A stretch of DNA of 64,000 nt from Bifidobacterium sp. ESL0800. GTDB taxonomy: Bacteria; Actinomycetota; Actinomycetes; Actinomycetales; Bifidobacteriaceae. How positions within the stretch are numbered: position 1 is the first letter of the stretch; every line of letters starts with the position of its first letter. The stretch lies in contig NZ_CP113913.1 in NCBI RefSeq assembly GCF_029395355.1, forward strand, positions 1,550,001-1,614,000, in the 5' to 3' direction. The notes beneath the pieces were generated by a model that had not been told where the DNA came from, searched no databases, and saw only the letters and a program-made list of their open reading frames with translations. Positions 1-64,000 of this stretch are shown here, piece after piece. Both the position numbers and the translations under genes were made by a program.

Positions 1-2486
1 TAGGAGATCTTCCAGTCCTGCACGCCCTTGCCATGCAGCTGGACGTACATGTTGTCGGTGCCGGACGTCTCCTCGCTGTGTTCGGGATAGCCATATTTGG
101 AAATCAGCTTGATTGGCTTGTCCTTGTACTCGAAGTGCTGATCACGACGATAGATCCAGATGTCATAAAGACCGTGACCGTTCTTGAAATCGCTGTCGGA
201 AGTGGTCCACTCCTGGTCTTCAACCCTGGAACCAGGATCGAAATGGCCGCCGATCCTGAATCCGTTGCGCTTGTCGGTTATGCCCATGCTGTGCAATTTG
301 CCGTCGTTGCTGTTTTCGGTGAGCATCTCGATGTTCGAACACAGCGGATTGTCCGGATTGCTGGTCTCGCCGTAGTTGGGGAAATTCGGGAACGGCGAGC
401 CGGCCGGGCAGACCAATGCCTGCACCCAAGTGCCCTGCACACCGGTCGTGAGGCTGTCGGCCGTGCCGGTGATGGCGATCCTGCCGCGGTCGTCAGGGTC
501 GACCTTCATCTTGTCGACCCTGACGCCCGAATCGTTCTCGCAGGCGTTCGAACCGCCCTCGCTGGTCATGCACACGGAAATGACGCCATCGGAATCGTTG
601 CCGGTGTCCACCTTGCCGGTCACGTCCACCGTGTCGGTGGAGCGATGGTAGTGGATTTCCATATCGTAGGGCTTGGGTGGGTCGCCCCATATCGCATAGA
701 GGGTGAGGACGGTGCCATGGCCGGAAGGCGAGGCGGCGCCGTCGGTGGATCGGATCGCCTGTTTGCCCGTCGCGTAGATATTGCCGGACGACGATCCGGC
801 CTTCGGGTCAGCGCTCCAGCCGAGCAGGATCTTCCCGGCGACCGCGGGCATGGCGGCCGCGCCGGGCAAGGTGAGCGTGGAACTGCCACTGCCGCCGTCG
901 ACGAACCCGTAGAGGGGCGAGAGAGACGCGGCGGGCCCTCCGTTGGCGCTGTTGCTGTCGAGATTGACCTGCACCCATGGCAGCACGTCCGACTTCCTGG
1001 TCACCTTCGAGGTGGCGACGGTGGTGTGGTAGCCGCCGCCGAGCGTGAGGAACGAGGAGAGATAATAAGAGGCGTCGCGGGGGTACCAGCCGATGAAATC
1101 GGTCGCCGAGAAGGTGACGCTCCATGGCTGGCTTCCCGCGCCCTGGACCCTCACCTCCTGGGCTTTGGAAACGATGGGGCCGGAGCGCGTCGAGACGGCA
1201 CCGGACGAGAATGGCGTCGCGGCGGCCGAAGACGAGGCGCGGGAAGCGGACTTCGCACTCGCCTTGGAACCCGAATCCGACAAGGACTGCGGGGCGGTGT
1301 ATTGGTAGCCGTGGGCCACGCGCTGCGGCGTGCTGATGACCTCCCAGTTGCGGCTGCGGGTGAACATCCAAAGGTCGTAAGAGCCGGAGCCGTTCTTGAA
1401 ATCGCTGTCGATGGTCGTATACGTGTGGTCATTGGTGTTGTAACGCCCGCCGATGGAGAAGCCGTCCACGTTGGTGCCGAAGCCGCCGCTGCCGCCGTTG
1501 GTCAGTATCTCGATATTCGAGCATTTGGCGTTGTCGGGATTGCCGGCATTGAATTTCGGGAACGGGGTGTCGACCGGGCAGACCAGCGCGCCCGCCCAGG
1601 TCAGATCGGTGGTGCTGAGCCGGTTGGCGGTGGCCGTGACGGCGAGCTTGCCGGAATCGCTCGGGTCGGGGAAGACCGCACTCACCCGGATGCCGCTGGG
1701 CTTGCAGGAGGTGGAGTCCGCCGCGACGTCGGCGCAGACGGTCACGGTGCCGTAATGGTCGTCGAGGTCGTCGGCGTTGCCGGAGACGGTCACGGTGTCG
1801 CTGGCGTGATGGTAGGCGGCCTTGACGTCGGTGGGTGCGGGCGTGGTGCGCCAGACGGCGTACAACGTGAGCGTGTTGCCCGTCAGCGTCGAGGGATTGT
1901 ACTGGTGGCTGCCCGGGTCATAGGCGGTATCCGCCGTGGTGGCGGAGGCGCTCGCGGACCATCCGCGGAACGACTGGTCCGAGCTGGCGGGCGTCATGCC
2001 CGTGGACTCGGGAATCTGCACAAGGCACATGCCGGCGCCATCGATGCGACCGGTGACGCTGGCCGGCACTCCCATAGCGCCCTTGCCGTCAAACGAAACC
2101 GTCAGACACGTATCTCCCGTACCTTGCGTCGAGACCTTGCCGCTCCCCTTAGCCGACGTTGACGCAGCCCCTTCTGGAGAAGACGCGGCTGTGCCATTCC
2201 TTGGATTACCAGCCAGATTTGACGGCGCAGACACCTTCGTATTCGTCGTGCCCACGGATTCGCCGGATACAGCCGCCTTGTCTGAACGCAGAGAAGGTGA
2301 TGAGCCGGAATTCGCAGCGGAAACACTGGAAGGACCCGCACTGTGCCCTTTATCTTGCGCAACACTCGAAGAAACCGGAGCCGAGGCCGACTTTGTCGGA
2401 GATGCCGCACCTGCCGGGACCACGCTGAAAAGGCCTGCGGCGACGCATACCGACGCCATAACAACACGCCAGACTTTACTACGCAC
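1..2486 (-). CDS. Large secreted surface protein with duplicated module (partial, C-terminus beyond left edge)
   Basis: Starts with GTG at 2486 after a GGAGG ribosome site (2493-2497) and stays open for 828 codons to the window edge. Residues 1-28 are a signal peptide (basic start, hydrophobic core, ending AGAA), followed by a Ser/Ala/Thr-rich stretch to about residue 125. Two related modules follow. Each begins with a segment resembling InlB B-repeat/Listeria-Bacteroides repeats (ending LYAVW near residue 211 and LYAIW near residue 600) and continues through shared landmarks: YHHASDTV / YHRSTDTV, GALVCPV / QALVCPA, CSNIEILT / CSNIEMLT, DSDFKNG. The offset is about 388 residues. The role is inferred as adhesion or cell-wall contact; no catalytic motif is seen. 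Any sorting signal would lie outside the window. Confidence 0.8.
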   Translation of the reverse strand, partial: MRSKVWRVVMASVCVAAGLFSVVPAGAASPTKSASAPVSSSVAQDKGHSAGPSSVSAANSGSSPSLRSDKAAVSGESVGTTNTKVSAPSNLAGNPRNGTAASSPEGAASTSAKGSGKVSTQGTGDTCLTVSFDGKGAMGVPASVTGRIDGAGMCLVQIPESTGMTPASSDQSFRGWSASASATTADTAYDPGSHQYNPSTLTGNTLTLYAVWRTTPAPTDVKAAYHHASDTVTVSGNADDLDDHYGTVTVCADVAADSTSCKPSGIRVSAVFPDPSDSGKLAVTATANRLSTTDLTWAGALVCPVDTPFPKFNAGNPDNAKCSNIEILTNGGSGGFGTNVDGFSIGGRYNTNDHTYTTIDSDFKNGSGSYDLWMFTRSRNWEVISTPQRVAHGYQYTAPQSLSDSGSKASAKSASRASSSAAATPFSSGAVSTRSGPIVSKAQEVRVQGAGSQPWSVTFSATDFIGWYPRDASYYLSSFLTLGGGYHTTVATSKVTRKSDVLPWVQVNLDSNSANGGPAASLSPLYGFVDGGSGSSTLTLPGAAAMPAVAGKILLGWSADPKAGSSSGNIYATGKQAIRSTDGAASPSGHGTVLTLYAIWGDPPKPYDMEIHYHRSTDTVDVTGKVDTGNDSDGVISVCMTSEGGSNACENDSGVRVDKMKVDPDDRGRIAITGTADSLTTGVQGTWVQALVCPAGSPFPNFPNYGETSNPDNPLCSNIEMLTENSNDGKLHSMGITDKRNGFRIGGHFDPGSRVEDQEWTTSDSDFKNGHGLYDIWIYRRDQHFEYKDKPIKLISKYGYPEHSEETSGTDNMYVQLHGKGVQDWKIS

Positions 2487-3140
2487 CGCTTACCTCCAGT
2501 AATACATCTTCATCGTATTATATGCCCCTGTATCGGTGCCACAACTTTCAACCACTTCCCCCGTGGAAGTACTTACCACACCTTCGCAGCATATGCCTAT
2601 CTAACACGATAATATTGCCATACTTTTAGGACAAACGTTATACAACATTCTGTCGGGTAAAAACTAAACAGGGCGCACTGTCTTAAAAAATCTACAGGCA
2701 AACACCTCGTCCGCCAGGTTTTCAAAAACCCACTTCGACCCCATAAAAACGTTCTTGCGACTGGCAACAGCAGGTTTGCTCGAAACTCCAACAGCGCAAC
2801 AACTTGAGCAACAATAATGGCACACGACGCACATTAAAGAGAAATTGAGCCGTCACATGAACTTCATAAATCGTTTCATTCAGCCATCAGCAATAGCTTT
2901 GGTTATCACGAATTATATGTCGTGGACCTCTTGCGAACCCTTGCGGCTATACTGAGCATTGTTCGCGCGGTTGGTGGCAGCAGCTGCGCCAAGACGATAA
3001 TCCAGTACACGCAAGGGTATGAAAACGGCATCGCGATATGCTCCGTTCCACACCCGGCATCGGTCTGATTCGTCGCGCGGACTCCTCACCTTTCCGCATG
3101 CGTCGCCTCGGGCCGCAATACACAGGCAAGGTGATTCACG
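2487..3140. other. Intergenic region between divergent genes
   Basis: About 650 bp between the surface-protein start and the start of the ABC binding protein. The part near the surface protein is AT-rich and probably holds its promoter. I see no convincing gene. A stretch at about 2960-3060 on the minus strand faintly resembles part of a TPP riboswitch, but it lacks the CUGAGA core and points the wrong way, so it is not called. Confidence 0.4.
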
Positions 3141-4385
3141 GTGAGCAACAACAGAGGTTTTTCGCGGTTTTTCGGCAATATCCTGAAGCGGGCAGAGCTT
3201 CGGCGCCATACTTCTATAAGTGTCGGCCATAACACGGCCACACCCGATCGCAACTTCCGGCAACGAACGAATCAAAACCGACGCGAAGGCAAGCAGGCGA
3301 GTACGGCAGTCAGAACAATCTTGGCAATCATCGCGACGTTCGCGCTCGGACTTTCGTCGGCAGCCTGCGGCAACGCGTCCGGCAACAGCGGCAGCACGGC
3401 CGGCTCCAACGGCAAGCCGACCCTGACCTTCATGCTCGACTGGACACCGAACACCAACCATGTCGGCCTGTATGTGGCCCAGCAGCTCGGTTATTTCAAG
3501 GACGCCGGCATCAATGTGAAGATCCTGCCGACCGCCCAGGCCGGCGCGGAGACCAGTGTGCAGAACGGGGTGGCCGATATCGGCTTCTCCAAACTGACCG
3601 ACCTCGCCAACGCCGACGCACACGGTGCCGATCTGAAACTCGTCTTCGACCTGACGCAGAAGCCCATCGCCCGCTGGTGCAGCCTGAAGAGCCGCACCGA
3701 CATCAAGACGCCCAAAGACTTCGCAGGCAAGACCTTCGTCACCTTCGGTTCGGCCGAGCAGAGCGCTTCGGTACGTCAGATGATTCGCTACTCCGGCGGT
3801 TCCGGCGACTTCAAAACCGCAACGGCAGGCACCAACACCTTCCGCACACTCACCAGCGGCAAAGGCGATTTCGCCGGTTTCTACGCCAACTGGGAGGAAG
3901 TGGAGTCACAGCTCAACGGGCCGGCCCTGAACTGCTTCGCCGCCGACAAGTGGGGCGTGCCCGGCAACCCCGACCAGCTCGGCTTCGCGGTGAAGAACTC
4001 CTGGCTGAAGAATCCCCAGAACACCGCCAATCTCAAGAAGTTCCTCAAGGCCGCACGACGCGGATACGACTACGCACTGGCCCACCCGAACAAAGCCGCC
4101 GACATCCTCGTCAGCCAAACCAAGACCTCGCACCTCGACCCGAAACTCGCCCGCGCCTCCATGGAAAAAGTGGTGCGCGAAGGCTATTGGAGCGGCAACG
4201 GCATGGGCGACGAGACGACCTCCGGCAAGCCTAATCAGAAGCTCACCGGCACCGTCAACACCGCAGACGGCCAAAAGTATCTGGACTTCCAATACCACGC
4301 CGGCACCTACACCGGCTTGCACGAGAAGAAACTTCCCTATGCGCCTCAGGCCACCGAGCTTTCGACCAACAAGTATGTGCAATGA
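3141..4385 (+). CDS. ABC transporter substrate-binding lipoprotein, NMT1/THI5 (thiamine-precursor) type
   Basis: 414 residues from GTG 3141. Residues 56-76 form a hydrophobic segment ending in SSAAC, so Cys76 is the likely lipidated residue. The mature part starts with a typical NMT1/SsuA-like fold: TFMLDWTPNTNHVGLYVAQ, then GYFKDAGINV and the QNGVADIGF region. WTPNTNH is characteristic of binding proteins for thiamine pyrimidine precursors (ThiY/THI5 group); the ligand is inferred. The 55 residues before the signal are unusually long, so the true start is uncertain. No better ATG with a ribosome site is visible in frame, and TTG near 3319 would remove the charged start of the signal. It probably works with the permease at 4809-5627; no ATPase gene is adjacent. 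Confidence 0.85.
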   Translation: MSNNRGFSRFFGNILKRAELRRHTSISVGHNTATPDRNFRQRTNQNRREGKQASTAVRTILAIIATFALGLSSAACGNASGNSGSTAGSNGKPTLTFMLDWTPNTNHVGLYVAQQLGYFKDAGINVKILPTAQAGAETSVQNGVADIGFSKLTDLANADAHGADLKLVFDLTQKPIARWCSLKSRTDIKTPKDFAGKTFVTFGSAEQSASVRQMIRYSGGSGDFKTATAGTNTFRTLTSGKGDFAGFYANWEEVESQLNGPALNCFAADKWGVPGNPDQLGFAVKNSWLKNPQNTANLKKFLKAARRGYDYALAHPNKAADILVSQTKTSHLDPKLARASMEKVVREGYWSGNGMGDETTSGKPNQKLTGTVNTADGQKYLDFQYHAGTYTGLHEKKLPYAPQATELSTNKYVQ

Positions 4386-4573
4386 GATAGCCTCTGCAGA
4401 ACTTCGGGAGCACTGGGATCGCAACCAGCAAGTGCGTGGAATGAAGGAGCCGATACTCAAAAAGCTCACGCCATCGAGCAAGTTCCTTCCTGCACAACCC
4501 AGAAACTGCTCATAATGCATGCTCACAGCTCATTGCAAGCGACAATACAAAATTTGCGCGCCCGAATAACGAT

Positions 4574-4776
4574 GTTGGTGCCACCGAGCACCCTCTATTC
4601 CATAGATTGTGCCCCAAATTCTCTGAATTCAACGGCGTTGGTGCCACCAAGTACCCCGATTATCGAAGAAATCAGAGCAATTTGCTCAAAAATGGGGGTC
4701 TTGGTGCACCAAGCACGCCAAATATCGAAGAATTAACCCCCAATTGACGAAAAACAGCCATCTTGGTGGCACCAAG
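4574..4776. repeat. Family-1 palindrome array, 4 copies, 63-bp period
   Basis: Four copies of a short palindrome: 4574-4588 (GTTGGTGCCACCGAG), 4637-4651 (GTTGGTGCCACCAAG), 4700-4713 (CTTGGTGCACCAAG) and 4762-4776 (CTTGGTGGCACCAAG). The three spacers are each exactly 48 bp. They are not unique sequences; they share a loose consensus including ATCGAAGAA and CCCAATTGACG. The array fills the gap between the binding-protein stop and the permease start. The same family recurs at 9687-9825 and 56726-56865. Confidence 0.9.
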
Positions 4777-4808
4777 ATACTATGAAGACAAATGAAGGAG
4801 ACATGATC

Positions 4809-5627
4809 ATGGACTCTGTGGCACATCACCAACACCATGCCGCACAACACTGGTGGCGCAAAGTCCTGCCTCCGACCGTGACCATCGGCGCGGTTCTCGT
4901 GCTCTGGCAGGCCGCGGCGAGCGCACACCTCGTCAATGAGACGACGCTGGCCTCCCCCGCCGCCATCGTCTCGTCGATGATTGCCACATGGCCCGATCTG
5001 ATGGCGGCGACGGCCGTGACCACCGTTGAGGCTCTGGCCGGCTTCGCGATCGCCGTCATCGCCGGCATCGCCATCGGTATCGGCCTTTATGCCTCAAAAA
5101 CCGCCAACCGTGCCATCTATCCGCTGCTCGTGGCCGCGCAGACCATCCCGATCATCACCATCGCGCCGCTGTTCATGATCTGGTTCGGTTTCAGCCCGGT
5201 CGGCAAAATTACGCTGGTAGCCATTTTCGGCCTGTTCTCCATCGCCGTCGACACCTCGCGCGGACTGGCCGCCGTACCTCGCTTCTACCAGGACGTGGCG
5301 CTGACCTGCGGGGCGACAAAGCCGTGGACATTGTTCCACGTGAAACTTCGCGTCGCCGCGCGCCAGGTCTTCTCCGGCATCCGCATCAGCGCCGCCTACG
5401 TTTTCGGCACGGCGGTCACTGCCGAATATCTGGGCGCGACCAACGGCCTCGGCGTATGGCTGCAGGGCGCGTTCAACTCCTTCCAGACGACTCTGATTTT
5501 CTCCGCCGCCATCGTCGTGGTCGCACTGACCGGCATTCTGCTCGGCCTTGTCTCGCTGGCCGAACGCCTGCTGCTCGGCCCGGCCGACGAAGATGGCGCG
5601 ATCTCACTGGATGACAGCGAAACCTGA
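4809..5627 (+). CDS. ABC transporter permease, ThiX/SsuC type
   Basis: 272 residues from ATG 4809, chosen because AAGGAG (4795-4800) is 8 nt upstream; the in-frame ATGs at 4782 and 4803 are badly placed. Polytopic (about six membrane spans) with a binding-protein-dependent transport inner-membrane domain. The ATPase-contacting segment is FYQDVALTCGATKPWTLFHV, an EAA-type loop. It most likely pairs with the binding protein at 3141-4385 to import a thiamine precursor or similar small molecule; sulfonate-type transporters share this fold. The usual third gene, an ATPase, is missing here, so one must be supplied from elsewhere or shared. A 48-bp-spaced palindrome array separates the two subunit genes. 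Confidence 0.88.
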   Translation: MDSVAHHQHHAAQHWWRKVLPPTVTIGAVLVLWQAAASAHLVNETTLASPAAIVSSMIATWPDLMAATAVTTVEALAGFAIAVIAGIAIGIGLYASKTANRAIYPLLVAAQTIPIITIAPLFMIWFGFSPVGKITLVAIFGLFSIAVDTSRGLAAVPRFYQDVALTCGATKPWTLFHVKLRVAARQVFSGIRISAAYVFGTAVTAEYLGATNGLGVWLQGAFNSFQTTLIFSAAIVVVALTGILLGLVSLAERLLLGPADEDGAISLDDSET

Positions 5628-5639
5628 TAAAAAACCCTG

Positions 5640-5665
5640 TAAAACCGGACAAATCCCGGTTGTTT
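5640..5665 (+). terminator. Possible terminator after ABC permease
   Basis: AACCGG (5643-5648) pairs with CCGGTT (5656-5661), followed by GTTT, 13 bp past the permease stop. The stem is short. Confidence 0.45.
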
Positions 5666-5814
5666 AACAAAAATGACTGTAAAGTATCCACCTCGATACT
5701 CTGGGCTAGACTGAGAATATGTATGAGGCCATATATTCACGATGTTCCTGAATGCTGTGGGTATCCGCCAGCTGTGAATGCATATTGAAAGTGATCTTCA
5801 ACGAAAGGAAATCG

Positions 5815-7110
5815 ATGAACGACACAAGCTCTGAACAAAACGGAGGCAATGCTTCAGCGGATCAGAATCCGTATAATGGCTATAGCGAAAACAGTCCTTC
5901 GAACACTTCCTTTAACCCCGCTGCGACTTCATCGGCACCGCAATATCAATATCAGACGGACCAGCCATCAAGCGATAACTTCGTCCAACCGACGATGCAG
6001 CAACCCGCAATGCCACAGCCCGGCGAATCTCAGAATTTCGCCGGCAACCTTCCTCCTCTGCCCGGTTCCGGAACCTCCCAAACCGGTTCGGCACCGCAAT
6101 ACCAATACAGCGCCCCGCAGGCGGAGCAGGGTAACGTTCCGCCCCAATATGCAGGCAACCAGCCAACAGACCAAGGCGGCGCTCCGGCATTCCCAGCCGG
6201 CGCCCCGGACCAGCCCCAGCCATACGGAGGGCCGAATCCCAACGATTTCGCCGCTTCAATGGCCGTTCCGCTGAACATGCCCTATTACGGGTGCTCGTTC
6301 GTCGATGCCGTCAAGCGTTTCTTCCTCAAATACGTCAAGTTCTCCGGCCGCGCCAGCCGCAGCGAGTTCTGGTGGGCGCAGCTGTTCCTGTTCATCGTCG
6401 CCATCGTGCTGAACATCATCGATCAGGCGCTGTTCCACAAGAACGACACCTTCCTCGACACCATCTGGAACCTGGCGGTATTCCTGCCGACCCTCGCCGT
6501 AGACATCCGACGCCTGCACGATACCAACAAATCCGGCTGGTGGATCCTGTTTCCTTACGGTCTGGTCATCGGCGGAGCCATTGTCTTCTTCTTCACGGCC
6601 ATCGCCGCAGGATTGTCGGTCGGCTCGGTCATGGATTCAAGCGAGGCCCTGCTCCGAACAGTCGGTGCCGGTGCCGTGGGCGGGGTGATCGTAGGAGCGA
6701 TCATTTTCCTGCTCTGCATGCTGGCCGGATTCATCGTCGGCATCGTCTTCATGGTGCAGGGCCCCAACCCGCAGGGTGCACGCTTCGACGAAAACCAGCC
6801 TTTGCAAGCCAGCGTCCAAGGCCAGTACATGCCGCCGATGGATCAGGGTGCCCCTATGGCTCAGGGGATGCCGATGAATGCTCAATACGATCAGGCGGCA
6901 ACACCGGGAGCTTTCGCAGGCAATCCGTATGAACAAAACGCCAACCAGCAGGCCGGCACCCCTGCCCAACCTCAATATGGTGCAGGCCAGCAGAGCCAAA
7001 GCCAAGCCCCATACGACCAACCACACGCCTCGGGATTCGGAAACGAAAACCTGAACAACGACGGCAACGGCAACGGCAATGTCGGCAATGGTTACGATTC
7101 CAATCGATAA
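5815..7110 (+). CDS. DUF805 membrane protein with Pro/Gln-rich tails
   Basis: 431 residues from ATG 5815, preceded by GAAAGGAA; an upstream in-frame start at 5752 has no ribosome site. Residues 1-155 are low complexity, rich in Asn, Gln, Pro and Ser with recurring APQYQY-type motifs. A DUF805 core follows (about 160-320): KYVKFSGRASRSEFWW, then four membrane spans, with DIRRLHDTNKSGWW between spans 2 and 3. The C-terminal ~100 residues are again Gln/Pro/Asn-rich. DUF805 proteins are integral membrane proteins of unknown function. The tails are probably cytoplasmic and disordered. It is monocistronic, with its own terminator at 7138-7183. Confidence 0.85.
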   Translation: MNDTSSEQNGGNASADQNPYNGYSENSPSNTSFNPAATSSAPQYQYQTDQPSSDNFVQPTMQQPAMPQPGESQNFAGNLPPLPGSGTSQTGSAPQYQYSAPQAEQGNVPPQYAGNQPTDQGGAPAFPAGAPDQPQPYGGPNPNDFAASMAVPLNMPYYGCSFVDAVKRFFLKYVKFSGRASRSEFWWAQLFLFIVAIVLNIIDQALFHKNDTFLDTIWNLAVFLPTLAVDIRRLHDTNKSGWWILFPYGLVIGGAIVFFFTAIAAGLSVGSVMDSSEALLRTVGAGAVGGVIVGAIIFLLCMLAGFIVGIVFMVQGPNPQGARFDENQPLQASVQGQYMPPMDQGAPMAQGMPMNAQYDQAATPGAFAGNPYEQNANQQAGTPAQPQYGAGQQSQSQAPYDQPHASGFGNENLNNDGNGNGNVGNGYDSNR

Positions 7111-7137
7111 ATCGCAGCCGTTGGTAAATCGTTGTTA

Positions 7138-7183
7138 TGCGGAAGGCCCTTCGTTCTATGCGTGCGGAGGGCCTTCCGCATTA
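7138..7183 (+). terminator. Terminator after DUF805 gene
   Basis: TGCGGAAGGCCC (from 7138) pairs with GGGCCTTCCGCA (ending 7180): a 12-bp perfect stem shortly after the stop at 7110. Confidence 0.75.
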
Positions 7184-7449
7184 ACGGACAGATGGATTGA
7201 CATCGCTTCCTGAAAACGATTTTGAGCCCCCAAACGACATTGTCTGCAATGCATCAATACAAATGCGTCAACATCAAATCCACAACTATTGTGGCAATAA
7301 AAAATCACTATACGAAAAAACAAAATTCTCACGTAGAAATTTGCCGTATGCCCTATTACAATAGGTAGCACGAGCCTGTATACGTCCGGCACTTGTTGGA
7401 GCCAAATCGGCGCACTACGACGTGTGCGACGGACCAGAAGGAAAGAGCA

Positions 7450-7626
7450 ATGATGACAGATTCAACCAGAGACTTCAAAGATGCAACTCTCAAGGAGCCG
7501 CCATTCGATGCGAACACGCGTCCCGGCGGCGGCCATGACGGCAAGACGGAGTTGCCGGGCTCAGGCGGGGAACCGGCGCAAGGATACATGGGACCGACCG
7601 ATATGAACCCTGCCGGCACGAATTGA
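7450..7626 (+). CDS. Small hypothetical protein, 58 aa
   Basis: ATG 7450 (with a second ATG directly after) is preceded by AGAAGGAAAG. The 58-residue product is hydrophilic, with no membrane segment. The N-terminal half is acidic/basic mixed, then Gly/Pro-rich (RPGGGHDGKTELPGSGGEP) and it ends MGPTDMNPAGTN. I do not recognise a family. Support comes from the ribosome site, the GC-rich third positions in the frame, and the strong hairpin 35 bp downstream. It could be a small intrinsically disordered protein. Confidence 0.5.
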   Translation: MMTDSTRDFKDATLKEPPFDANTRPGGGHDGKTELPGSGGEPAQGYMGPTDMNPAGTN

Positions 7627-7660
7627 AAAGCGGCCGAGTAAAGATCGAGCGTTGATGCTC

Positions 7661-7709
7661 ATATGAAACGTGCGTTACCGCGATGTTGTCGGTAACGCAC
7701 GTTTCATAT
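7661..7709. terminator. Perfect 20-bp inverted repeat between convergent genes
   Basis: 7661-7680 is the exact reverse complement of 7690-7709, with a 9-nt loop. It sits between the 58-aa gene (+) and the 324-aa gene (-). T-rich flanks are modest, but the symmetry fits a bidirectional terminator. Confidence 0.75.
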
Positions 7710-7775
7710 ATCCAACCGTCCGGGCCAACCGGAGCCCGCAACCCCTTCGGGTTGGTTTATCGGCCAAGCCCAAGC

Positions 7776-8750
7776 CTACAGCTCCACCGGCGGCTTGTTC
7801 TTGTCCTCCGGAATATCCTTGAATTTCTCGGCCAGCTTGGCCTTCTTGATCTTCTCTTCCTTTTCCTTTTCGGCCTTCGCCACGGCCACCGGATCGTAGA
7901 TGACGTCATTGTGGTGCTTTTCCCACTCGGCCTTGGCAAGCGGAGCGACGAACCCGGCCACCACGTCGAGCGAGCCATCGCCATCACCGGAACCTGCCGT
8001 CGCACGATATTTCGCCACCAAATCCTTGAACTGCCCGCTGGTCAGGTACATGCGCGGAATCGACATGCGCTCGCACAATTCGTTGATATAGAGCATGATC
8101 GGAGTCGCATTGCGCGCCGCGGCATCTGCGTCGTCTGAAGTATCATCAGCGCTTTCGACCAGACCAAACAGGCCGCTGATTGCAGCCAATACCACCGCAA
8201 GACGCTGGGCGACGGACTCGACGTCGGGACCGTGCGGAGTGGAATCGTCTTCCTGCTCGCTGCCCTGCCCGTCTTCGCCCGACACGGCACTGGCACCCGC
8301 GGCCTGCTCGATCTCTTCGAGCGCGGCGGCGACGGCCTTCACCGTCTTTTCGTCCCAACCGACATTGAGATCGCCAGCGCCGGCCATCACGAGCGTTGTG
8401 TCGCCAGTGCGGGAATAGTCCTCCATCTGCTCGTACGCGTCGTTGACGTCAATCAGCGCGTCGACCATCGACTGCGGACGTCCGGGAATGCTGACCGCGC
8501 CTTCATAGACGAATTCGGCGTCGGCCATGGGGATTTCCTCGCCAGTAATGACCTCGGCGACGGCCCGGCAGACCAGAACCTGCAGATCCTCGGCATATTT
8601 CGCGTCGTTGCTGAGCTTCTGAGCCGTGTCCAGCGGCCAAAGCGCAATGAGATCGACACCAGCCTGCGCCGCATCCCGCACACCGGGCATCAAAGCCAAA
8701 CGAGCCAATTCGCCATCTTTGATGATGCCACCCTCAATATCAACCGCCAT
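7776..8750 (-). CDS. Conserved-looking hypothetical protein, 324 aa
   Basis: ATG 8750 follows AAAGGAGCG. The protein is soluble, rich in Ala, Asp and Glu, with no signal peptide or membrane span. Residues 1-150 appear folded. About 150-215 is a Gly/Ser/Asp-rich linker (EDGQGSEQEDD and SADDTSDDADAA). The C-terminal 40 residues are a highly charged Lys/Glu segment (KAEKEKEEKIKKAK) ending in PPVEL, likely helical. No domain or catalytic motif is recognised. It is followed on the same strand by nothing before the bidirectional hairpin at 7661-7709. The phosphatase gene at 8839-9522 lies 88 bp upstream in the same direction, so co-transcription is possible. Confidence 0.7.
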   Translation of the reverse strand: MAVDIEGGIIKDGELARLALMPGVRDAAQAGVDLIALWPLDTAQKLSNDAKYAEDLQVLVCRAVAEVITGEEIPMADAEFVYEGAVSIPGRPQSMVDALIDVNDAYEQMEDYSRTGDTTLVMAGAGDLNVGWDEKTVKAVAAALEEIEQAAGASAVSGEDGQGSEQEDDSTPHGPDVESVAQRLAVVLAAISGLFGLVESADDTSDDADAAARNATPIMLYINELCERMSIPRMYLTSGQFKDLVAKYRATAGSGDGDGSLDVVAGFVAPLAKAEWEKHHNDVIYDPVAVAKAEKEKEEKIKKAKLAEKFKDIPEDKNKPPVEL

Positions 8751-8838
8751 ATTCGCTCCTTTGCCTTTACTGCCAATTGCCGGTTCTTGTTCTCACTCTA
8801 TCGTAATCCATCCGCGCCTATGACAACGCCGACGCGCC

Positions 8839-9522
8839 TCACTTCACATCCTTGGCCGGGTCGACATAGGAGATGTCGAGCATTTTGCCGGTCGCACTGT
8901 CGTAGGTAATCGAGGTGATCGAGGCGAGCGCGGTGTGACGAAGCAACATATTGTGTTCGGGATGACCGGTTTCCAGCATATGCCGATAACTGAAAATCGG
9001 CGATTCGTGACTGACGATAATCACCTGCTCGCCTGGGTGGTTCCGCACCGCTTCCTGCGCGAAATCGCTGACCCTCGCGGCGATGTGCCGATAGCTCTCT
9101 CCCCAGCTCGGCCGCCAAAGGTTACGCAGCAGCTTCAGGCTTCGCGGCCGCCACAGCGCGGCCTTGCCATAGCCGATACGAAGGCCGCGGAAATCGTTGC
9201 CAGCCTCGATGAGCCGCGGGTCGGTTTCGATACCAAGTTCCGCCTCCCCGCGCGAAACCCGTACCGGATTGAGCTCGGCCAGAATCGCCTGCGCCGTTTC
9301 GCGCGTACGATCCAGAGGCGAGGAATAGAGCGCCACCGCCTGGTTCATCTGCGCGTTTGCCGCAATGTAACGTCCGCTGGCCTGGGCCATACGCAATCCC
9401 AGCCCCGAAAGGTGGAAGCCGGGAAGACGTTCGTAAAGCAGGTGACCGGGATTCTCGACCTTGCCGTGACGGACGAAATGCAACGTGGTCTGCTTCTCGG
9501 TTGACGACGATGATGACGACAT
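8839..9522 (-). CDS. Histidine phosphatase family protein
   Basis: 227 residues from ATG 9522 (AAAGG upstream); longer in-frame extensions run into the palindrome array and are rejected. The catalytic signature FVRHGK is at residues 16-21. Downstream are SSPLDRTRETA (second phosphate-binding Arg region), the acid EAGNDFRGL and the second histidine in IIVSHESPI. The family covers phosphoglycerate mutases and a range of phosphomonoesterases; the substrate cannot be told. The N-terminus has six consecutive serines. Probably cytoplasmic. Confidence 0.85.
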   Translation of the reverse strand: MSSSSSSTEKQTTLHFVRHGKVENPGHLLYERLPGFHLSGLGLRMAQASGRYIAANAQMNQAVALYSSPLDRTRETAQAILAELNPVRVSRGEAELGIETDPRLIEAGNDFRGLRIGYGKAALWRPRSLKLLRNLWRPSWGESYRHIAARVSDFAQEAVRNHPGEQVIIVSHESPIFSYRHMLETGHPEHNMLLRHTALASITSITYDSATGKMLDISYVDPAKDVK

Positions 9523-9686
9523 AGATGGCCTTTCATTGGCTCCGGTTACTTGCTTACTTTTAAAATACCAGCGTATCTGCACGCATCGCGCAACGAGGTC
9601 AATCCGCCCCATCCTCCCACCACATCCAACACATTTCTGGCACATCCCCGAATCAGAACGAGGCCGATACTGCATCTTTTCGCCGT

Positions 9687-9825
9687 CTTGGTGGCACCAA
9701 GCCCACCAAAATTTGAAGAATTCAAGTGAAATCATCCATTTTCCAGGTACTTGGTGCACCAAGATACCTCAATAATGAAGAATGGAGGCCCAATTGACCG
9801 ATATCGGGCAACTTGGTGCACCAAG
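9687..9825. repeat. Family-1 palindrome array, 3 copies
   Basis: Copies at 9687-9701 (CTTGGTGGCACCAAG), 9750-9763 and 9812-9825 (both CTTGGTGCACCAAG). Both spacers are exactly 48 bp. The array lies between two divergent genes (phosphatase start at 9522, MFS start at 10140), so at this site it cannot simply be a terminator. Confidence 0.9.
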
Positions 9826-10139
9826 ATACCTGAAAATCGGCAATATTCACAATTCACGGCACCCTCAGCGTCTGGTTTCGAACACCCAAACCGCGTTCTG
9901 CGTACGTTCGCAAAAGATTTACGTTTTATTCTTCGTTTACCGCGCAATTCACCGCGTGTCGTGGTGTATGACCGGTAAAGTAACGAGGCTGAGAGCACAG
10001 TAAAGGGTTATTCTCATCGCCCTGAATCACCAACCGACTCCCGCGAACAAGACACACGGAATACTCGCGGCACAATCGGGTTCTCTGCTGCCAGCAACCG
10101 CAAGACTCCCTATACACCCTGAAAGGAATTCCTAAAGCC
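9826..10139. other. Upstream region of MFS gene
   Basis: About 310 bp without a gene. It includes an AT-rich part (9910-9950) and a GGCTGAGAGCA segment near 9990, which recalls the pyrimidine-sensing core of a TPP riboswitch. The rest of the TPP consensus is absent, so no riboswitch is called. Confidence 0.35.
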
Positions 10140-11498
10140 ATGCGCTTTATACCTGTCTCCGGTCTCAAAGACGCCTCACACCGCCTGTTCGGCGGCTATG
10201 CCGAACTCCTGCGTATGCCGCACACCGCGCGCTTCGCCATCGGCTCGGTCATCGCTTGCATGCCCTTCCCGATGGTCGGCATGACCATCACCATCTCCGT
10301 GCAGCATTATTACGGCAACTACACGCTCGCCGGGGCGCTGAGCGCGGTGCAGGCCATCGCGCTGGCGATCATGAGCCCGGTGCTCGGCAAGTTGGTCGAC
10401 AAGTTCGGCCAGCGGCAGGTCTCGATTCCCACCATCATCGTCTGGGTTGTGGCGGCGACGGCACTGGTTTCATGTATTACAGCACGTGTGCCTTCCTGGA
10501 TTCTCTTCGTTCTTGTACCCTTTATGTCGGCCATACCGCCGTGGGGCGCCATGTCCCGCAGCCGCTGGACGCATCTGCTGCGCGGCGACCGCGTGCGCAC
10601 CGACCGGGCACTCTCGCTTTCCGGCGTCTTCGACGAGGCGATGTGGGTCATCGGCAATCCCCTGGCCTCGACCCTGGCCGTGATTTCCGGCGTGCTCGCG
10701 TTTTCGGTGACCGGCATGTGCGTCATCGTCGGCGCGCTGATGTTCCTGACCGAACTTTCCACCGAACCGCCGTCGCAGACCGTCTTGGCGCGCAAGGCCG
10801 GTATCTCGCGCAAGGAATACCGTCAGCGTGAGGCGCTGAAGGCCGCACAGATACGCGGGCGCGAGGAAGCCGCGGAAAAGAAGGCCGGCATCCTGAAATC
10901 CGGTCAGTCCATCTGGGGACCGGGCCTGATCGCGATGTGCGTCACTTGGTTCGGCCTCGGCGCCTTCCAGTCCGCGGCCTCGATTTCGATCATCTCGTTC
11001 GCCACCGAACAGAACATGAAGCAGTACACCGGCTTCATTTTCGCCTGCTTCTCGTTCTCGTCGATGATCGGCGCGATTTTCTACGGCGCGAAAAACTGGA
11101 CGATCCCGCTGTGGAAGCGTTTCTACTTCTGCCTGATCGTGGTCAACCTCGGCATCGCCTCGTTCATGTTCGCCCACAATATCTGGACCATCATGGTCAT
11201 CTACCTGATCATCGGCGTGTGCCAGGCCCCGACGTGGATCAACGGCAACCAGCTGATGCTCCACCTCGTGCCGCCGACCCGCTTCACCGAAGGTATGGCG
11301 TGGACCAGCGCCATGAACTCCATCGGCGGATCCGCAGGTTCGGCCATCGCCGGCGTGTTCATCGATCGGATGGGTTCGCATGGCGGTTTCCTGGTCGTCA
11401 CCGCGCTCGCGCTGAGCTCGCTGGCCCTTTCCTTCCTCGGGTTCAGGCAGATCAAGCAAAGCACCGAAACCCCGATGCTCACGCAGGTTGAGGTATAA
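10140..11498 (+). CDS. MFS transporter
   Basis: 452 residues from ATG 10140, with AAAGGAA upstream. It has about 12 membrane spans in two halves. The MFS motif-A-like loop between spans 2 and 3 is GKLVDKFGQRQ, and there is a charged central loop (REALKAAQIRGREEAAEKK). The C-terminal half has NSIGGSAGSAIAGVFIDRMGSHGG. The substrate is unknown; single-component MFS proteins of this type usually export drugs or metabolites. Convergent with the gtrA-like gene. Confidence 0.87.
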   Translation: MRFIPVSGLKDASHRLFGGYAELLRMPHTARFAIGSVIACMPFPMVGMTITISVQHYYGNYTLAGALSAVQAIALAIMSPVLGKLVDKFGQRQVSIPTIIVWVVAATALVSCITARVPSWILFVLVPFMSAIPPWGAMSRSRWTHLLRGDRVRTDRALSLSGVFDEAMWVIGNPLASTLAVISGVLAFSVTGMCVIVGALMFLTELSTEPPSQTVLARKAGISRKEYRQREALKAAQIRGREEAAEKKAGILKSGQSIWGPGLIAMCVTWFGLGAFQSAASISIISFATEQNMKQYTGFIFACFSFSSMIGAIFYGAKNWTIPLWKRFYFCLIVVNLGIASFMFAHNIWTIMVIYLIIGVCQAPTWINGNQLMLHLVPPTRFTEGMAWTSAMNSIGGSAGSAIAGVFIDRMGSHGGFLVVTALALSSLALSFLGFRQIKQSTETPMLTQVEV

Positions 11499-11601
11499 GG
11501 GTTCACCTGCCCACACACCACACACGCGACCGCAGCCTCACCTTGCAGCCACAGCCACATGTCTGCCATGTGCTTACACCGCTAGATACGTCACTAAACA
11601 C

Positions 11602-11708
11602 GTCTTTTCCAGCACTCCACGCACATTTATGCTGGAAAAGACCTAATTAGACACGCTAAATGCGTCTTTTCCAGCACCTGTACCCTTGTTAATGCTGGAA
11701 AAGACGCA
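11602..11708. repeat. Family-3 inverted-repeat array, 2 copies, 62-bp period
   Basis: GTCTTTTCCAGCA occurs at 11602-11614 and 11664-11676, and its reverse complement TGCTGGAAAAGAC at 11630-11642 and 11693-11705. Each unit is thus a hairpin with 13-bp arms and a 15-16 nt loop; the second unit extends to GC at the base. It lies between the convergent MFS and GtrA genes. Confidence 0.85.
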
Positions 11709-11745
11709 TCTTCTATCACCACATGAACCTCACAACAGCAAATCC

Positions 11746-12375
11746 TCACTGCCAGCCCTTGGGAGTGTGGGCTATCGACCACTCGCCCAGTTTTTGCGCG
11801 AACGTTTTGCGCTTGGGAGCACAAGCCGCGACCGAACCTGCAGAAACCGTTGCGGAGGCGTTGCCCGTGGAGGACGCGCCGGAGCCATTGCTATTACCGG
11901 ATTCCGAATTCCCGGACTCGGCTTGACTGGTAACCTTGCCATTCTGGCTGGAACGGTCGTCGAGCAACCACTTTCGGATGATGAAGTTCCAGATGGCGAC
12001 CACCACGGTGGCGACGATCTTGCCGATATTGGAGCGCAGGATATACATGCCGTGCTGGGTCATGATGGCGTTGGCTGGCATGCCCAAAGTGCTCATCCAG
12101 ATAATCCATTCATTGATGCCGAGGCCGATGACGGACGAGACCAGGAAAATCAGCGCCTCCATCCAGCGCGCCATGTCGTCGCGGTGCTTGAAGACGTACT
12201 TCATGCTTGCCCAGTAGTTGAAGACCAGCGAAATCAGGAACGAAATGGTGCTCGCCACCACGTTGTTGACGTGCACGAAAATCAGGATGTTCATGATGCC
12301 TTCGTCGATCACGAAGGCGATGACGCCGACCAGGCCAAATTTCACCAGTTGTTCAATAAGCTTTTTCACAAGCAA
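11746..12375 (-). CDS. GtrA-family membrane protein
   Basis: 209 residues. Residues 1-135 contain four membrane spans with the GtrA pattern (LVKFGLVGVIAFVID at the start, NYWASMKYVFK after span 2, ending FIIRKWLL). GtrA-like proteins are thought to help translocate lipid-linked sugars for cell-surface glycans. The C-terminal ~70 residues form a Ser/Gly/Asn-rich linker plus a basic end (KRKTFAQKLGEW), not part of the usual GtrA domain. It starts 57 bp after the diphosphomevalonate decarboxylase stop in the same direction, suggesting one transcript, which would tie it to the isoprenoid supply for lipid carriers. Confidence 0.85.
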   Translation of the reverse strand: MLVKKLIEQLVKFGLVGVIAFVIDEGIMNILIFVHVNNVVASTISFLISLVFNYWASMKYVFKHRDDMARWMEALIFLVSSVIGLGINEWIIWMSTLGMPANAIMTQHGMYILRSNIGKIVATVVVAIWNFIIRKWLLDDRSSQNGKVTSQAESGNSESGNSNGSGASSTGNASATVSAGSVAACAPKRKTFAQKLGEWSIAHTPKGWQ

Positions 12376-12431
12376 CCATTTAACTACCTGCGCCCGCCAA
12401 GCGAGCGGCAGACGGCGCGATTACCACCGAT

Positions 12432-13520
12432 TCATCGCATGAACCGCACGCCGGCACCAGGCCGATGGACCGCAATCTCGCAGCCGGGCAGGCGGTTGCG
12501 CAGCTCGTCGGCCACGCGCTCGGCGTCGCGGCCGACGGTGAGCACCTTGACGTTCGGGCCGGCATCCATCGTCGACCACGCACCCAAGCCGGCATCGCGA
12601 CGAATCGCAGCGACGGAATTCAGCGCGGCCACGGTCTGCGGCAGCCAATAGAAAACCGAGGGCCGGCTTGCCATCATCGCCGCGTGCATACCAAGCGCGT
12701 TGGCCTCGGTGATCTCGCCCAGGTGCTGCACGTCGCCGCTTGCGATCGCCGACAACGCATCGTCCAGATCCTTGCCGCACGAATCGATCCACGCGTCATA
12801 GAGCGGCGAGGTGGCGATGGTACGTCGCATGGCCTCACGGCTGGAAATCGGCTTTTTGGCGCTGGATATCAGCACGACGATAATAGCCAAGTCCATATCG
12901 CCAGAATCAACGGGTTCGGCGTACGAACTCTCGTCGTCATGCCCGGCATTCCATTTCACCAGACCACCGAAAATCGAGCGACAGGCCGACCCCGAACCGC
13001 GACGGGCCAGACGGGAAAGCTCACGAGGCGTCAGATCAAGTCCGGCCGCCTTTGAAGCCGCTGCCGCGAGCGCCGCAAACGCCGACGCCGAGCTGGCCAG
13101 GCCGGCTCCGAACGGTACGGTGTTGGCGGAAGTCACACGTGCAGGCAGGCCGATACCGGCCTTCTGCCGCACAATGTCAAGGAATTTAGAAACGCGGGTC
13201 AGCGATGAGCCAAGCTGTACTTTGCCATCGATGGTCAGGCAATCAGTAATCGTTTGGCCACCCGGCTGATCATCGGGTTGCGTTCCTGGCCGTCCAAATT
13301 CGACCGTGGTCCACGTGGACAGGCCCTCAAGGGTCAGCGAAAGACTTGAGGCACGGGGAATAATCAGACGTTCGTCGGCCTTACCCCAATATTTGATCAG
13401 CGCGATATTGGCGTTGGCGACGGCAGTGGCCTTTTTCGACGCGGCTTGACTCACCGGCAGTTGCCTATGCGAAACGGAACGCTCCGACTCCTGTTCCTGC
13501 AGTTCCCGCGTTTTCGCCAT
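12432..13520 (-). CDS. mvaD: Diphosphomevalonate decarboxylase
   Basis: 362 residues from ATG 13520; upstream in-frame GTG codons are alternatives because the ribosome site is weak. It converts mevalonate 5-diphosphate to isopentenyl diphosphate using ATP. Family marks: NIALIKYWGKAD, RASSLSLTLEG, the GHMP ATP-loop PFGAGLASSASAFAALA, GSACRSIFGG with the conserved Ser-Gly-Ser-Ala-Cys-Arg, and MDAGPNVKVL near the end. It sits downstream of mevalonate kinase on the same strand but is separated by 521 bp containing a repeat array. Phosphomevalonate kinase, expected between or after them in many bifidobacteria, is not in the window. Confidence 0.93.
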   Translation of the reverse strand: MAKTRELQEQESERSVSHRQLPVSQAASKKATAVANANIALIKYWGKADERLIIPRASSLSLTLEGLSTWTTVEFGRPGTQPDDQPGGQTITDCLTIDGKVQLGSSLTRVSKFLDIVRQKAGIGLPARVTSANTVPFGAGLASSASAFAALAAAASKAAGLDLTPRELSRLARRGSGSACRSIFGGLVKWNAGHDDESSYAEPVDSGDMDLAIIVVLISSAKKPISSREAMRRTIATSPLYDAWIDSCGKDLDDALSAIASGDVQHLGEITEANALGMHAAMMASRPSVFYWLPQTVAALNSVAAIRRDAGLGAWSTMDAGPNVKVLTVGRDAERVADELRNRLPGCEIAVHRPGAGVRFMR

Positions 13521-13749
13521 ATCCGTTACACCGATCTTCACAATCTCAAAGTCTATCCCGCCGCAGCCAATCAAGGCATACAAATGCGGGACTATCTACC
13601 AAACCAGCAGAATTCGCGTCCGTATGCGACGAACGGGACACAGAGCCTTCCACTTACTCCTGCCTAATACGTCTGCCACATCGCGCACACCGCAAGCGCG
13701 TTGCACGAAATCCAAGCCCATCAGAACATCACCTGCACATTTCTGAAAC

Positions 13750-13936
13750 GTGATTTTCTCTGCGTGTCCGCCGAAAATACAACGGAAATCACAGAAACCG
13801 ACCCAAAAACGTGATTTCGTCTGCATGCCCACCGAAGAAATCACAGAAACCAGCTCCAAAACGTGATTTTCTCTGCATGATGGCAAAAAGTACATCGATA
13901 ATCACGAAAAATCGTCGCAAAGTGTGATTTTCTCTG
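13750..13936. repeat. Family-2 GTGATT/AATCAC array, 4 copies, spacing 61-52-61
   Basis: GTGATTTTCTCTGC-type half-sites begin at 13750, 13811, 13863 and 13924, giving steps of 61, 52 and 61 bp. Each interval contains an opposing AATCAC half-site (for example 13838-13846). It lies in the gap between mevalonate kinase (ends 14042) and mvaD (starts 13520). The same family, with the same 61/52 steps, is at 49030-49345. Confidence 0.88.
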
Positions 13937-14041
13937 TATCGATGAAATTACGGCGTAATTACCAATGTCTTTGCTTACCGAGTCAAAATCGGAATATCGT
14001 TGTCGTCCGCCTCTTGGCAGAAACTTCTGCACCACCCACAA

Positions 14042-15328
14042 CTAGGCAAGCGATACGACAGCGGGCCGTGCAGTTGAGTCGGCATCTGCCCCATCATCTG
14101 CCTGCGCCTCCGACAACGAATGGATCCAGACTTCGCGAGCGCCTTCGCGCAGCAATGTCGCTTTGACGGCGTTGGCGGTTTGCTCGTCGGCGGCCAAAGC
14201 AATCAGGCAGCCGCCCAAGCCGCCACCGGTCATTTTCGCACCGCTGGCCCCGGCCGCACGAGCCGCATCGACCAGATGATTGACCAAGGGATGGCTGACG
14301 TTGAGCTCATTGAGCAATCCGTGCGCACGGTTCATGCGCTCGCCCAACAGTGCCACCGTTCCCAGCTCGAGATCGGTTTCGCTCGCACGTGCGAGTTCGC
14401 CAAGCTCATCCATGACGGACTTGACATGCGCGTGATCCCGCTCATCCTCTTGATGGACGTTGCCCACGGCCTCACGCGTGCTCCCGGCGATACCGGAATC
14501 CGCGATCACCAGGTAAGCCGGCATATCGACACGCATTTTCTCGATATCGCCGGATTCAAACGCGACCAGATCACGAGAGCACGTCGTCGCGGCGTCGAGC
14601 CCGGACGGATTGCCGTGCGTAATGATTTCAGCCTCATTGGTCAGCCGCAAGATCTGCTGCTCGCTCGTCTTGACATCACAGGCGTCAAGGATCGCACGAA
14701 TCACGGCGCCCGCGCTGGCGGCCGACGAACCCATGCCACGCCCAGCGGGGAACGAACTGTCCGTGACCACGTTGAAGGCGAGGCCAGGGTAACCGGCGAA
14801 TTGTGTGGCGACCTTCACCGCACGTTCCAAGCCGCCGAAACGGCTTCCTGCATCGGAAAGCGAGCCTTCGTAGTTCAAGGCTTTGAGAGTGCCACAAAGG
14901 GGATTCGGAGAACCGGAAGCGACAGACGGATTCGCAGACGCAGCGTCAACCGCACCTACAGAATGGCGGAAATCACTGATGGCTGTGCGCGAAGATCGTG
15001 CGCCTGCAAGAGACGAATCCGAGGTTTTTGAAGTACCGTAATCCGAAGCAGCGTGATCTGAAGTACCGTGATTTGCCGTACCGTAATCTGCCGTAGCGTG
15101 ATTTGCCGTAGCGTAATCTGCCGTACCGTGATCCGCCGTACCATAATCCGAAACAGCAGTAAAAGTCTCAGCATTATTTTGTGCCGATACCACCGGTGTG
15201 ACCCAAGCGCGCATCTTCAACGAAAGCAGAGGCGCGGCGACGGCGGGATATCCGTAGACCACGGAATGCTCACCCATGAGAATGACCTTCGCCCAGGTCT
15301 CGCCATACCCCATGTGCACCATCAGCAC
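14042..15328 (-). CDS. mvk: Mevalonate kinase with low-complexity insertion
   Basis: 428 residues from GTG 15328 (GAAAGG six nt upstream; ATG 15322 is an alternative). It phosphorylates mevalonate in the ATP-dependent isoprenoid pathway. GHMP kinase signatures: VILMGEHSVVYGYPA at about 15-29, the ATP loop FPAGRGMGSSAASAG, HGNPSGLDAATTC, and the C-terminal GAKMTGGGLGGCL. Residues 61-100 are an insertion of eight 5-residue units of the type DYGTA/DHGTA, followed by a Ser-rich stretch to about 150. The insert separates the first strand region from the ATP loop and is longer than expected for the family (about 310-340 residues usually). Active-site motifs are intact. Confidence 0.93.
   Translation of the reverse strand: MLMVHMGYGETWAKVILMGEHSVVYGYPAVAAPLLSLKMRAWVTPVVSAQNNAETFTAVSDYGTADHGTADYATANHATADYGTANHGTSDHAASDYGTSKTSDSSLAGARSSRTAISDFRHSVGAVDAASANPSVASGSPNPLCGTLKALNYEGSLSDAGSRFGGLERAVKVATQFAGYPGLAFNVVTDSSFPAGRGMGSSAASAGAVIRAILDACDVKTSEQQILRLTNEAEIITHGNPSGLDAATTCSRDLVAFESGDIEKMRVDMPAYLVIADSGIAGSTREAVGNVHQEDERDHAHVKSVMDELGELARASETDLELGTVALLGERMNRAHGLLNELNVSHPLVNHLVDAARAAGASGAKMTGGGLGGCLIALAADEQTANAVKATLLREGAREVWIHSLSEAQADDGADADSTARPAVVSLA
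15029..15148 (-). repeat. Intragenic 15-bp tandem repeat in mevalonate kinase
   Basis: Eight imperfect copies of a 15-bp unit (consensus on the coding strand GATTACGGTACGGCA) encode residues 61-100 of mevalonate kinase as (D/N)(Y/H)(G/A)(T/A)(A/S). The copy length is a multiple of three, so copy-number change would keep the frame. Confidence 0.92.
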
Positions 15329-15752
15329 TCATCACCTTTCCTGCGTTTCAAGCCAAACGGCCATCAATGCCTCAACAGAACTGCTGGCGGCCATGCGCAC
15401 GCCAACCCACGGCGAATTCAACAAGCCAAGCCTTCGCGGCGACCTGTTGATGTGCATCAACCAGACATCACCGCTCGTTACCCTCACCGATATCGGCATT
15501 GATTGCCTAACAGTTCCTGAGTCTAGAAATCATTTTGTGAACTGGGCGCAAACGAACGTGAAGATAGTGAGAAGGCGATATTGGTTTGTGTGAACTTAGG
15601 TTTTGTTCTTTCACTTTTTCTTCACTGTCTCCCAGCCCTCGCTTTCGTATTCTCCGAATCTGCGATGAGACAGTGCAAACAGACGAACACGATTCAGCAA
15701 ACAGTGATAATCGGATAACGGATTGTTAAACACGCCAGCTATATTGGAAATA
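15329..15752. other. Divergent intergenic region at the left border of the polysaccharide island
   Basis: 424 bp between mevalonate kinase and the first acyltransferase. The right half turns AT-rich (15480-15620), where promoters for the island probably lie. I see no gene, strong hairpin or array. Confidence 0.4.
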
Positions 15753-16967
15753 ATGACGACGAAACAGCACCAACGACCCCGCATCATCGGTCTCGATATC
15801 ATCAAATCACTGGCGATTTTTCTTGTCGTCCTCATTCACTACTGCTATTACACCAATTTCATCGCCTTCACCCCCGCCAACGAATTCGGCATACTAATCG
15901 CTGCCATCGGCGTTCCGCTCTTCTTCATGGTCAACGGCTATCTGCTGCTGCACGCACGCTTCGATTTCGGCAAGCACAAGCACCGTATCGTACAGACACT
16001 CGTTGTGCTCCTGGTTTGGGAAATCGTCAGCCTTCCCATTATCTCCTGGCTTAACAACCGCACACCCATCAGTTGGAAGAACGTACCCGGCTATCTGTTG
16101 GGAACGCCCTGGACCGATTCACCGTTGGGTTACTTCTGGTTCATGAACGCACTGATCGCCATCTACTTGGTCTTCCCCATGCTCAAGCAGGCATACGATA
16201 GTCAGAAAGGGCGCCATTATCTCGGCTGGCTCACCGTTATTCTCATCATTCTGACACTCGTTGCCAACGATGGAAACAATCTCGTCGATGCAATAGGCTT
16301 TTACACGCACACTACAATTGCGGAACCGTTCGGCTATCTGGTCGACTTCAATATCTTCGGCAAATATTCCTTTGCGCTTATCTATTTCCTGCTCGGAGGC
16401 TTCGTCGAAGACATCTCGGCTTTCCTCACCAAAATCACCGGTAAACGACACTGGCTTGCAAATCTTGCGCTCGTTGTGGTTTTCATACTCGGTTGGCTCA
16501 TGGCCTTGTGCTTATGGCTTTACCAGCGCGCCAACAAGATTTCGCTCGGTTTCGGTCTCACCAACGGCTACATGACCTTCTCGACTCTGTTCATGGCCGT
16601 CTCCCTTTTCATTCTGCTGGTGGAAATCAAAACCCTGCCGAAACCGATGACGAAGCTCATCACGATTGCAGGCGCGAATACACTGAGCACTTACTACTTG
16701 CATATGATGCTGATTCTCATCATCCTCAAAATCATCAGGAAATCAGGCATCGCCACGCCGATGATTCTCAATCTCCTGATCGTCATCGTGATATTCGCCA
16801 TTGGAACGCTCGCCGGCTATGCCCTACGCAGAATTCCGATTATCGGTATTCTTTTCGGCCGTCGCCTGCCTTCAAAACGTCAAAAAACAAAGAATCAGCG
16901 AATAAGCAAGCCAACTGACCGTCAGCGAAAACCAAGCGGATTCATATCGGACGCAGGACGGAAATAG
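15753..16967 (+). CDS. Acyltransferase family 3 membrane protein
   Basis: 404 residues from ATG 15753, with GGAAAT just upstream. Begins RIIGLDIIKSLAIFLVVLIHY, with the typical Asp and the His at the end of span 1. About ten membrane spans follow. The C-terminus is a basic soluble tail (RRLPSKRQKTKNQR). Family members O-acetylate or otherwise acylate cell-surface sugars using a cytoplasmic acyl donor. First gene of the polysaccharide island, so the likely target is the glycan made here. Two more acyltransferases of the family lie at 22990 and 26385. Confidence 0.87.
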   Translation: MTTKQHQRPRIIGLDIIKSLAIFLVVLIHYCYYTNFIAFTPANEFGILIAAIGVPLFFMVNGYLLLHARFDFGKHKHRIVQTLVVLLVWEIVSLPIISWLNNRTPISWKNVPGYLLGTPWTDSPLGYFWFMNALIAIYLVFPMLKQAYDSQKGRHYLGWLTVILIILTLVANDGNNLVDAIGFYTHTTIAEPFGYLVDFNIFGKYSFALIYFLLGGFVEDISAFLTKITGKRHWLANLALVVVFILGWLMALCLWLYQRANKISLGFGLTNGYMTFSTLFMAVSLFILLVEIKTLPKPMTKLITIAGANTLSTYYLHMMLILIILKIIRKSGIATPMILNLLIVIVIFAIGTLAGYALRRIPIIGILFGRRLPSKRQKTKNQRISKPTDRQRKPSGFISDAGRK

Positions 16968-17121
16968 TCACTACTCAGATATTTGTTAAGTACCTTATTA
17001 TAATCTTATTACGAAAAGCATAATTAAACTGCCGCGTTTGCAGTTTCCATCGAACATTGCAGGATTACCAATTTTTATGAGCGAAGCGCATCACAAAAAA
17101 ACGGTCAGAAGGAACTCGGCC

Positions 17122-19230
17122 ATGCGTGAGATGGAAAAACCTGTCTTCACAGGTCCAGCGCACCATGGTATTCGCTCTAACCGATACCAAAAGCCACAGC
17201 TCAATTGGTTTGTTTATATCATCATCTCTATCTCGCTGATATTCTGCTCGACCCTGTTTGCACAATGGGGTGTATTGGCCAAACCTGAATATCCGACAGG
17301 AGCGCAAATAGATCCCGAGACCATGTTCAACGACAGTTTACGCGGGCAACTGCTTCATTTTGTCACCCAAATGTGGACCGATCACGATTTCAAATTCCTG
17401 CTCAATTTTATGGTACTGAGCTTGATCTTCATCGTCTTACTGCTCATAATCAACCGTTTCTGGATTTGTGTGGCGATCTTCAGTAGCGTGATCATCGTCT
17501 ATGCCATAGCCAACCATTTCAAAGTCCAATTGCGCAACGAACCGATTATCCCGGCCGACCTCAACTTCATTTCAGGAGGCAACACAAAACAAATCGTCTC
17601 CTTCATTCCTCCCAACGGCATTTCAATAGCCATCGGCGGTGTCTGCGGACTCGTTGCCATAATCCTGTTTTGTATACTTCTCCAATGCACGGATGGACGC
17701 AAGGGACTTATCCGGTGCTCGTGGAGGAAACCGGCCCTTATGGCAAAATCCAATCTCAAGCGCATTGTCACAAGATTTATATCACTAATCGTTATCGCAG
17801 GCTTTTTGTTCTCGTTTGTGTATTCTCTGGGGAACAAAAACTCATGGGGCCAACAGCTGGCCGATGGCATCGCCGACGATCCGCAAATATGGAACAGTAT
17901 AGGTGACGCACGCAGTAACGGCGCCCCTATGGCTTTTCTTCGGCTTGTGCACACCAATACAATGGACAAACCACATGGTTACAACAAGACGACCATGCTT
18001 GCGCTTTCGGAAAAATATCAGTCTGAGGCAAGCAGAATCAATCGTCAGCGTTCGACGAATCTGACCGATAACACCGTCATCATGATTCTCTCGGAGTCCT
18101 ATTCCGATCCGACACGCGTTCCCGGAATTTCGTTCAATCAAGACCCCATGCCGAACATTCGCGACATCAAATCCCAAACGACCTCAGGGCTTATGCTTTC
18201 TGCCGGTTATGGCGGGGGCACTGCAAACATCGAATATCAGGCGCTTACCGGCCTGAGCCTGGCGAACTACGATTCCTCGCTATCGGTCCCCTATCAGCAG
18301 CTTGTCCCCAAGCAGAAATGGGCGCCTTCTTTCAATCAGATTTGGAATGCGAAACGGCCGGCAGACGGCTCCTTCGCGCTGCATACCTATTACCGAAACA
18401 TGTATTCGCGCGCCGACGATTACCGAAAATTCAAATTCTCCAAGTTCTGGGCGATGGACGGCAAATACAAGCTTACCGATATCAACCCGATTGATTCCTC
18501 TTGGTATGCCTCCGACACCTCCACCTACAACGCCATTGTGGATAAACTCGGTCAGTACCATGACGATTCCAAGCAATTCGTACAAGTGGCGACCATGCAG
18601 AATCATTCACCGTACGACAACTGGTACAACGACAACGAGTTCAAGGATGCAGATACTTCTACCGGCATCACCGATGACGAGCGTAAAAACATCGAAACCT
18701 ACGCTAAAGGCGTTAGCTACACCGATAGTGCCACAGCTGATTTCCTCAACAAACTCGACCAGATGGACAGACCCATCACCGTGATCTTCTACGGCGACCA
18801 TCTCCCAGGTATTTACGAAACAGCGGAAAAAAATCCTTCCAACGCCCTTGCCCTGCATGAGACCGACTACTTCATCTGGTCCAACGCAGCCAGCGCCTCG
18901 AGCCACGAAAAAGCCTCTCAAAGCAACTACACCTCATCGAATTATTTCATGGCGCAGGCAAGCGAACACATGAACGCCAAAGTATCCCCGTACCTCGCAT
19001 TCCTGACGGACATGCACGCTGCGGTACCTGCGATGTCGGTGCCAGCAGCTTCAGGAAACGCCAATGAAGACAACGTCTATCTGGACGACAACGGCAAGAA
19101 AATGGACATCCACAAGCTCCCGCAAAGTACCAGAACGCTCCTCGAAGACTACCGATTCATCCAGTACGACATCAGTGTCGGCAAGAACTATCTGCGCGAC
19201 ACCAATTTCATGGACGTTCCTCTGAAGTAA
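17122..19230 (+). CDS. LTA synthase-like sulfatase-fold phosphotransferase
   Basis: 702 residues from ATG 17122, chosen for AGAAGGA 8 nt upstream; earlier in-frame starts lack one. Five membrane spans in the first ~240 residues are followed by an extracellular sulfatase-type domain (about 310-600): TVIMILSESYSDPTR with the metal-binding Glu, GGGTANIEYQALTG with the likely nucleophile Thr, TMQNHSPYDN, and FYGDHLPG with the metal-binding Asp-His. Relatives transfer phosphoglycerol or similar groups from phospholipids to glycolipids or wall glycans. With LicD and the ABC exporter in the same island, it suggests a phosphorylated surface polysaccharide; that link is inferred. Confidence 0.9.
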   Translation: MREMEKPVFTGPAHHGIRSNRYQKPQLNWFVYIIISISLIFCSTLFAQWGVLAKPEYPTGAQIDPETMFNDSLRGQLLHFVTQMWTDHDFKFLLNFMVLSLIFIVLLLIINRFWICVAIFSSVIIVYAIANHFKVQLRNEPIIPADLNFISGGNTKQIVSFIPPNGISIAIGGVCGLVAIILFCILLQCTDGRKGLIRCSWRKPALMAKSNLKRIVTRFISLIVIAGFLFSFVYSLGNKNSWGQQLADGIADDPQIWNSIGDARSNGAPMAFLRLVHTNTMDKPHGYNKTTMLALSEKYQSEASRINRQRSTNLTDNTVIMILSESYSDPTRVPGISFNQDPMPNIRDIKSQTTSGLMLSAGYGGGTANIEYQALTGLSLANYDSSLSVPYQQLVPKQKWAPSFNQIWNAKRPADGSFALHTYYRNMYSRADDYRKFKFSKFWAMDGKYKLTDINPIDSSWYASDTSTYNAIVDKLGQYHDDSKQFVQVATMQNHSPYDNWYNDNEFKDADTSTGITDDERKNIETYAKGVSYTDSATADFLNKLDQMDRPITVIFYGDHLPGIYETAEKNPSNALALHETDYFIWSNAASASSHEKASQSNYTSSNYFMAQASEHMNAKVSPYLAFLTDMHAAVPAMSVPAASGNANEDNVYLDDNGKKMDIHKLPQSTRTLLEDYRFIQYDISVGKNYLRDTNFMDVPLK

Positions 19231-19321
19231 CCGGTTCGGCACAAGCCAAGCTCACTGCCATAATCCGTCGCCGATACCAACGGTTTCAACATACCCACGG
19301 TCAGCGCTAGACTATGAAACC

Positions 19322-21208
19322 ATGAACTCCACCGAGCAAAACAATGAACATATACGGCTTTTCGTGTCGGCACACAAACAGGCCGTTTTCCCAGACGGCG
19401 CTAGTATCATCCCTATTCAGGTCGGTGCAGCCAATACGGAAAATCTGTTTCCTGATACTTTGCACGATAATGAGGGTGAGAACATCTCGGACAAAAACCC
19501 GATGTACTGCGAGCTTACGGCGCAGTACTGGGCTTGGAAAAACGCCAAGGCCGATTACTACGGATTCTGCCACTATCGCCGTTATTTCGATTTTTCGGGC
19601 ATCCATCACGAGCAGAACGACTATGGCGAGATTATCGACGATTTCATCGATAAACGCACAATCGAAAAATACGGATTGAATGACGACTCCATTGCCGCCA
19701 GCGTCAAAGGTTGGGACGTCATCACCTCCCCGATCAACGACGTGAGACTCATCGGAGGCTTCTCGAACCTCAAGGAGCATTGGGCCGCGGACAAGCACCT
19801 GCGCATCGAGGACCTTGAGCATATGATGGAGATCCTCTGCCGCCGGCACCCCGATTACCGGCAGGACGCCTCACATGTCCTGAACGGCCATAAAGCCGCA
19901 TTCTGCAACATGTTCATCATGCGCAAAGACATCTTCTTCGCCTACAACGAATGGTTGTTCCCGCTGCTCGACGAATTCACAAGCACCAGTGACTTCAGCC
20001 GTGCCGATACCCAAACGCTGAGAACAGTCGGTCATCTTTCCGAGCGACTGCTCAACATATTCCTGGCGCATCAGCAGCGTATCGGCAAGCATTGGAAAAT
20101 CAAAACCCTGCAATGCGTGCATTTCACCCACCCAGAGCTCTATAAGACGGAACTTGAGCCTTTGGACAGGAACCCACGTCTCACCGTCCCTGTCGTCTTC
20201 GCCGCTGACAACAACTACGTACCGATGCTCACCACCACCATCTATTCGATGCTCAAGAACGCCGACCCCGAACGCTATTACGACATCATCGTTCTTCAAA
20301 GGGATATCAGCAAAGAGAACCGGCAAAGCATGGCCGATTTCTTCCGGGCCTTCCCCCATGCCCACCTGCGCTTCTTTAACGTCAGTCAAATCATTTCCGG
20401 TTACGAGCTGACCACCCACAACGAGCACATCAGCATCGAGACCTACTATCGCTTTATCATCCAGCAGATCCTTCCGTTCTATTCCAAAATCATCTATCTC
20501 GACAGCGATCTGGTGGTCAACGGCGACATCACCGAACTCTACGACACTGATCTCGGCGACGCAGCGATAGGCGCGGTCCACGACCTTGATTTTTTGGGCA
20601 ATCTCAATATGAAGAACGGGGAGCGAGCGCAATATGTGCAACGCAAGCTGCATATGCACGACCCGTACGGTTATTTCCAAGCCGGCGTACTGGTCATGAA
20701 CCTGGAACGCATGCGTGAAATTCACACGGTCAAAGAATGGCTGGGAATCGCCTCCGACCCGGACTTTATCTATAACGATCAGGATATTCTCAACGTCGCT
20801 TGCGAACGTCAGGTCAAGTATCTTGACTACTCATGGAACGTAATGCATAACTGCGCAGATCGAGTCAACGGCGTCTTCGCATTCGCTCCGGCTCAGGCAT
20901 ATCAAGACTACCTGCGTTCGCGGCGCGACCCAAAAATCGTCCATTACGCCGGTTTCGACAAGCCCTGGAAGAACCCATGGTGCGATTTTGGCCCGCTTTA
21001 TTGGCAATACGCCGCACAGACACCGTTTGAGATTCAGATGGTGGCCATGTTAAGCGGGCTGAAACCGCCGAAACCGTTGGAACATCACGAGCGTGCCATC
21101 GCTGAAGACAGCCCCCTGCGCAAATACGCCGACGCCCTGGCTCCCATCGGTTCCAAGCGCCGTGAGGTACTCAAGGTCACTACGCGCAAGCTTCGGCATC
21201 GCGAGTAG
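19322..21208 (+). CDS. DUF4422-GT8 fusion glycosyltransferase (copy 1)
   Basis: 628 residues from ATG 19322. Residues about 10-265 match DUF4422 (LFVSAHK at the start, KNPMYCELTAQYWAWKN, GFCHYRRYFDF, FCNMFIMRKDIFFAYNEW). Residues about 290-560 are a GT-A family 8 domain: VPVVFAADNNYVPMLTTTIY, the metal-binding DxD in IYLDSDLVVNGD, YFQAGVLVMNLERMR, YNDQDILN and KIVHYAGFDKPW. Both domains are sugar-transferase folds, so the protein could add two sugars in sequence. A close paralogue is at 31373-33268. The gene overlaps the convergent gene at 21180 by 29 bp. Confidence 0.9.
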   Translation: MNSTEQNNEHIRLFVSAHKQAVFPDGASIIPIQVGAANTENLFPDTLHDNEGENISDKNPMYCELTAQYWAWKNAKADYYGFCHYRRYFDFSGIHHEQNDYGEIIDDFIDKRTIEKYGLNDDSIAASVKGWDVITSPINDVRLIGGFSNLKEHWAADKHLRIEDLEHMMEILCRRHPDYRQDASHVLNGHKAAFCNMFIMRKDIFFAYNEWLFPLLDEFTSTSDFSRADTQTLRTVGHLSERLLNIFLAHQQRIGKHWKIKTLQCVHFTHPELYKTELEPLDRNPRLTVPVVFAADNNYVPMLTTTIYSMLKNADPERYYDIIVLQRDISKENRQSMADFFRAFPHAHLRFFNVSQIISGYELTTHNEHISIETYYRFIIQQILPFYSKIIYLDSDLVVNGDITELYDTDLGDAAIGAVHDLDFLGNLNMKNGERAQYVQRKLHMHDPYGYFQAGVLVMNLERMREIHTVKEWLGIASDPDFIYNDQDILNVACERQVKYLDYSWNVMHNCADRVNGVFAFAPAQAYQDYLRSRRDPKIVHYAGFDKPWKNPWCDFGPLYWQYAAQTPFEIQMVAMLSGLKPPKPLEHHERAIAEDSPLRKYADALAPIGSKRREVLKVTTRKLRHRE

Positions 21209-22877
21209 CCGACGAATTCGGAGCGATTGTCGCAGCCAAGGCCAACGGAGCGAGGAACACCATGGTAATCAAATAACGCATAGCCTCGTTATTGGCCGAA
21301 ATCGGTGAAATCCACAACGTCAGGAACGTCACCAGATAAACCAAAAGCCAGGCGACATGGCCGTTTTCCCTTCTCAAACATTCATAGAGCACAAAAACGA
21401 CAAGCCATAATGCCCAGAACGCCCTTGCGAATATCAGCATGCCGAAAGGCGAACCGGCGAACCATCTGACGGCATTTTCCAGCTTTACTCTCAGACCTCC
21501 ATGCCCCAGAGCGCTCAATCCGAATTTTTCAGAGCCTTTGAAAACATGACCGACATCCTGAGCCTGAACCGTCATCAGCAAATCGCCGGTATTATTCCCG
21601 TCTCGGGCATCAGGCACACCGATCCATCCTCGTTGCAGAGACAGATACGCCTCGAGGTAGGTTCCCGGGAACTGGAATGCTTCCTTGGCCCAGACTTTGA
21701 GATAGGCAGACAAATCATCGTTCTGTCTAGCACTCCATGAAAAACCCTTTACGGGATCCACAGTGCCCCAAGCATACCGATCCCCTGCGTTGTGACCGAG
21801 CATGGCATCCAATACTTTTCGATCATCTTTAGGTATTTCGTTGCCCCTCCGTTTCATGACCAGCGCCGATTGCTGAAATGCATTGGCCAACATCTCCTGC
21901 TTACCGCTCGGAGCGATATGAGCCGCGGGAAGCACAACGCCATTGAACAACGCCATGACCAGCAAGGTCACCAACGCCACGCAACCGGTACGCATCCGCC
22001 CTTTGCGGGGCAAGAAGAACAGCAGCAGAACGCAGGAAAGCAGAACGATATAGACACCGGTCTTCTTCGTGAAAGCCATCAACAGTGCGCTTGCGATAAA
22101 AATCGCCAGTATCAATGGACGTTTCAGCACTTGACCTTTGCTGCGCGCAGTTTCAATGAACACCAGCGAGAACCATATGCAGAACGGAAGAAACAGCGAA
22201 TCTTTGGCAAGAGTGATTGTGTAGACCGGAACAATGGGGAACAACGCAAAGAACGCCAGGATGGCGACGCAGAAACGGCGGGTCAGGCCGATATGACGAC
22301 AATAGAGCACAACTGCGGAAAGAGAGAATGCCATGACCAGGGCTTGAAGAAGGGACAACAGAAACAGCCCGAAATCTCCGCTGCCCAGCAGATTGCCGAG
22401 ATCGACGAACAACCCGTAAATCGCGGTATCCAACACCGGATGATGGTCCGAAAGATGAGAACCGTCGTTAAACAGGTTCGGCAGCTTGAACCACTGCAGC
22501 AACTGCTGCTGCGTATCATACCAAAGCACTCCGGGATAGGTGATCACCAGATACGGCACCCAGCACAAGAACATCACCGCGGCTACGAGGCACAGCTGCG
22601 TTGCCGTCGATTCATAGGTGAACCAACGCTTTCCTTTCGAACCCACACTTGAAGCACTGATTTCACGGTCCCTGCCAAGCCAGGCAAGGACGCTCTCCCC
22701 GATTTTCGCCAGCACACAGAACGCCAAGGTATAGATCAACGCGTGAAAGAGGTAAATCAAGGAAAAAACGAGCTTGTCCTCGTCTTTGAGCGCATCCACC
22801 ATCGCAGCCAGCACACCGCAGACAAGCGCAATCAGCATCAACGGCCAACGGTGCACAAGTCGTTTTACGATATCCAT
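21180..22877 (-). CDS. Polytopic DUF6020-like membrane glycosyltransferase
   Basis: 565 residues from ATG 22877. About 12 membrane spans. The loop after span 4 reads PGVLWYDTQQQLLQWF and then SDHHPVLDTAIYG, an acidic/His-rich extracytoplasmic loop typical of GT-C-like enzymes using lipid-linked sugars. I place it with DUF6020 from memory, so the exact name is moderate confidence. The later segment LANAFQQSALVMKRRGNEIP is also seen in relatives. Its paralogue at 24411 shares WDHHPFFDTFLYG. It follows the acyltransferase at 22990-24135 by 112 bp on the same strand. Confidence 0.75.
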   Translation of the reverse strand: MDIVKRLVHRWPLMLIALVCGVLAAMVDALKDEDKLVFSLIYLFHALIYTLAFCVLAKIGESVLAWLGRDREISASSVGSKGKRWFTYESTATQLCLVAAVMFLCWVPYLVITYPGVLWYDTQQQLLQWFKLPNLFNDGSHLSDHHPVLDTAIYGLFVDLGNLLGSGDFGLFLLSLLQALVMAFSLSAVVLYCRHIGLTRRFCVAILAFFALFPIVPVYTITLAKDSLFLPFCIWFSLVFIETARSKGQVLKRPLILAIFIASALLMAFTKKTGVYIVLLSCVLLLFFLPRKGRMRTGCVALVTLLVMALFNGVVLPAAHIAPSGKQEMLANAFQQSALVMKRRGNEIPKDDRKVLDAMLGHNAGDRYAWGTVDPVKGFSWSARQNDDLSAYLKVWAKEAFQFPGTYLEAYLSLQRGWIGVPDARDGNNTGDLLMTVQAQDVGHVFKGSEKFGLSALGHGGLRVKLENAVRWFAGSPFGMLIFARAFWALWLVVFVLYECLRRENGHVAWLLVYLVTFLTLWISPISANNEAMRYLITMVFLAPLALAATIAPNSSATRDAEACA

Positions 22878-22989
22878 TTTCCGACTTTCTATAAACCGAC
22901 AAAACAATAATCCAAATATATCCGCTTTTGTATTCCGCAGAACTCAAGCCAACAGAACCGCAGAAAACAAATCCCGCAAATCCGACGAA

Positions 22990-24135
22990 TCACTTCCGGT
23001 CAAGACGCAAAGCGTGATATAGCGGTTTCTTACATACGGCAATCAGCTGTTTGCCGACCATGACCGCAATCACTGTAATGGCATAAACACACACCGCATA
23101 GAACAGAGGATGGCGACCGAGGAACGCAGCTGAATTGGGTTCCATACTCGCGCCTACCCAGTCAATGAGCAGAATATGGAAAAGATAGACTCCAAGCGAT
23201 GCCGAGGAAAGCAACTTCAGCACCTTCATCACTCCGGCACCAAAATGCTGCAACCAAGGTTCCAACGACTGTGCAAGCAGGAAAAGCGAGAAGGCCTGCA
23301 ATACACAGAACGGCGAGCTCATGCCCACATAATAGTTATCATAATGTGCCGAAAGTCCGGAAGGCTTATGATACCCGTTTGCCCACAACCCCAGAAACGC
23401 CATCGCACAGACCGAAAGAACCAATATAGCCAAGGCGACGGGCACTTGATGTTTGATGGGTTCCCAGTAACGGTGGAAGTAGTACCCGCCGACGAAATAG
23501 AGCAACGACACCGAAGCGAACAGCGGCCAACCGAACAAGGTGTCAAAATATTTTGCAGACATCCCCAACCGCTCCGCAAATGGAATGCATATTCCGACCG
23601 CCAGCAGCAACGCCAGAAGATATTGCGTGGCACGCTTGTGCTGCATCACATACGACAGAAGAGGAGTCAGAACATAGAGATAGATGATCGAATAGAAGAA
23701 CCAATAGACGTCATTGATATCGTTGGTCAGGAACCTCTTGACAAAATCCACTATTCCCGCGGTGCCGGCATATTTATCGGCCCCATAAAAAGCGTACGGA
23801 AAAACCGCAAACAGAATGTAACAAAACACACTGCCCAGCAGCAGCGCCCGACCCACACGCCAGAGACGCTTGCGGAAAAAGGTCTTGGTCGAGTAACGCT
23901 CACGATAGCCCAGAAGGTTCATACCGCTGATCATGAAGAAAATCGGAACGGCGAAAATGGCAAAAGCCTGCAACACCACCATCTCCGTCCAAGTCCTGTT
24001 GGGCTGAGGCGTGAAAACCGGCAACGTGGTGTGCAGAATCACGACGGCAAAGCATGAAAGGATATTGAGCATATAGACAAACCGAAGTCTGCGAGGCCGC
24101 TCGAGCCGTTTCTCGTTCTTCTGGCGTTCGGCCAC
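22990..24135 (-). CDS. Acyltransferase family 3 membrane protein
   Basis: 381 residues from GTG 24135, with GGGAGGG upstream. The protein starts with a basic segment, then FVYMLNILSCFAVVILHTTLPVF with the conserved His of span 1, and GMNLLGYRERYSTKTFFRKR after the next spans. About ten spans in all. Likely O-acylates a surface sugar; it probably shares a transcript with the DUF6020-like gene immediately downstream. Confidence 0.87.
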   Translation of the reverse strand: MAERQKNEKRLERPRRLRFVYMLNILSCFAVVILHTTLPVFTPQPNRTWTEMVVLQAFAIFAVPIFFMISGMNLLGYRERYSTKTFFRKRLWRVGRALLLGSVFCYILFAVFPYAFYGADKYAGTAGIVDFVKRFLTNDINDVYWFFYSIIYLYVLTPLLSYVMQHKRATQYLLALLLAVGICIPFAERLGMSAKYFDTLFGWPLFASVSLLYFVGGYYFHRYWEPIKHQVPVALAILVLSVCAMAFLGLWANGYHKPSGLSAHYDNYYVGMSSPFCVLQAFSLFLLAQSLEPWLQHFGAGVMKVLKLLSSASLGVYLFHILLIDWVGASMEPNSAAFLGRHPLFYAVCVYAITVIAVMVGKQLIAVCKKPLYHALRLDRK

Positions 24136-24410
24136 TGTTTCCCTCCCAGCTTGGATATGTTCTTGGATGGTGCACTCACCAAAATGAACTATGATTTTTA
24201 TATAACCTTAGAGAGAGTATACCTTTGCGTCCCTGACCATTGGCCAACCATCATCCGTCAAGGCCGAAACGGTCATCGACATATGCTTCATAAACAGAGC
24301 AGTACTCCGGGCTCGGTAACAGAGAAACCCGGAATCGTAGGCCGAAAACCCGTCATGGTAAAATCAACATTATCCCGCGCACAGTTTATTGGAGATAGAG
24401 AACAAGCAAC

Positions 24411-26270
24411 ATGCAGCACAGAACCGGCACAGCCGCAATCGAAGAGACCGAACGATTGGATACGTCACAGAGCACAACCTGGTATTCCGGAATCGCCTTT
24501 CCGATAATGTTGGGCTTCGTGTTCACTTGCGGCACCAATGCGGCGACCACAGCGGCGATTCCGTTTACCACCGTTTATTTCTATCTGCAAATCGCTTTGT
24601 TCAGCATCTTTTTCTGGTGTCTGTTCAACATACTTTATGTATGGATCAACGGCACTAAGAAACACGATAGCTCAGCGTGGTATAAAAAGCCGATCAGCCG
24701 TGTTTCGAATCTCGTGAACGGGAGGCTTTCACTCCTCAGGTTCGAGCATAGGGAACACCCCGTAGCCGTATGCAGGGACGCTCTTCGAATCCTCTGTTGT
24801 TGGTCACCTTACGTGCTGCTCCTGCTTCCCTACAACATCTATTGGGATACCGGAGATCAGATCGCCCAGGCTCTGGGCGTCTCCGCATTCGGCAAACCCG
24901 CCGGCACCGTTTGGGACCATCACCCGTTCTTCGATACCTTCCTATATGGCTGGTTCGCAAAATTCGGACGCGATGTGTTGCATTCCATTGATTTGGGTCT
25001 CGCTGCTTATGTCATTTGCCAAACCATCGTATTCGCACTCGTCTTCGCGGAGCTCCTTGCCTATCTCAAAGGCAAAAAGATCCGAAACGGCCTGTTGGCG
25101 TTCCTGACGGCTTTCCTTTGCCTCTTCCCGGTTTTCCCGATGATGTCCATGACCATTACCAAAGACGTGACCAACGCAGCGGCCATGATGGTGTGGGTGC
25201 TCATGTTCGTAAAACTGGTCGATACGGACCTTACGGCTCTCAAGCGTCCCTTGTTCGATTTAGGCTTTTTGATTGCCTGCCTGCTCGCATCGTTGACCCA
25301 GAAATTGGGGATGGCAATCGTCGCGGTTTGTCTTATCGCCCTTATCTTCGGCCATTACCGCGCTCTTTTGAAAATCGTGGCCGTTGTTTTCGCCACTTGT
25401 ACGGTTGTCATCGTCGGGGTTCTCATCCCGAAATACGCCTACGGCCCTCTTCGTGTCATTCCTGGTTCCTCCCAGGCGGCCATTGCCATGCCCATTCAAA
25501 TGCTCGGCAGGACCGCCCACGAATTCCCGGAGGATGTGACGCCTCAAGAGAAGCGACAAGTGGAATCCTATCTCATGTATGATTGGGGTCAGGTTGCCTA
25601 TAATTACAACCCATACATCACCGACCCGGTAACAGGGTTCCAACTGCGCAGCGAAAAATCCAATATAACGGACTTCCTTAAGGCTTGGTCCTCAATCGGG
25701 CTGAGGCATCCTCTCACCTACTTCAGCGCATTCGTTGCCCTTGAATCAGGTTGGTTCACCTTCAACGGACCGATTCAATGCAAATCTCCCGATGAGCAGA
25801 AAAACAAGACCCCTGTGCCGATGTTCATGCGTCCCATTACCCAGACAAGCGCCAACAAAGACACCTTTGGAAAAGTGGACCATATTTTGTCTGCAGGCAA
25901 AAGAAGCAAGACCGTAGATCAAATGTATCAGGCGACGCTTGCAATCCCAGTCGTGAATACGCTGTTCTACGTATCCACTTGGACTTCGATTATTCCGTTT
26001 TTCACCCTGTACTACCTGTGGAGACGCCGCAAATTCACCATGCTGAATGATTGGATGAGACTTCTTCCTTATTGGATATCCACAGCGAGCTTATTGGTAT
26101 ACCCGGTATCGTTGTCCACGTTGGACAACCAAGATAATCCAACTCGTTACATGTTCCATGCCCTGATGCTGGCCCCTCTGGCTATCGGGCTCATAGCAGT
26201 TGCCGGAAAATCCGACTCCAGGCCAGCCTTATCATCTAAGGAACAGAAAGATACATCAGAATCCGAGTAA
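24411..26270 (+). CDS. Polytopic DUF6020-like membrane glycosyltransferase
   Basis: 619 residues from ATG 24411. About 12 membrane spans. The main extracytoplasmic loop reads NIYWDTGDQIAQALGV then WDHHPFFDTFLYGWF, matching the equivalent loop in the protein at 21180-22877. A large outer domain lies in the second half (about 345-500). The role is inferred as transfer or export-linked modification of lipid-bound sugars. Two such genes on opposite strands in one island suggests an old duplication. Confidence 0.75.
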   Translation: MQHRTGTAAIEETERLDTSQSTTWYSGIAFPIMLGFVFTCGTNAATTAAIPFTTVYFYLQIALFSIFFWCLFNILYVWINGTKKHDSSAWYKKPISRVSNLVNGRLSLLRFEHREHPVAVCRDALRILCCWSPYVLLLLPYNIYWDTGDQIAQALGVSAFGKPAGTVWDHHPFFDTFLYGWFAKFGRDVLHSIDLGLAAYVICQTIVFALVFAELLAYLKGKKIRNGLLAFLTAFLCLFPVFPMMSMTITKDVTNAAAMMVWVLMFVKLVDTDLTALKRPLFDLGFLIACLLASLTQKLGMAIVAVCLIALIFGHYRALLKIVAVVFATCTVVIVGVLIPKYAYGPLRVIPGSSQAAIAMPIQMLGRTAHEFPEDVTPQEKRQVESYLMYDWGQVAYNYNPYITDPVTGFQLRSEKSNITDFLKAWSSIGLRHPLTYFSAFVALESGWFTFNGPIQCKSPDEQKNKTPVPMFMRPITQTSANKDTFGKVDHILSAGKRSKTVDQMYQATLAIPVVNTLFYVSTWTSIIPFFTLYYLWRRRKFTMLNDWMRLLPYWISTASLLVYPVSLSTLDNQDNPTRYMFHALMLAPLAIGLIAVAGKSDSRPALSSKEQKDTSESE

Positions 26271-26384
26271 CCCCGGATAAAACCATACGATTAGTTACGT
26301 GTACCCGAACTCATGCTTAAGACCGCAAACCATCATTTGCCTGTTACGAAGCATGGGACCGGGAAACATCCATAACTCGGATGA

Positions 26385-27503
26385 TCAACGTTGCAATATC
26401 CTGATTGTACGTTCCAAAGGATGCACGATAAGGGTGTCCAACAGGAACGCGACCAAGGATGCGGCCGCGTAGACGATAAGCACACAGGCCACAAAAATCG
26501 CAATTTTCGACAAGCTGGAGTGTGGAACGGGGAACATACCCGCAACTGTCGGCCAGATCAGGCGATATAAGAACATGTTCTCATGCAGCAGGTAAACACC
26601 GAATGAGGAGGCAGCAAGCTTCAGCGTGAACGTTTCCAGGCCATGCGGCATATGCGACATATCAATCCGATTGACCAGGATGAAAATCGCCGCACCGATA
26701 ATCATCGGCAGGACTTGGATTCCGTCTTTAATCTGGTTTTGCCAACCAAGAACCTGCACAACATGCACACCACTGGCGGAAACATGATTGAAAACCGCCA
26801 TACATATGGTGAAAAGGATAATCAGGAACACAAGATTTCTCGTTCGCAGTATTTTGGAGTGCTTGTCGGCATAGTTGCGGATCCAACCACCTATCAGATA
26901 CCCCAACACGGCATAAGTGACATTGTCCCATGCCTTGCCCCGGTCGAAGAACAGCATCCAGATACCGAATATCGCAAGCAATCCGATAAGGGCGTCAATA
27001 TAGCGTTCGGAAAGATTGTCGAACAACGCGTTGAGGAATGGCGACAGCAGTAGCATACAGATGTAAGCAGTAATGAACCAATAACTGCCGAAGAAAAATG
27101 GTAAAAAGGTCCAAACCAGTGTGGTGATGAGGTTGTCGCCATGGAAAGAATCGCTGATTCCGCCCGGCAGTCGCATGTTCAATGCGCAGATGAAGATGAT
27201 AGCAAAAACGAGGATCCCATAGCAGAACATCTGGAACCATGTCTTGAAGATTCGCGTCCAGTTGAATCGCTTCCTGACCAGGAAATACCCGGAAATCACG
27301 AAGAAAATGGCGACTCCGACCTGTCCGTATTGCACCACCAGATACGATAGGGCGTATCTCCAGCCGGGCTTGAACGCCAAGCCTTTGTCTACATTGAGCA
27401 TCCAAGGGATATGCAAGATTCCGTGACATGCAACAATGAGCAGCATCGCGAAAATGCGAAGCACCTCGACGTTCAGTCTGCGTGTCTGTTTAGGTTTTGC
27501 CAA
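26385..27503 (-). CDS. Acyltransferase family 3 membrane protein
   Basis: 372 residues from TTG 27503 (AGGAA just upstream; no better start). Opens with RRLNVEVLRIFAMLLIVACHG, the family pattern with His at the end of span 1; GYFLVRKRFNWTRIFK follows. About ten spans. Third member of the family in this island, so several hydroxyls or several sugars may be acylated. Convergent with the gene at 24411. Confidence 0.87.
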   Translation of the reverse strand: MAKPKQTRRLNVEVLRIFAMLLIVACHGILHIPWMLNVDKGLAFKPGWRYALSYLVVQYGQVGVAIFFVISGYFLVRKRFNWTRIFKTWFQMFCYGILVFAIIFICALNMRLPGGISDSFHGDNLITTLVWTFLPFFFGSYWFITAYICMLLLSPFLNALFDNLSERYIDALIGLLAIFGIWMLFFDRGKAWDNVTYAVLGYLIGGWIRNYADKHSKILRTRNLVFLIILFTICMAVFNHVSASGVHVVQVLGWQNQIKDGIQVLPMIIGAAIFILVNRIDMSHMPHGLETFTLKLAASSFGVYLLHENMFLYRLIWPTVAGMFPVPHSSLSKIAIFVACVLIVYAAASLVAFLLDTLIVHPLERTIRILQR

Positions 27504-27801
27504 GATTCCTCGATAGTTACAGGCCGACGCTTATCGCGTATTCATTACCTTGTTAAGAATATCAACATACCCGTATAGACGAAGCATTCCTTTTAGGCTA
27601 AAGCTCTCCGTGCGCTGCATACATCGAACGGGCCAACAGGCCAAGACGACATAAAAACCTCAGCCATAGCCGCTGCTATAATAAGACAAAGGTTGCAATG
27701 ATGACCAACAAGCAAACGGCCGCAACGGTGCATACATAGCATCCACGTAGTCTTATATCATTAAGACGATTGAGTCTCGCGCAGGAAGGTATTTTTCTAT
27801 C

Positions 27802-28953
27802 ATGACAAATGAATCCAGGTTCGTCGACCATCTGCCTTCTTCCAAAAGGGCGGTACGCGAGCTCTCGGAAAGCGTTTCCATATTACGGCGCGAGACCGAG
27901 AATCTCGAATCCAACGTCAAAGACATGTCTGCAAAAGTCAGAATTCAGTATGACAACTCGGAAATCCTGCGTCAAGATCACGAATTGCTGCAATCCCAAA
28001 TCGACCTGTTAAAAACTTATGATGCCCATATCGAACAGCTTCTATGGACCGCTCTTCGACGTGACGGCGAGGATGAACTCGTCGCGAAGAAGCGGATTTT
28101 CAAGAATATGTTTCACGCCACCGGCTCTCTGCGTCTGCTTCAGCTCGGCGGCGCTCAACTGCTCAAGGATTTTGATGCTCTCTGCCGCAAAAACTCCATC
28201 GATTACTGGATCAATTGCGGCACTTTGATCGGTGCCGTACGACATCAAGGTTTCATCCCTTGGGACGACGACATGGACCTGGGCATGACACGCGATCAAA
28301 TCCAAAAGCTCACCGAGCTGATTGACACGAATCCCCAATACAGCAAACGCTTCAAAGTCTCGCTGAACTATGATCCATACGCTTTCTGCCGACAGATTCG
28401 TTTCATGTACAACGACCCCAACAATCCCTGCTTCCTTGACCTGTTCATTTACGACTATGCCGAAGGCGACGCCGCAGAACAGTACTCGAAACGAAGCGCG
28501 TTGAGAGAAAGCCTTATTGACGCCCTTAAAGCTCTTCCGTTCTTTGAGCAATGGAAAGAGCACGGCTACGTGGCAGCCGGCGATGGGCATAGCGCGCAAG
28601 TTGAGGGAATCTTCGAAGATTACCGGCAACAGGCGTTGCAACAGCATGTCATCTCTGAAGACAAGGCAGACATCATCATGTACGGAATGGACAACTGGAC
28701 ACCGGACGACAATCTGTGTGCCTATTCGTCAACCGTTGTCTTTCCGCTCAAAGACCTGTCGTTCGAAGGTTCGAACGTGCTCGCGCCCCAGCATCCAGAA
28801 ACGATTCTCGAACGGGAATACGGCGACATCTACAATCTCCCCGACGACATGGTCTCTCATTTCGATCATGTCTCACGTAAGCTGTTCAAGAATCAAGCCG
28901 TTCTGGAATCGCTGAAAACCTCGATAAAAGATCCTGAAGGATATCTCGCCTGA
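27802..28953 (+). CDS. LicD-family protein with N-terminal coiled coil
   Basis: 383 residues. Residues 1-85 are polar and heptad-like (VRELSESVSILRRETENLE), probably a coiled coil. The LicD domain follows from about 115: YWINCGTLIGAVRHQGFIPWDDDMDLGM with the nucleotidyltransferase Asp-Asp-Asp-Met-Asp motif. LicD proteins transfer phosphocholine or related phospho-groups to surface glycans. The coiled-coil extension is not standard. It stands alone on its strand and ends in a shared terminator at 28958. Confidence 0.87.
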   Translation: MTNESRFVDHLPSSKRAVRELSESVSILRRETENLESNVKDMSAKVRIQYDNSEILRQDHELLQSQIDLLKTYDAHIEQLLWTALRRDGEDELVAKKRIFKNMFHATGSLRLLQLGGAQLLKDFDALCRKNSIDYWINCGTLIGAVRHQGFIPWDDDMDLGMTRDQIQKLTELIDTNPQYSKRFKVSLNYDPYAFCRQIRFMYNDPNNPCFLDLFIYDYAEGDAAEQYSKRSALRESLIDALKALPFFEQWKEHGYVAAGDGHSAQVEGIFEDYRQQALQQHVISEDKADIIMYGMDNWTPDDNLCAYSSTVVFPLKDLSFEGSNVLAPQHPETILEREYGDIYNLPDDMVSHFDHVSRKLFKNQAVLESLKTSIKDPEGYLA

Positions 28954-28957
28954 GAAC

Positions 28958-29001
28958 AGTTCGGAGAAGGCCTCCGGCACAGTCAAAGGCCTTCTCCGAA
29001 C
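28958..29001. terminator. Bidirectional terminator between licD-like gene and ABC exporter
   Basis: 28958-28973 and 28986-29001 form a perfect 16-bp inverted repeat (AGTTCGGAGAAGGCCT and its complement) between two convergent stops. Confidence 0.85.
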
Positions 29002-29012
29002 TCCGAAACGAA

Positions 29013-30332
29013 TCAATCTTCCCGCGGGCACTTCACCGTATCCAGTTCCTTGACCTGCATCGCCCGATCGCTGAGCAAAGCATAGTCTCTGTTGCGCTTG
29101 TTGCTGATATTGAAGAAACAGGAATTCTCATCGCTGGTGAACGCCACCATATCAGTGGTATCGTCATGAAGCGGATTGGGAGTACGCAACGAAGTCACGA
29201 TTCTGAACTGGCCGTTGTTGAACGGGTCCAGCGGAATCTCATAGCGCACCTTGACGTGGCCGTATTCCTTCATTTTCAGGCGTTTCGATCCGGTATCGTA
29301 GACTACTCCGCCTCGCTTGACGTCATACATGGCAATCGCCATATAGAAGTCCGTTCCCACTTCATCGAACTGATACTCGATTTCGAATTTGAACGGCTCG
29401 GCGCCGTCGACCACCTGGTTGGAAACTGGATTGACGCTTAAAATCGGCACGCGCTTGTTGAGGCCCGTCTCATACGCCTCTGCCTTTCCACCGCTTTCGC
29501 CGACCTGCTTTTCTTTATCCTTACGTTTGAGGTTTTCCAGTGTGTAGCGGTCAGCCACATCATTTTTGTTGCCGCTGGCGATGATTTTGCCGTCTTTGAT
29601 GAGAATGGCATCATTACAGTATTTCTTGACCGATTCCATACTATGGGTGACAAGGATGACCGTTTTTGTCGGATCTTGTTTAACCTCGGCGAAGAAGTTA
29701 TCGCACTTGCGCTGGAACGCTTCGTCACCGACCGCCAGTACTTCATCGAGCACCAGAATATCGCCTTGCGCTTTAATGGCCACGGAAAAAGCCAAACGCA
29801 CCTGCATACCGGAGGAATAGTTCTTGAGCTTCTGGTCCATGAAATCCTCAAGCTCGGCAAACTGCACGATATCGTCATACATGGCGTCGATTTCGGCATG
29901 AGTAAAGCCAAGCAGCGCCCCATTGAGGTAGACGTTCTCGCGCCCTGTCAGTTCTGGGTTGAAACCGACACCAAGCTCAATGAACGGGACCAGTTTGCCC
30001 GTGACATCCACAGTTCCTTGTTCTGGCACATAGATACCGGAAATGATTTTGAGCAACGTCGATTTGCCGGAACCGTTTCTGCCTACGATGCCGAAGAAAT
30101 CACCTTGATGGACGTCGAAGCTGATGTCCTTGAGTACCTTCTGCTCGGTGTATCCCTTGATGCCTTTGGTCCAATTGAGGAACGCCATCTTGATGCCCGT
30201 AGCCTGTTCGGTAGGCAGCCTGAACGATTTCGAGACGTTTTTCACCGAAAGGACGACGGGTGATTCACCACGTGACCTGATGGCTTCGTCTTTGGCAGTG
30301 CCGTTCTTATCCATAAAATTTTTTGCTGTCAT
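29013..30332 (-). CDS. Polysaccharide export ABC transporter ATPase (Wzt/TagH type)
   Basis: 439 residues from ATG 30332, which lies one base after the permease stop (GAGGT upstream), so the two are translationally coupled. Walker A GRNGSGKST at about 80, signature YSSGMQVRLAF, Walker B ILVLDEVLAVGDEA, switch VTHSME. The 150-residue C-terminal domain (from RVPILSVNPVSNQ) is a beta-rich Wzt-type substrate-recognition domain that in relatives selects the finished polysaccharide chain end. This implies the island's glycan is exported complete by an ABC route. Confidence 0.93.
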   Translation of the reverse strand: MTAKNFMDKNGTAKDEAIRSRGESPVVLSVKNVSKSFRLPTEQATGIKMAFLNWTKGIKGYTEQKVLKDISFDVHQGDFFGIVGRNGSGKSTLLKIISGIYVPEQGTVDVTGKLVPFIELGVGFNPELTGRENVYLNGALLGFTHAEIDAMYDDIVQFAELEDFMDQKLKNYSSGMQVRLAFSVAIKAQGDILVLDEVLAVGDEAFQRKCDNFFAEVKQDPTKTVILVTHSMESVKKYCNDAILIKDGKIIASGNKNDVADRYTLENLKRKDKEKQVGESGGKAEAYETGLNKRVPILSVNPVSNQVVDGAEPFKFEIEYQFDEVGTDFYMAIAMYDVKRGGVVYDTGSKRLKMKEYGHVKVRYEIPLDPFNNGQFRIVTSLRTPNPLHDDTTDMVAFTSDENSCFFNISNKRNRDYALLSDRAMQVKELDTVKCPRED

Positions 30333-30333
30333 G

Positions 30334-31167
30334 CTAAAGTACCTCTGCAAACTTGCTGCTGTGCTTGCGGAATTCGTGAATACCGAGCCAAATGATAATG
30401 ACGGAAAGAACGTAGGGAATCAGATCGATCCAAGTCGTGTTGACAATCGACCAAACGGTGTCGACGTATTCAGGCGAAAGCAGGTTGTGACGAATGTCCA
30501 TGATGGCCTGCGTGCTCGGATTGAGCATCAAAAGTTTCGCGGCCCACGCGAAATGCGGATTTTGGGTAACCATGGAAATCGGATAGATAACCGGTGTGGC
30601 ATAGAAAAGCGCCTGCAGCGCGACCTCCCAGATATGGGCGATATCACGATAATAAACGTACATCGTCCCCAGCAATAACGCCACGCCAAGGGCGAGCAGA
30701 TAAAGCTGAATGATGCTCAAGGGCACGAGCAAGACGCGCCAGGTGTAATGGGCATGTGTGAAGAAGCCGAAAACGATGACCACGACCATGTTAATCCCCA
30801 GGGAAATCATGGAGCCCATGGTGGTGGCAGCGACGATAATGTAGTTCGGGAAATGAATCTTGCGCAGCAGATCACCACGGTCGACCACGGAACGCATACC
30901 CATCGAAGTCGCCTCGCTGAAGAAGCCCCACAGACAGTTGCCACAAAGCAAAGAAATGGTGTAAGTCGGGGTACCATCCGTGAATTTGAGGAACTTGACG
31001 AACACCACATACATCACGCAGAACAACATCAGCGGCTTAAGGACCGACCATAGAACACCGAGGAACGAACCCTGATAACGCAGCTGGAAATCGGTTTTCA
31101 CCAACTCCTTGAATATCACAATCGCATAGTGGTACCTCTTCTGGAGGCGTTTGATCAACTCGGTCAC
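30334..31167 (-). CDS. Polysaccharide export ABC transporter permease (Wzm/TagG type)
   Basis: 277 residues from GTG 31167 with AAAGGAA upstream; an upstream in-frame extension to 31203 is not supported. Six membrane spans of the ABC-2 type; starts LVKTDFQLRYQGSFLGVLWS, which is the family signature, and includes SLLCGNCLWGFFSEA. Forms the channel with the ATPase at 29013 for undecaprenyl-linked glycan. Confidence 0.92.
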   Translation of the reverse strand: MTELIKRLQKRYHYAIVIFKELVKTDFQLRYQGSFLGVLWSVLKPLMLFCVMYVVFVKFLKFTDGTPTYTISLLCGNCLWGFFSEATSMGMRSVVDRGDLLRKIHFPNYIIVAATTMGSMISLGINMVVVIVFGFFTHAHYTWRVLLVPLSIIQLYLLALGVALLLGTMYVYYRDIAHIWEVALQALFYATPVIYPISMVTQNPHFAWAAKLLMLNPSTQAIMDIRHNLLSPEYVDTVWSIVNTTWIDLIPYVLSVIIIWLGIHEFRKHSSKFAEVL

Positions 31168-31372
31168 GAATATTCCTTTTGTCGGCTGACACTCTTCAAG
31201 CAATGATACTGACGACTTATTTTAAGAGCACCGTTTGTCATGAGAATTGGTTAGAGCATAAAATTGATAAAATCTTTTCTTTTCCGGAATTTCAGCTATC
31301 GCCATTTCTAGCAACCACTCGCTATAATCACTCTACAGATAATTACTTTGGAACGGTAAAGGCAAAAGGCAT

Positions 31373-33268
31373 ATGGATTCGAAGGCTCAGGAAAATCAGC
31401 CCCGCATAAGGATTTTCATTTCCTCGCACAAGCACGTCAATGCACCGCAGGGCGAGTGCATGCAGCTCGTGCAGGTCGGTGCGGCACACGCTCCTGAACA
31501 TTTCGAAGAGATGGCCCACCACGATGATGAAGGCGAGAACATCTCCGAGAAAAACCCCATGTACTGTGAGCTGACCACCCAGTATTGGGCATGGAAAAAC
31601 GTTGATGCTGATTACTACGGTTTCTGCCATTACCGCCGGTACTTCGATTTCAGCGACGTAAAACACGAAGAGAACGCCTACGGCGAGGTCATGGACAGCT
31701 ACATCGACCAAGCTGCACTGAACAAGTATGGCATCAACGACGAAACCATCCAACGCATCGTTCCGGGCTATGACGTCATCACCACGCCTTTCGGCGATTT
31801 GCGCAGGATCATCGACCAACACAAAACACCCACGGCCGTATGGCACGCCGCCACTCAGCTGCATGATGACGATCTGAAAAGGATGCGGGACATCATCGGC
31901 AAGTTGCAGCCGGAGTATCTGAAAGATGCCGACACATTCCTGAACGGCAATAGTTCCTGCTTCTGCAACATGTTCATCATGAAGAAGGAAATCTTCTTCG
32001 ATTACTGCGAATGGATCTTCCCCATCCTCGAAGAGTTCGAGCGCGAGACGGACATGTCGAAATACAGCAAGGAGGCGCTGCGGACTCCCGGGCATCTGGC
32101 GGAACGTCTGCTGAACATCTACCTGCTGCACCACAAGCGGGTCGGCACTGATTGGAAGATGAAAGAACTGCAATGCGTGCATTTCACCCATCCCGAACCA
32201 GACCAACCCTTGGCTCCGATTGCCGAAGTCGGCAAGCCACTCGTGCCGGTGGTTTTCGCAGCGAATGAGAAATATGTTCCGCAACTGGCAACGGCCATCT
32301 ATTCTGCCATGTCCAACGCCTCGAAAGACAGGCATTACGATGTGGTAGTGCTCCAGCGCGACATCACGCCAATCAGCCAGCGACGTATGCAGATGTTCTT
32401 CGAACGCTTCGAGAACATGACATTGCGTTTTGTCGACGTCGACCGTGAAATATCACGGTATCATCTGAGTACCAACAACCCTCACATCAGCATCGAAACC
32501 TATTATCGCTTCGTCATTCAGGGTATTCTGCCCTTCTATGACAAGGTCCTCTATCTTGATGCCGACATTATCGTCACCGGCGATATCGCAGAGCTTTACG
32601 ATACCGAAATCGGTGACAACCTTCTCGCCGCAGCTCATGACATCGATTTCCTGAGCAACCTCAACGTCAAGAACGGCAAACGCCCCCAATACGCAACCGA
32701 GACGCTCAAGATGCACGACCCATACGCCTACTTCCAGGCCGGTGTTCTGATTTTGAACACCAAAGCGATGCGTCAGTATCATTCCGTCGAGCAGTGGCTC
32801 ACACTGGCCACAAATCCGGATTACATCTATAACGATCAGGACGTGCTCAATGTGCAGTGCGAAGGGCGAATGACATATCTGCCCTGGCAATGGAATGTGC
32901 TGCACGACTGCGCCGGCCGTGTCTCCGAGCTATTCGTATCCGCACCCAACAACGCGTATGACGCGTATATGCAGTCTCGGAAAGACCCGAAGATCATTCA
33001 TTACGCCGGTTTTATCAAACCTTGGAACGACCCTGACTGCGATTTCGCCTATCTCTATTGGGAATATGCAAGGGAAACCCCATTCTATGAACAGCTCATC
33101 AAAAAAGTGGTTGTCTCCGACCGTCCAAAGACTCGGAAAAAGAAGTCCGGCAAACCCCGTGCGGTAAAGAAAAACAGCGGTCTGCGCAGAATACTGGATC
33201 CGATTCTTCCGATAGGGTCGAAAAGACGCGAATTCTTCAAGGTCATAGGACGTGTTATACGGCACTGA
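31373..33268 (+). CDS. DUF4422-GT8 fusion glycosyltransferase (copy 2)
   Basis: 631 residues from ATG 31373 with AAAAGG upstream. Same architecture as the protein at 19322: DUF4422 domain (KNPMYCELTTQYWAWKN, GFCHYRRYFDF) to about 265, then GT8 (VPVVFAANEKYVPQLATAIY, DxD in LYLDADIIVTGD, KIIHYAGFIKPW). The two proteins can be aligned end to end, including the closing IGSKRREFFKV / IGSKRREVLKV. The C-terminal linker here has a basic insert (RPKTRKKKSGKPRAVKK). Confidence 0.9.
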   Translation: MDSKAQENQPRIRIFISSHKHVNAPQGECMQLVQVGAAHAPEHFEEMAHHDDEGENISEKNPMYCELTTQYWAWKNVDADYYGFCHYRRYFDFSDVKHEENAYGEVMDSYIDQAALNKYGINDETIQRIVPGYDVITTPFGDLRRIIDQHKTPTAVWHAATQLHDDDLKRMRDIIGKLQPEYLKDADTFLNGNSSCFCNMFIMKKEIFFDYCEWIFPILEEFERETDMSKYSKEALRTPGHLAERLLNIYLLHHKRVGTDWKMKELQCVHFTHPEPDQPLAPIAEVGKPLVPVVFAANEKYVPQLATAIYSAMSNASKDRHYDVVVLQRDITPISQRRMQMFFERFENMTLRFVDVDREISRYHLSTNNPHISIETYYRFVIQGILPFYDKVLYLDADIIVTGDIAELYDTEIGDNLLAAAHDIDFLSNLNVKNGKRPQYATETLKMHDPYAYFQAGVLILNTKAMRQYHSVEQWLTLATNPDYIYNDQDVLNVQCEGRMTYLPWQWNVLHDCAGRVSELFVSAPNNAYDAYMQSRKDPKIIHYAGFIKPWNDPDCDFAYLYWEYARETPFYEQLIKKVVVSDRPKTRKKKSGKPRAVKKNSGLRRILDPILPIGSKRREFFKVIGRVIRH

Positions 33269-33392
33269 GCTGATACATCCTATTCTCGATGAACAGTAAC
33301 CTAAAGATCATAATATAAATAGTGTTGGTTGCTTTTGGCTTTGCGAAACTACAGACGCCTTCCTATTCGGTCTATCAGCTATAGTTACGTTT

Positions 33393-34406
33393 ATGCCGCA
33401 AAACAAACAACCGCGTATCGCCGTGCTTCTCCCCTGCTATAACGAAGAAGTGACCATAGGCAAGGTGGTACGCGATTTTCATAGAGCTTTGCCCGATGCG
33501 GCAATCTATGTCTACGACAACAATTCGACCGATAAAACCGCCCAGATCGCCAGCAGTGAAGGTGCCATCGTCCGCAAGGAACCGCGTCAAGGCAAAGGCA
33601 ACGTTATCCGCGCGATGTTTGAGGACATCGACGCCGACGTGTACGTGATGGCGGACGGCGACGACACCTATCCGGCAGAATCCGCACCGGAAATGGTTCA
33701 GAAAATCGTCGACGGCTACGACATGGTCATCGGAGATCGGCTGAGTTCCACCTATTTCGAGGAAAACAAACGCCCATTCCATAACTTCGGCAACCGACTG
33801 GTGCGCGGTTCCATCAATTTCCTTTTCGGTTCGCATGTACATGACATCATGACCGGCTATCGGGCGTTCTCGTTCACATTCGTGAAAACCTATCCGGTGC
33901 TCTCCCACGGCTTTGAAATCGAAACCGAAATGACGATTCACAGCCTCAACAACAACCTGCGTATCTACGAAATGCCGATTCAATACCGGGACCGCCCCGC
34001 AGGATCGGTGAGCAAACTCGACACGGTCGGCGACGGCATCAAAGTGCTCAATACGATTTTCCAGATGATTCGTGAATACAAGCCTCTTCCGTTCTTCGGA
34101 GGCTGTGGGCTGGTCGTCGCTCTTGTCGGCTTGGGTTTCATGCTGAGTGTCATGATCGATTTCTGGCATACAGGTATGGTTGCGCGCTTCCCGACATTAA
34201 TCGGAGCTGTGATGCTGGTGATAGCAGGACTCCTGCTCTTTATAACCGGCATCATTCTGGACGTCATCGCCAAAAACGAGCGCAAGCTGTTCATCAGCGA
34301 CAGCAATAAATTCGCCTACATGTGCAGGACACGTCACTTTATCAACCATTACAGCACAGTATCCGCCGATTCCACGCCTGCCAATACACCAAAGGAACTA
34401 CGATAA
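33393..34406 (+). CDS. GT2-family glycosyltransferase with C-terminal membrane anchor
   Basis: 337 residues from ATG 33393. No clear ribosome site, so it may be leaderless. Dolichyl-phosphate-mannose-synthase-like fold: VLLPCYNEEVTIGKVV, YDNNSTDKT, the DxD in MADGDDTYP, and GYRAFS. Residues about 235-300 contain two membrane spans. Such enzymes charge polyprenyl phosphate with a sugar for later extracytoplasmic use, which would supply the GT-C-like DUF6020 proteins of the island. Last gene of the island. Confidence 0.88.
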   Translation: MPQNKQPRIAVLLPCYNEEVTIGKVVRDFHRALPDAAIYVYDNNSTDKTAQIASSEGAIVRKEPRQGKGNVIRAMFEDIDADVYVMADGDDTYPAESAPEMVQKIVDGYDMVIGDRLSSTYFEENKRPFHNFGNRLVRGSINFLFGSHVHDIMTGYRAFSFTFVKTYPVLSHGFEIETEMTIHSLNNNLRIYEMPIQYRDRPAGSVSKLDTVGDGIKVLNTIFQMIREYKPLPFFGGCGLVVALVGLGFMLSVMIDFWHTGMVARFPTLIGAVMLVIAGLLLFITGIILDVIAKNERKLFISDSNKFAYMCRTRHFINHYSTVSADSTPANTPKELR

Positions 34407-34505
34407 TCTGCTCGTCCCCAATCACAGCAGAGAAAAGATGAATCAAGAATTCATCTCTGAATCGGAGGAATATCGCAAAGCTCTGGATAAATAAAAGTTT
34501 CTAAA

Positions 34506-34551
34506 GATAGCAAAGGGCCCAGAACAATAATGTCTGGACCCTTTTGCTATC
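34506..34551. terminator. Bidirectional terminator at right border of the polysaccharide island
   Basis: GATAGCAAAGGG.. (34506-34523) pairs with ..CCCTTTTGCTATC (34533-34551) with one bulge, between convergent stops at 34406 and 34578. Confidence 0.8.
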
Positions 34552-34577
34552 TATCGAATCCCCGCATATTTCATTTC

Positions 34578-37412
34578 TCACCGATGCAAGGCGACCCAAC
34601 GCTGGACGACCGTCCCATTATCGTTATATGTCTGCACCGTATTCCCGTTGAACATACCAGCACCATAAATGTCCAAGACGAGTCCCGAATCCAACGCGGA
34701 GACCAGTTTGAAAGCATTGCCGTCCTTGACCGCAATCCATTTCTGTGCATAGGTCCCGTTGGATGAATACTGCTGCATACTCACGCCAGGACGATCTTGG
34801 GCGCTATTGATGTCAAGAACTTTACCCGACGAGACGTTGGTAAACGTGATATATCCAGCGCCATCGTGGCTGACGCGCCAACGCTGTGCGCCCGTTCCGT
34901 TGTTGGAATAGAGCTGCACGCGAGCGCTGTCCCACCAAGCCGCACCGCTGACATCGAGTACCATCCAATTGTTGTACTTGGAGCCGATCACATAGGTGCC
35001 ATCCGTCAAATCGGAACGATGTGCGGCCGCAAGTTCATCAATCATCTGACGCCGTGTCTTGACAGTCTCGATGGCCCAGCGCTGCGCGTAAGTGCCATTG
35101 CCATCATAAAGCTGCACCTTCTGGCTCCTGGTAGCATTGCCGCCAGGAATATCTATCGCCTTATCGGCGGCGCAAGTGGTATAGAAAGCGTATTGTCCGC
35201 TGGACTGTTCTCGAAGCGCCCAGTGCTGGGCACAGGTTCCGTTAGCCGCATACTGGTCAATCATCGCGCCGTTTGCAGTATTTGCGTTACCCAAATCAAC
35301 GGCTTTGCCAGAATTGGAATTCCTGATTTCGTAGATGCCATTACCCACCCAGTTGAAGGTATATTTCTGCGCATCCGTATTGTTCCAATCATAAACCTGC
35401 AGCCTCGCAGTATCATACAACGCGGCACCGGGTACATCGAGAACCACATTGCCCGCAAGCGAACGAATACGTTTATTGCCTCCGGAAACTGATGAAATCG
35501 TGCTGAAAATAAACTGCTGTGCCCGAGTCAGATTCGGATCCCAGAGTTGCAGCTTAGTACCACTTCTCGTACTGGCATTTGGCAAATCAAGTACGAAGTT
35601 ACCAAGCTTCGATTGGATATACATTCCGCCTTTCCCTGCATTACGCAGATACCAACGTTGAGCGTCGCTCCCATTCGCATCCCATTGTTGGACAGGAGCA
35701 CCGGCGTAGGCCTGCGCGCCACTGATATCCAACACTTTGCCGGAATTGACATTCTGGATTTCATATGAACCATCATCACGATGCCGAGTCAATTTATATT
35801 GCTGCGCTTTCGAACCGATGGCATCATAAAGCTGGATTTTCGTTCCTGAAAGACTTGAACCATTAGGAATATCAAGACCGGCTGAATCCCTGGCTGACGA
35901 ACTAATATAATACGTATCATTCGGCAATGCTGCAGCCTGATAACCGCTCATCTGTGGCGCAACGGCAGACATCCCCATACCGCTGTTGGAATAGTTGTAG
36001 TTGCCGAAGGCGTTGATATCCACACTGCCGCTGATGCCGCCGATACTGCCGTTGTCGGCGTACTGCCAGCCTCGGTCGTTGGTGGAATAGCCGAAGCCGG
36101 TGCGGGCGCCGTAGCTCGCGACCCAGCGAGTGCTGCTGCGAATATTGTACGAATTGAGAGGCCCGTTAAGATACGCGGTGTATGAATATACGGACAGATT
36201 GTTGTAACCATTGGCCTGCATACGCCACCACCAATTGTTGACGATGCCGTCATAGGTACCGGAATCATTGGGATGGTAATGTCCTGACCAAGGCGCATAG
36301 CCCTCCAGATCATAAAATACGGGATAGCTTAAATCTCCCGGATTCACGCCCGCGTTACGCAACAGCGAAGCCGTGTCATTGCCTTCAGCTGCACCGGTGT
36401 TGCCGTCGTACGCATACGAATAGATATAAACGCCGAACGGAATGCCCAACCGCTTGCATTCGTTGATATTGCGCCGAGCCTGACTATCATATCCGTTGCC
36501 CCAGCCAAAGCTCAGACGAATAATCGCGCCCTCTACGCCGGAGTTTTTAACGGCCTGCCAATTGATGGTGCCTTGCCATTGCGAGACGTCGATCACGCCC
36601 TTGGCCTGCTGGGCGAAGAGATTGCCACCGGCCTCGAAGAACGCCGGAGTACCGTTATAATGCCCCCAATAGGCGCCGTATTGGTTGTTCTGCAGCGCAA
36701 CGTTGCGAACGCTGCCGCTCGTCGCTTTCGCTTTCTTCCCGGTCTTAACGACCTTGTCGGCCTTTCTCCTCGTAATGTCCGAGGCGCCGCTCACTTTGGA
36801 GGACGAGGCAGAGGAATCGGCGTTGCTGTTGCTGCTGCTGCCACCATTCGCACCATTGTTGCCATTCGTACTGCTGCCGCTGTTAGCCGTATCCGTCGCA
36901 TTGGCATCGCCGCCGTTCTTTTCAACGGCCTGCTTCACCTTATCGGCTTCGACCGGGATGAATCGCTTGCCATCGGTCTTTGCCAGCGGATCAGCGGGCT
37001 TGTCTTTCGTCCCGACCACCTTCGGATCGGTCACGGGCTTGCCGGTCTCCACATTCTTGACCTGTCCGTCCTTGGTCACGGCCAGATCCTTCGAAACCAC
37101 GGTCGCGTCGTCTGGCACGGCGGCGCTGACCTTGTCGGGCAGCTTCTGGCTTGGGTTGTCCGGCATGGCGTCTTTCGGCGCATCGACGGCCGGCAACGTC
37201 TTTTGGTTGCCGATGGTTTTGGCGCCGAAGCCGCTGCCCTGCCCGCCAAGCTGACTATTCGAAGCCGCAGATCCGATACCAGCCTGGTCGAAACCGCTCA
37301 GATTGGTGTCCTGCGCCGCCTGCGCCGGCACCGCAGTCAATGCCAGCCCCAACGCGGGCACCGCCACCACAGCCGCAAGTTTGGTAGCCGCTGCCACTAG
37401 CTTGTCCTTCAT
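34578..37412 (-). CDS. Secreted GH25 muramidase with nine ricin-type lectin repeats
   Basis: 944 residues from ATG 37412, where a signal peptide (MKDKLVAAATKLAAV to QAA) begins after AAAGG; an upstream in-frame ATG at 37514 would give 34 extra residues. Residues ~30-250 are a low-complexity Ser/Asn/Asp/Lys region. GH25 domain at about 274-475: IDVSQWQGTINWQ, IRLSFGWGNG, the catalytic Asp/Glu pair in FYDLEG, and VDINAFGNY. From about 495 to the end are nine beta-trefoil repeats, each with a QxW/QxY/QxF mark (QRW, QKW, QHW and variants), i.e. three trefoil lobes. The enzyme should cleave peptidoglycan, with the lectin part binding wall or host sugars. Confidence 0.92.
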   Translation of the reverse strand: MKDKLVAAATKLAAVVAVPALGLALTAVPAQAAQDTNLSGFDQAGIGSAASNSQLGGQGSGFGAKTIGNQKTLPAVDAPKDAMPDNPSQKLPDKVSAAVPDDATVVSKDLAVTKDGQVKNVETGKPVTDPKVVGTKDKPADPLAKTDGKRFIPVEADKVKQAVEKNGGDANATDTANSGSSTNGNNGANGGSSSNSNADSSASSSKVSGASDITRRKADKVVKTGKKAKATSGSVRNVALQNNQYGAYWGHYNGTPAFFEAGGNLFAQQAKGVIDVSQWQGTINWQAVKNSGVEGAIIRLSFGWGNGYDSQARRNINECKRLGIPFGVYIYSYAYDGNTGAAEGNDTASLLRNAGVNPGDLSYPVFYDLEGYAPWSGHYHPNDSGTYDGIVNNWWWRMQANGYNNLSVYSYTAYLNGPLNSYNIRSSTRWVASYGARTGFGYSTNDRGWQYADNGSIGGISGSVDINAFGNYNYSNSGMGMSAVAPQMSGYQAAALPNDTYYISSSARDSAGLDIPNGSSLSGTKIQLYDAIGSKAQQYKLTRHRDDGSYEIQNVNSGKVLDISGAQAYAGAPVQQWDANGSDAQRWYLRNAGKGGMYIQSKLGNFVLDLPNASTRSGTKLQLWDPNLTRAQQFIFSTISSVSGGNKRIRSLAGNVVLDVPGAALYDTARLQVYDWNNTDAQKYTFNWVGNGIYEIRNSNSGKAVDLGNANTANGAMIDQYAANGTCAQHWALREQSSGQYAFYTTCAADKAIDIPGGNATRSQKVQLYDGNGTYAQRWAIETVKTRRQMIDELAAAHRSDLTDGTYVIGSKYNNWMVLDVSGAAWWDSARVQLYSNNGTGAQRWRVSHDGAGYITFTNVSSGKVLDINSAQDRPGVSMQQYSSNGTYAQKWIAVKDGNAFKLVSALDSGLVLDIYGAGMFNGNTVQTYNDNGTVVQRWVALHR

Positions 37413-38183
37413 CTTCCCGCCTTTCAAACCGGTCCGCGTCAATTGAGAATCCAACTTGCCCGCGGATGCTCTACTTGCGCCCTGCCGCAACTCTTGGTTC
37501 GACATGTTCGCCATCTTTTACTCTCTTCATTCTTCGCCCGATGAAACGGACATCGCTGCTGGTAACCGAGCAAATCTGTTCAATCTACTGTAATCGTAAT
37601 GCCAATAAAGGGAATCGCGGAAGTTCCGCCCAAAATATTAGCGAAATCATAACAGTTTATTGTTATTTAGTGGAAATCACCATTCCGAACAACACATGTC
37701 TCTCTCGAAAACGTGCAACGATCGGTGCGATCCGCCTAGCTAAAATCGCAACGCTTGCCTCGCTTTGTCCAGAATCGCAACAATCCAAGAAAATCGAGCA
37801 TACCGAACTGGCTTGCGCCACTATCTAACGCCCATTGACGACAACCACCATCCCATATCCCTCAAATTACTTGATCGTTCGTTTCGATTTCATAGGTCTA
37901 ACAGAACATTTTAAATGTTAAGTTCAAGACATTTATTTACCAGTAATTCATCAACTAAATAAATTTTGTCGGAATTCTATCAAAGAAGCGTTATCGTGAG
38001 AAATTCTACAAAATTCAGAACTTCGTGCCATTGGTCATGTGCTACACTGAATGAGTCGGCACGGCAAAGTGTCGGAAAGATATGAATGAGTTATTCGCAC
38101 AAAAAGGCTGTTCACTGTAACATCCCATCAAACGCAATAACCCGTTGTCTATTGGCAAGAAAGTCGATAGGAAGGAATGCATC
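37413..38183. other. AT-rich intergenic region
   Basis: About 770 bp, strongly AT-rich at 37880-37990. It lies between the divergent GH25 gene and the 136-aa gene, so promoters for both are expected. No convincing gene or tandem array; frames open here lack ribosome sites. Confidence 0.4.
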
Positions 38184-38594
38184 ATGGCAGATGACAAAAC
38201 CATCGTCGTCGATCCGGCGCTGTACGGCGAAACCGCAGCTGAGAAGACCGCAGAGGCCAACAAGGTGGCCCGCAAATTCGGCATCGGGGACGACGCCCTT
38301 GCCAAAGTCGAGGATTTCAAGAAGGAACTGACGGACCATAACGCCTGGGATTTGCCTTTTATGGGCTATATCGACGAGGACGGTTACGGCTATGCCTACG
38401 TTCCCGACAAGGCCATCGCGCCGCCGAACTGGGATGCGCACGCGGCTTTCAAGTCCCTGCCTTACGACGCTCAGACCGCGTTCGCGATCCGCATGCTCTT
38501 CACCCACCGCGACGTCGACCGTTACGGCGCCACGATGTTCCTGCACTATGAGCGCAACTTCGACATCAAGTTCAAGGAAGACGAGCTCAACTGA
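38184..38594 (+). CDS. Hypothetical protein, 136 aa
   Basis: ATG 38184 is preceded by AGGAAGGAA. The product is soluble and acidic, with no signal peptide or membrane span. Visible blocks: AAEKTAEANKVARKFGIGDD, then WDLPFMGYIDEDGYGYAYVPDK (aromatic-rich), and TAFAIRMLFTHRDVDRYGATMFLHYE. I do not recognise a family. The codon pattern and ribosome site make it a real gene. It is monocistronic, followed 266 bp later by tRNA-Ser. Confidence 0.75.
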   Translation: MADDKTIVVDPALYGETAAEKTAEANKVARKFGIGDDALAKVEDFKKELTDHNAWDLPFMGYIDEDGYGYAYVPDKAIAPPNWDAHAAFKSLPYDAQTAFAIRMLFTHRDVDRYGATMFLHYERNFDIKFKEDELN

Positions 38595-38860
38595 GTTTTC
38601 AGTAACCTTCAACAGCATCAGCAACGTCAACAACGGCACGTCCCCGGAAGCGGTTATCGTTCCAGGACGCGCCGTTTCGTTTGCCCATATGAAGCTGATT
38701 ATTCCTGCAATCAGGCAGCTTGACACCGTCAAGGATTTGCTACAGCAGCTTCAACCGCCACGCCGATGCCGAAAATTGCTTGCGAAGCTCGCGGGCTCAT
38801 GGTATCTTATTTAAGTTGTGTGTTGTGAAGTCTGCTTGCAGGCTTGGCAATGTGCATGCT

Positions 38861-38948
38861 GGAGAATTCGCCTAGTGGTCTATGGCGCACGCTTGGAAAG
38901 CGTGTTGGTGTAACAGCCTCACGAGTTCGAATCTCGTATTCTCCGCCA
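38861..38948 (+). tRNA. tRNA-Ser (anticodon GGA)
   Basis: Acceptor stem GGAGAAT (38861-38867) pairs with ATTCTCC (38938-38944), then discriminator G and encoded CCA (38946-38948). Anticodon stem-loop CGCTTGGAAAGCG gives GGA, reading UCC/UCU serine codons. A long variable arm and the T-loop GAGTTCGAATCTC are present. Confidence 0.95.
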
Positions 38949-38952
38949 TCCT

Positions 38953-38979
38953 GAAACCCCTTGATTTTCAAGGGGTTTC
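38953..38979 (+). terminator. Terminator after tRNA-Ser
   Basis: GAAACCCCTTGA (38953-38964) pairs with TCAAGGGGTTTC (38968-38979), starting 5 bp after the CCA end. Confidence 0.85.
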
Positions 38980-39141
38980 GTCATATCTACGACACTGCCG
39001 AAAACGGCTCTATGTTATTGCTCTGTTATTAAAACGAAGTGGTCATGTTATGCCTTTGGAAAGCTGTGTGGGCCGCCAACCGAAGCTGACAGCCCACGCA
39101 GAAGACAAAACCATAAAGCACACAGTCTATTTTAAAAAAAA

Positions 39142-40296
39142 TCAGTACATGATTTCTTGGGAGTGGGCGGTGTGACGAGCGTGGGTTGGCTTGCGGAAAC
39201 GGCGGCGGCCGCGCCAACGCGACGGCAGGCCGATAAGCGAGGCGTGGCGAACCGGGGACGGGCGACGCGCGGGGCGGAGCACACGGCTTAGGATCGCGGC
39301 GATGAGGCCGAAAACGAGAATGGCGATGGTGGTCAATATTGCCAGAATCACGGGATCTCCTTTGGCGTTATTCGGGTCGGGAATCGGGTCCGGGATGGGT
39401 TGGCGGGTGCCGGTGATGACCAGGCGCTGGGTGTTGACACCATAGGGCGTGCAGGTCATGAGCGTCACCAAATCGCGGCCGGGCACGACCTTATATAAAT
39501 GGGTATCGCTCGGGTCGATGACGTGACGGCCGACCACGCGGTAGCCCATAGTGCGGTTCAGGGTCTGCACATAAAACACATCGCCGGGGCGCAGCTCGTC
39601 GATACGCGTGAACAGCAGCGCCGTGCTCAGGCCGCGGTGGCCGCTTAAGACGGCGTTGGTGGATTTGCCACCTACCGGCAGGCTCGTGCCGTACAGGTGC
39701 CCCACACCTTTGAGCAGCACATCGTCGGAAGTGCCATGATAGATCGGCAGGTTCACCGAGACCTTGGGGATGCGTATGGTGCCCATAATGCCGGTGCCGT
39801 CGTTTAGAAGCGACTGGTATTCCGCGTCTTTCGCGCTCTGCGGCTTAGATTTGGTAGCGGCTTTGGATTTCTTGGCACCGGACGCGCCGGAACCGGAGCT
39901 GGAATTGCCGGAACCAGACGTTCCGGAAGCGCCCGCGCCACCCACGTCGGCGAAGGGATCGGCGAACTCCCCCAACGTCGTCTGCCCCGAATCGGCGATC
40001 TTCCTGTTGTAGGCCTGCGCGCGGTGGTATTCGTCGATGGTCTTGCCCTGCGGCCACTTCGCGATGCGGTTAACGGCGGCGTTGACCTCCTGGTTCTCGC
40101 GATAAGCGTGCACCAGCCAGATGGTCGGGAACCACGAGATGGCCACGACCAGCGCCACCAGGCAGCAGACGATCAGCACGTCGATGATGACGGCGAGCCT
40201 GCGACGCCACGGGCTGATACGCGCCTCGCTGCCGTCGATGATCGTCTCGAACATCTGCAATCTCAGCGGCAGAACGTTGTCGGGTTCTACTACCAT
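39142..40296 (-). CDS. srtC: Class C (pilus-polymerising) sortase
   Basis: 384 residues from ATG 40296 with GAAAGGAAG upstream; an in-frame extension upstream runs through a repeat tract and is rejected. N-terminal membrane span (about 27-50), a linker with a Gly/Ser/Ala-rich stretch, then the sortase barrel: PIYHGTSDDVLLKGVGHLYG, catalytic His in LSGHRG (about 217), catalytic Cys in TLMTCTPYG (about 280), and Arg in TQRL. A second membrane span and a basic tail close it, as in class C enzymes. It should link the pilin at 40790 into fibres and attach the tip protein at 43128. Confidence 0.95.
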   Translation of the reverse strand: MVVEPDNVLPLRLQMFETIIDGSEARISPWRRRLAVIIDVLIVCCLVALVVAISWFPTIWLVHAYRENQEVNAAVNRIAKWPQGKTIDEYHRAQAYNRKIADSGQTTLGEFADPFADVGGAGASGTSGSGNSSSGSGASGAKKSKAATKSKPQSAKDAEYQSLLNDGTGIMGTIRIPKVSVNLPIYHGTSDDVLLKGVGHLYGTSLPVGGKSTNAVLSGHRGLSTALLFTRIDELRPGDVFYVQTLNRTMGYRVVGRHVIDPSDTHLYKVVPGRDLVTLMTCTPYGVNTQRLVITGTRQPIPDPIPDPNNAKGDPVILAILTTIAILVFGLIAAILSRVLRPARRPSPVRHASLIGLPSRWRGRRRFRKPTHARHTAHSQEIMY

Positions 40297-40350
40297 CGTT
40301 GTCTTCCTTTCGGAACCTGGACCATTCGGCGAATAAAAAGTATTGGTGAA

Positions 40351-40445
40351 AATATTGGGTATCTGTACCCATAGGAATATCGGATAAAGCACCCGCAGAA
40401 ATATCAGGTAACTAACCCGCGAAATATCAGGTAAAAGTACCTGCA
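40351..40445. repeat. Four ~24-bp imperfect tandem repeats in the sortase leader
   Basis: AATAT-initiated units start at 40351, 40376, 40400 and 40423 (steps 25, 24, 23). Each contains a small inverted pair such as GGGTATCTGTACCC, GGTAACTAACC or GGTAAAAGTACC. They lie 55-150 bp upstream of the sortase start. Adjacent at 40461-40480 is a hairpin TTTCGGA/TCCGAAA. Confidence 0.75.
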
Positions 40446-40632
40446 AAACTTTCGGAAAGCTTTCGGAGCGCTATCCGAAACGTTGAAAAATGCTGTCGAC
40501 GCTATATAGAAAAAGCATTAGAACGATATTCGTAAATTATCGGGAAAATATTCGCTGCGATATCGAAATAGATACCGAAACTATCGACAGAACTACCCAA
40601 ATAAATATTCGTAATACTTTCATCAAAACGCA

Positions 40633-40663
40633 GGAGGCGGACCCGTCTCCGAGTTCCGCCTCC
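40633..40663 (-). terminator. Terminator after backbone pilin
   Basis: GGAGGCGGA (40633-40641) pairs with TCCGCCTCC (40655-40663). Read on the minus strand it is followed by TGCGTTTTG. It lies 127 bp past the pilin stop, upstream of the sortase, so sortase transcription may be separate or attenuated. Confidence 0.7.
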
Positions 40664-40789
40664 CACAAATCAGCGAATCACTTGACATGTATCGACGTCA
40701 ACGTACGGCATGTGCATGCCAAATGCACGATGCATGTCAGTCAAGCGCACAATGCACGCCAAACGGTTCTCGCCAAAAGCGCTTACCGC

Positions 40790-42826
40790 TTACTGGCGAA
40801 TCTTGCGACGTGCGGTGATGAGCAGCGCGGTGAGCGCCATCAGCGCGACGACGACGAGCAGACCGAGAATCGCGCCCGCGCCACCGGTCATCGGCAGCTG
40901 CGAGATCGAGGTGACGTTGCGCACCACGATGGCGTTGGTGTTGTTGGCGCTCTCAATGATGCTCGCATCCGGAGTCCAGTTCACATCCTTGCCGTCGTGG
41001 ATGCCGTCGGTGAACAGAGTCGTCGCGTCCTTGCTGGTCAGGCCCCAGAAATCGCCCTTGGAAACCTTGACCTGGAACTGGACGTCACTGGTCACCTTGG
41101 CATCGGACGGACGCGGAGTGGTCTTATCCACGGAAAGCTTGACCTGGAAATCAGGCAGGAAGGAGTGGGAGTAATCCGTCGCCTCCTTGGTCTGCGCAAT
41201 CTCATAGACGCCTTCGCCGAGGCCAGTGACAGTAATCTTGCCCTTGCTGCTTGTGGACAGCGTGGTGGACACCGTGGTGTCGCCTTCCTGCGGGGCGACG
41301 ACCTTCTTGTAGGAGCCGTCGGCGAGCTTGCGGAAGGAGATGTTCTCGCTGTCGTCCTGGGCGGACGCACCCTGAGACACAGACTTGATGGTGAACGTGG
41401 CGCCGGTGAGCGCGGTGCCGTTGAGCTTGTCGGCGTTCAGCAGGCTGAAGTGGCGGAAGTGGATCTTCGCGCCCGTTCCGCCGTCGGTCGGCGAAACGGA
41501 GGCCACGGAACCGTTCGCAGCACCGGAGTTCACGGCACCGCCGTCACCGGCGGTGGCGGCCGCATTCTTGGTCTGGTCGTTGACGTCGTTGGAATAGGAG
41601 AGCGAGACGCCGTTGGATAGGCCGTCGTTCTCATCGGCGTTGTCGTTGACGGTCATCTCATAGGTGACCACGATCGGATCCTGCCAGGTATAATCCTTGC
41701 TCATGATGATGGAGGAAAGATCGAAGTCGATGAAGTCGGTGTCGCCCGTGCGGCCAGCGGCGCTGGAATCACCGGTCTTGACCGTGTAGCCCTTGGCGGT
41801 GCCGGTCTGGGCATCCACGTCATGGCCGTTGATGGTCACCTTTTCGCTGCCCTGCTTGTAGGTCAGGCCCTTGCCAGGCTTATCGACCATCGTGTAGATG
41901 AAGTGGTCGAAGCCGGTGGTCAGCGGCACCTGGCCGGTGAGCTCGTACTTGACGGTTCCGCCGATCGAGGCGTCGGTGGACACAATCTTCTTGTCGATGG
42001 TCGGGTTGTAGCTCTTCATCTCGATGCTGCCCAGCGGATCGCTCATGTCTGCCATCTGGGTGTACTTGGTGTTTGCATCGATGGTGATGCCGGTGCCCAC
42101 GAGCATTGGGATGGAGTTGGAGTTGGCGCCGGACTTGGTGCTGGCGCTCGTCGCCTCCCCGGTCACGTCCTCGACCACGTAAAGGCCAGGAGCAAGACCC
42201 GAAATGGTGACGGTCGACTTGGAAGTATCGCTGTCGGTCTGCACGTCTTCCGGCTTGGTCGCAGTCGCCTTCTTCACCAAATCGGAGAAGTGGGTGGTGC
42301 CATGCTCGGCCTTGGCCAAGTTGGTGACGAACTTACGCAGGTTACCGTCGCGGCCCCAAGCATCGGCCTTGGCACCGCTGTTGGAGACCTTGTCATCGCT
42401 GGAGGCGGTGGTGGAGGTGGGCGCGTAGCCGAGCCACTTGGAGGCCACCTCGCCGACCGGGTTGCCCTTGTACTTGGCGTCCTGGTCAGCGGGCTTGATG
42501 ACGCTGTCCAGAGCAGACTGCGCGAGGTCCTTGACCTCAGCGTTGGTCTCGACGCCGATCTCGCTGAGCTTTGCGCCGTTGGCGCTGGCGTAGGCATAGT
42601 CGCCGATCTTGACGGCGGCGAAGCTGTGGCCGGTCATCGAAGCGCTGTCGCCGTGGATGGCGATGGTCTCCTGCTTCGCGGTCGGCATGGTGATGCGTGG
42701 ATCGTCTTTGGTCGAGATATCGACCTGTCCGGCCGCGTTAGCGACGCCGAACGGTGCCAGCGCGAGCAGCGTGGCCGCCGTAAGTGCGACCCCCGCCGCA
42801 CGGCGAATCGTCTTATCAAACAACAT
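40790..42826 (-). CDS. LPxTG backbone pilin (major fimbrial subunit)
   Basis: 678 residues from ATG 42826 with AAAGGG upstream. Signal peptide 1-32 (RRAAGVALTAATLLALAPFG..ANA). The middle has isopeptide-pilin features (repeated beta domains; YEIAQTKEATDYS near residue 545 fits an E-box; YNPTIDKKI may be the pilin-motif Lys). C-terminus: LPMTG at about 644, a hydrophobic span, and RRKIRQ, the sortase sorting signal. It should be polymerised by the sortase at 39142. The size and domain pattern fit a pilus shaft rather than a tip. Confidence 0.9.
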   Translation of the reverse strand: MLFDKTIRRAAGVALTAATLLALAPFGVANAAGQVDISTKDDPRITMPTAKQETIAIHGDSASMTGHSFAAVKIGDYAYASANGAKLSEIGVETNAEVKDLAQSALDSVIKPADQDAKYKGNPVGEVASKWLGYAPTSTTASSDDKVSNSGAKADAWGRDGNLRKFVTNLAKAEHGTTHFSDLVKKATATKPEDVQTDSDTSKSTVTISGLAPGLYVVEDVTGEATSASTKSGANSNSIPMLVGTGITIDANTKYTQMADMSDPLGSIEMKSYNPTIDKKIVSTDASIGGTVKYELTGQVPLTTGFDHFIYTMVDKPGKGLTYKQGSEKVTINGHDVDAQTGTAKGYTVKTGDSSAAGRTGDTDFIDFDLSSIIMSKDYTWQDPIVVTYEMTVNDNADENDGLSNGVSLSYSNDVNDQTKNAAATAGDGGAVNSGAANGSVASVSPTDGGTGAKIHFRHFSLLNADKLNGTALTGATFTIKSVSQGASAQDDSENISFRKLADGSYKKVVAPQEGDTTVSTTLSTSSKGKITVTGLGEGVYEIAQTKEATDYSHSFLPDFQVKLSVDKTTPRPSDAKVTSDVQFQVKVSKGDFWGLTSKDATTLFTDGIHDGKDVNWTPDASIIESANNTNAIVVRNVTSISQLPMTGGAGAILGLLVVVALMALTALLITARRKIRQ

Positions 42827-43127
42827 GGAAGGATACCCTTTCTTATTGGTTTCTTTTTCATTCCATAGCGGTCCACGCGCTCAAGCCGCAAGGCGGCGGT
42901 CATGGACCAAATCTTTGGTTATCGCTGCATTGGTTTATGAGTTCAGCGACATTTTTCATTTATGAGACTTTTATTATTTATTTGTCTAATTATCGAACAG
43001 CGGATTCAACCCGCCTATTTGCCATCTCGATTGTCGCCATGAAGCCGATAGCCGCCAGACTCTAGCATTGCTCTGCAACGCAAACTGCCAGGATATCGGC
43101 CTCACAGCAACTCAGACAAGCCGCAAC
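42827..43127. other. Intergenic region between tip adhesin and pilin
   Basis: 301 bp, AT-rich around 42960-43000. It includes ATTTGTCTAATTAT (42979-42992), similar to the palindrome upstream of the tip gene at 46571-46590. A pilin promoter is probable here. Confidence 0.5.
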
Positions 43128-46100
43128 TCACCTCACGTGCCGAGCGCTCTGGCCGCGAGACCGGAACCACACCAGCGAGACGCAGGCGGCAATCAGCAGC
43201 GCCGTAACGCCTGCGAGCAGCAGCATCGTCCCGAACCAGCGCGCGCCACCGGTAAATGGCAGCTCGGTGATGGGCAGCGGCTCTTTGAGCACGGCCTTCA
43301 CCAAGTCGGACTGGTTGTTTTTGATATCCAGCTTGTCGTCAGTATAGTTCGTGTTATACGTGCTCTGCAGCTGACCCGCCCGGTCGGCCGCTGTGACATG
43401 GAACTCACCAGGCCATGTGCCTTTCGGCACATCAACATGCCAAGTACCATCCTTCTCACTCTGCGTGGAGGAACGCGACCCATCCTGCCAAATCACCGTC
43501 ACTTTGGACCCGGACTTACCGGCTATGTTGGCGGAATCCGGAATATCCGGCGACGTAGCATCCTCGGGCATCTCCACAGTTCCGTTCACACCAATAGATC
43601 GGTTGACCGAAGTCACCTTGACGATTGGCGGCACCATGTCGATGATCCTGTTGACGACACGGCCGATGGCAGGCTTGCCGCCCACGGTATCCTGAAGGAC
43701 CGCGTAGACCTTGTACAGCACGTTGCCCTTCGGATTGGCCTTGGTCGGGAAGACCGACGGATCAACAAGACATGACCAATTGGCCTGATAGCGCGCCGGG
43801 TTCTTGGGATCAGGCTTACCATCACTGGTAGTGGTACCGGTGCCGTCAATCTGTTTCACGTCCTGCAATTTGTCGACGGTCGTTTCCTTGTCTCCTGAAG
43901 AATCGTTGAAATTCTCGCAGTTGAGCTGGTACTTGGCGTTGGGGATGTGCAGCCCGTTGGGCGCCACGCTGTTGTTGCCGTCGACGATCACGGGATTGCT
44001 GGGGTTGTCGTCGGGCGAACCGGTGGTGCTTCCGTTCTCGCCAGTGGTGTCCGAAGCGGTCATGATCGTGTCCTGCGGGACGGCGAAGAGGCTGAACTTG
44101 TCGTTTATATGGTTCGCTGAGGTAATGTCACCCTTAATGATGACTTTCGCGCCGTCAGGCAGGCTTGTCTTACCCGCATTCGCCCCGCTGGCAGCCACCG
44201 AGCTATGAGGAGCATATACCTCCTTGACCGATGGGTTCGAATTCATGCTGAGCTGGAAACGAGCCGCCTCGATATTGGAGAAGTCCGATGTGACGTGAAC
44301 CGGGGTGTTATCGGCCTGCCAGGCATGGTAGCGTACCTGGTCCTGCTGGTCCGGATTAATGGCAAGAGGGTCGTCAATAGTCCATGTTCCGTCATCGCCC
44401 ACTGGTACCGTGCCGACCTCACGACCTCTGGTCTTGATATTGTTCGCATCTTCCGAATCAATGGGATTCTTCGGATCCTCAGCGAATACCGTGACGTTAT
44501 AACCCTTCGTGCCGGTTCCCGTCACCGTACGCTTCTTGGGATCGGAATAGCCCGGGAACGGATTGACCACCGGAGCTGCCGGACGCACGATATCGAAGTC
44601 GTAGTAAGCCGTGTCGATGGTCCAACCCTTGTCGATCTGCGCCTGAACCCCGCTCGGGTCATTCTTGGCCATGTCGTCGGTGATGCCCTCGGTTTTCGGG
44701 TCAGGATTACGCAACGGATCGGTCGCCTTGCACGCCTGATTGACCACCGGCCAGGTCACGAGCTTGAAATAGCCGTCAAGGTTCTGCTTTTCCTTGGCCA
44801 TCTTGAAGTCGATGCTGCCGTCGGCGTACTGAGCCTTGCTGCCATCGCCAGCGCCGGGCACGATGAGCTGGCCCGCGGGCGCGACACCGTAATAATTCGT
44901 GGTGCTGTTGAAGGCCATCGACGCGGTCGTGCTTCTTGCATCTAGATTGCTCACAGCACCTGAGGAGTTCAAACCGCCTGGTTGGTAGTCATTGCTTGAT
45001 TTTTTCGATCCTAACACCGGCATATTGGAAACCGTCAGCGCCTCCGGCGTAAGCGAATCGACCGGCACCCACTTGTTGTTCTTCAACCCGATCCACTGAT
45101 ATTTGAACCCGGTCACCTGATAGCAAGCCTCGTTGACATCAACACCGAGCGCGGGGTTGTACCATCCGACGAAGAAGGAGTTCGGCGGTGCCACACCAGG
45201 CTTCGTCAGCGGTGGCTTATTGCCACGAACTGTAGTTGGACCAGCAACGCCCCTATCAGTCGACATGCCCCAATTAGCCTGCCTGGTTGACCATAGAGTC
45301 GGCCAATCACTGTCAAAACCAACCCAAGCGTTGGGTATATCGCAGCCATGTACCGTTTTGAAGTCCGAGACATCGCCAGTCGGCGAACAGGTTCCCGGAT
45401 AAGCCGTGATGGTCTCCGAATCAGACATGTCTCCAGCCAGAGACGATTGTGAAAGTAACGTGGTGGCGTGATCTGACGTTGTGCTGTCGCCACCGCCCCA
45501 ATCCCATTTATTCTTTGACAGGGTGTTATCCACACTGTTGTTGCTTCCGGTGGCCAACGGACCGACCTCGACCCAAACGTGCTGCCTCCAAGAACGCCCG
45601 TTGTTATAGCCAGGACTGCCTTTCTTGTCTTGACTGGTCCAAAAAGGCTTCGACTCGTCCCTGATGTTCATGTCTCCCTGAACGGAAACGGTCACATAGT
45701 CATAAAGGCCGGCATGCATGATTTTGGGGATGGTGAAATACTCATCATAGTTATCTGCCCAATGATTAGCGTTTGTAATAGCCGTCGAATCAGAAGTCGA
45801 GGAATCAACATAGGTGTTCATATACTTCATCATGCGGGTATAATCCGGATAAATCGTACCGGTACTATCCGTTTTATTGCCGTCACCAAAGTCGTAACGA
45901 ATCTTCATACCGATGCTCTCAGGAGTCGTGCCTGCTGTCGGTTTCACCTCGTCATGTGCCACACGCACCACAAAATCCATACGCAATTCGTCACGCAACG
46001 TATCGATTTTGTTGTTGGCCGCGAGCAAACGGTACAGCATTGGCGTGCGGGAAGCGCCATCCGGGTCGGTCGGGCACTCGGTGGCACGCCAATCCTTTGC

Positions 46101-46319
46101 ATACTGGGCACTTGTGCAGGGATCGGTGGTCGTCGTTGACGCGGCGCTGGCCGTGGTTTGCACAACCGTGCCATTAAAGGTCGCCAGCAGCGTCGCCAAC
46201 ACGATCAGCACGGCAAAAACGCACGTCGCGGCCTTTGCGGCACGGCGGCGCTTCACGCCTTGCCCGCGCTCTGACACGTCGAGGCCTTGCTGCCTTGTGT
46301 ATCCATCGTTGCTTTTCAC
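43128..46319 (-). CDS. Large LPxTG pilus tip/adhesin protein
   Basis: 1063 residues from GTG 46319 (AGGTG six nt upstream; GTG 46322 is an alternative). A basic stretch and hydrophobic span (about 15-48) form the secretion signal. A large extracellular part follows with Trp/Tyr/Asn-rich stretches and repeated Ig-like beta domains late in the sequence (VNPFPGYSDPKKRTVTGTG, GTVPVGDDGTW; later SGSKVTVIWQDG). C-terminus LPFTGG at about 1022, membrane span, basic tail. First gene of the pilus group, so most likely the tip adhesin. The ligand is unknown. Confidence 0.88.
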   Translation of the reverse strand: MKSNDGYTRQQGLDVSERGQGVKRRRAAKAATCVFAVLIVLATLLATFNGTVVQTTASAASTTTTDPCTSAQYAKDWRATECPTDPDGASRTPMLYRLLAANNKIDTLRDELRMDFVVRVAHDEVKPTAGTTPESIGMKIRYDFGDGNKTDSTGTIYPDYTRMMKYMNTYVDSSTSDSTAITNANHWADNYDEYFTIPKIMHAGLYDYVTVSVQGDMNIRDESKPFWTSQDKKGSPGYNNGRSWRQHVWVEVGPLATGSNNSVDNTLSKNKWDWGGGDSTTSDHATTLLSQSSLAGDMSDSETITAYPGTCSPTGDVSDFKTVHGCDIPNAWVGFDSDWPTLWSTRQANWGMSTDRGVAGPTTVRGNKPPLTKPGVAPPNSFFVGWYNPALGVDVNEACYQVTGFKYQWIGLKNNKWVPVDSLTPEALTVSNMPVLGSKKSSNDYQPGGLNSSGAVSNLDARSTTASMAFNSTTNYYGVAPAGQLIVPGAGDGSKAQYADGSIDFKMAKEKQNLDGYFKLVTWPVVNQACKATDPLRNPDPKTEGITDDMAKNDPSGVQAQIDKGWTIDTAYYDFDIVRPAAPVVNPFPGYSDPKKRTVTGTGTKGYNVTVFAEDPKNPIDSEDANNIKTRGREVGTVPVGDDGTWTIDDPLAINPDQQDQVRYHAWQADNTPVHVTSDFSNIEAARFQLSMNSNPSVKEVYAPHSSVAASGANAGKTSLPDGAKVIIKGDITSANHINDKFSLFAVPQDTIMTASDTTGENGSTTGSPDDNPSNPVIVDGNNSVAPNGLHIPNAKYQLNCENFNDSSGDKETTVDKLQDVKQIDGTGTTTSDGKPDPKNPARYQANWSCLVDPSVFPTKANPKGNVLYKVYAVLQDTVGGKPAIGRVVNRIIDMVPPIVKVTSVNRSIGVNGTVEMPEDATSPDIPDSANIAGKSGSKVTVIWQDGSRSSTQSEKDGTWHVDVPKGTWPGEFHVTAADRAGQLQSTYNTNYTDDKLDIKNNQSDLVKAVLKEPLPITELPFTGGARWFGTMLLLAGVTALLIAACVSLVWFRSRGQSARHVR

Positions 46320-46895
46320 CACAATCACCTCTAGTGCGGTAGTCCGCGTGACATCGAAATTGTTGTACTTGTTGTCGTACTTCTTGCTAAGTTCTCTGGT
46401 ACCTATCGATATAAAATTTTCTGCTGTGCATCGATGGCCAAGCAAAGACGTCAAACGGTCTACATAGCTTCATCGACCACTGTCGCCTTCCAGCGGAAAC
46501 GCATCCCGTTTTTAGACAACGAGAGACAAAGATGCCATACCAAGCTGACAAAAAGGTTCACACATAGAATAATTATTTGTCTAAATAATTAGAGTAATAT
46601 TTATCAACTTTTATAATTTCGCGCAATGAACTTTCTCTTGCGCTTTCTGAAATCGTTGGAATTCCAGCGTTGTTCGCATCACAATGAAAAACGACTTTAT
46701 ATCACAGCTTCATCCGCGACGGTGCCGAACAAGCCACGAATGTGACATACCACATGCCACCAATGTGAGTATAACCACATCAATAAATCCGCATGTCAAA
46801 CGTTTTCTACATGTCCGCATTATTCTTATCGAACTGGGTAGCAGCTTCGACGATGGTACGTTGCAGACAGAAGGGACTGACAATAATCCAACTAT
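46320..46895. other. Upstream region of pilus locus
   Basis: No gene supported. It contains the perfect palindrome at 46571-46590 in a very AT-rich stretch (46560-46620). Confidence 0.45.
46571..46590. promoter_or_regulatory. 20-bp AT-rich palindrome upstream of pilus tip gene
   Basis: AATTATTTGTCTAAATAATT has 8-bp arms that are exact reverse complements around GTCT. A partial copy (ATTTGTCTAATTAT, 42979-42992) stands upstream of the pilin gene. Candidate operator; inference. Confidence 0.5.
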
Positions 46896-47003
46896 GCGTT
46901 GAAAAGCAGAAAAAGTCGGTAGCAAATCTGCTTATCAACGCAAGACCGAAACTGCGTGCGTCGAAAAGCAGAAAAACAACCCTGTAAATCTGCCTTTCAA
47001 CGC
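46896..47003. repeat. Family-4 inverted-repeat array, 2 copies, 62-bp period
   Basis: GCGT(T/C)GAAAAGCAGA at 46896-46910 and 46958-46972 faces TCTGC(T/C)T(A/T)TCAACGC at 46927-46941 and 46989-47003. Step between units is exactly 62 bp. It lies 52 bp past the PII gene stop. Confidence 0.85.
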
Positions 47004-47054
47004 ATTCGTTGCACTCGAACGCTTACAGCTCAGATCCGACTGCCTAACAACCTG

Positions 47055-47393
47055 TCAGATGGCGTCGCCGTCACGCTCGCCGGTACGCACGCGGACCACC
47101 GAATCCAGCGGGACGACCCACACCTTGCCGTCGCCGATGGTGCCTGTCCGGGCGGTTTTCACGATGATGTTGACCAATGTTTCGGCGTCGGCGTCGCGCA
47201 CCGCCACCTCCACACGGATCTTGGGGATGAGGTTGACCGAATAACTCGCGCCGCGATAGACCTCGGTATAGCCGTGCTGCTCGCCGCAACCGTTGACTTC
47301 GCTGACCGTCATGCCCTCGACGCCCGCGGCCGCAAGGGCGTCCCGGACTTCCTCAAACTTCGCTGGTTGAATAATCGCGGTAATCAGTTTCAT
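47055..47393 (-). CDS. glnK: Nitrogen regulatory protein PII
   Basis: 112 residues from ATG 47393 with GGAGATGG upstream. Complete PII: MKLITAIIQPAKFEEVRDAL, T-loop GEQHGYTEVYRGASY with Tyr51 conserved (the modification site in many bacteria), B-loop TGTIGDGKVWV, and C-loop VRTGERDGDAI. It senses 2-oxoglutarate and ATP/ADP and should control the ammonium channel encoded 74 bp upstream in the same operon. The neighbouring glnD seen in related actinobacteria is not present here. Confidence 0.96.
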   Translation of the reverse strand: MKLITAIIQPAKFEEVRDALAAAGVEGMTVSEVNGCGEQHGYTEVYRGASYSVNLIPKIRVEVAVRDADAETLVNIIVKTARTGTIGDGKVWVVPLDSVVRVRTGERDGDAI

Positions 47394-47466
47394 CGTTCCA
47401 TCTCCTGGCTTGCCGGTATCGGGTTGGCTCGGCAGCAACGGACGAGACGTCCTTCAACAATTGGTC

Positions 47467-48867
47467 TCATTGTTCAGTCTCCTTCGCGATTGCCACCGCC
47501 GTCGGCTTGGCAACGACCGACCTGACATTCTCAGAGTTGCCATGCACCTTGGAATAGCTGGGATAACGAACCGCCAGATCCATAAGCGTTCCACCCTTGC
47601 TCGTACTTGCCAAATCGTACGCGCTCTCGCCTTGGTCGGCAAGGTCGACGCCGGCCAGTTCCTGGTCCCCGTCCACCCTCCAGCCGACGGTCTTTTCGAG
47701 CGCGAAAGCGATGACGAACGTGACCACGGCGGAGTACACGACCGCGGCGAGCGCCACTACCACCTGCACCGCAAGCTGACGCCAGCTACCGCCCGCGAAA
47801 AGCCCCGCACCCTGCGCAAAGAAGCCGATGAGGATGGTACCGGCTAAGCCGCCGACGCCGTGTACGCCGACCACATCCAGTGAATCGTCGTAACCGAAAC
47901 GGAACTTGAGCCCGCACGCCAGGCAGGTCAGCACACCGACAATCGCGCCGATCGCCATGGCCCAGAGCGGCGAAACCACATCGGCGGCAGGCGTGATGCC
48001 GACCAAGCCGGCCACCATGCCTGAGGCCGCGCCGACCGCCGTGTAGTGGCCCGTGCGAATCTTCTCGGTAAAGCCCCAGCTCAGCATTGCCGCAGCGGCG
48101 GCCAGCGAGGTACTGACCCACGCATAACCGGCGACGCCGTTGGCCGCGAAGGCCGAACCCGAGTTGAAGCCGAACCAGCCGAACCAGAGCAGGAACGCAC
48201 CGAGCATGACGAAGGGGACGTTATGCGGACGGATCGGGACTTTGCCGAAGTCCTTGCGCTTGCCGATCAGCAGGACGATGACCAGAGCCGCCACGGCCGC
48301 GTTGATGTGGACGACCGTGCCGCCCGCGAAATCGTGGACCGGCGCACCGATGAGCCTGGAGATCAGACCGTCGGGCGAGAGCAGGCCGCCGTTCCAGACC
48401 ATGTGGGCCATGGGCGCGTAGTCCAGCGTCACCCAGATGGCGACGAAAATCATCCACGTGCTGTATTTGATACGTTCCGCAAGCGCCCCGGAAATGAGCG
48501 CGACGGCGATCATGGCGAAGGCGAGCTGGAAGGCGACGTCGATGCTCACCGGGTAGTTGTTGCCATTGGGGGTCAGGCCAGTGGTGGTGAAAACGCCGTC
48601 TTTGCCGGCCTTCATCGTGTCGCCGAGCAGGAAGCCGGTGGACGGTTCGCCGAAGATGCCGCCGATATCCTTGCCGCCCCAAGCGATCGACCAACCCCAC
48701 AAGGCCCAGATGATAGTGCTCACCGCAAGCGCACCCGCCGAGAGCATCAGCATGTTCAGCACGGCCTTGCGGCGCACCATGCCTCCGTAGAAGAACGCCA
48801 CCGCGGGCGTCATCAGAAAGACGAGCGACGCCGCGATCAACATCCATGCGGCATTTCCTGTATCCAT
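47467..48867 (-). CDS. amt: Ammonium transporter
   Basis: 466 residues from ATG 48867 with GAGGGGA upstream; longer in-frame starts are unlikely. Eleven-span Amt/Mep fold: AWMLIAASLVFLMTPAVAFFYGGMVRRK, DFAGGTVVHINAAVAALV (pore His), GVHGVGGLAGT (second pore His). The C-terminal cytoplasmic tail (about 70 residues) is longer and Ser/Lys-rich. It probably forms an operon with the PII gene 73 bp downstream; PII normally blocks the pore when nitrogen is ample. Confidence 0.96.
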   Translation of the reverse strand: MDTGNAAWMLIAASLVFLMTPAVAFFYGGMVRRKAVLNMLMLSAGALAVSTIIWALWGWSIAWGGKDIGGIFGEPSTGFLLGDTMKAGKDGVFTTTGLTPNGNNYPVSIDVAFQLAFAMIAVALISGALAERIKYSTWMIFVAIWVTLDYAPMAHMVWNGGLLSPDGLISRLIGAPVHDFAGGTVVHINAAVAALVIVLLIGKRKDFGKVPIRPHNVPFVMLGAFLLWFGWFGFNSGSAFAANGVAGYAWVSTSLAAAAAMLSWGFTEKIRTGHYTAVGAASGMVAGLVGITPAADVVSPLWAMAIGAIVGVLTCLACGLKFRFGYDDSLDVVGVHGVGGLAGTILIGFFAQGAGLFAGGSWRQLAVQVVVALAAVVYSAVVTFVIAFALEKTVGWRVDGDQELAGVDLADQGESAYDLASTSKGGTLMDLAVRYPSYSKVHGNSENVRSVVAKPTAVAIAKETEQ

Positions 48868-49029
48868 GTCGTGTCCCCTCACCAACCCCAAACGCGTACC
48901 TGGTCTGATGCGCGAATCGTATGGAGACATACAACACGGTCAACGTAAGGGGAAGTTTGACACGAGATTACGGCGATGTAAAGCACGCATCATCGCCGAA
49001 ACATGATGGTTACGTATCAGACAGGATTG
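48868..49029 (-). promoter_or_regulatory. Probable amt promoter region
   Basis: On the minus strand TTGACC (about 48938-48943) and TACGAT (about 48916-48921) lie 16 bp apart. Further up, GTAAC-n6-GTTTC (48998-49013) partly resembles an actinobacterial GlnR box. Both are weak. Confidence 0.35.
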
Positions 49030-49345
49030 CCGGGTTCCATGCAGAGACAATCACAAAATTGCGCCTCAAACTGTGATTATCTCCGCACATTCGCATCGGA
49101 TACAGAGCTAATCACAGAATAAACCCCAATACTGTGATTAGCTCTGCATATCCATGCCCGATACAGAGTTAATCACACAATGAGGCCCAAAACTGTGATT
49201 AACCCAGCACACCCACAACACAAATCACACAACCACGCCCCAAACCGTGATTAACTCTGCACACCCACAAAACAAATCACACAACCACGCCCAAAACCGT
49301 GATTAACTCCGCACAATCCGTTCCGTACAGAGAAAATCACACTAT
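49030..49345. repeat. Family-2 GTGATTA/AATCACA array, 5 copies, spacing 61-61-52-52
   Basis: GTGATTA half-sites begin at 49073, 49134, 49195, 49247 and 49299. Opposed AATCACA half-sites lie in each interval; in the best unit TACAGAGCTAATCACAG and CTGTGATTAGCTCTGCA form a 17-nt pairing arm with a 14-nt loop (about 49101-49148). The 52-bp units lack 9 bp between CTCTGCA and AATCACA. It lies between the ftsY stop and the amt start. Confidence 0.9.
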
Positions 49346-49434
49346 CTGCCCGACGATACGAAACCGCGCACCAACCATGGCTGGCTGATGCGCGGCTGAA
49401 GTTTACCGTCTCGTACAAATTGTGCTGACTTGCC

Positions 49435-50772
49435 TCAGGCGAGAATGCCGTCGACGAAGCCTTCCGGGTCGAAGGGCGCGAGGTCGTCGGGGCCTTCGCC
49501 TAGGCCGACGAGCTTGACCGGAACGCCCAGCTCCTGCTGCACGGAGATGACGATGCCGCCCTTGGCCGAGCCGTCAAGCTTGGAGAGCACGACGCCGGTG
49601 ATGCCGATGGCCTGCGCGAACACCTTGGCCTGGGCCATGCCGTTCTGGCCGGTGACCGCGTCGAGCACGAGCAACACCTCGCTCACGGGCAGGTTCTTTT
49701 CGGTCACGCGGCGAATCTTGCCCAGCTCGTCCATCAGGTTGGCCTTGTTCTGCAGACGGCCGGCGGTGTCGATGATCAGCACGTCGGTACCGTTCTCCTT
49801 GGCCTGTTTGGAGGCGTCGAAAGCGACCGAGGCTGGATCCCCGCCCTCTTTGGCGCTGCGGACGACGGGCACGCCGACCTTCTGCCCCCAGGTCTCAAGC
49901 TGGTCGGCGGCGGCGGCGCGGAAGGTGTCGGCTGCGGCGAGCATCACGGACTTGCCTTCCGAGACGAACAGGCGCGCGAGCTTGCCGGCGGTTGTGGTCT
50001 TGCCGGTGCCGTTGACGCCGACCATGATGATGACACTCGGCTTCTTGGCGTCGGGCTTGTCGGCCTCGAGCGCGCGGTCGGATTGGGCATTGACCAGGTC
50101 GATCAGCTTGGAACGCAGCGCCTCGCGCACGGCCTTCGGGTCCGAAGTACCGGTGATCCGGGCGTCGTTGCGCAACTCGTCCACCAGCTTCTCGCTGGCG
50201 ACGCTGCCGACATCGGCCAGCAACAGTGTGTCTTCGACGTCCTCCCAATCGGACTCGGAAAGCTGGTCTTTGGCGAGAATATTAAAGAGTACCCGACCGA
50301 ACGGGTTCGACGACTTGCTCAGTTTCTCCTTGAGGCGGACGGCACGTGAGGCTTTGGGCTCAGGAGTCTCGACATCTGGCTTCGCGTCAGTTTCTTTGTT
50401 TTTTCCGTTATGAGAAGATTCGGCACGCGATCCCGGCTTGGTTGCGTTCTTGGTTTGGGGGTTCTGCTCCGACTCGTCCTCGGCGCTTGGCGTTCCGCCC
50501 TCCGGAGATTTATCGGAGCTTTTCTCTTCCTTGGCTTTGCCGAATTTGCCGGCTTTTTCGGTATTCTTAACGGCTTTGCTTGATTCCTTGTTGTCGGCAT
50601 CATCTGACGAGTCGGCTTCCGTGCTTTTTGCATCGGCGGCAACATTGGCGTTCTGCGCATTTGCGCCGTTGTTCTTGTGCGCATGCGCCACCAATGCAGC
50701 CACGGCAATAAGCACGACGGCGACGACAACCAGCGCCGCAACGATAATCATCGGATTGATCATAAGAGTCAT
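49435..50772 (-). CDS. ftsY: Signal recognition particle receptor FtsY
   Basis: 445 residues from ATG 50772. N-terminal membrane span (about 5-30), then an acidic/basic low-complexity A domain to about 145 (DSSDDADNKESSKAVKN). The NG GTPase domain follows: GVNGTGKTTTAGKLA (G1, about 250), DTAGRLQNKANLMDEL (G3), TKLDGSAKGG (here VLSKLDGSAKGG, G4) and GLGEGPDDLAPFDP near the end. It docks ribosome-SRP complexes at the membrane. Confidence 0.96.
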   Translation of the reverse strand: MTLMINPMIIVAALVVVAVVLIAVAALVAHAHKNNGANAQNANVAADAKSTEADSSDDADNKESSKAVKNTEKAGKFGKAKEEKSSDKSPEGGTPSAEDESEQNPQTKNATKPGSRAESSHNGKNKETDAKPDVETPEPKASRAVRLKEKLSKSSNPFGRVLFNILAKDQLSESDWEDVEDTLLLADVGSVASEKLVDELRNDARITGTSDPKAVREALRSKLIDLVNAQSDRALEADKPDAKKPSVIIMVGVNGTGKTTTAGKLARLFVSEGKSVMLAAADTFRAAAADQLETWGQKVGVPVVRSAKEGGDPASVAFDASKQAKENGTDVLIIDTAGRLQNKANLMDELGKIRRVTEKNLPVSEVLLVLDAVTGQNGMAQAKVFAQAIGITGVVLSKLDGSAKGGIVISVQQELGVPVKLVGLGEGPDDLAPFDPEGFVDGILA

Positions 50773-50997
50773 GCTTCAAGATTATTGGCGAGACCCGACG
50801 CAAAGCGCGCGTCCGAACCCATGGTTTCCAAAAGAAACTGTACAAATTTTCATGGTATCGTTCAATAACCATGGGTTAGGGTGAGTCTGAATGTGGAAGA
50901 ACACACTCAAACCAGAAACAAAAACATCTTTTATCAAGCAAAGTAATCATCGATCAACAATTCCATTTTGGGCGCGAGCCTCACCTACAATATAACT

Positions 50998-51756
50998 ATG
51001 TCAAATGCTTCCAGAATGACTTCGTACCAACGTCGCGAACAGCTCATCACCGTCGGGCGCGGGCTTTTTGCCGCCAAAGGCTACGAAGCGGTGAGCGTGG
51101 AGGAAATCGCGGCCGCCGCGAAGGTCTCGAAACCCATCGTCTACGAACATTTCGGGGGCAAGGAAGGCCTTTACGCCGTCATCGTCGACCGCGAGATGCA
51201 GAAGCTGACGAGCACGCTGATCAACGCGCTTTCCGCCGGCGACACTCATCCGCGCCAGATCGTGGAGCGCACGGCCCTGGCACTGCTCACCTATATCGAG
51301 GAAAATTCCGAGGGCTTCAACGTGCTCGTGCGCGACTCCCCCACCACCGACCCGGCCGGTTCGTTCAGTTCGCTGCTGGGCGACGTCAGCCTGCGCGTCG
51401 AGGAAATCCTTACGAAGGCGTTCAAACAGCATAAGCTGCCGGCAAAAGGCGTTCCGTATTACGCGCAGATGCTCGTGGGCATGACCGTCTTCACCGGCCA
51501 GTATTGGGCCGCGAACCAGAAGAAGATCGACAAGGAGCAGCTCGCTGCACACATCGTCAACCTCGCCTGGCACGGCCTCTCGCGCCTCGAAGCCAAGCCG
51601 AAGCTGCAATTCGAGAACGACCTGAACGACGATTTGGGCGACGACGCGGGCGCCGGCAAAGGCGACGGAGACGGCAAAGGCAGCAAAGGCGACAGCACCG
51701 GAAACAGCGAAAAGAGCAACGCCACAAATACCAAAGACCCCGAAATACGCAAATAA
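50998..51756 (+). CDS. TetR-family transcriptional regulator
   Basis: 252 residues from ATG 50998; ATG 51016 is also possible. No ribosome site is seen; TACAAT at 50986-50991 could be a -10 box placing the start codon at the 5' end, so the mRNA may be leaderless. HTH at about 15-60: ITVGRGLFAAKGYEAVSVEEIA, AKVSKPIVYEHFGGKEGLY. The C-terminal ~45 residues are a Gly/Asp/Lys/Ser-rich disordered tail (GAGKGDGDGKGSKGD). The target is unknown; it is followed by a GT2 gene on the same strand 194 bp later. Confidence 0.88.
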   Translation: MSNASRMTSYQRREQLITVGRGLFAAKGYEAVSVEEIAAAAKVSKPIVYEHFGGKEGLYAVIVDREMQKLTSTLINALSAGDTHPRQIVERTALALLTYIEENSEGFNVLVRDSPTTDPAGSFSSLLGDVSLRVEEILTKAFKQHKLPAKGVPYYAQMLVGMTVFTGQYWAANQKKIDKEQLAAHIVNLAWHGLSRLEAKPKLQFENDLNDDLGDDAGAGKGDGDGKGSKGDSTGNSEKSNATNTKDPEIRK

Positions 51757-51950
51757 TACAAATAACGCAGCCAAACCAAACAAACCAAACAAATCAGGCA
51801 ATAGAAAATAGTCCGTCTGACGACAGTTTCGCGCGATATACCGCCGAAAGTAATGCAGCTCACGCACGCAACCCCGCCATTGACGGGTTTACATGGTAAA
51901 TTAGCTGGTGTCCGCCGCACCAACGCGGCGAATTCCGATAATGAGGAATC

Positions 51951-52988
51951 ATGCCGCAAACTAGCTTGAAAACGCTTACTTTCGTTGTGCCCGCATTCAA
52001 TATGAGCGCCTACCTTGAGCGTTGTGTTTCGTCGTTGACAGCCATTGACGACAACGACGACATCGAAGTGCTGATCGTCGACGACGGTTCATCCGACGGC
52101 ACGCCGGAACTTGCGGATCGGCTTGCGGCGGCGAAACCCGGCATCGTTCACGTCATCCATCAGAAAAACAAGGGTCATGGCGGCGCGGTCAATACCGGCA
52201 TCGCCAACGCCGAAGGCATGTATCTCAAAGTCGTCGACGCCGACGATTGGGTGGGTGCAGCCTCACTGAAGCAGCTTATGAACGTAATGCGTCGGCAACA
52301 CAACGCCAGCGAACCGATCGACATGTTCGTCACCGATTACGTCTACGACAAAGTCGGCAAGCGACGCAAACACGTCGTCAAATTCGACAGCGTCATGGCC
52401 GCGGACAAGCGCTTGGTCTGGGACGATCTCAAACATTTCGGCATCGCGCAATACATGATCATGCACGCGCTCATTTTCCGCTCTGACGTGCTGCGGCAGG
52501 CCCAGACCCAGCTGCCCGAGCACACGTTCTACGTCGATTTCATCTACGCCTACCAGCCGTTCCCGTGGGTGCGAACGCTCATGTACGTCAGCACGCCGCT
52601 CTACCACTACTTCATCGGGCGCGACGGCCAGAGCGTGCAGACCGACGTCATGATCCGGCGCGTGGACCAGCTGGTGCGCGTCAACCGCGCGATGGTCGCC
52701 GCCACCCCCGAGCGCAAGAACGTGCCCGACGGGCTTTACCGCTATATGATCCACTTCCTCTCCATCGAAAGTGTCGTCGCTAGCGTGTTCCTCATCCTTT
52801 CGCGCCAGCCCGCAAACTACCAGATCAAGCGGGAACTCTGGGACAACCAGCGCGCGGTTTCGCCTCAGATCGCACGCGACGTACGTCGCCAGTTGCCTTC
52901 CCGCGCCATCAACCTGCCCGGTTCGCTCGGCCGCTGGATCATCCGCATGGGCTACCGTATCTCGGAACGTATCATCGGTTTCAACTAA
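51951..52988 (+). CDS. GT2-family glycosyltransferase
   Basis: 345 residues from ATG 51951 with GAGGAA upstream. GT-A fold: FVVPAFNMSAYLERCVSSL, LIVDDGSSDGTPELAD, KNKGHGGAVNTGIANA and the metal-binding KVVDADDWV. No membrane span. It could add a sugar to a surface glycan or glycolipid. It stands alone, outside the polysaccharide island. Confidence 0.88.
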   Translation: MPQTSLKTLTFVVPAFNMSAYLERCVSSLTAIDDNDDIEVLIVDDGSSDGTPELADRLAAAKPGIVHVIHQKNKGHGGAVNTGIANAEGMYLKVVDADDWVGAASLKQLMNVMRRQHNASEPIDMFVTDYVYDKVGKRRKHVVKFDSVMAADKRLVWDDLKHFGIAQYMIMHALIFRSDVLRQAQTQLPEHTFYVDFIYAYQPFPWVRTLMYVSTPLYHYFIGRDGQSVQTDVMIRRVDQLVRVNRAMVAATPERKNVPDGLYRYMIHFLSIESVVASVFLILSRQPANYQIKRELWDNQRAVSPQIARDVRRQLPSRAINLPGSLGRWIIRMGYRISERIIGFN

Positions 52989-52994
52989 ACACGT

Positions 52995-53090
52995 TCAAAC
53001 GGGAATACAAACTCGTATCAATATGAATACGGACAGGCCGATGAGCATGATTTCGCGATGGCCGTCGTCCTCGCCCTGGCTTTCAGCCAT
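52995..53090 (-). CDS. Possible 31-aa single-span protein after fhs
   Basis: ATG at 53090, nine bases after the formate-THF ligase stop, opens a 31-codon frame: an acidic N-terminus (MAESQGEDDGHRE) and one hydrophobic segment (IMLIGLSVFILIRV). No ribosome site; re-initiation after fhs would be needed. It could be chance. Confidence 0.25.
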   Translation of the reverse strand: MAESQGEDDGHREIMLIGLSVFILIRVCIPV

Positions 53091-53099
53091 ATAGCGGTC

Positions 53100-54671
53100 T
53101 CAGACGATTTTGGGCATCGGGGTCGTGAGCGAGGTGGTGAGATTGACCTGCACCACGCCGGCACCGAAATGCGGCTCGACTTTTTTGAGTGTCACGGTGC
53201 GCTCGTCGGCTGCGGCGGAATCGTCGTCGGTCATCGTGGCCGGGGATTTCACCGCCACCACCGCGAGGTCGTCGACGCTCGTGCCGACGCCGTTGCACAG
53301 TTCGGTCGCGGAGGCAAGGGAATCGGCGAAACCTTCCTTGAACAGCACGCGGTCAGCAGGGACGCCGTACGCGTTGCCAGCAATCCACTTCACGTCCTCG
53401 ACCAAGCCCATGCCCTTGTGACTGGCACGGTTGTTGGCGGCTTCCGGATCGGCTGCATCGGCCGGAGCCGACGCGTTGGTAATATTCTTGGAACCATTCG
53501 CGTCTTCGAGCGCACCGACGAACGCATCAAGCTGCGGGGCCAGCGCCTCGCCACCATCACGGAAGAGATTGCCGATGATGGGCTCACGGAAGTTGAGCGA
53601 CTTGGCGGTGTCGCGCAGGGAGGCGATCTGGTCGTCCTCGCCGTCCCAGAGGTTGACCAGCGGGAAGGTCGGAATGCCAAGGCTTTCAAGGCGATGGACA
53701 TGGAAGGGGTAGCGCCAGGAAAGCGCCGGGTCGTCGCGCCAGGTCGAGGCGCGGGTGACCACCACCGCGGCGGCCGGCCACTGGGCACCGAACTCGCGGC
53801 AGGCGATGTCGAGCCACTTCTGGGCTCCGGCGTCGGCGCCATAGCCGGCCTCGACGACGACGACATCGTGCAGCGCGCACGCCATCTCGACCGAAATCAG
53901 GCTGGGAATGCCCAGCGACACGTTGGCGAACGGACCACAGTGCACGTAAACCGGCGAGCCGTTGACCGTCTCGGTTTTGGCTGGCTTCACCGCGTCGCCA
54001 AGAATGCCGGTGATGCGCCAGAGGTCAATGAACTCGCCGAAAGTGACGGGCTTGCCGTCCTTGGTGCCCGCCACCATCTTTGAAACACGCTGCGAAATCT
54101 CGTCCATGGAGCGCGAGAGCACGACGATCTGCATCAGCTCGCAGGTCGGGGTCAGCACCACCCGTTCAGGCACGTTGCCTTTGTTGCGGTCCACGGCGAT
54201 CTGGCGCAGCGAGCGCGACGGCACTTCGGAGACGCGCGGCACCAGAATCGTGTCGATCCGCCCGTCGTCCACGGCCTTCTCCGCGAAGGAGACCAGCAGG
54301 TTCTGCGCGTTCTCGATGGCCGCCATCTCGCCGCACAGGCCCCAGTCGATCAGCTCGGGGTGTGAGAGCGAGGACTTGCCACCGCCCGAGGCCCCGCCCT
54401 TGGAGCCAGCCGCGGTGATGCCCATGCTCGGCTGACGCAGCACGGCGGTCGCGTCAATGCCACGAGCGCGCAACGCGTCGATCAGCGCGATGGTGGTGGT
54501 GGTCTTGCCTTCGCCGCGCGAAGCCTTCAGCGGGGTGTCGGCGGTGACAAGAATGACCTGCCCATGCTTGCGCGGCTCGTCGGCGTGGTCGCGCAGATGA
54601 TCGAGGTAACCGAACGCGTCGATTTTCTGGACCAAACCATACTGGGTCGTGAATTGATCGATCAATGCCAT
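53100..54671 (-). CDS. fhs: Formate--tetrahydrofolate ligase
   Basis: 523 residues from ATG 54671 with AGGT upstream. It joins formate to THF with ATP to give 10-formyl-THF for one-carbon metabolism. Family marks: PLKASRGEGKTTTTIALIDALRARG (P-loop, about 50), LRQPSMGITAAGSKGGASGGGKS, SLGIPSLIS, VVVEAGYGADAGAQKWLDI. It is somewhat shorter than the ~556 residues common in other bacteria, mainly in the C-terminal part, but the motifs are intact. Formate from pyruvate-formate lyase would be the natural substrate source. Confidence 0.95.
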   Translation of the reverse strand: MALIDQFTTQYGLVQKIDAFGYLDHLRDHADEPRKHGQVILVTADTPLKASRGEGKTTTTIALIDALRARGIDATAVLRQPSMGITAAGSKGGASGGGKSSLSHPELIDWGLCGEMAAIENAQNLLVSFAEKAVDDGRIDTILVPRVSEVPSRSLRQIAVDRNKGNVPERVVLTPTCELMQIVVLSRSMDEISQRVSKMVAGTKDGKPVTFGEFIDLWRITGILGDAVKPAKTETVNGSPVYVHCGPFANVSLGIPSLISVEMACALHDVVVVEAGYGADAGAQKWLDIACREFGAQWPAAAVVVTRASTWRDDPALSWRYPFHVHRLESLGIPTFPLVNLWDGEDDQIASLRDTAKSLNFREPIIGNLFRDGGEALAPQLDAFVGALEDANGSKNITNASAPADAADPEAANNRASHKGMGLVEDVKWIAGNAYGVPADRVLFKEGFADSLASATELCNGVGTSVDDLAVVAVKSPATMTDDDSAAADERTVTLKKVEPHFGAGVVQVNLTTSLTTPMPKIV

Positions 54672-54898
54672 GCCATACCTGCTTTCAACACGTTGGAAAT
54701 ACTCTAAAATCCCGCGGAGCCTTATCGGCACATGCGCTTAAATCTGCGCGCAAGCCAACGTCCGATATCACCGCGGCCAATATCCCAAGCCTATCAGCAG
54801 ACGTCGCCGCATAGCACAAAAGTCGGCCGACATGAAATCTAAAACACGGAATACCGCCGTTCCTAGTTTCGTATCGACCGACCTTTGTGCTCAGTTCG

Positions 54899-56515
54899 TC
54901 AGTTATCAGACCTATTGAAGCCGTTGGCCATCTTCATCGAGACCGTGTAGAGCACCGTGTCGAGCAGCACGTCGGTCTCCTTCTTGACCTGGTCGGCCAT
55001 CGACTGGTTGGCGGCGCGCAGGATCTCGCGCACCTCGGCGTTGCGGGTCGCGGCGATGACTTGGTCGGGCTCCATCGGCTCGACGTCGCCGTCCGGATTG
55101 CCGGCGTTGAGCTCGGCCTGAGCCATCGATTCGGCGCTGGCCTCCTGGTCGCCGCCCAGACGCGCGACCTGCTCATCGGTGGCGGCGACCATACGGTGCG
55201 CCATGCCGCCAGTCAGCTCCTGGTAGCGCTCGATGGCGTTGGCGGTGTCGGAGAAGGCGGAATTGCACAGCGCCGCGATGATGCGGTTGGCCCAGTAGAA
55301 GTTCTCGCTCGTCACGCGCGTGGTGGTGGCCTCGAGATAGGCCGGCGTGGCGTCGACGTTCGGATAGAACGGCACCAACGTGTTGAACGGGTTGGAGCCG
55401 TAGGAGACCCACTGGATCGCGCGGTCGGACTGCGGGCGGTACGGGCGGATCTGCATCACGGAAAGCTGCGACTGGCGGTTGATGCCGATGGTGCGGTACA
55501 TGTGGCGGGTGTGCTCGTCGCCGCGGTGGCCGTACGGATCGTAGGGCGTGCCCTGGTAGTGCGAGCTCAGCACGTACTTGACGTCCTCGATGGTGATCTT
55601 GCGCTCCGGCTGGCGGGCCCACGGGATGTCGTCGGACTCCGGGGTATGGTCGGCCTCGGGGCCGTCCCAGACCTCGTCGTAGGGGTTGAGGGTCCGCTGC
55701 ATGTACCAGGCACGCGGGGTGTTGTAGACGTGGTCGGAATCGGAGTGCGAGCCGAAAGCGTCGCGCGGGTTGAACGGCGTGGTCGCCTCGACGGCGAGGT
55801 CGAGATGGTTGGCCTCGATGAACTCGTTCAGGTCGGCCGAGCACATGCAGTTCTCCTGCTCGCCCAAGGCGTCCTCGAGGTCGAACTCGTCGATGCCCAG
55901 CTGATTCGGCATCGTCACGTAGGCCTCGTCCGGCACGCGCTTGGCGATCCAGTGGTGGCCGCCGACGGTCTCCAACCACCAGATCTCATTGGAATCGCTG
56001 AAGGCGACGCCGTTCATCTCGTAGGTGCCGTACTGCTCCAGCAACGCGCCCAGGCGTTCGACACCTTCGCGGGCCGTCTTGATGTAGGGCAGCACGATGG
56101 TCAGGAAGTCTTCCTCGCCGATGCCTCCAGCGACCTCGGGCACGTAGCCCTCCTCGCCCTCTTTGCCTTGGGCTTTCGTGAATTCCACGAACGGATCGGC
56201 ACCGAGCACGCGCTCGTTGGTGGTCAGCGTCTCGGTGGCGCTCATGGCCACATTCGCCTCGTTGACGCCGGCCTCGCCCCAGATGCCTTCCTTGGTGTCG
56301 GCATTGGGCATGGAGGTATATTGCATCGGGTTGTCGGGCAACTCGACCTCAACGTGGCTCAATACGCTGCGGTAATGCCGCGGCTGGTCCTCGGGCTTGA
56401 CAACGACGAAACGCTTGGGGTTGAACTCCCCGTTCGCCGAATCCTCGTTGCGCGCGATGATGGTCGAGCCGTCATAGCTCGCGTCCTTGCCGACCAGAAT
56501 GGTGGTGCATGCCAT
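54899..56515 (-). CDS. pepD: Peptidase C69 family dipeptidase
   Basis: 538 residues from ATG 56515 with GAGAGGAAA upstream. N-terminus [26 protein letters not shown]: Cys3 is the family nucleophile, so the start is well fixed. Further C69 blocks: [47 protein letters not shown]. Cytoplasmic dipeptidase with broad specificity in lactic and bifidobacteria. Confidence 0.95.
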
Positions 56516-56725
56516 AATTGTTTCCTCTCCTGAAATGAAATGACCAAGTGCTGATTACTAATCATAACGACTGGATGCCAATACTGTTTTCATGATAGAT
56601 GCCTGCTCGCACATGAAGATCATCTTGGGTCAGAACCAACCCCACTGCTCTGTTCGGGTCGACTGTACGCATCTGCACGCACAGACCCTTGGCCTCCATC
56701 CGCTTATTCCTCATTTTGAACGTCT

Positions 56726-56865
56726 GTTGGTGCCACCAAGATACCCAAAATACGCAGAATGGAGGCCATATTCGTAAAAAACGGGCATCTTGGTGCACCA
56801 AGATGCCCGAAAAATGGCAATTTCGGGGTTAATCTTCGAAAAACAGGGGACTTGGTGGCACCAAC
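56726..56865. repeat. Family-1 palindrome array, 3 copies
   Basis: Copies at 56726-56740 (GTTGGTGCCACCAAG), 56789-56802 (CTTGGTGCACCAAG) and 56851-56865 (CTTGGTGGCACCAAC). Both spacers are exactly 48 bp. The middle copy extends to a perfect 28-bp palindrome (56782-56809). It lies between the PEBP gene stop and the pepD start. Confidence 0.9.
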
Positions 56866-56976
56866 ATCACAATAATGGCTGGTTTGGGGAGGATGGCACC
56901 TCGGAATCGAGAACCTTGATATTCGCAGGCGTGAAACCGGAGGACGGCCAGCAGATTCCAACCCACGTGGGCGCTT

Positions 56977-57534
56977 TTATTTCGCCGGATTGCCGATAAG
57001 CGTGATCTCGGCGTCGTCAATCGGGCCGCTGTAATCGAGAATCTTATGATACAAATCGTTGAGCCAGAAGCCCTGACGCATATCCGGCAGCGGATTGGCC
57101 GTGGCCCAGACGTGCAGGACGTAGCCGTGCGGCTTGTCGGGCGGGGTCGGGCCGTTGTAGCGCATCGTCACCGCAGGATTGCTCGAACCGACGAACTTGC
57201 TGGCGGCGCTTGTGCGTCCTTGCGCGGCCTCGGGAATCATCGTCGGCAGCGTGCGCGAGAAATCGGGCGGAATTTCAAGGGCGTGGGAATCGTTGAAATC
57301 GAACATCAGCGCGTCGACCGGTACGTTGGCCGCCGACCAGTGGATCCATTCGAAGCCGCAGACGGGGATCGAATCCGGATCGGTCACCTGCCAGTGCAGG
57401 TACTGCATGCCTTGGCTGAGCTCGTCGATATAGAACGGCAACGAGATGATCGGCGTGCCGTCGACCTTGTATTCAGGTGCCGCCGCCCCGGTGAAATCAT
57501 TGGGAATGGTCGTAAAATCTGCTGAAATCTTCAT
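56977..57534 (-). CDS. PEBP-like (YbhB/YbcL family) protein
   Basis: 185 residues from ATG 57534. Phosphatidylethanolamine-binding fold: GAAAPEYKVDGTPIISLP, the anion-pocket region VCGFEWIHWSAANVPVD (usually DPD..WVHW), YNGPTPPDKPHGYVLHVWA (GPxPP..HxY), and NDLYHKILDYS. The biological role of bacterial members is unclear. No signal peptide. Confidence 0.9.
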   Translation of the reverse strand: MKISADFTTIPNDFTGAAAPEYKVDGTPIISLPFYIDELSQGMQYLHWQVTDPDSIPVCGFEWIHWSAANVPVDALMFDFNDSHALEIPPDFSRTLPTMIPEAAQGRTSAASKFVGSSNPAVTMRYNGPTPPDKPHGYVLHVWATANPLPDMRQGFWLNDLYHKILDYSGPIDDAEITLIGNPAK

Positions 57535-57581
57535 ACTTCAAGTATCCCTCGGGCTTGTGACGAACGTTCACTCGAAATATC

Positions 57582-57617
57582 AAAAACCCGACCCTCGGCA
57601 GGGAGGGCCGGGAAAAA
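57582..57617 (-). terminator. Rho-independent terminator after phosphoglycerate-mutase-like gene
   Basis: On the minus strand CCCGGCCCTC pairs with GAGGGTCGGG (57587-57596 / 57603-57612) and is followed by TTTTTG; it is 48 bp past the stop at 57665. Confidence 0.85.
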
Positions 57618-57664
57618 CAACAACATCCAAAGTCTCACGACCGTAAAGCCTTTGGACGCAAGCG

Positions 57665-58351
57665 TCATAGATTCCAGTTGCGCAGCACGCGACGCCCCTT
57701 ATAGACGCCGAAGAGCGAAAAGGCGGCCGTGCCAAGACGCAGCTGGTTCGCGACGATCGGCTCGACGCCCAGCCACTGGGTCGCCAACATACGCAGGATA
57801 TGTCCGTGAGCGACCAACAGGACATTGTGGCCTTCACGAATCATCGGGTCGACGCGTTCGACGACCTTACGCGCGCGCTCGGCGATGTCTTCGATGCTCT
57901 CGCCTCCGTGGTTGTGTACGCAGATCTCGGTGCCGTCCGGCAGACGGTCGGTCCAATCGCCGGCGAAGCTGGATGGCAGCTTGGAGACTCCATCCTCCAT
58001 CAGATCCCAATGGTGACCAAGCAACTCGTCGATCTGCTTCGGAGAACGTCCTTCGGCAAGACCGTAGTTCCATTCCATGATGTCAGGGCATTCCCGGTAA
58101 TCCGGGAAACCAGCGAGTTCAGCCGTCCTGCGTGCCCTCGCCAGCGGACTGCAGAACACATAGTCGCTCTCGAAGCCTTCGGGCAGCCGGGCGCGCAACC
58201 GTTCTCCGGCGTCTCTCGCCTGCTGTTCGCCTTGCGCTGTCAACGGAATATCCGTCCGACCGGTGTATTGGCCCGTTTGCGACCACACCGTCTGCCCATG
58301 CCGCAGCAAAACCAACGTTCCGGCTGCGATATTGCCATCAGTCATTGCCAT
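57665..58351 (-). CDS. Histidine phosphatase / phosphoglycerate mutase-like protein
   Basis: 228 residues from ATG 58351 with GAGGAGAG upstream. VLLRHGQTVWSQTGQYTGRTDIPL carries the catalytic RHG (residues 17-19); SPLARARRTAEL and the second His in LLVAHGHILRML complete the pocket. The Glu in EWNYGLAEG is present. It resembles broad-specificity sugar-phosphatases of the family more than cofactor-dependent mutases, which are longer. Second member of the family in the window (see 8839). Confidence 0.9.
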   Translation of the reverse strand: MAMTDGNIAAGTLVLLRHGQTVWSQTGQYTGRTDIPLTAQGEQQARDAGERLRARLPEGFESDYVFCSPLARARRTAELAGFPDYRECPDIMEWNYGLAEGRSPKQIDELLGHHWDLMEDGVSKLPSSFAGDWTDRLPDGTEICVHNHGGESIEDIAERARKVVERVDPMIREGHNVLLVAHGHILRMLATQWLGVEPIVANQLRLGTAAFSLFGVYKGRRVLRNWNL

Positions 58352-58520
58352 TTCGTTTCTCTCCTCTTGCGCCCGCAACGATCATGGTGAGGATCATGAC
58401 GGGAATAATAAGATGGGCTCGACTACGTATTGCACACGTTGGCCGAACCCATCATCACACTGACATACCGCTACCCTGATATTCGCAAACCAGCGGCAAT
58501 CATCTGGCTTGAGTGATTAC

Positions 58521-60059
58521 TCAGGCCTTGGCAGCAGCAGCGGCCTTGGCAGCCTTCTTGGCGGCCTTCTCGGCTGCACGTTCCGCTTCACGCTCGGCGT
58601 CTTCCTGCTTCTTGACACTCTCGATGAAGGCGGCGTGCGCAGCGCCGGGGACCCAGCCCTTGTTGACGACCTTCACCTGCCACAGGCAAGCGAGGCCGAA
58701 GATCACAGCGGCGACGATCAGCAGACTGATCGTGCCGGCCACCGGGCCGAAGCTCGAGAGCTTGCCGGCGATCAGGCCGTACCAGCAGAAGTCGGAATCG
58801 CTGAACGTGGCGTTCTTCAGGCCATAGCTGCCCATAACGGTCATGAGCATGGCAGGAAGAATCGTGATGATGATGCCGGTGACGAAGCCACCGAGAATGG
58901 CGCCCTTACGACCGCCAGTGGCATTGCCGAACACGCCGGCGCCACCACCGCCGAAGAAGTGAGGGACAGGGAGGATGAGCGCCAGGCCCCACATGGGTCC
59001 AAGCCAGACGGCGATAACCGCCAGAGCAACCAAGCCACCCACGAAGGAAGAAAGGAAGCCGATGAGCGAGGCGTTGGAGCCATAGGGGAAGACGATCGGG
59101 ATGTCCAGCGCGGGCTTGGCGCCGGGCACGACCTTCTTGGCGATGCCCTGGAAAGCCGGGACAAGTTCACCGAGAATCAGTCGGACGCCGTAAAGGATGA
59201 TGGCGATGCCGATGCCGAACTGCAGAGCCTGGCCGAAAGCGGCCATGAAGTAGGCACCGTAGTCCTTGGGCGCGGACGGGAAGACGCTGAACGCGACCTT
59301 GGCCGGCAGCGCGAATGCGCCGATCACCGCGAAAACGAGGTAGAGAACGATCATGAGCACGGTGGTGGACACCATGGAATCACGAAGGAAGCTGGTGTTC
59401 TTGGAGAAGTTGATGTCCTCAGTGGACTTGGACTTCTTGCCGACAACCGTGCCCAGCGCGCCGGAGACTACATAGCTCAGCGTGCCGAAATGGCCGATGG
59501 CAATCTGATCGCTGCCGGTGATGCGGTTCATGAACGGCTGCGCGAAGGAAGGGGTGGCCACCATGATGACGGCCATGAGGATGGCGCCCAGGCCGACGAC
59601 CAGCCAGGAGTTCTTCGCACCGAAGCCGAAGGAAAGCACCAGAGCCAGCAGAGTAGACATGAAGACCATGTGATGGCCGGTCAGGAAGACGTACTTCAGC
59701 GGGGTGAAGCGCGCCAGCAGCAGCATCAGCACGAAGCTGATAACGACGATATAGGCCGAGGACGCACCGAAGTCCTTCGCCGCCTGCGCCACGATGACCT
59801 CATTGGTGGCGATGGCGCCGTGAGCGCCGGTCGCCTTCAAAATCAGCTGGCCGAATGGGTTCAGCGAACCGGAAACCACGCTGGCACCGGCCTGAAGAAT
59901 CAGGTAGCCCATCGCGGCCTTCAATGCGCCGGAGATAATCTGGCCCACGTTCTTCTTCAGGGCGATCAGGCCGACAGCCGCGACCAGACCGATGATATAA
60001 GCCGGCACGTTGAGTATCTGCTGGCTTATAAAGTTAAAAATGGTAGCAAGAACATTCAT
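58521..60059 (-). CDS. PTS EIIC component, ascorbate (UlaA/SgaT) type
   Basis: 512 residues from ATG 60059 with AAGGACA upstream. About 11 membrane spans. Family features: NVPAYIIGLVAAVGLIALKK, LTGHHMVFMSTLLA, FGGGGAGVFGNATGGRKGAI. The C-terminal ~35 residues are a Lys/Ala/Glu helix (KKAAKAAAAAKA) not usual in UlaA. Forms the channel for uptake with phosphorylation; ascorbate is the family substrate but pentitols or other sugars are possible. Confidence 0.92.
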   Translation of the reverse strand: MNVLATIFNFISQQILNVPAYIIGLVAAVGLIALKKNVGQIISGALKAAMGYLILQAGASVVSGSLNPFGQLILKATGAHGAIATNEVIVAQAAKDFGASSAYIVVISFVLMLLLARFTPLKYVFLTGHHMVFMSTLLALVLSFGFGAKNSWLVVGLGAILMAVIMVATPSFAQPFMNRITGSDQIAIGHFGTLSYVVSGALGTVVGKKSKSTEDINFSKNTSFLRDSMVSTTVLMIVLYLVFAVIGAFALPAKVAFSVFPSAPKDYGAYFMAAFGQALQFGIGIAIILYGVRLILGELVPAFQGIAKKVVPGAKPALDIPIVFPYGSNASLIGFLSSFVGGLVALAVIAVWLGPMWGLALILPVPHFFGGGGAGVFGNATGGRKGAILGGFVTGIIITILPAMLMTVMGSYGLKNATFSDSDFCWYGLIAGKLSSFGPVAGTISLLIVAAVIFGLACLWQVKVVNKGWVPGAAHAAFIESVKKQEDAEREAERAAEKAAKKAAKAAAAAKA

Positions 60060-60149
60060 TGTCCTTATACTCTCTTTCTTGTTTTGTTGTTCTCTTCTTC
60101 ATCGCGTCGATTCCGGGGCGCAAAGCCCCGAAACCGGTCGATAAGACAA

Positions 60150-60422
60150 TCAGTCGTCGTACTTCTCGAGAATCGCCTTGATCTCGTCGGTGTCCATGAA
60201 GTTGTTGACGGTCTCGATCGGCGTGGTAACACCGTCAAGCTGAGGAGCCAGCTGGGGCGAAGTCATGACCAGGTCGCTTGCATCGGCGGTGCCCTTGGCT
60301 GCGCCGATGTCAGCGGTGGTGACGTTGACATCCATGTCGAGATCGGACGCGACGGATTCGACATTGACCTTCAGCAGCACCGAAGTGCCGATTCCATGCC
60401 CACAGACGCACAAAATATCCAT
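60150..60422 (-). CDS. PTS EIIB component, ascorbate/lactose-cellobiose type
   Basis: 90 residues from ATG 60422 with GAAAGGAAAAAG upstream. MDILCVCGHGIGTSVLLK: Cys7 in CGHGIGTS is the expected phospho-acceptor. Lies between the EIIA and EIIC genes with 90-bp gaps, clearly one operon. Confidence 0.93.
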   Translation of the reverse strand: MDILCVCGHGIGTSVLLKVNVESVASDLDMDVNVTTADIGAAKGTADASDLVMTSPQLAPQLDGVTTPIETVNNFMDTDEIKAILEKYDD

Positions 60423-60511
60423 AATCTTTTTCCTTTCCTACGCCATCGCGCAACCTCGCAAAGACGGAAACGGGATGGACGACCAATTTATTGACCTATT
60501 GCAAAAATGAT

Positions 60512-60976
60512 TCAGCGATTGAGGATTTCCCTGATCTCGTCGGCAGTCGCAGCGGTGGCGAGTTCCTTGACTTTTTCGGGCTTGGAAAGCGCGCCCGCAA
60601 CTGCGGACATGACTTTGATATGCTCATTCTCGTCATGGCCTGCAAGCCCGATGACGAGACCGACCGGATCATTGGCCTTGCTGCCGAATTCGACCGGCGT
60701 GGAAAGCCTCACCCAGCTCAGACCGGTGTGAAGCACCGCGTCGGACGGACGGGAATGAGCCAGCGCCATGCCGGGGGCAATGACGATATAGGGGCCCATC
60801 TTCTCCACGGTGGCGATCATCTCGTCGGTGTAGGCATCGGTAGTGAAGCCCGAAGCCACCAACCCTTTGCCCGCCAGACGGATGGCATCCTTCCAATCCT
60901 TAGCCGGCACATCCAATAGGAACGAGGAATCAGGCAGGAAACCGTCGATATCGCTTGTTGCATCGTTATTGGCCAC
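60512..60976 (-). CDS. PTS EIIA component (UlaC / fructose-mannitol family)
   Basis: 154 residues from GTG 60976, with GAAAGGAAAG upstream; longer frames are rejected for lack of a site. The phospho-acceptor His74 lies in APGMALAHSRPSDAV. GPYIVIAPG and VIGLAGHDENEHIKVM are typical. Receives phosphate from HPr and passes it to EIIB. It starts 75 bp after the ptsI stop, so the general and substrate-specific PTS genes seem to form one transcript. Confidence 0.93.
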   Translation of the reverse strand: MANNDATSDIDGFLPDSSFLLDVPAKDWKDAIRLAGKGLVASGFTTDAYTDEMIATVEKMGPYIVIAPGMALAHSRPSDAVLHTGLSWVRLSTPVEFGSKANDPVGLVIGLAGHDENEHIKVMSAVAGALSKPEKVKELATAATADEIREILNR

Positions 60977-61050
60977 GATCTTTCCTTTCTTTGTTGCGAA
61001 GCGACCACTAAAATTACCGTTGCTCCGCGATGTTTTCGTATGGTTGGCCG

Positions 61051-62706
61051 TCACTGAGCCATAATCGAGTGATAGAAATCGCCTCGAAGCGCCTTGTCGG
61101 CTTTCTCCTGAGCCTGCGACCAAGTCGTATCGGCGAGCTGGGCACGAACATCGTCCAATGCGACCGGGGTCATCGACAGCGAGTTGACACCGATGGCGGC
61201 AAGCACCACCGCAAGCTCCGGATCGGCGGCGGCCTCACCGCACACGCCTACCGGCATGCCGTTGGCGTTTCCCGCGTCGGCTATCATCTTGATGGCACGC
61301 AGCACCGCCGGATGCCATGCCGTCTGATAGTTGGAAACGGAACCAAGCGTACGGTCGGCAGCGAGCGTATATTGCGTCAGATCGTTGGTGCCGATGGAGA
61401 CGAAATCAGCCACTTTGGAGACTTCTTCGGCCATGAAGGCGATGGAGGGGACCTCAGCCATGATACCGACCTTTTTCAGGCCTTTGGACTTGCCGAGCCT
61501 GACAAAATACTCGGCTTCCTGCTCGTCGGTGACCATGGGGACCATGACCCACAGATCGGCATCGGTCTGGGCGTCGGCGGCAGCCAAAGCATCGAGCTGA
61601 TCGTTGAGGACCTTCTGATGGACACGCAACGTACGCAGGCCACGCAGGCCCAACGCCGGGTTCGGTTCATCTTCGGCAGTGAGGAACGGCAACGGCTTGT
61701 CGGCACCCGCGTCAAGCAAGCGGATGACGACCTTTTTGCCGGGAAAGCGGCTGAGCAGCTGCGCATACGCCTTGGTCTGCTCCTCGACGCCCGGAGCCTC
61801 CTCATTGCCGAGGAAAAGAAATTCCGTACGGAACAGACCCACGCCTTCCGCACCGTACTCAAACGCGGGATCGGCATCCTCGGGCTTGCCCACATTGGCC
61901 AACAGCGGGACGGGGTGGCCGTCCTTGAAGGAACCGGCCTTGCCACGAAGCTGTTTGGCCTGGGCCACTCGAGCCTTGACGGCTTCGGCCTGGGCGATCT
62001 GCTCGTCGGTCGGGTCGCAGATGACCTCACCGTGCCGGGCGTCCACCACCACGGTGGTGCCGTTTGCCAAATCATCGGCTCCCGTCGCAGAGACGACGGC
62101 GACAATGCCACGGGCACGCGCCAGAATCGCGGTGTGGCTCGTCGGCCCTCCCTGGCTGGTGACAATGGCCAGGACCTTGGTCAAATCAAGTGCAGCGGTA
62201 TCTGCAGGGGAAAGATCCTGCGCCACCAAGACGAACGGCTTGTCGCTTTCCGGAACTCCCGGGGCCGCAACGCCCATCAGATCGGCGATGACGCGCTGAC
62301 CCACATCATGCAGATCAGCGGCACGCTCGGCCATATACCCGCCGAGAGCCGTGAGCGTCGTCTCGAATCCCGCAAAACCCTCGAAAGTGGCACGCTCGGC
62401 GCTCAATCCTTCGCGAATATGCTGATTAATCGATTCGGCGAGGGCTGGGTCTGCGGTCATTTGGGCCAAAGCCTCGAGAATCGGAGCCGCTTTCTTGGCT
62501 CCGTCATCACCTTGCGCAGCGTTCTTGGCACGAGCTTTGAGATTATCGTTCACCGCTTTCAACGAAACCGCGACTCTGGAAAGCTCGGCCTCTTCGCTTA
62601 CTGAACTCTCGCGAGGCTGGTCGGAAGGTTGTGGCAACGGAGCCGAAAAACGCAAAACCGATCCGACTGCAGCGCCTCTGCCGATACCGGAACCTTCAAT
62701 CTTCAT
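61051..62706 (-). CDS. ptsI: PTS enzyme I (PEP-protein phosphotransferase)
   Basis: 551 residues from ATG 62706 with AAAGGAG upstream. Phospho-His near 190 in GGPTSHTAILAR; PEP-binding SIGTNDLTQYTLAADR; catalytic Cys in GVCGEAAADPELA. It takes phosphate from PEP and gives it to HPr. It leads the ptsI-EIIA-EIIB-EIIC operon and is divergent from ptsH, sharing a 216-bp control region with paired operator-like repeats. Confidence 0.97.
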   Translation of the reverse strand: MKIEGSGIGRGAAVGSVLRFSAPLPQPSDQPRESSVSEEAELSRVAVSLKAVNDNLKARAKNAAQGDDGAKKAAPILEALAQMTADPALAESINQHIREGLSAERATFEGFAGFETTLTALGGYMAERAADLHDVGQRVIADLMGVAAPGVPESDKPFVLVAQDLSPADTAALDLTKVLAIVTSQGGPTSHTAILARARGIVAVVSATGADDLANGTTVVVDARHGEVICDPTDEQIAQAEAVKARVAQAKQLRGKAGSFKDGHPVPLLANVGKPEDADPAFEYGAEGVGLFRTEFLFLGNEEAPGVEEQTKAYAQLLSRFPGKKVVIRLLDAGADKPLPFLTAEDEPNPALGLRGLRTLRVHQKVLNDQLDALAAADAQTDADLWVMVPMVTDEQEAEYFVRLGKSKGLKKVGIMAEVPSIAFMAEEVSKVADFVSIGTNDLTQYTLAADRTLGSVSNYQTAWHPAVLRAIKMIADAGNANGMPVGVCGEAAADPELAVVLAAIGVNSLSMTPVALDDVRAQLADTTWSQAQEKADKALRGDFYHSIMAQ

Positions 62707-62765
62707 CTTCGCTCCTTTGAGTACAAAACAGCCAACAATCATCATTGCCAGCTACGATGCATTTT

Positions 62766-62837
62766 CAGTAAACTGTTTCTGAATTTTGATAATACACTAT
62801 AAAAACAGCTTTGTAAAGACGGTAAACGTTTTCTGAA
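62766..62837. promoter_or_regulatory. ptsI promoter bracketed by two 18-bp operator-like repeats
   Basis: Read on the minus strand: TTTACA (62812-62817), 17 bp, TATTAT (62789-62794) is a good promoter for ptsI. TTCAGAAAACGTTTACCG (62820-62837) stands just upstream of -35 and TTCAGAAACAGTTTACTG (62766-62783) just past -10; they match at 15 of 18 positions and start 54 bp apart. AAACGTTT is the core typical of LacI-family operators, and a LacI-type gene lies at 63392. Confidence 0.7.
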
Positions 62838-62922
62838 AATCAGCTTTAGGGTGGCTTCAAGCTGCTATACTCATGCTCATGCGTACAAGCCTCAACGCAT
62901 GCAGACAACCAAAGGAGTTTTC

Positions 62923-63189
62923 ATGGCAACAGCACAACGCACCACGACCATCACCGATCCAGTAGGAATCCACGCCCGCCCGGCTTCGTCGTTTACCCAA
63001 GCGGTCGGCGAATCGGGTTGCACGGTGACCATCGCGAAGAAACCCGGCGAACCCGTCAACGCGGCCAGCATCCTTTCAATAATGGCCCTCGGCATCAAGC
63101 AGGGAGACACCGTGGAAATTACCGTCAACGGCGACGAAGCAGAGCAACAGGCCGATAAGCTCATCGAAATACTCACACAGGCCGAATAG
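62923..63189 (+). CDS. ptsH: Phosphocarrier protein HPr
   Basis: 88 residues from ATG 62923 with AAAGGAG upstream. GIHARPASSF carries the phospho-acceptor His17; NAASILSIMALGI holds Ser49, at the position of the regulatory serine (Ser46) of other Gram-positive HPr. Relays phosphate from enzyme I to EIIA. Separate transcript from ptsI, which is divergent; terminator at 63201. Confidence 0.97.
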   Translation: MATAQRTTTITDPVGIHARPASSFTQAVGESGCTVTIAKKPGEPVNAASILSIMALGIKQGDTVEITVNGDEAEQQADKLIEILTQAE

Positions 63190-63200
63190 CGAAAACAGCA

Positions 63201-63252
63201 ATGCAGGCGGGCGAAAGATTGAACATTTCTCTATTCTTTCGCTCGTCTGCAT
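63201..63252 (+). terminator. Terminator after ptsH
   Basis: ATGCAGGCGGGCGAAAGA pairs with TCTTTCGCTCGTCTGCAT (with two G-T pairs) 12 bp past the HPr stop. No T-run follows. Confidence 0.65.
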
Positions 63253-63391
63253 GTATTGTGTAGAACAGTCATGGACACAATTAACAGATAAGGAGAAAAA
63301 AATTATAATTGAAATCGATGATGACGACGGCTTTGGTATTGCCCAAGCATAGAATCGTCACCGTACTATCGGATTGTTGTGGGGAGAAAGC

Positions 63392-64000
63392 ATGAGACCG
63401 CGAGGCAGAGGCTCGGAACACATCAATCCGAACAATTCAATAACCGAAGTCGCAGCATTGGCGAATGTTTCGACAGCCACTGTTTCCAGGGTGCTTTCAG
63501 GACGCCGGAAAAAAGACGACGACATCGCCCGCAGAGTACGCGACGCTGCACAAAAACTGCATTATTCCGCGAATCCTGCCGCGAGCAGCCTGCGCAGCGA
63601 TATCACCAATATCATCGCAGCCGTTATCGCCCAACCCATCGATTCGTTCTCAGCGAACCTGGTCACCGAACTGGAGTCCAAGGCGCGCGAATCCGGCAAG
63701 TATCTTCTGATAAGCACCGGCAAGAAGGAAGACGAACTTGAAGAGCGACTTCAGATGTTGCTCGAGCGTGGAGTCGACGGGATTGTCATCGTCCCCGGGC
63801 CCCGAATGGACCTTTCACCCGCCTTGGCCCAGCTTGCCGAAGAAAAGACGCCGATCATTCAGATCTCCGGGAAAAGCACCTCTACCCACATCAACTGGAT
63901 CGGGGTCGACGTAGCGACGGCAATGCAGGAAGCGATCACCCATCTCACCGATCACAACGGCACTTCGATCATGTTTCTGAACCCTCAAATCGACACCGAC
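63392..64000 (+). CDS. LacI-family transcriptional regulator (partial, right edge)
   Basis: ATG 63392 follows GGGGAGAAAG; 203 codons are visible and the frame is open to the edge. HTH: ITEVAALANVSTATVSRVLSG, with the hinge region LHYSANPAASSL. Start of the sugar-binding domain: NIIAAVIAQPIDSFSANLVTELE, GVDGIVIVPG, and NWIGVDVATAMQEAI. It is the likely regulator of the PTS genes next door, given the operator-like repeats at 62766-62837; inference. A different in-frame reading at 63379 is a shadow. Confidence 0.9.
   Translation, partial: MRPRGRGSEHINPNNSITEVAALANVSTATVSRVLSGRRKKDDDIARRVRDAAQKLHYSANPAASSLRSDITNIIAAVIAQPIDSFSANLVTELESKARESGKYLLISTGKKEDELEERLQMLLERGVDGIVIVPGPRMDLSPALAQLAEEKTPIIQISGKSTSTHINWIGVDVATAMQEAITHLTDHNGTSIMFLNPQIDTD

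Follow-up and report, generated by a model that had tools for sequence, protein, structure and literature searches.

Introduction

In the BIME/REP clusters of enterobacteria, inverted units alternate in intergenic space and are joined by short and long linkers. In the REPIN/RAYT systems, the repeats flank an IS200-type tyrosine (HUH) transposase gene. A single gene is adjoined by its own repeat dialect, the same dialect is scattered intergenically, and several such pairs occur per genome, according to excerpts of PMC3116915. The repeat carries a GTAG or CGTC tag and a short stem-loop, as described in part of PMC3733652. In the AbiE type IV toxin-antitoxin systems, the antitoxin gene is accompanied by an adjacent AbiEii nucleotidyltransferase. 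The operator-binding proteins AbiEi (S. agalactiae abiE) and Rv2827c (M. tuberculosis) bind inverted 23-bp repeats that are separated by 3, 4 or 13 bp, on which they act as autorepressors, and AbiEi bends its promoter, as stated in excerpts of PMC7319586. The target on which the EDxHD homing endonuclease I-Bth0305I forms a dimer is nearly 60 bp long (PMC3943268, in part).

Here we describe two repeat arrays in a 64,000-nt stretch of a Bifidobacterium chromosome (hereafter, the window), the genome-wide family to which they belong, and a gene for a 325-amino-acid (aa) protein that lies outside the window between two arrays of this family. The family shares with AbiEi operators its inverted repeats and its linker lengths (13 and 4 bp are two of the AbiEi/Rv2827c repeat gaps), and modelled residues 2–196 of the protein align with AbiEi at a modest score. 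Unlike those operators, the arrays lie on both sides of the gene as well as at other genome sites, and the protein has a fused nuclease-like domain with no AbiEii toxin adjoining its gene. An adjacent toxin gene, as in the AbiE type IV toxin-antitoxin systems, was not found: the only AbiEii match in the genome (PF08843, E 9.9e-34; Table 1) is far from all four homologs of the gene. As in the REPIN/RAYT systems, the same repeats stand beside a gene and dispersed in intergenic space, each gene has its own adjoining dialect, and there are several pairs per genome. However, no transposase family was found among the Pfam matches of 55 homologs at E 0.01, the consensus TRCAGAGATAATCAC-N18-GTGATTATCTCTGYA contains neither GTAG nor CGTC, and the dyad is long and set in rigid, helically phased arrays, many of whose sites are common to relatives. 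Because two defining traits of the REPIN/RAYT systems are absent, and because the toxin partner is lacking and the arrays are scattered, we place the family in neither class. The C-terminal domain has a modest fold match to the catalytic domain of I-Bth0305I, but the gene here is chromosomal and has an AbiEi-like front half and surrounding repeats. As in BIME/REP, inverted units alternate within intergenic clusters and their linkers are short or long, but no REP signature is present here, and a gene family has flanking dialect arrays. A literature search of titles and abstract openings, with thin coverage of subscription journals, returned no description of the gene-array association, and no paper joining AbiEi with DUF559 was found.

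Results

Two Arrays of the Window and Their Family

As shown in Table 1, array 1 and array 2 lie between genes transcribed from the reverse strand. The initial annotation had read successive steps of 61-52-61 in array 1 and 61-61-52-52 in array 2, and both readings were exact and placed as claimed. TRF detected array 2 with periods of 61 and 52, and array 1 was absent from its output at score 40. In mvk, in-frame 15-bp repeats encode a pentapeptide run, DYGTADHGTADYATANHATADYGTANHGTSDHAASDYGTS, which lies in an apparent insertion relative to the mevalonate kinase family profile.

Table 1. Coordinates of the arrays, their parts and the genes and loci mentioned in the text.
Feature	Position	Strand	Remark
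Window (array 1 and neighbours)			
mvaD, adjoins array 1	12432..13541	-	TIGR01240 E 1.9e-87
Array 1, between mvk and mvaD	13750..13938	.	4 + half-sites, 3 - half-sites
Array 1, GTGATT half-site starts	13750, 13811, 13863, 13924	+	
Array 1, - half-sites	13778-13792, 13830-13844, 13891-13905	-	
Array 1, 13-bp linker, long form	13765..13777	.	43-bp palindrome
Array 1, 4-bp linker, short form	13826..13829	.	34-bp palindrome, 9 bp fewer
Array 1, 13-bp linker, long form	13878..13890	.	
mvk, adjoins array 1	14042..15328	-	TIGR00549 E 1.2e-66
mvk, in-frame 15-bp repeats	15033-15152		
Window (array 2 and neighbours)			
amt, adjoins array 2	47467..48930	-	TIGR00836 E 1.8e-122
Array 2, between ftsY and amt	49040..49340	.	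+ steps 61-61-52-52
Array 2, GTGATT half-site starts	49073, 49134, 49195, 49247, 49299	+	
Array 2, - half-sites	49040-49054, then 49101, 49162, 49214, 49266, 49326-49340	-	
Array 2, 13-bp linkers	49088..49100 and 49149..49161	.	
Array 2, 4-bp linkers	49210..49213 and 49262..49265	.	
Array 2, 12-bp linker	49314..49325	.	42-bp palindrome (three found genome-wide)
ftsY, adjoins array 2	49435..50772	-	TIGR00064 E 2.7e-100
Own genome (G000) and relative (G084)			
Gene for the 325-aa protein	G000:C1:778182-779159		between two family arrays
AbiEii match	G000:C1:268348-268920		
Second family, clusters	G000:C1: 79037-79146, 318330-318439, 1547568-1547677		three of 14; the last just outside the window
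Paralogous gene adjoined by second family	101221-102183		
Locus L237	G084:C1:1497966-1501301		

The repeat unit is the dyad TRCAGAGATAATCAC-N18-GTGATTATCTCTGYA followed by a linker. Two 15-bp arms and an 18-bp spacer make up a dyad of 48 bp, and a linker of 13 or 4 bp brings the pitch to 61 or 52. The spacer is rigid: all 51 exact cases in the own genome (G000) measured 18 bp. Among 57 units numbered from the first A of AATCAC, only A/T occurred at positions 8 and 20 and almost only A/T at positions 9, 10 and 21, and position 6 was R only and position 23 Y only. About 11 bp separate the two A/T stretches of the dyad centre.

Pattern and similarity searches of the 2.25-Mb genome found 24 arrays of this family, including both arrays of the window. 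The half-site GTGATTNNCTCTGC, with at most one mismatch, gave 98 genome matches compared with 2 for the reversed pattern, indicating that the arrays are not due to chance. According to a home-made gene caller, all 24 arrays lie in intergenic gaps, with 9 between convergent, 14 between co-directional and 1 between divergent genes, and their location is mostly at gene 3' ends. A rough hand calculation revealed no enrichment of arrays near the replication origin (dnaA, 1.892 Mb) or the terminus. A second dispersed dyad family, CTGATTTTCNTCGCA, was observed on the same contig in 14 clusters with a pitch of mostly 62, and it adjoins a paralogous gene on both sides (Table 1).

Two Length Forms of the Unit

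We measured the GTGATT..AATCAC distance in 52 exact-anchor cases; it was 43 bp in 40 cases, 34 bp in 7, 42 bp in 3 and 44 bp in 1, the last case being a spurious 22. Units with a mutated anchor, read by eye, added two more of 34 bp and one of 35 bp. The linkers were accordingly 13 bp (40), 4 bp (7, and 2 more with a mutated anchor), 12 bp (3), 14 bp (1) and 5 bp (1, with a mutated anchor), and step variants of 60, 62 and 53 occurred. Thus, when lengths besides 52 and 61 were looked for in the 24 arrays found, the distribution was bimodal with a scatter of ±1 bp rather than a continuous range. The short form was present in 7 arrays. Losses of 5 bp or longer numbered ten in the own genome; nine of these, spread over seven arrays, were exactly 9 bp and one was 8 bp, which supports the earlier proposal that two forms are allowed, as opposed to random decay. 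Against a uniform null of 5–17 bp, the clustering at 9 bp had a probability of about 1e-9 by event and about 1e-7 by array; this null is a rough one, and the arrays have common ancestry.

The 9 bp had also been said to be missing from the same part of the monomer. The losses do fall within one 31-bp region, though seemingly at more than one place in it. By eye, the right arm was readable and the linker went from 13 to 4 bp in L068, L055b and L062, and the inner right arm was degraded in L055a, L060, L066 and L067. Both step patterns of the window recurred at orthologous loci of a relative (G084), where the array 1 pattern was read by eye with one anchor mutated.

Spacing in Helical Turns at Homologous Loci

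Same-strand half-site distances of 40–95 bp were collected around homologs of the 325-aa gene at 80 loci, ten loci with fewer than six half-site matches having been excluded. Among the 501 distances, 170 were at 51–53 bp (from 31 loci) and 271 at 60–64 bp (from 55 loci). The others were at 70–72 (9), 81–82 (8), 40–47 (28) and 83–86 bp (8), with 7 elsewhere (55, 59, 67, 69 and 92), so that 43 distances fell outside the 51–53, 60–64, 70–72 and 81–82 peaks. Spacings of 54–59 bp were nearly absent (3 of the 501). The best period was 10.4 bp over all distances and 10.9 bp on modal values. Since the 70–72 and 81–82 peaks came mainly from L237 (4 of 9 and 6 of 8, respectively) and partly from low-complexity loci, support for the 7- and 8-turn classes is weak.

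At the 77 loci with at least two spacings of 45–90 bp, the commonest spacing was 50–54 bp in 20, 59–65 bp in 52, 69–73 bp in 1, 80–84 bp in 2 and another value in 2; 18 of these loci mixed spacing classes, and 6 contained an off-class spacing. On a protein tree made by a quick method from 55 of the 90 homolog loci described below, 49 of them with a 5- or 6-turn state, these two states changed at least five times. The difference between the two lengths had been described as near one helical turn, and the spacings indeed differ by about one whole turn. The view of one monomer with two fixed forms, on the other hand, survived in part: the two forms hold, but a spacing rule in helical turns fits better. 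In L237, the left array has a pitch of 70–72 and the right array, with the same half-site, 81–82, which adds one turn on one side of the gene.

The Gene Flanked by Arrays and Its Half-Site Dialects

The two family arrays at the 325-aa gene are 1.4 kb apart, one upstream and one downstream. Homologs of this gene were found in 94 of 112 Bifidobacterium genomes. We examined 30 automatically cut loci, one per genome from the best-scoring 30 of the 94 genomes, and dyads were located within 500 bp of the homolog in 27 of them and on both sides in 19. The two 500-bp flanks had dyad densities of 4.6 and 4.4 per kb; the density was 0.25 beyond them and 0.17 in the gene, and base-shuffled upstream flanks gave 0 dyads. 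Among the 15 loci listed, the half-site was identical left and right of a gene and differed between genes.

We then used 90 loci of 51 Bifidobacterium genomes from a larger homolog set, of which 30 were automatic and 60 hand-chosen (L268, L280, L281, L282, L283 and L284 partly because their genomes have arrays). At least two half-site copies on each side were present at 70 of the 90 loci compared with 17 of 59 control regions, and at least eight copies in total at 66 compared with 3. Note that the controls, subjected to the same maximising procedure, were other parts of the loci around arrays or half-site matches rather than a random genome sample, and were not empty, 19 of the 59 reaching six half-site matches with a maximum of 10. 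The association suggests joint function of each gene with its flanking arrays.

The dialect of the flanks was also that of scattered arrays in four gene-array pairs, namely the first and second families of G000 and those of G037 and G010. The second family of G000 gave 41 matches against 0 in the control, and two of its 14 clusters are beside its paralogous gene. The scattered families of G043 and G051 did not match the flanks of the homologs checked, one out of six in G043 and two out of seven in G051. These two dispersed families comprised 110 and 13 pattern matches with listed pitches of 69–72, the pattern maximum being 72. In a test on 50 of the 55 aligned loci, half-site similarity tracked protein identity (Mantel rho 0.229, 0 of 2000 permutations). 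The correlation was 0.165 for the DNA-binding part and 0.179 for the nuclease part of the protein, and it could be explained by linkage alone.

In a search of the phylum for occurrences beyond Bifidobacterium, homologs were present in 43 of 396 genomes, own included. Of 29 non-Bifidobacterium loci (L287–L315), L300, from a genome of another family of the phylum (G483), was the one that clearly had 61–62-bp arrays on both sides. Others had short tandem repeats of 19–31 bp, as in L290, L295, L299 and L304, or nothing clear.

Predicted Structure of the 325-aa Protein

The structure model (pLDDT 88.8, pTM 0.87, 55 sequences) predicts an AbiEi-like DNA-binding module joined to a homing-endonuclease-like domain. 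Residues 201–314 aligned with the I-Bth0305I catalytic domain 3r3p (Z 8.6, rmsd 2.7, 94 residues) and residues 2–196 with the AbiEi antitoxin 6y8q (Z 8.1, rmsd 6.3, 178 residues) when Foldseek candidates were realigned with VIA-align 2, in which a Z of 8–9 is barely above the level common for unmatched models. With Foldseek alone, no match reached E 0.001, and the absence of a tyrosine transposase from the structural match list by itself proves nothing. The Pfam AbiEi_4 score of the protein was just below the cut-off (24.2 of 25). At E 0.01, AbiEi_4 was matched in 13 of the 55 homologs, and AbiEi_4, AbiEi_1 and DUF2483 were the only Pfam matches among them; PADLOC gave weak AbiEi matches in 3 of 3 proteins. 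G203, E204, S205, R234, D236, E250, D252, G253 and K256 were invariant in the 55 homologs, and these residues may form a putative nuclease site.

Relatives with and without the Gene

A profile of the unit was positive in 9 of the 112 Bifidobacterium genomes, own included. Copies were numerous in G083, G084 and G093, and fewer or weaker in five further genomes. In G037, another arm sequence had the same architecture (18-bp spacer, 13-bp linker, pitch 63). The bare architecture pattern matched 15 of the 112 genomes compared with 1 for the reversed control; this pattern was limited to pitches of 46–72, and its 69–72 families may be clipped at the top. For 20 of the 24 arrays, both flanks were matched at array loci fetched from G083, G084 or G093, and the remaining 4 may simply be unfetched in these genomes. 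Recent movement was therefore not seen, and frequent movement of the arrays is disfavoured.

Family arrays were present in G083, but no ortholog of the 325-aa gene was found among four homologs there (at most 48% identical). One of these arrays, gene-less, shares its right-hand neighbour with G000, and on its left side an extra open frame lies between the array and the next shared gene. The spacer was 18 bp in 11 of 17 cases in G083 compared with 100 of 101 in the gene-bearing G000, G084 and G093 (p 2e-5), the G000 spacers having been counted by a slightly different script than those of the other genomes. Compared with G093 alone, whose distance from G000 at the single locus examined is similar to that of G083, the difference was 11 of 17 to 14 of 14 (p 0.02). 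Steps of exactly 61 or 52 were likewise fewer in G083 (p 0.019). Thus spacing is looser in the gene-less genome; note that this is a comparison of one such genome with 17 spacers, that arrays within a genome are not independent, and that one genome is not proof.

Discussion

Given the geometry of the arrays, their association with the gene and the clustering of their pitch, we consider it probable that the arrays are helically phased and serve as putative binding platforms for an AbiEi-like protein that stands alone and has a nuclease-like domain at its C-terminus. The dyad consists of two inverted half-sites around an 18-bp centre, in which two A/T stretches lie about one turn apart, as would be expected for bent DNA and minor-groove reading. 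Linkers of 13 or 4 bp keep neighbouring units near the same helix face (about 6 or 5 turns), and losses that break the phase are mostly not retained. The 325-aa protein presumably binds the arrays, and would do so as a phased assembly in which one turn more or less is tolerated. Each gene usually has its own half-site dialect on both sides, and the dialects of several genes are also scattered genome-wide. A gene with satellite arrays of this kind would follow a REPIN/RAYT-like logic with an unrelated enzyme. The protein may also be a nuclease, and its nuclease-like domain may serve in spreading or mending the arrays, or in nothing, leaving operator and titration functions only. We tentatively propose that this domain may cut at or near the arrays and so spread or repair them, and regard this as possible though not the likelier outcome. 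A broader proposal is a system class of AbiEi/Vsr-like fusion nucleases that would each recognise a phased array of their own, spread, mend or police such arrays along the chromosome and co-diversify with the dialect, as a non-transposase counterpart of REPIN/RAYT; we regard this class as rather unlikely.

The strongest alternative is that the arrays are operators only, the protein being an autorepressor with an idle nuclease-like domain and the scattered arrays titrating the protein or shaping the chromosome. We hold this to be a serious possibility, if a somewhat improbable one. The autorepression by AbiEi and Rv2827c through such repeats (excerpts of PMC7319586) fits it, as do the position of one of the two arrays upstream of the gene and the many scattered array sites common to relatives. 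However, the residues of the putative nuclease site are invariant in 55 homologs, and arrays are found downstream of the gene and far from it, mostly at gene 3' ends.

It is improbable, and already strained by the data, that plain tandem duplication produced one ancestral array with both unit lengths that was then copied. Orthologous arrays do keep their step patterns and many array sites are common to relatives, as copying would leave them, but the short units of different arrays seem to miss different bases, the 5- and 6-turn classes switch at least five times on the protein tree, and the near absence of 54–59-bp spacings (3 of 501) is seen in unrelated dialects.

A further alternative is that the dyads act in transcripts as RNA hairpins, either as terminators or as mRNA stabilisers, with the spacing arising from RNA folding. 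The arms were complementary in 87.8% of cells, covariation between them was weak but slightly above shuffles (24 double-changed cells compared with 16.5), and the position of most arrays at gene 3' ends would suit such a role, as would two weak terminator-like sites in array 2. However, 5 of the 15 dyad pairs departed from standard pairing in 10–14 of the 43 units (model R1 was built from 43 of the 57 units), and in the second pair from outside the sides stay R and Y, yet A is often opposite C. The short units often lack one arm with their length kept, and a pitch in helical turns is not predicted by RNA folding. Intrinsic terminators, sought in arrays 1 and 2 as a GC-rich hairpin followed by a T run, were rejected for these arrays, with 0 sites in array 1 and 2 weak ones in array 2, where 0.6 were expected; an Rfam scan of 7 loci returned no family except one tRNA. 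Despite the slight covariation, the dyad pattern resembles DNA read by a protein more than it does an RNA stem, and we regard RNA hairpins as quite improbable. A TIGR-like guide array, in which linkers and spacers would be guides for an RNA-guided nuclease, is extremely improbable: two variable segments do alternate between the repeats and arrays do lie on both sides of one gene, but no Nop domain was found at E 0.01 in 55 homologs, the spacer is a constrained A/T and G/C sequence rather than a free one, and the arrays are scattered over 24 places.

If the arrays are binding platforms for the AbiEi-like protein, the many gene-dialect pairs would constitute a natural set of matched proteins and DNA sites from which the recognition code of AbiEi-like proteins may be read. 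Shifts of the pitch by whole helical turns would be an evolutionary sign of selection on protein assemblies, not just on single sites. Furthermore, if the nuclease acts on the arrays, this would account for the upkeep of a scattered repeat family with no transposase involved.
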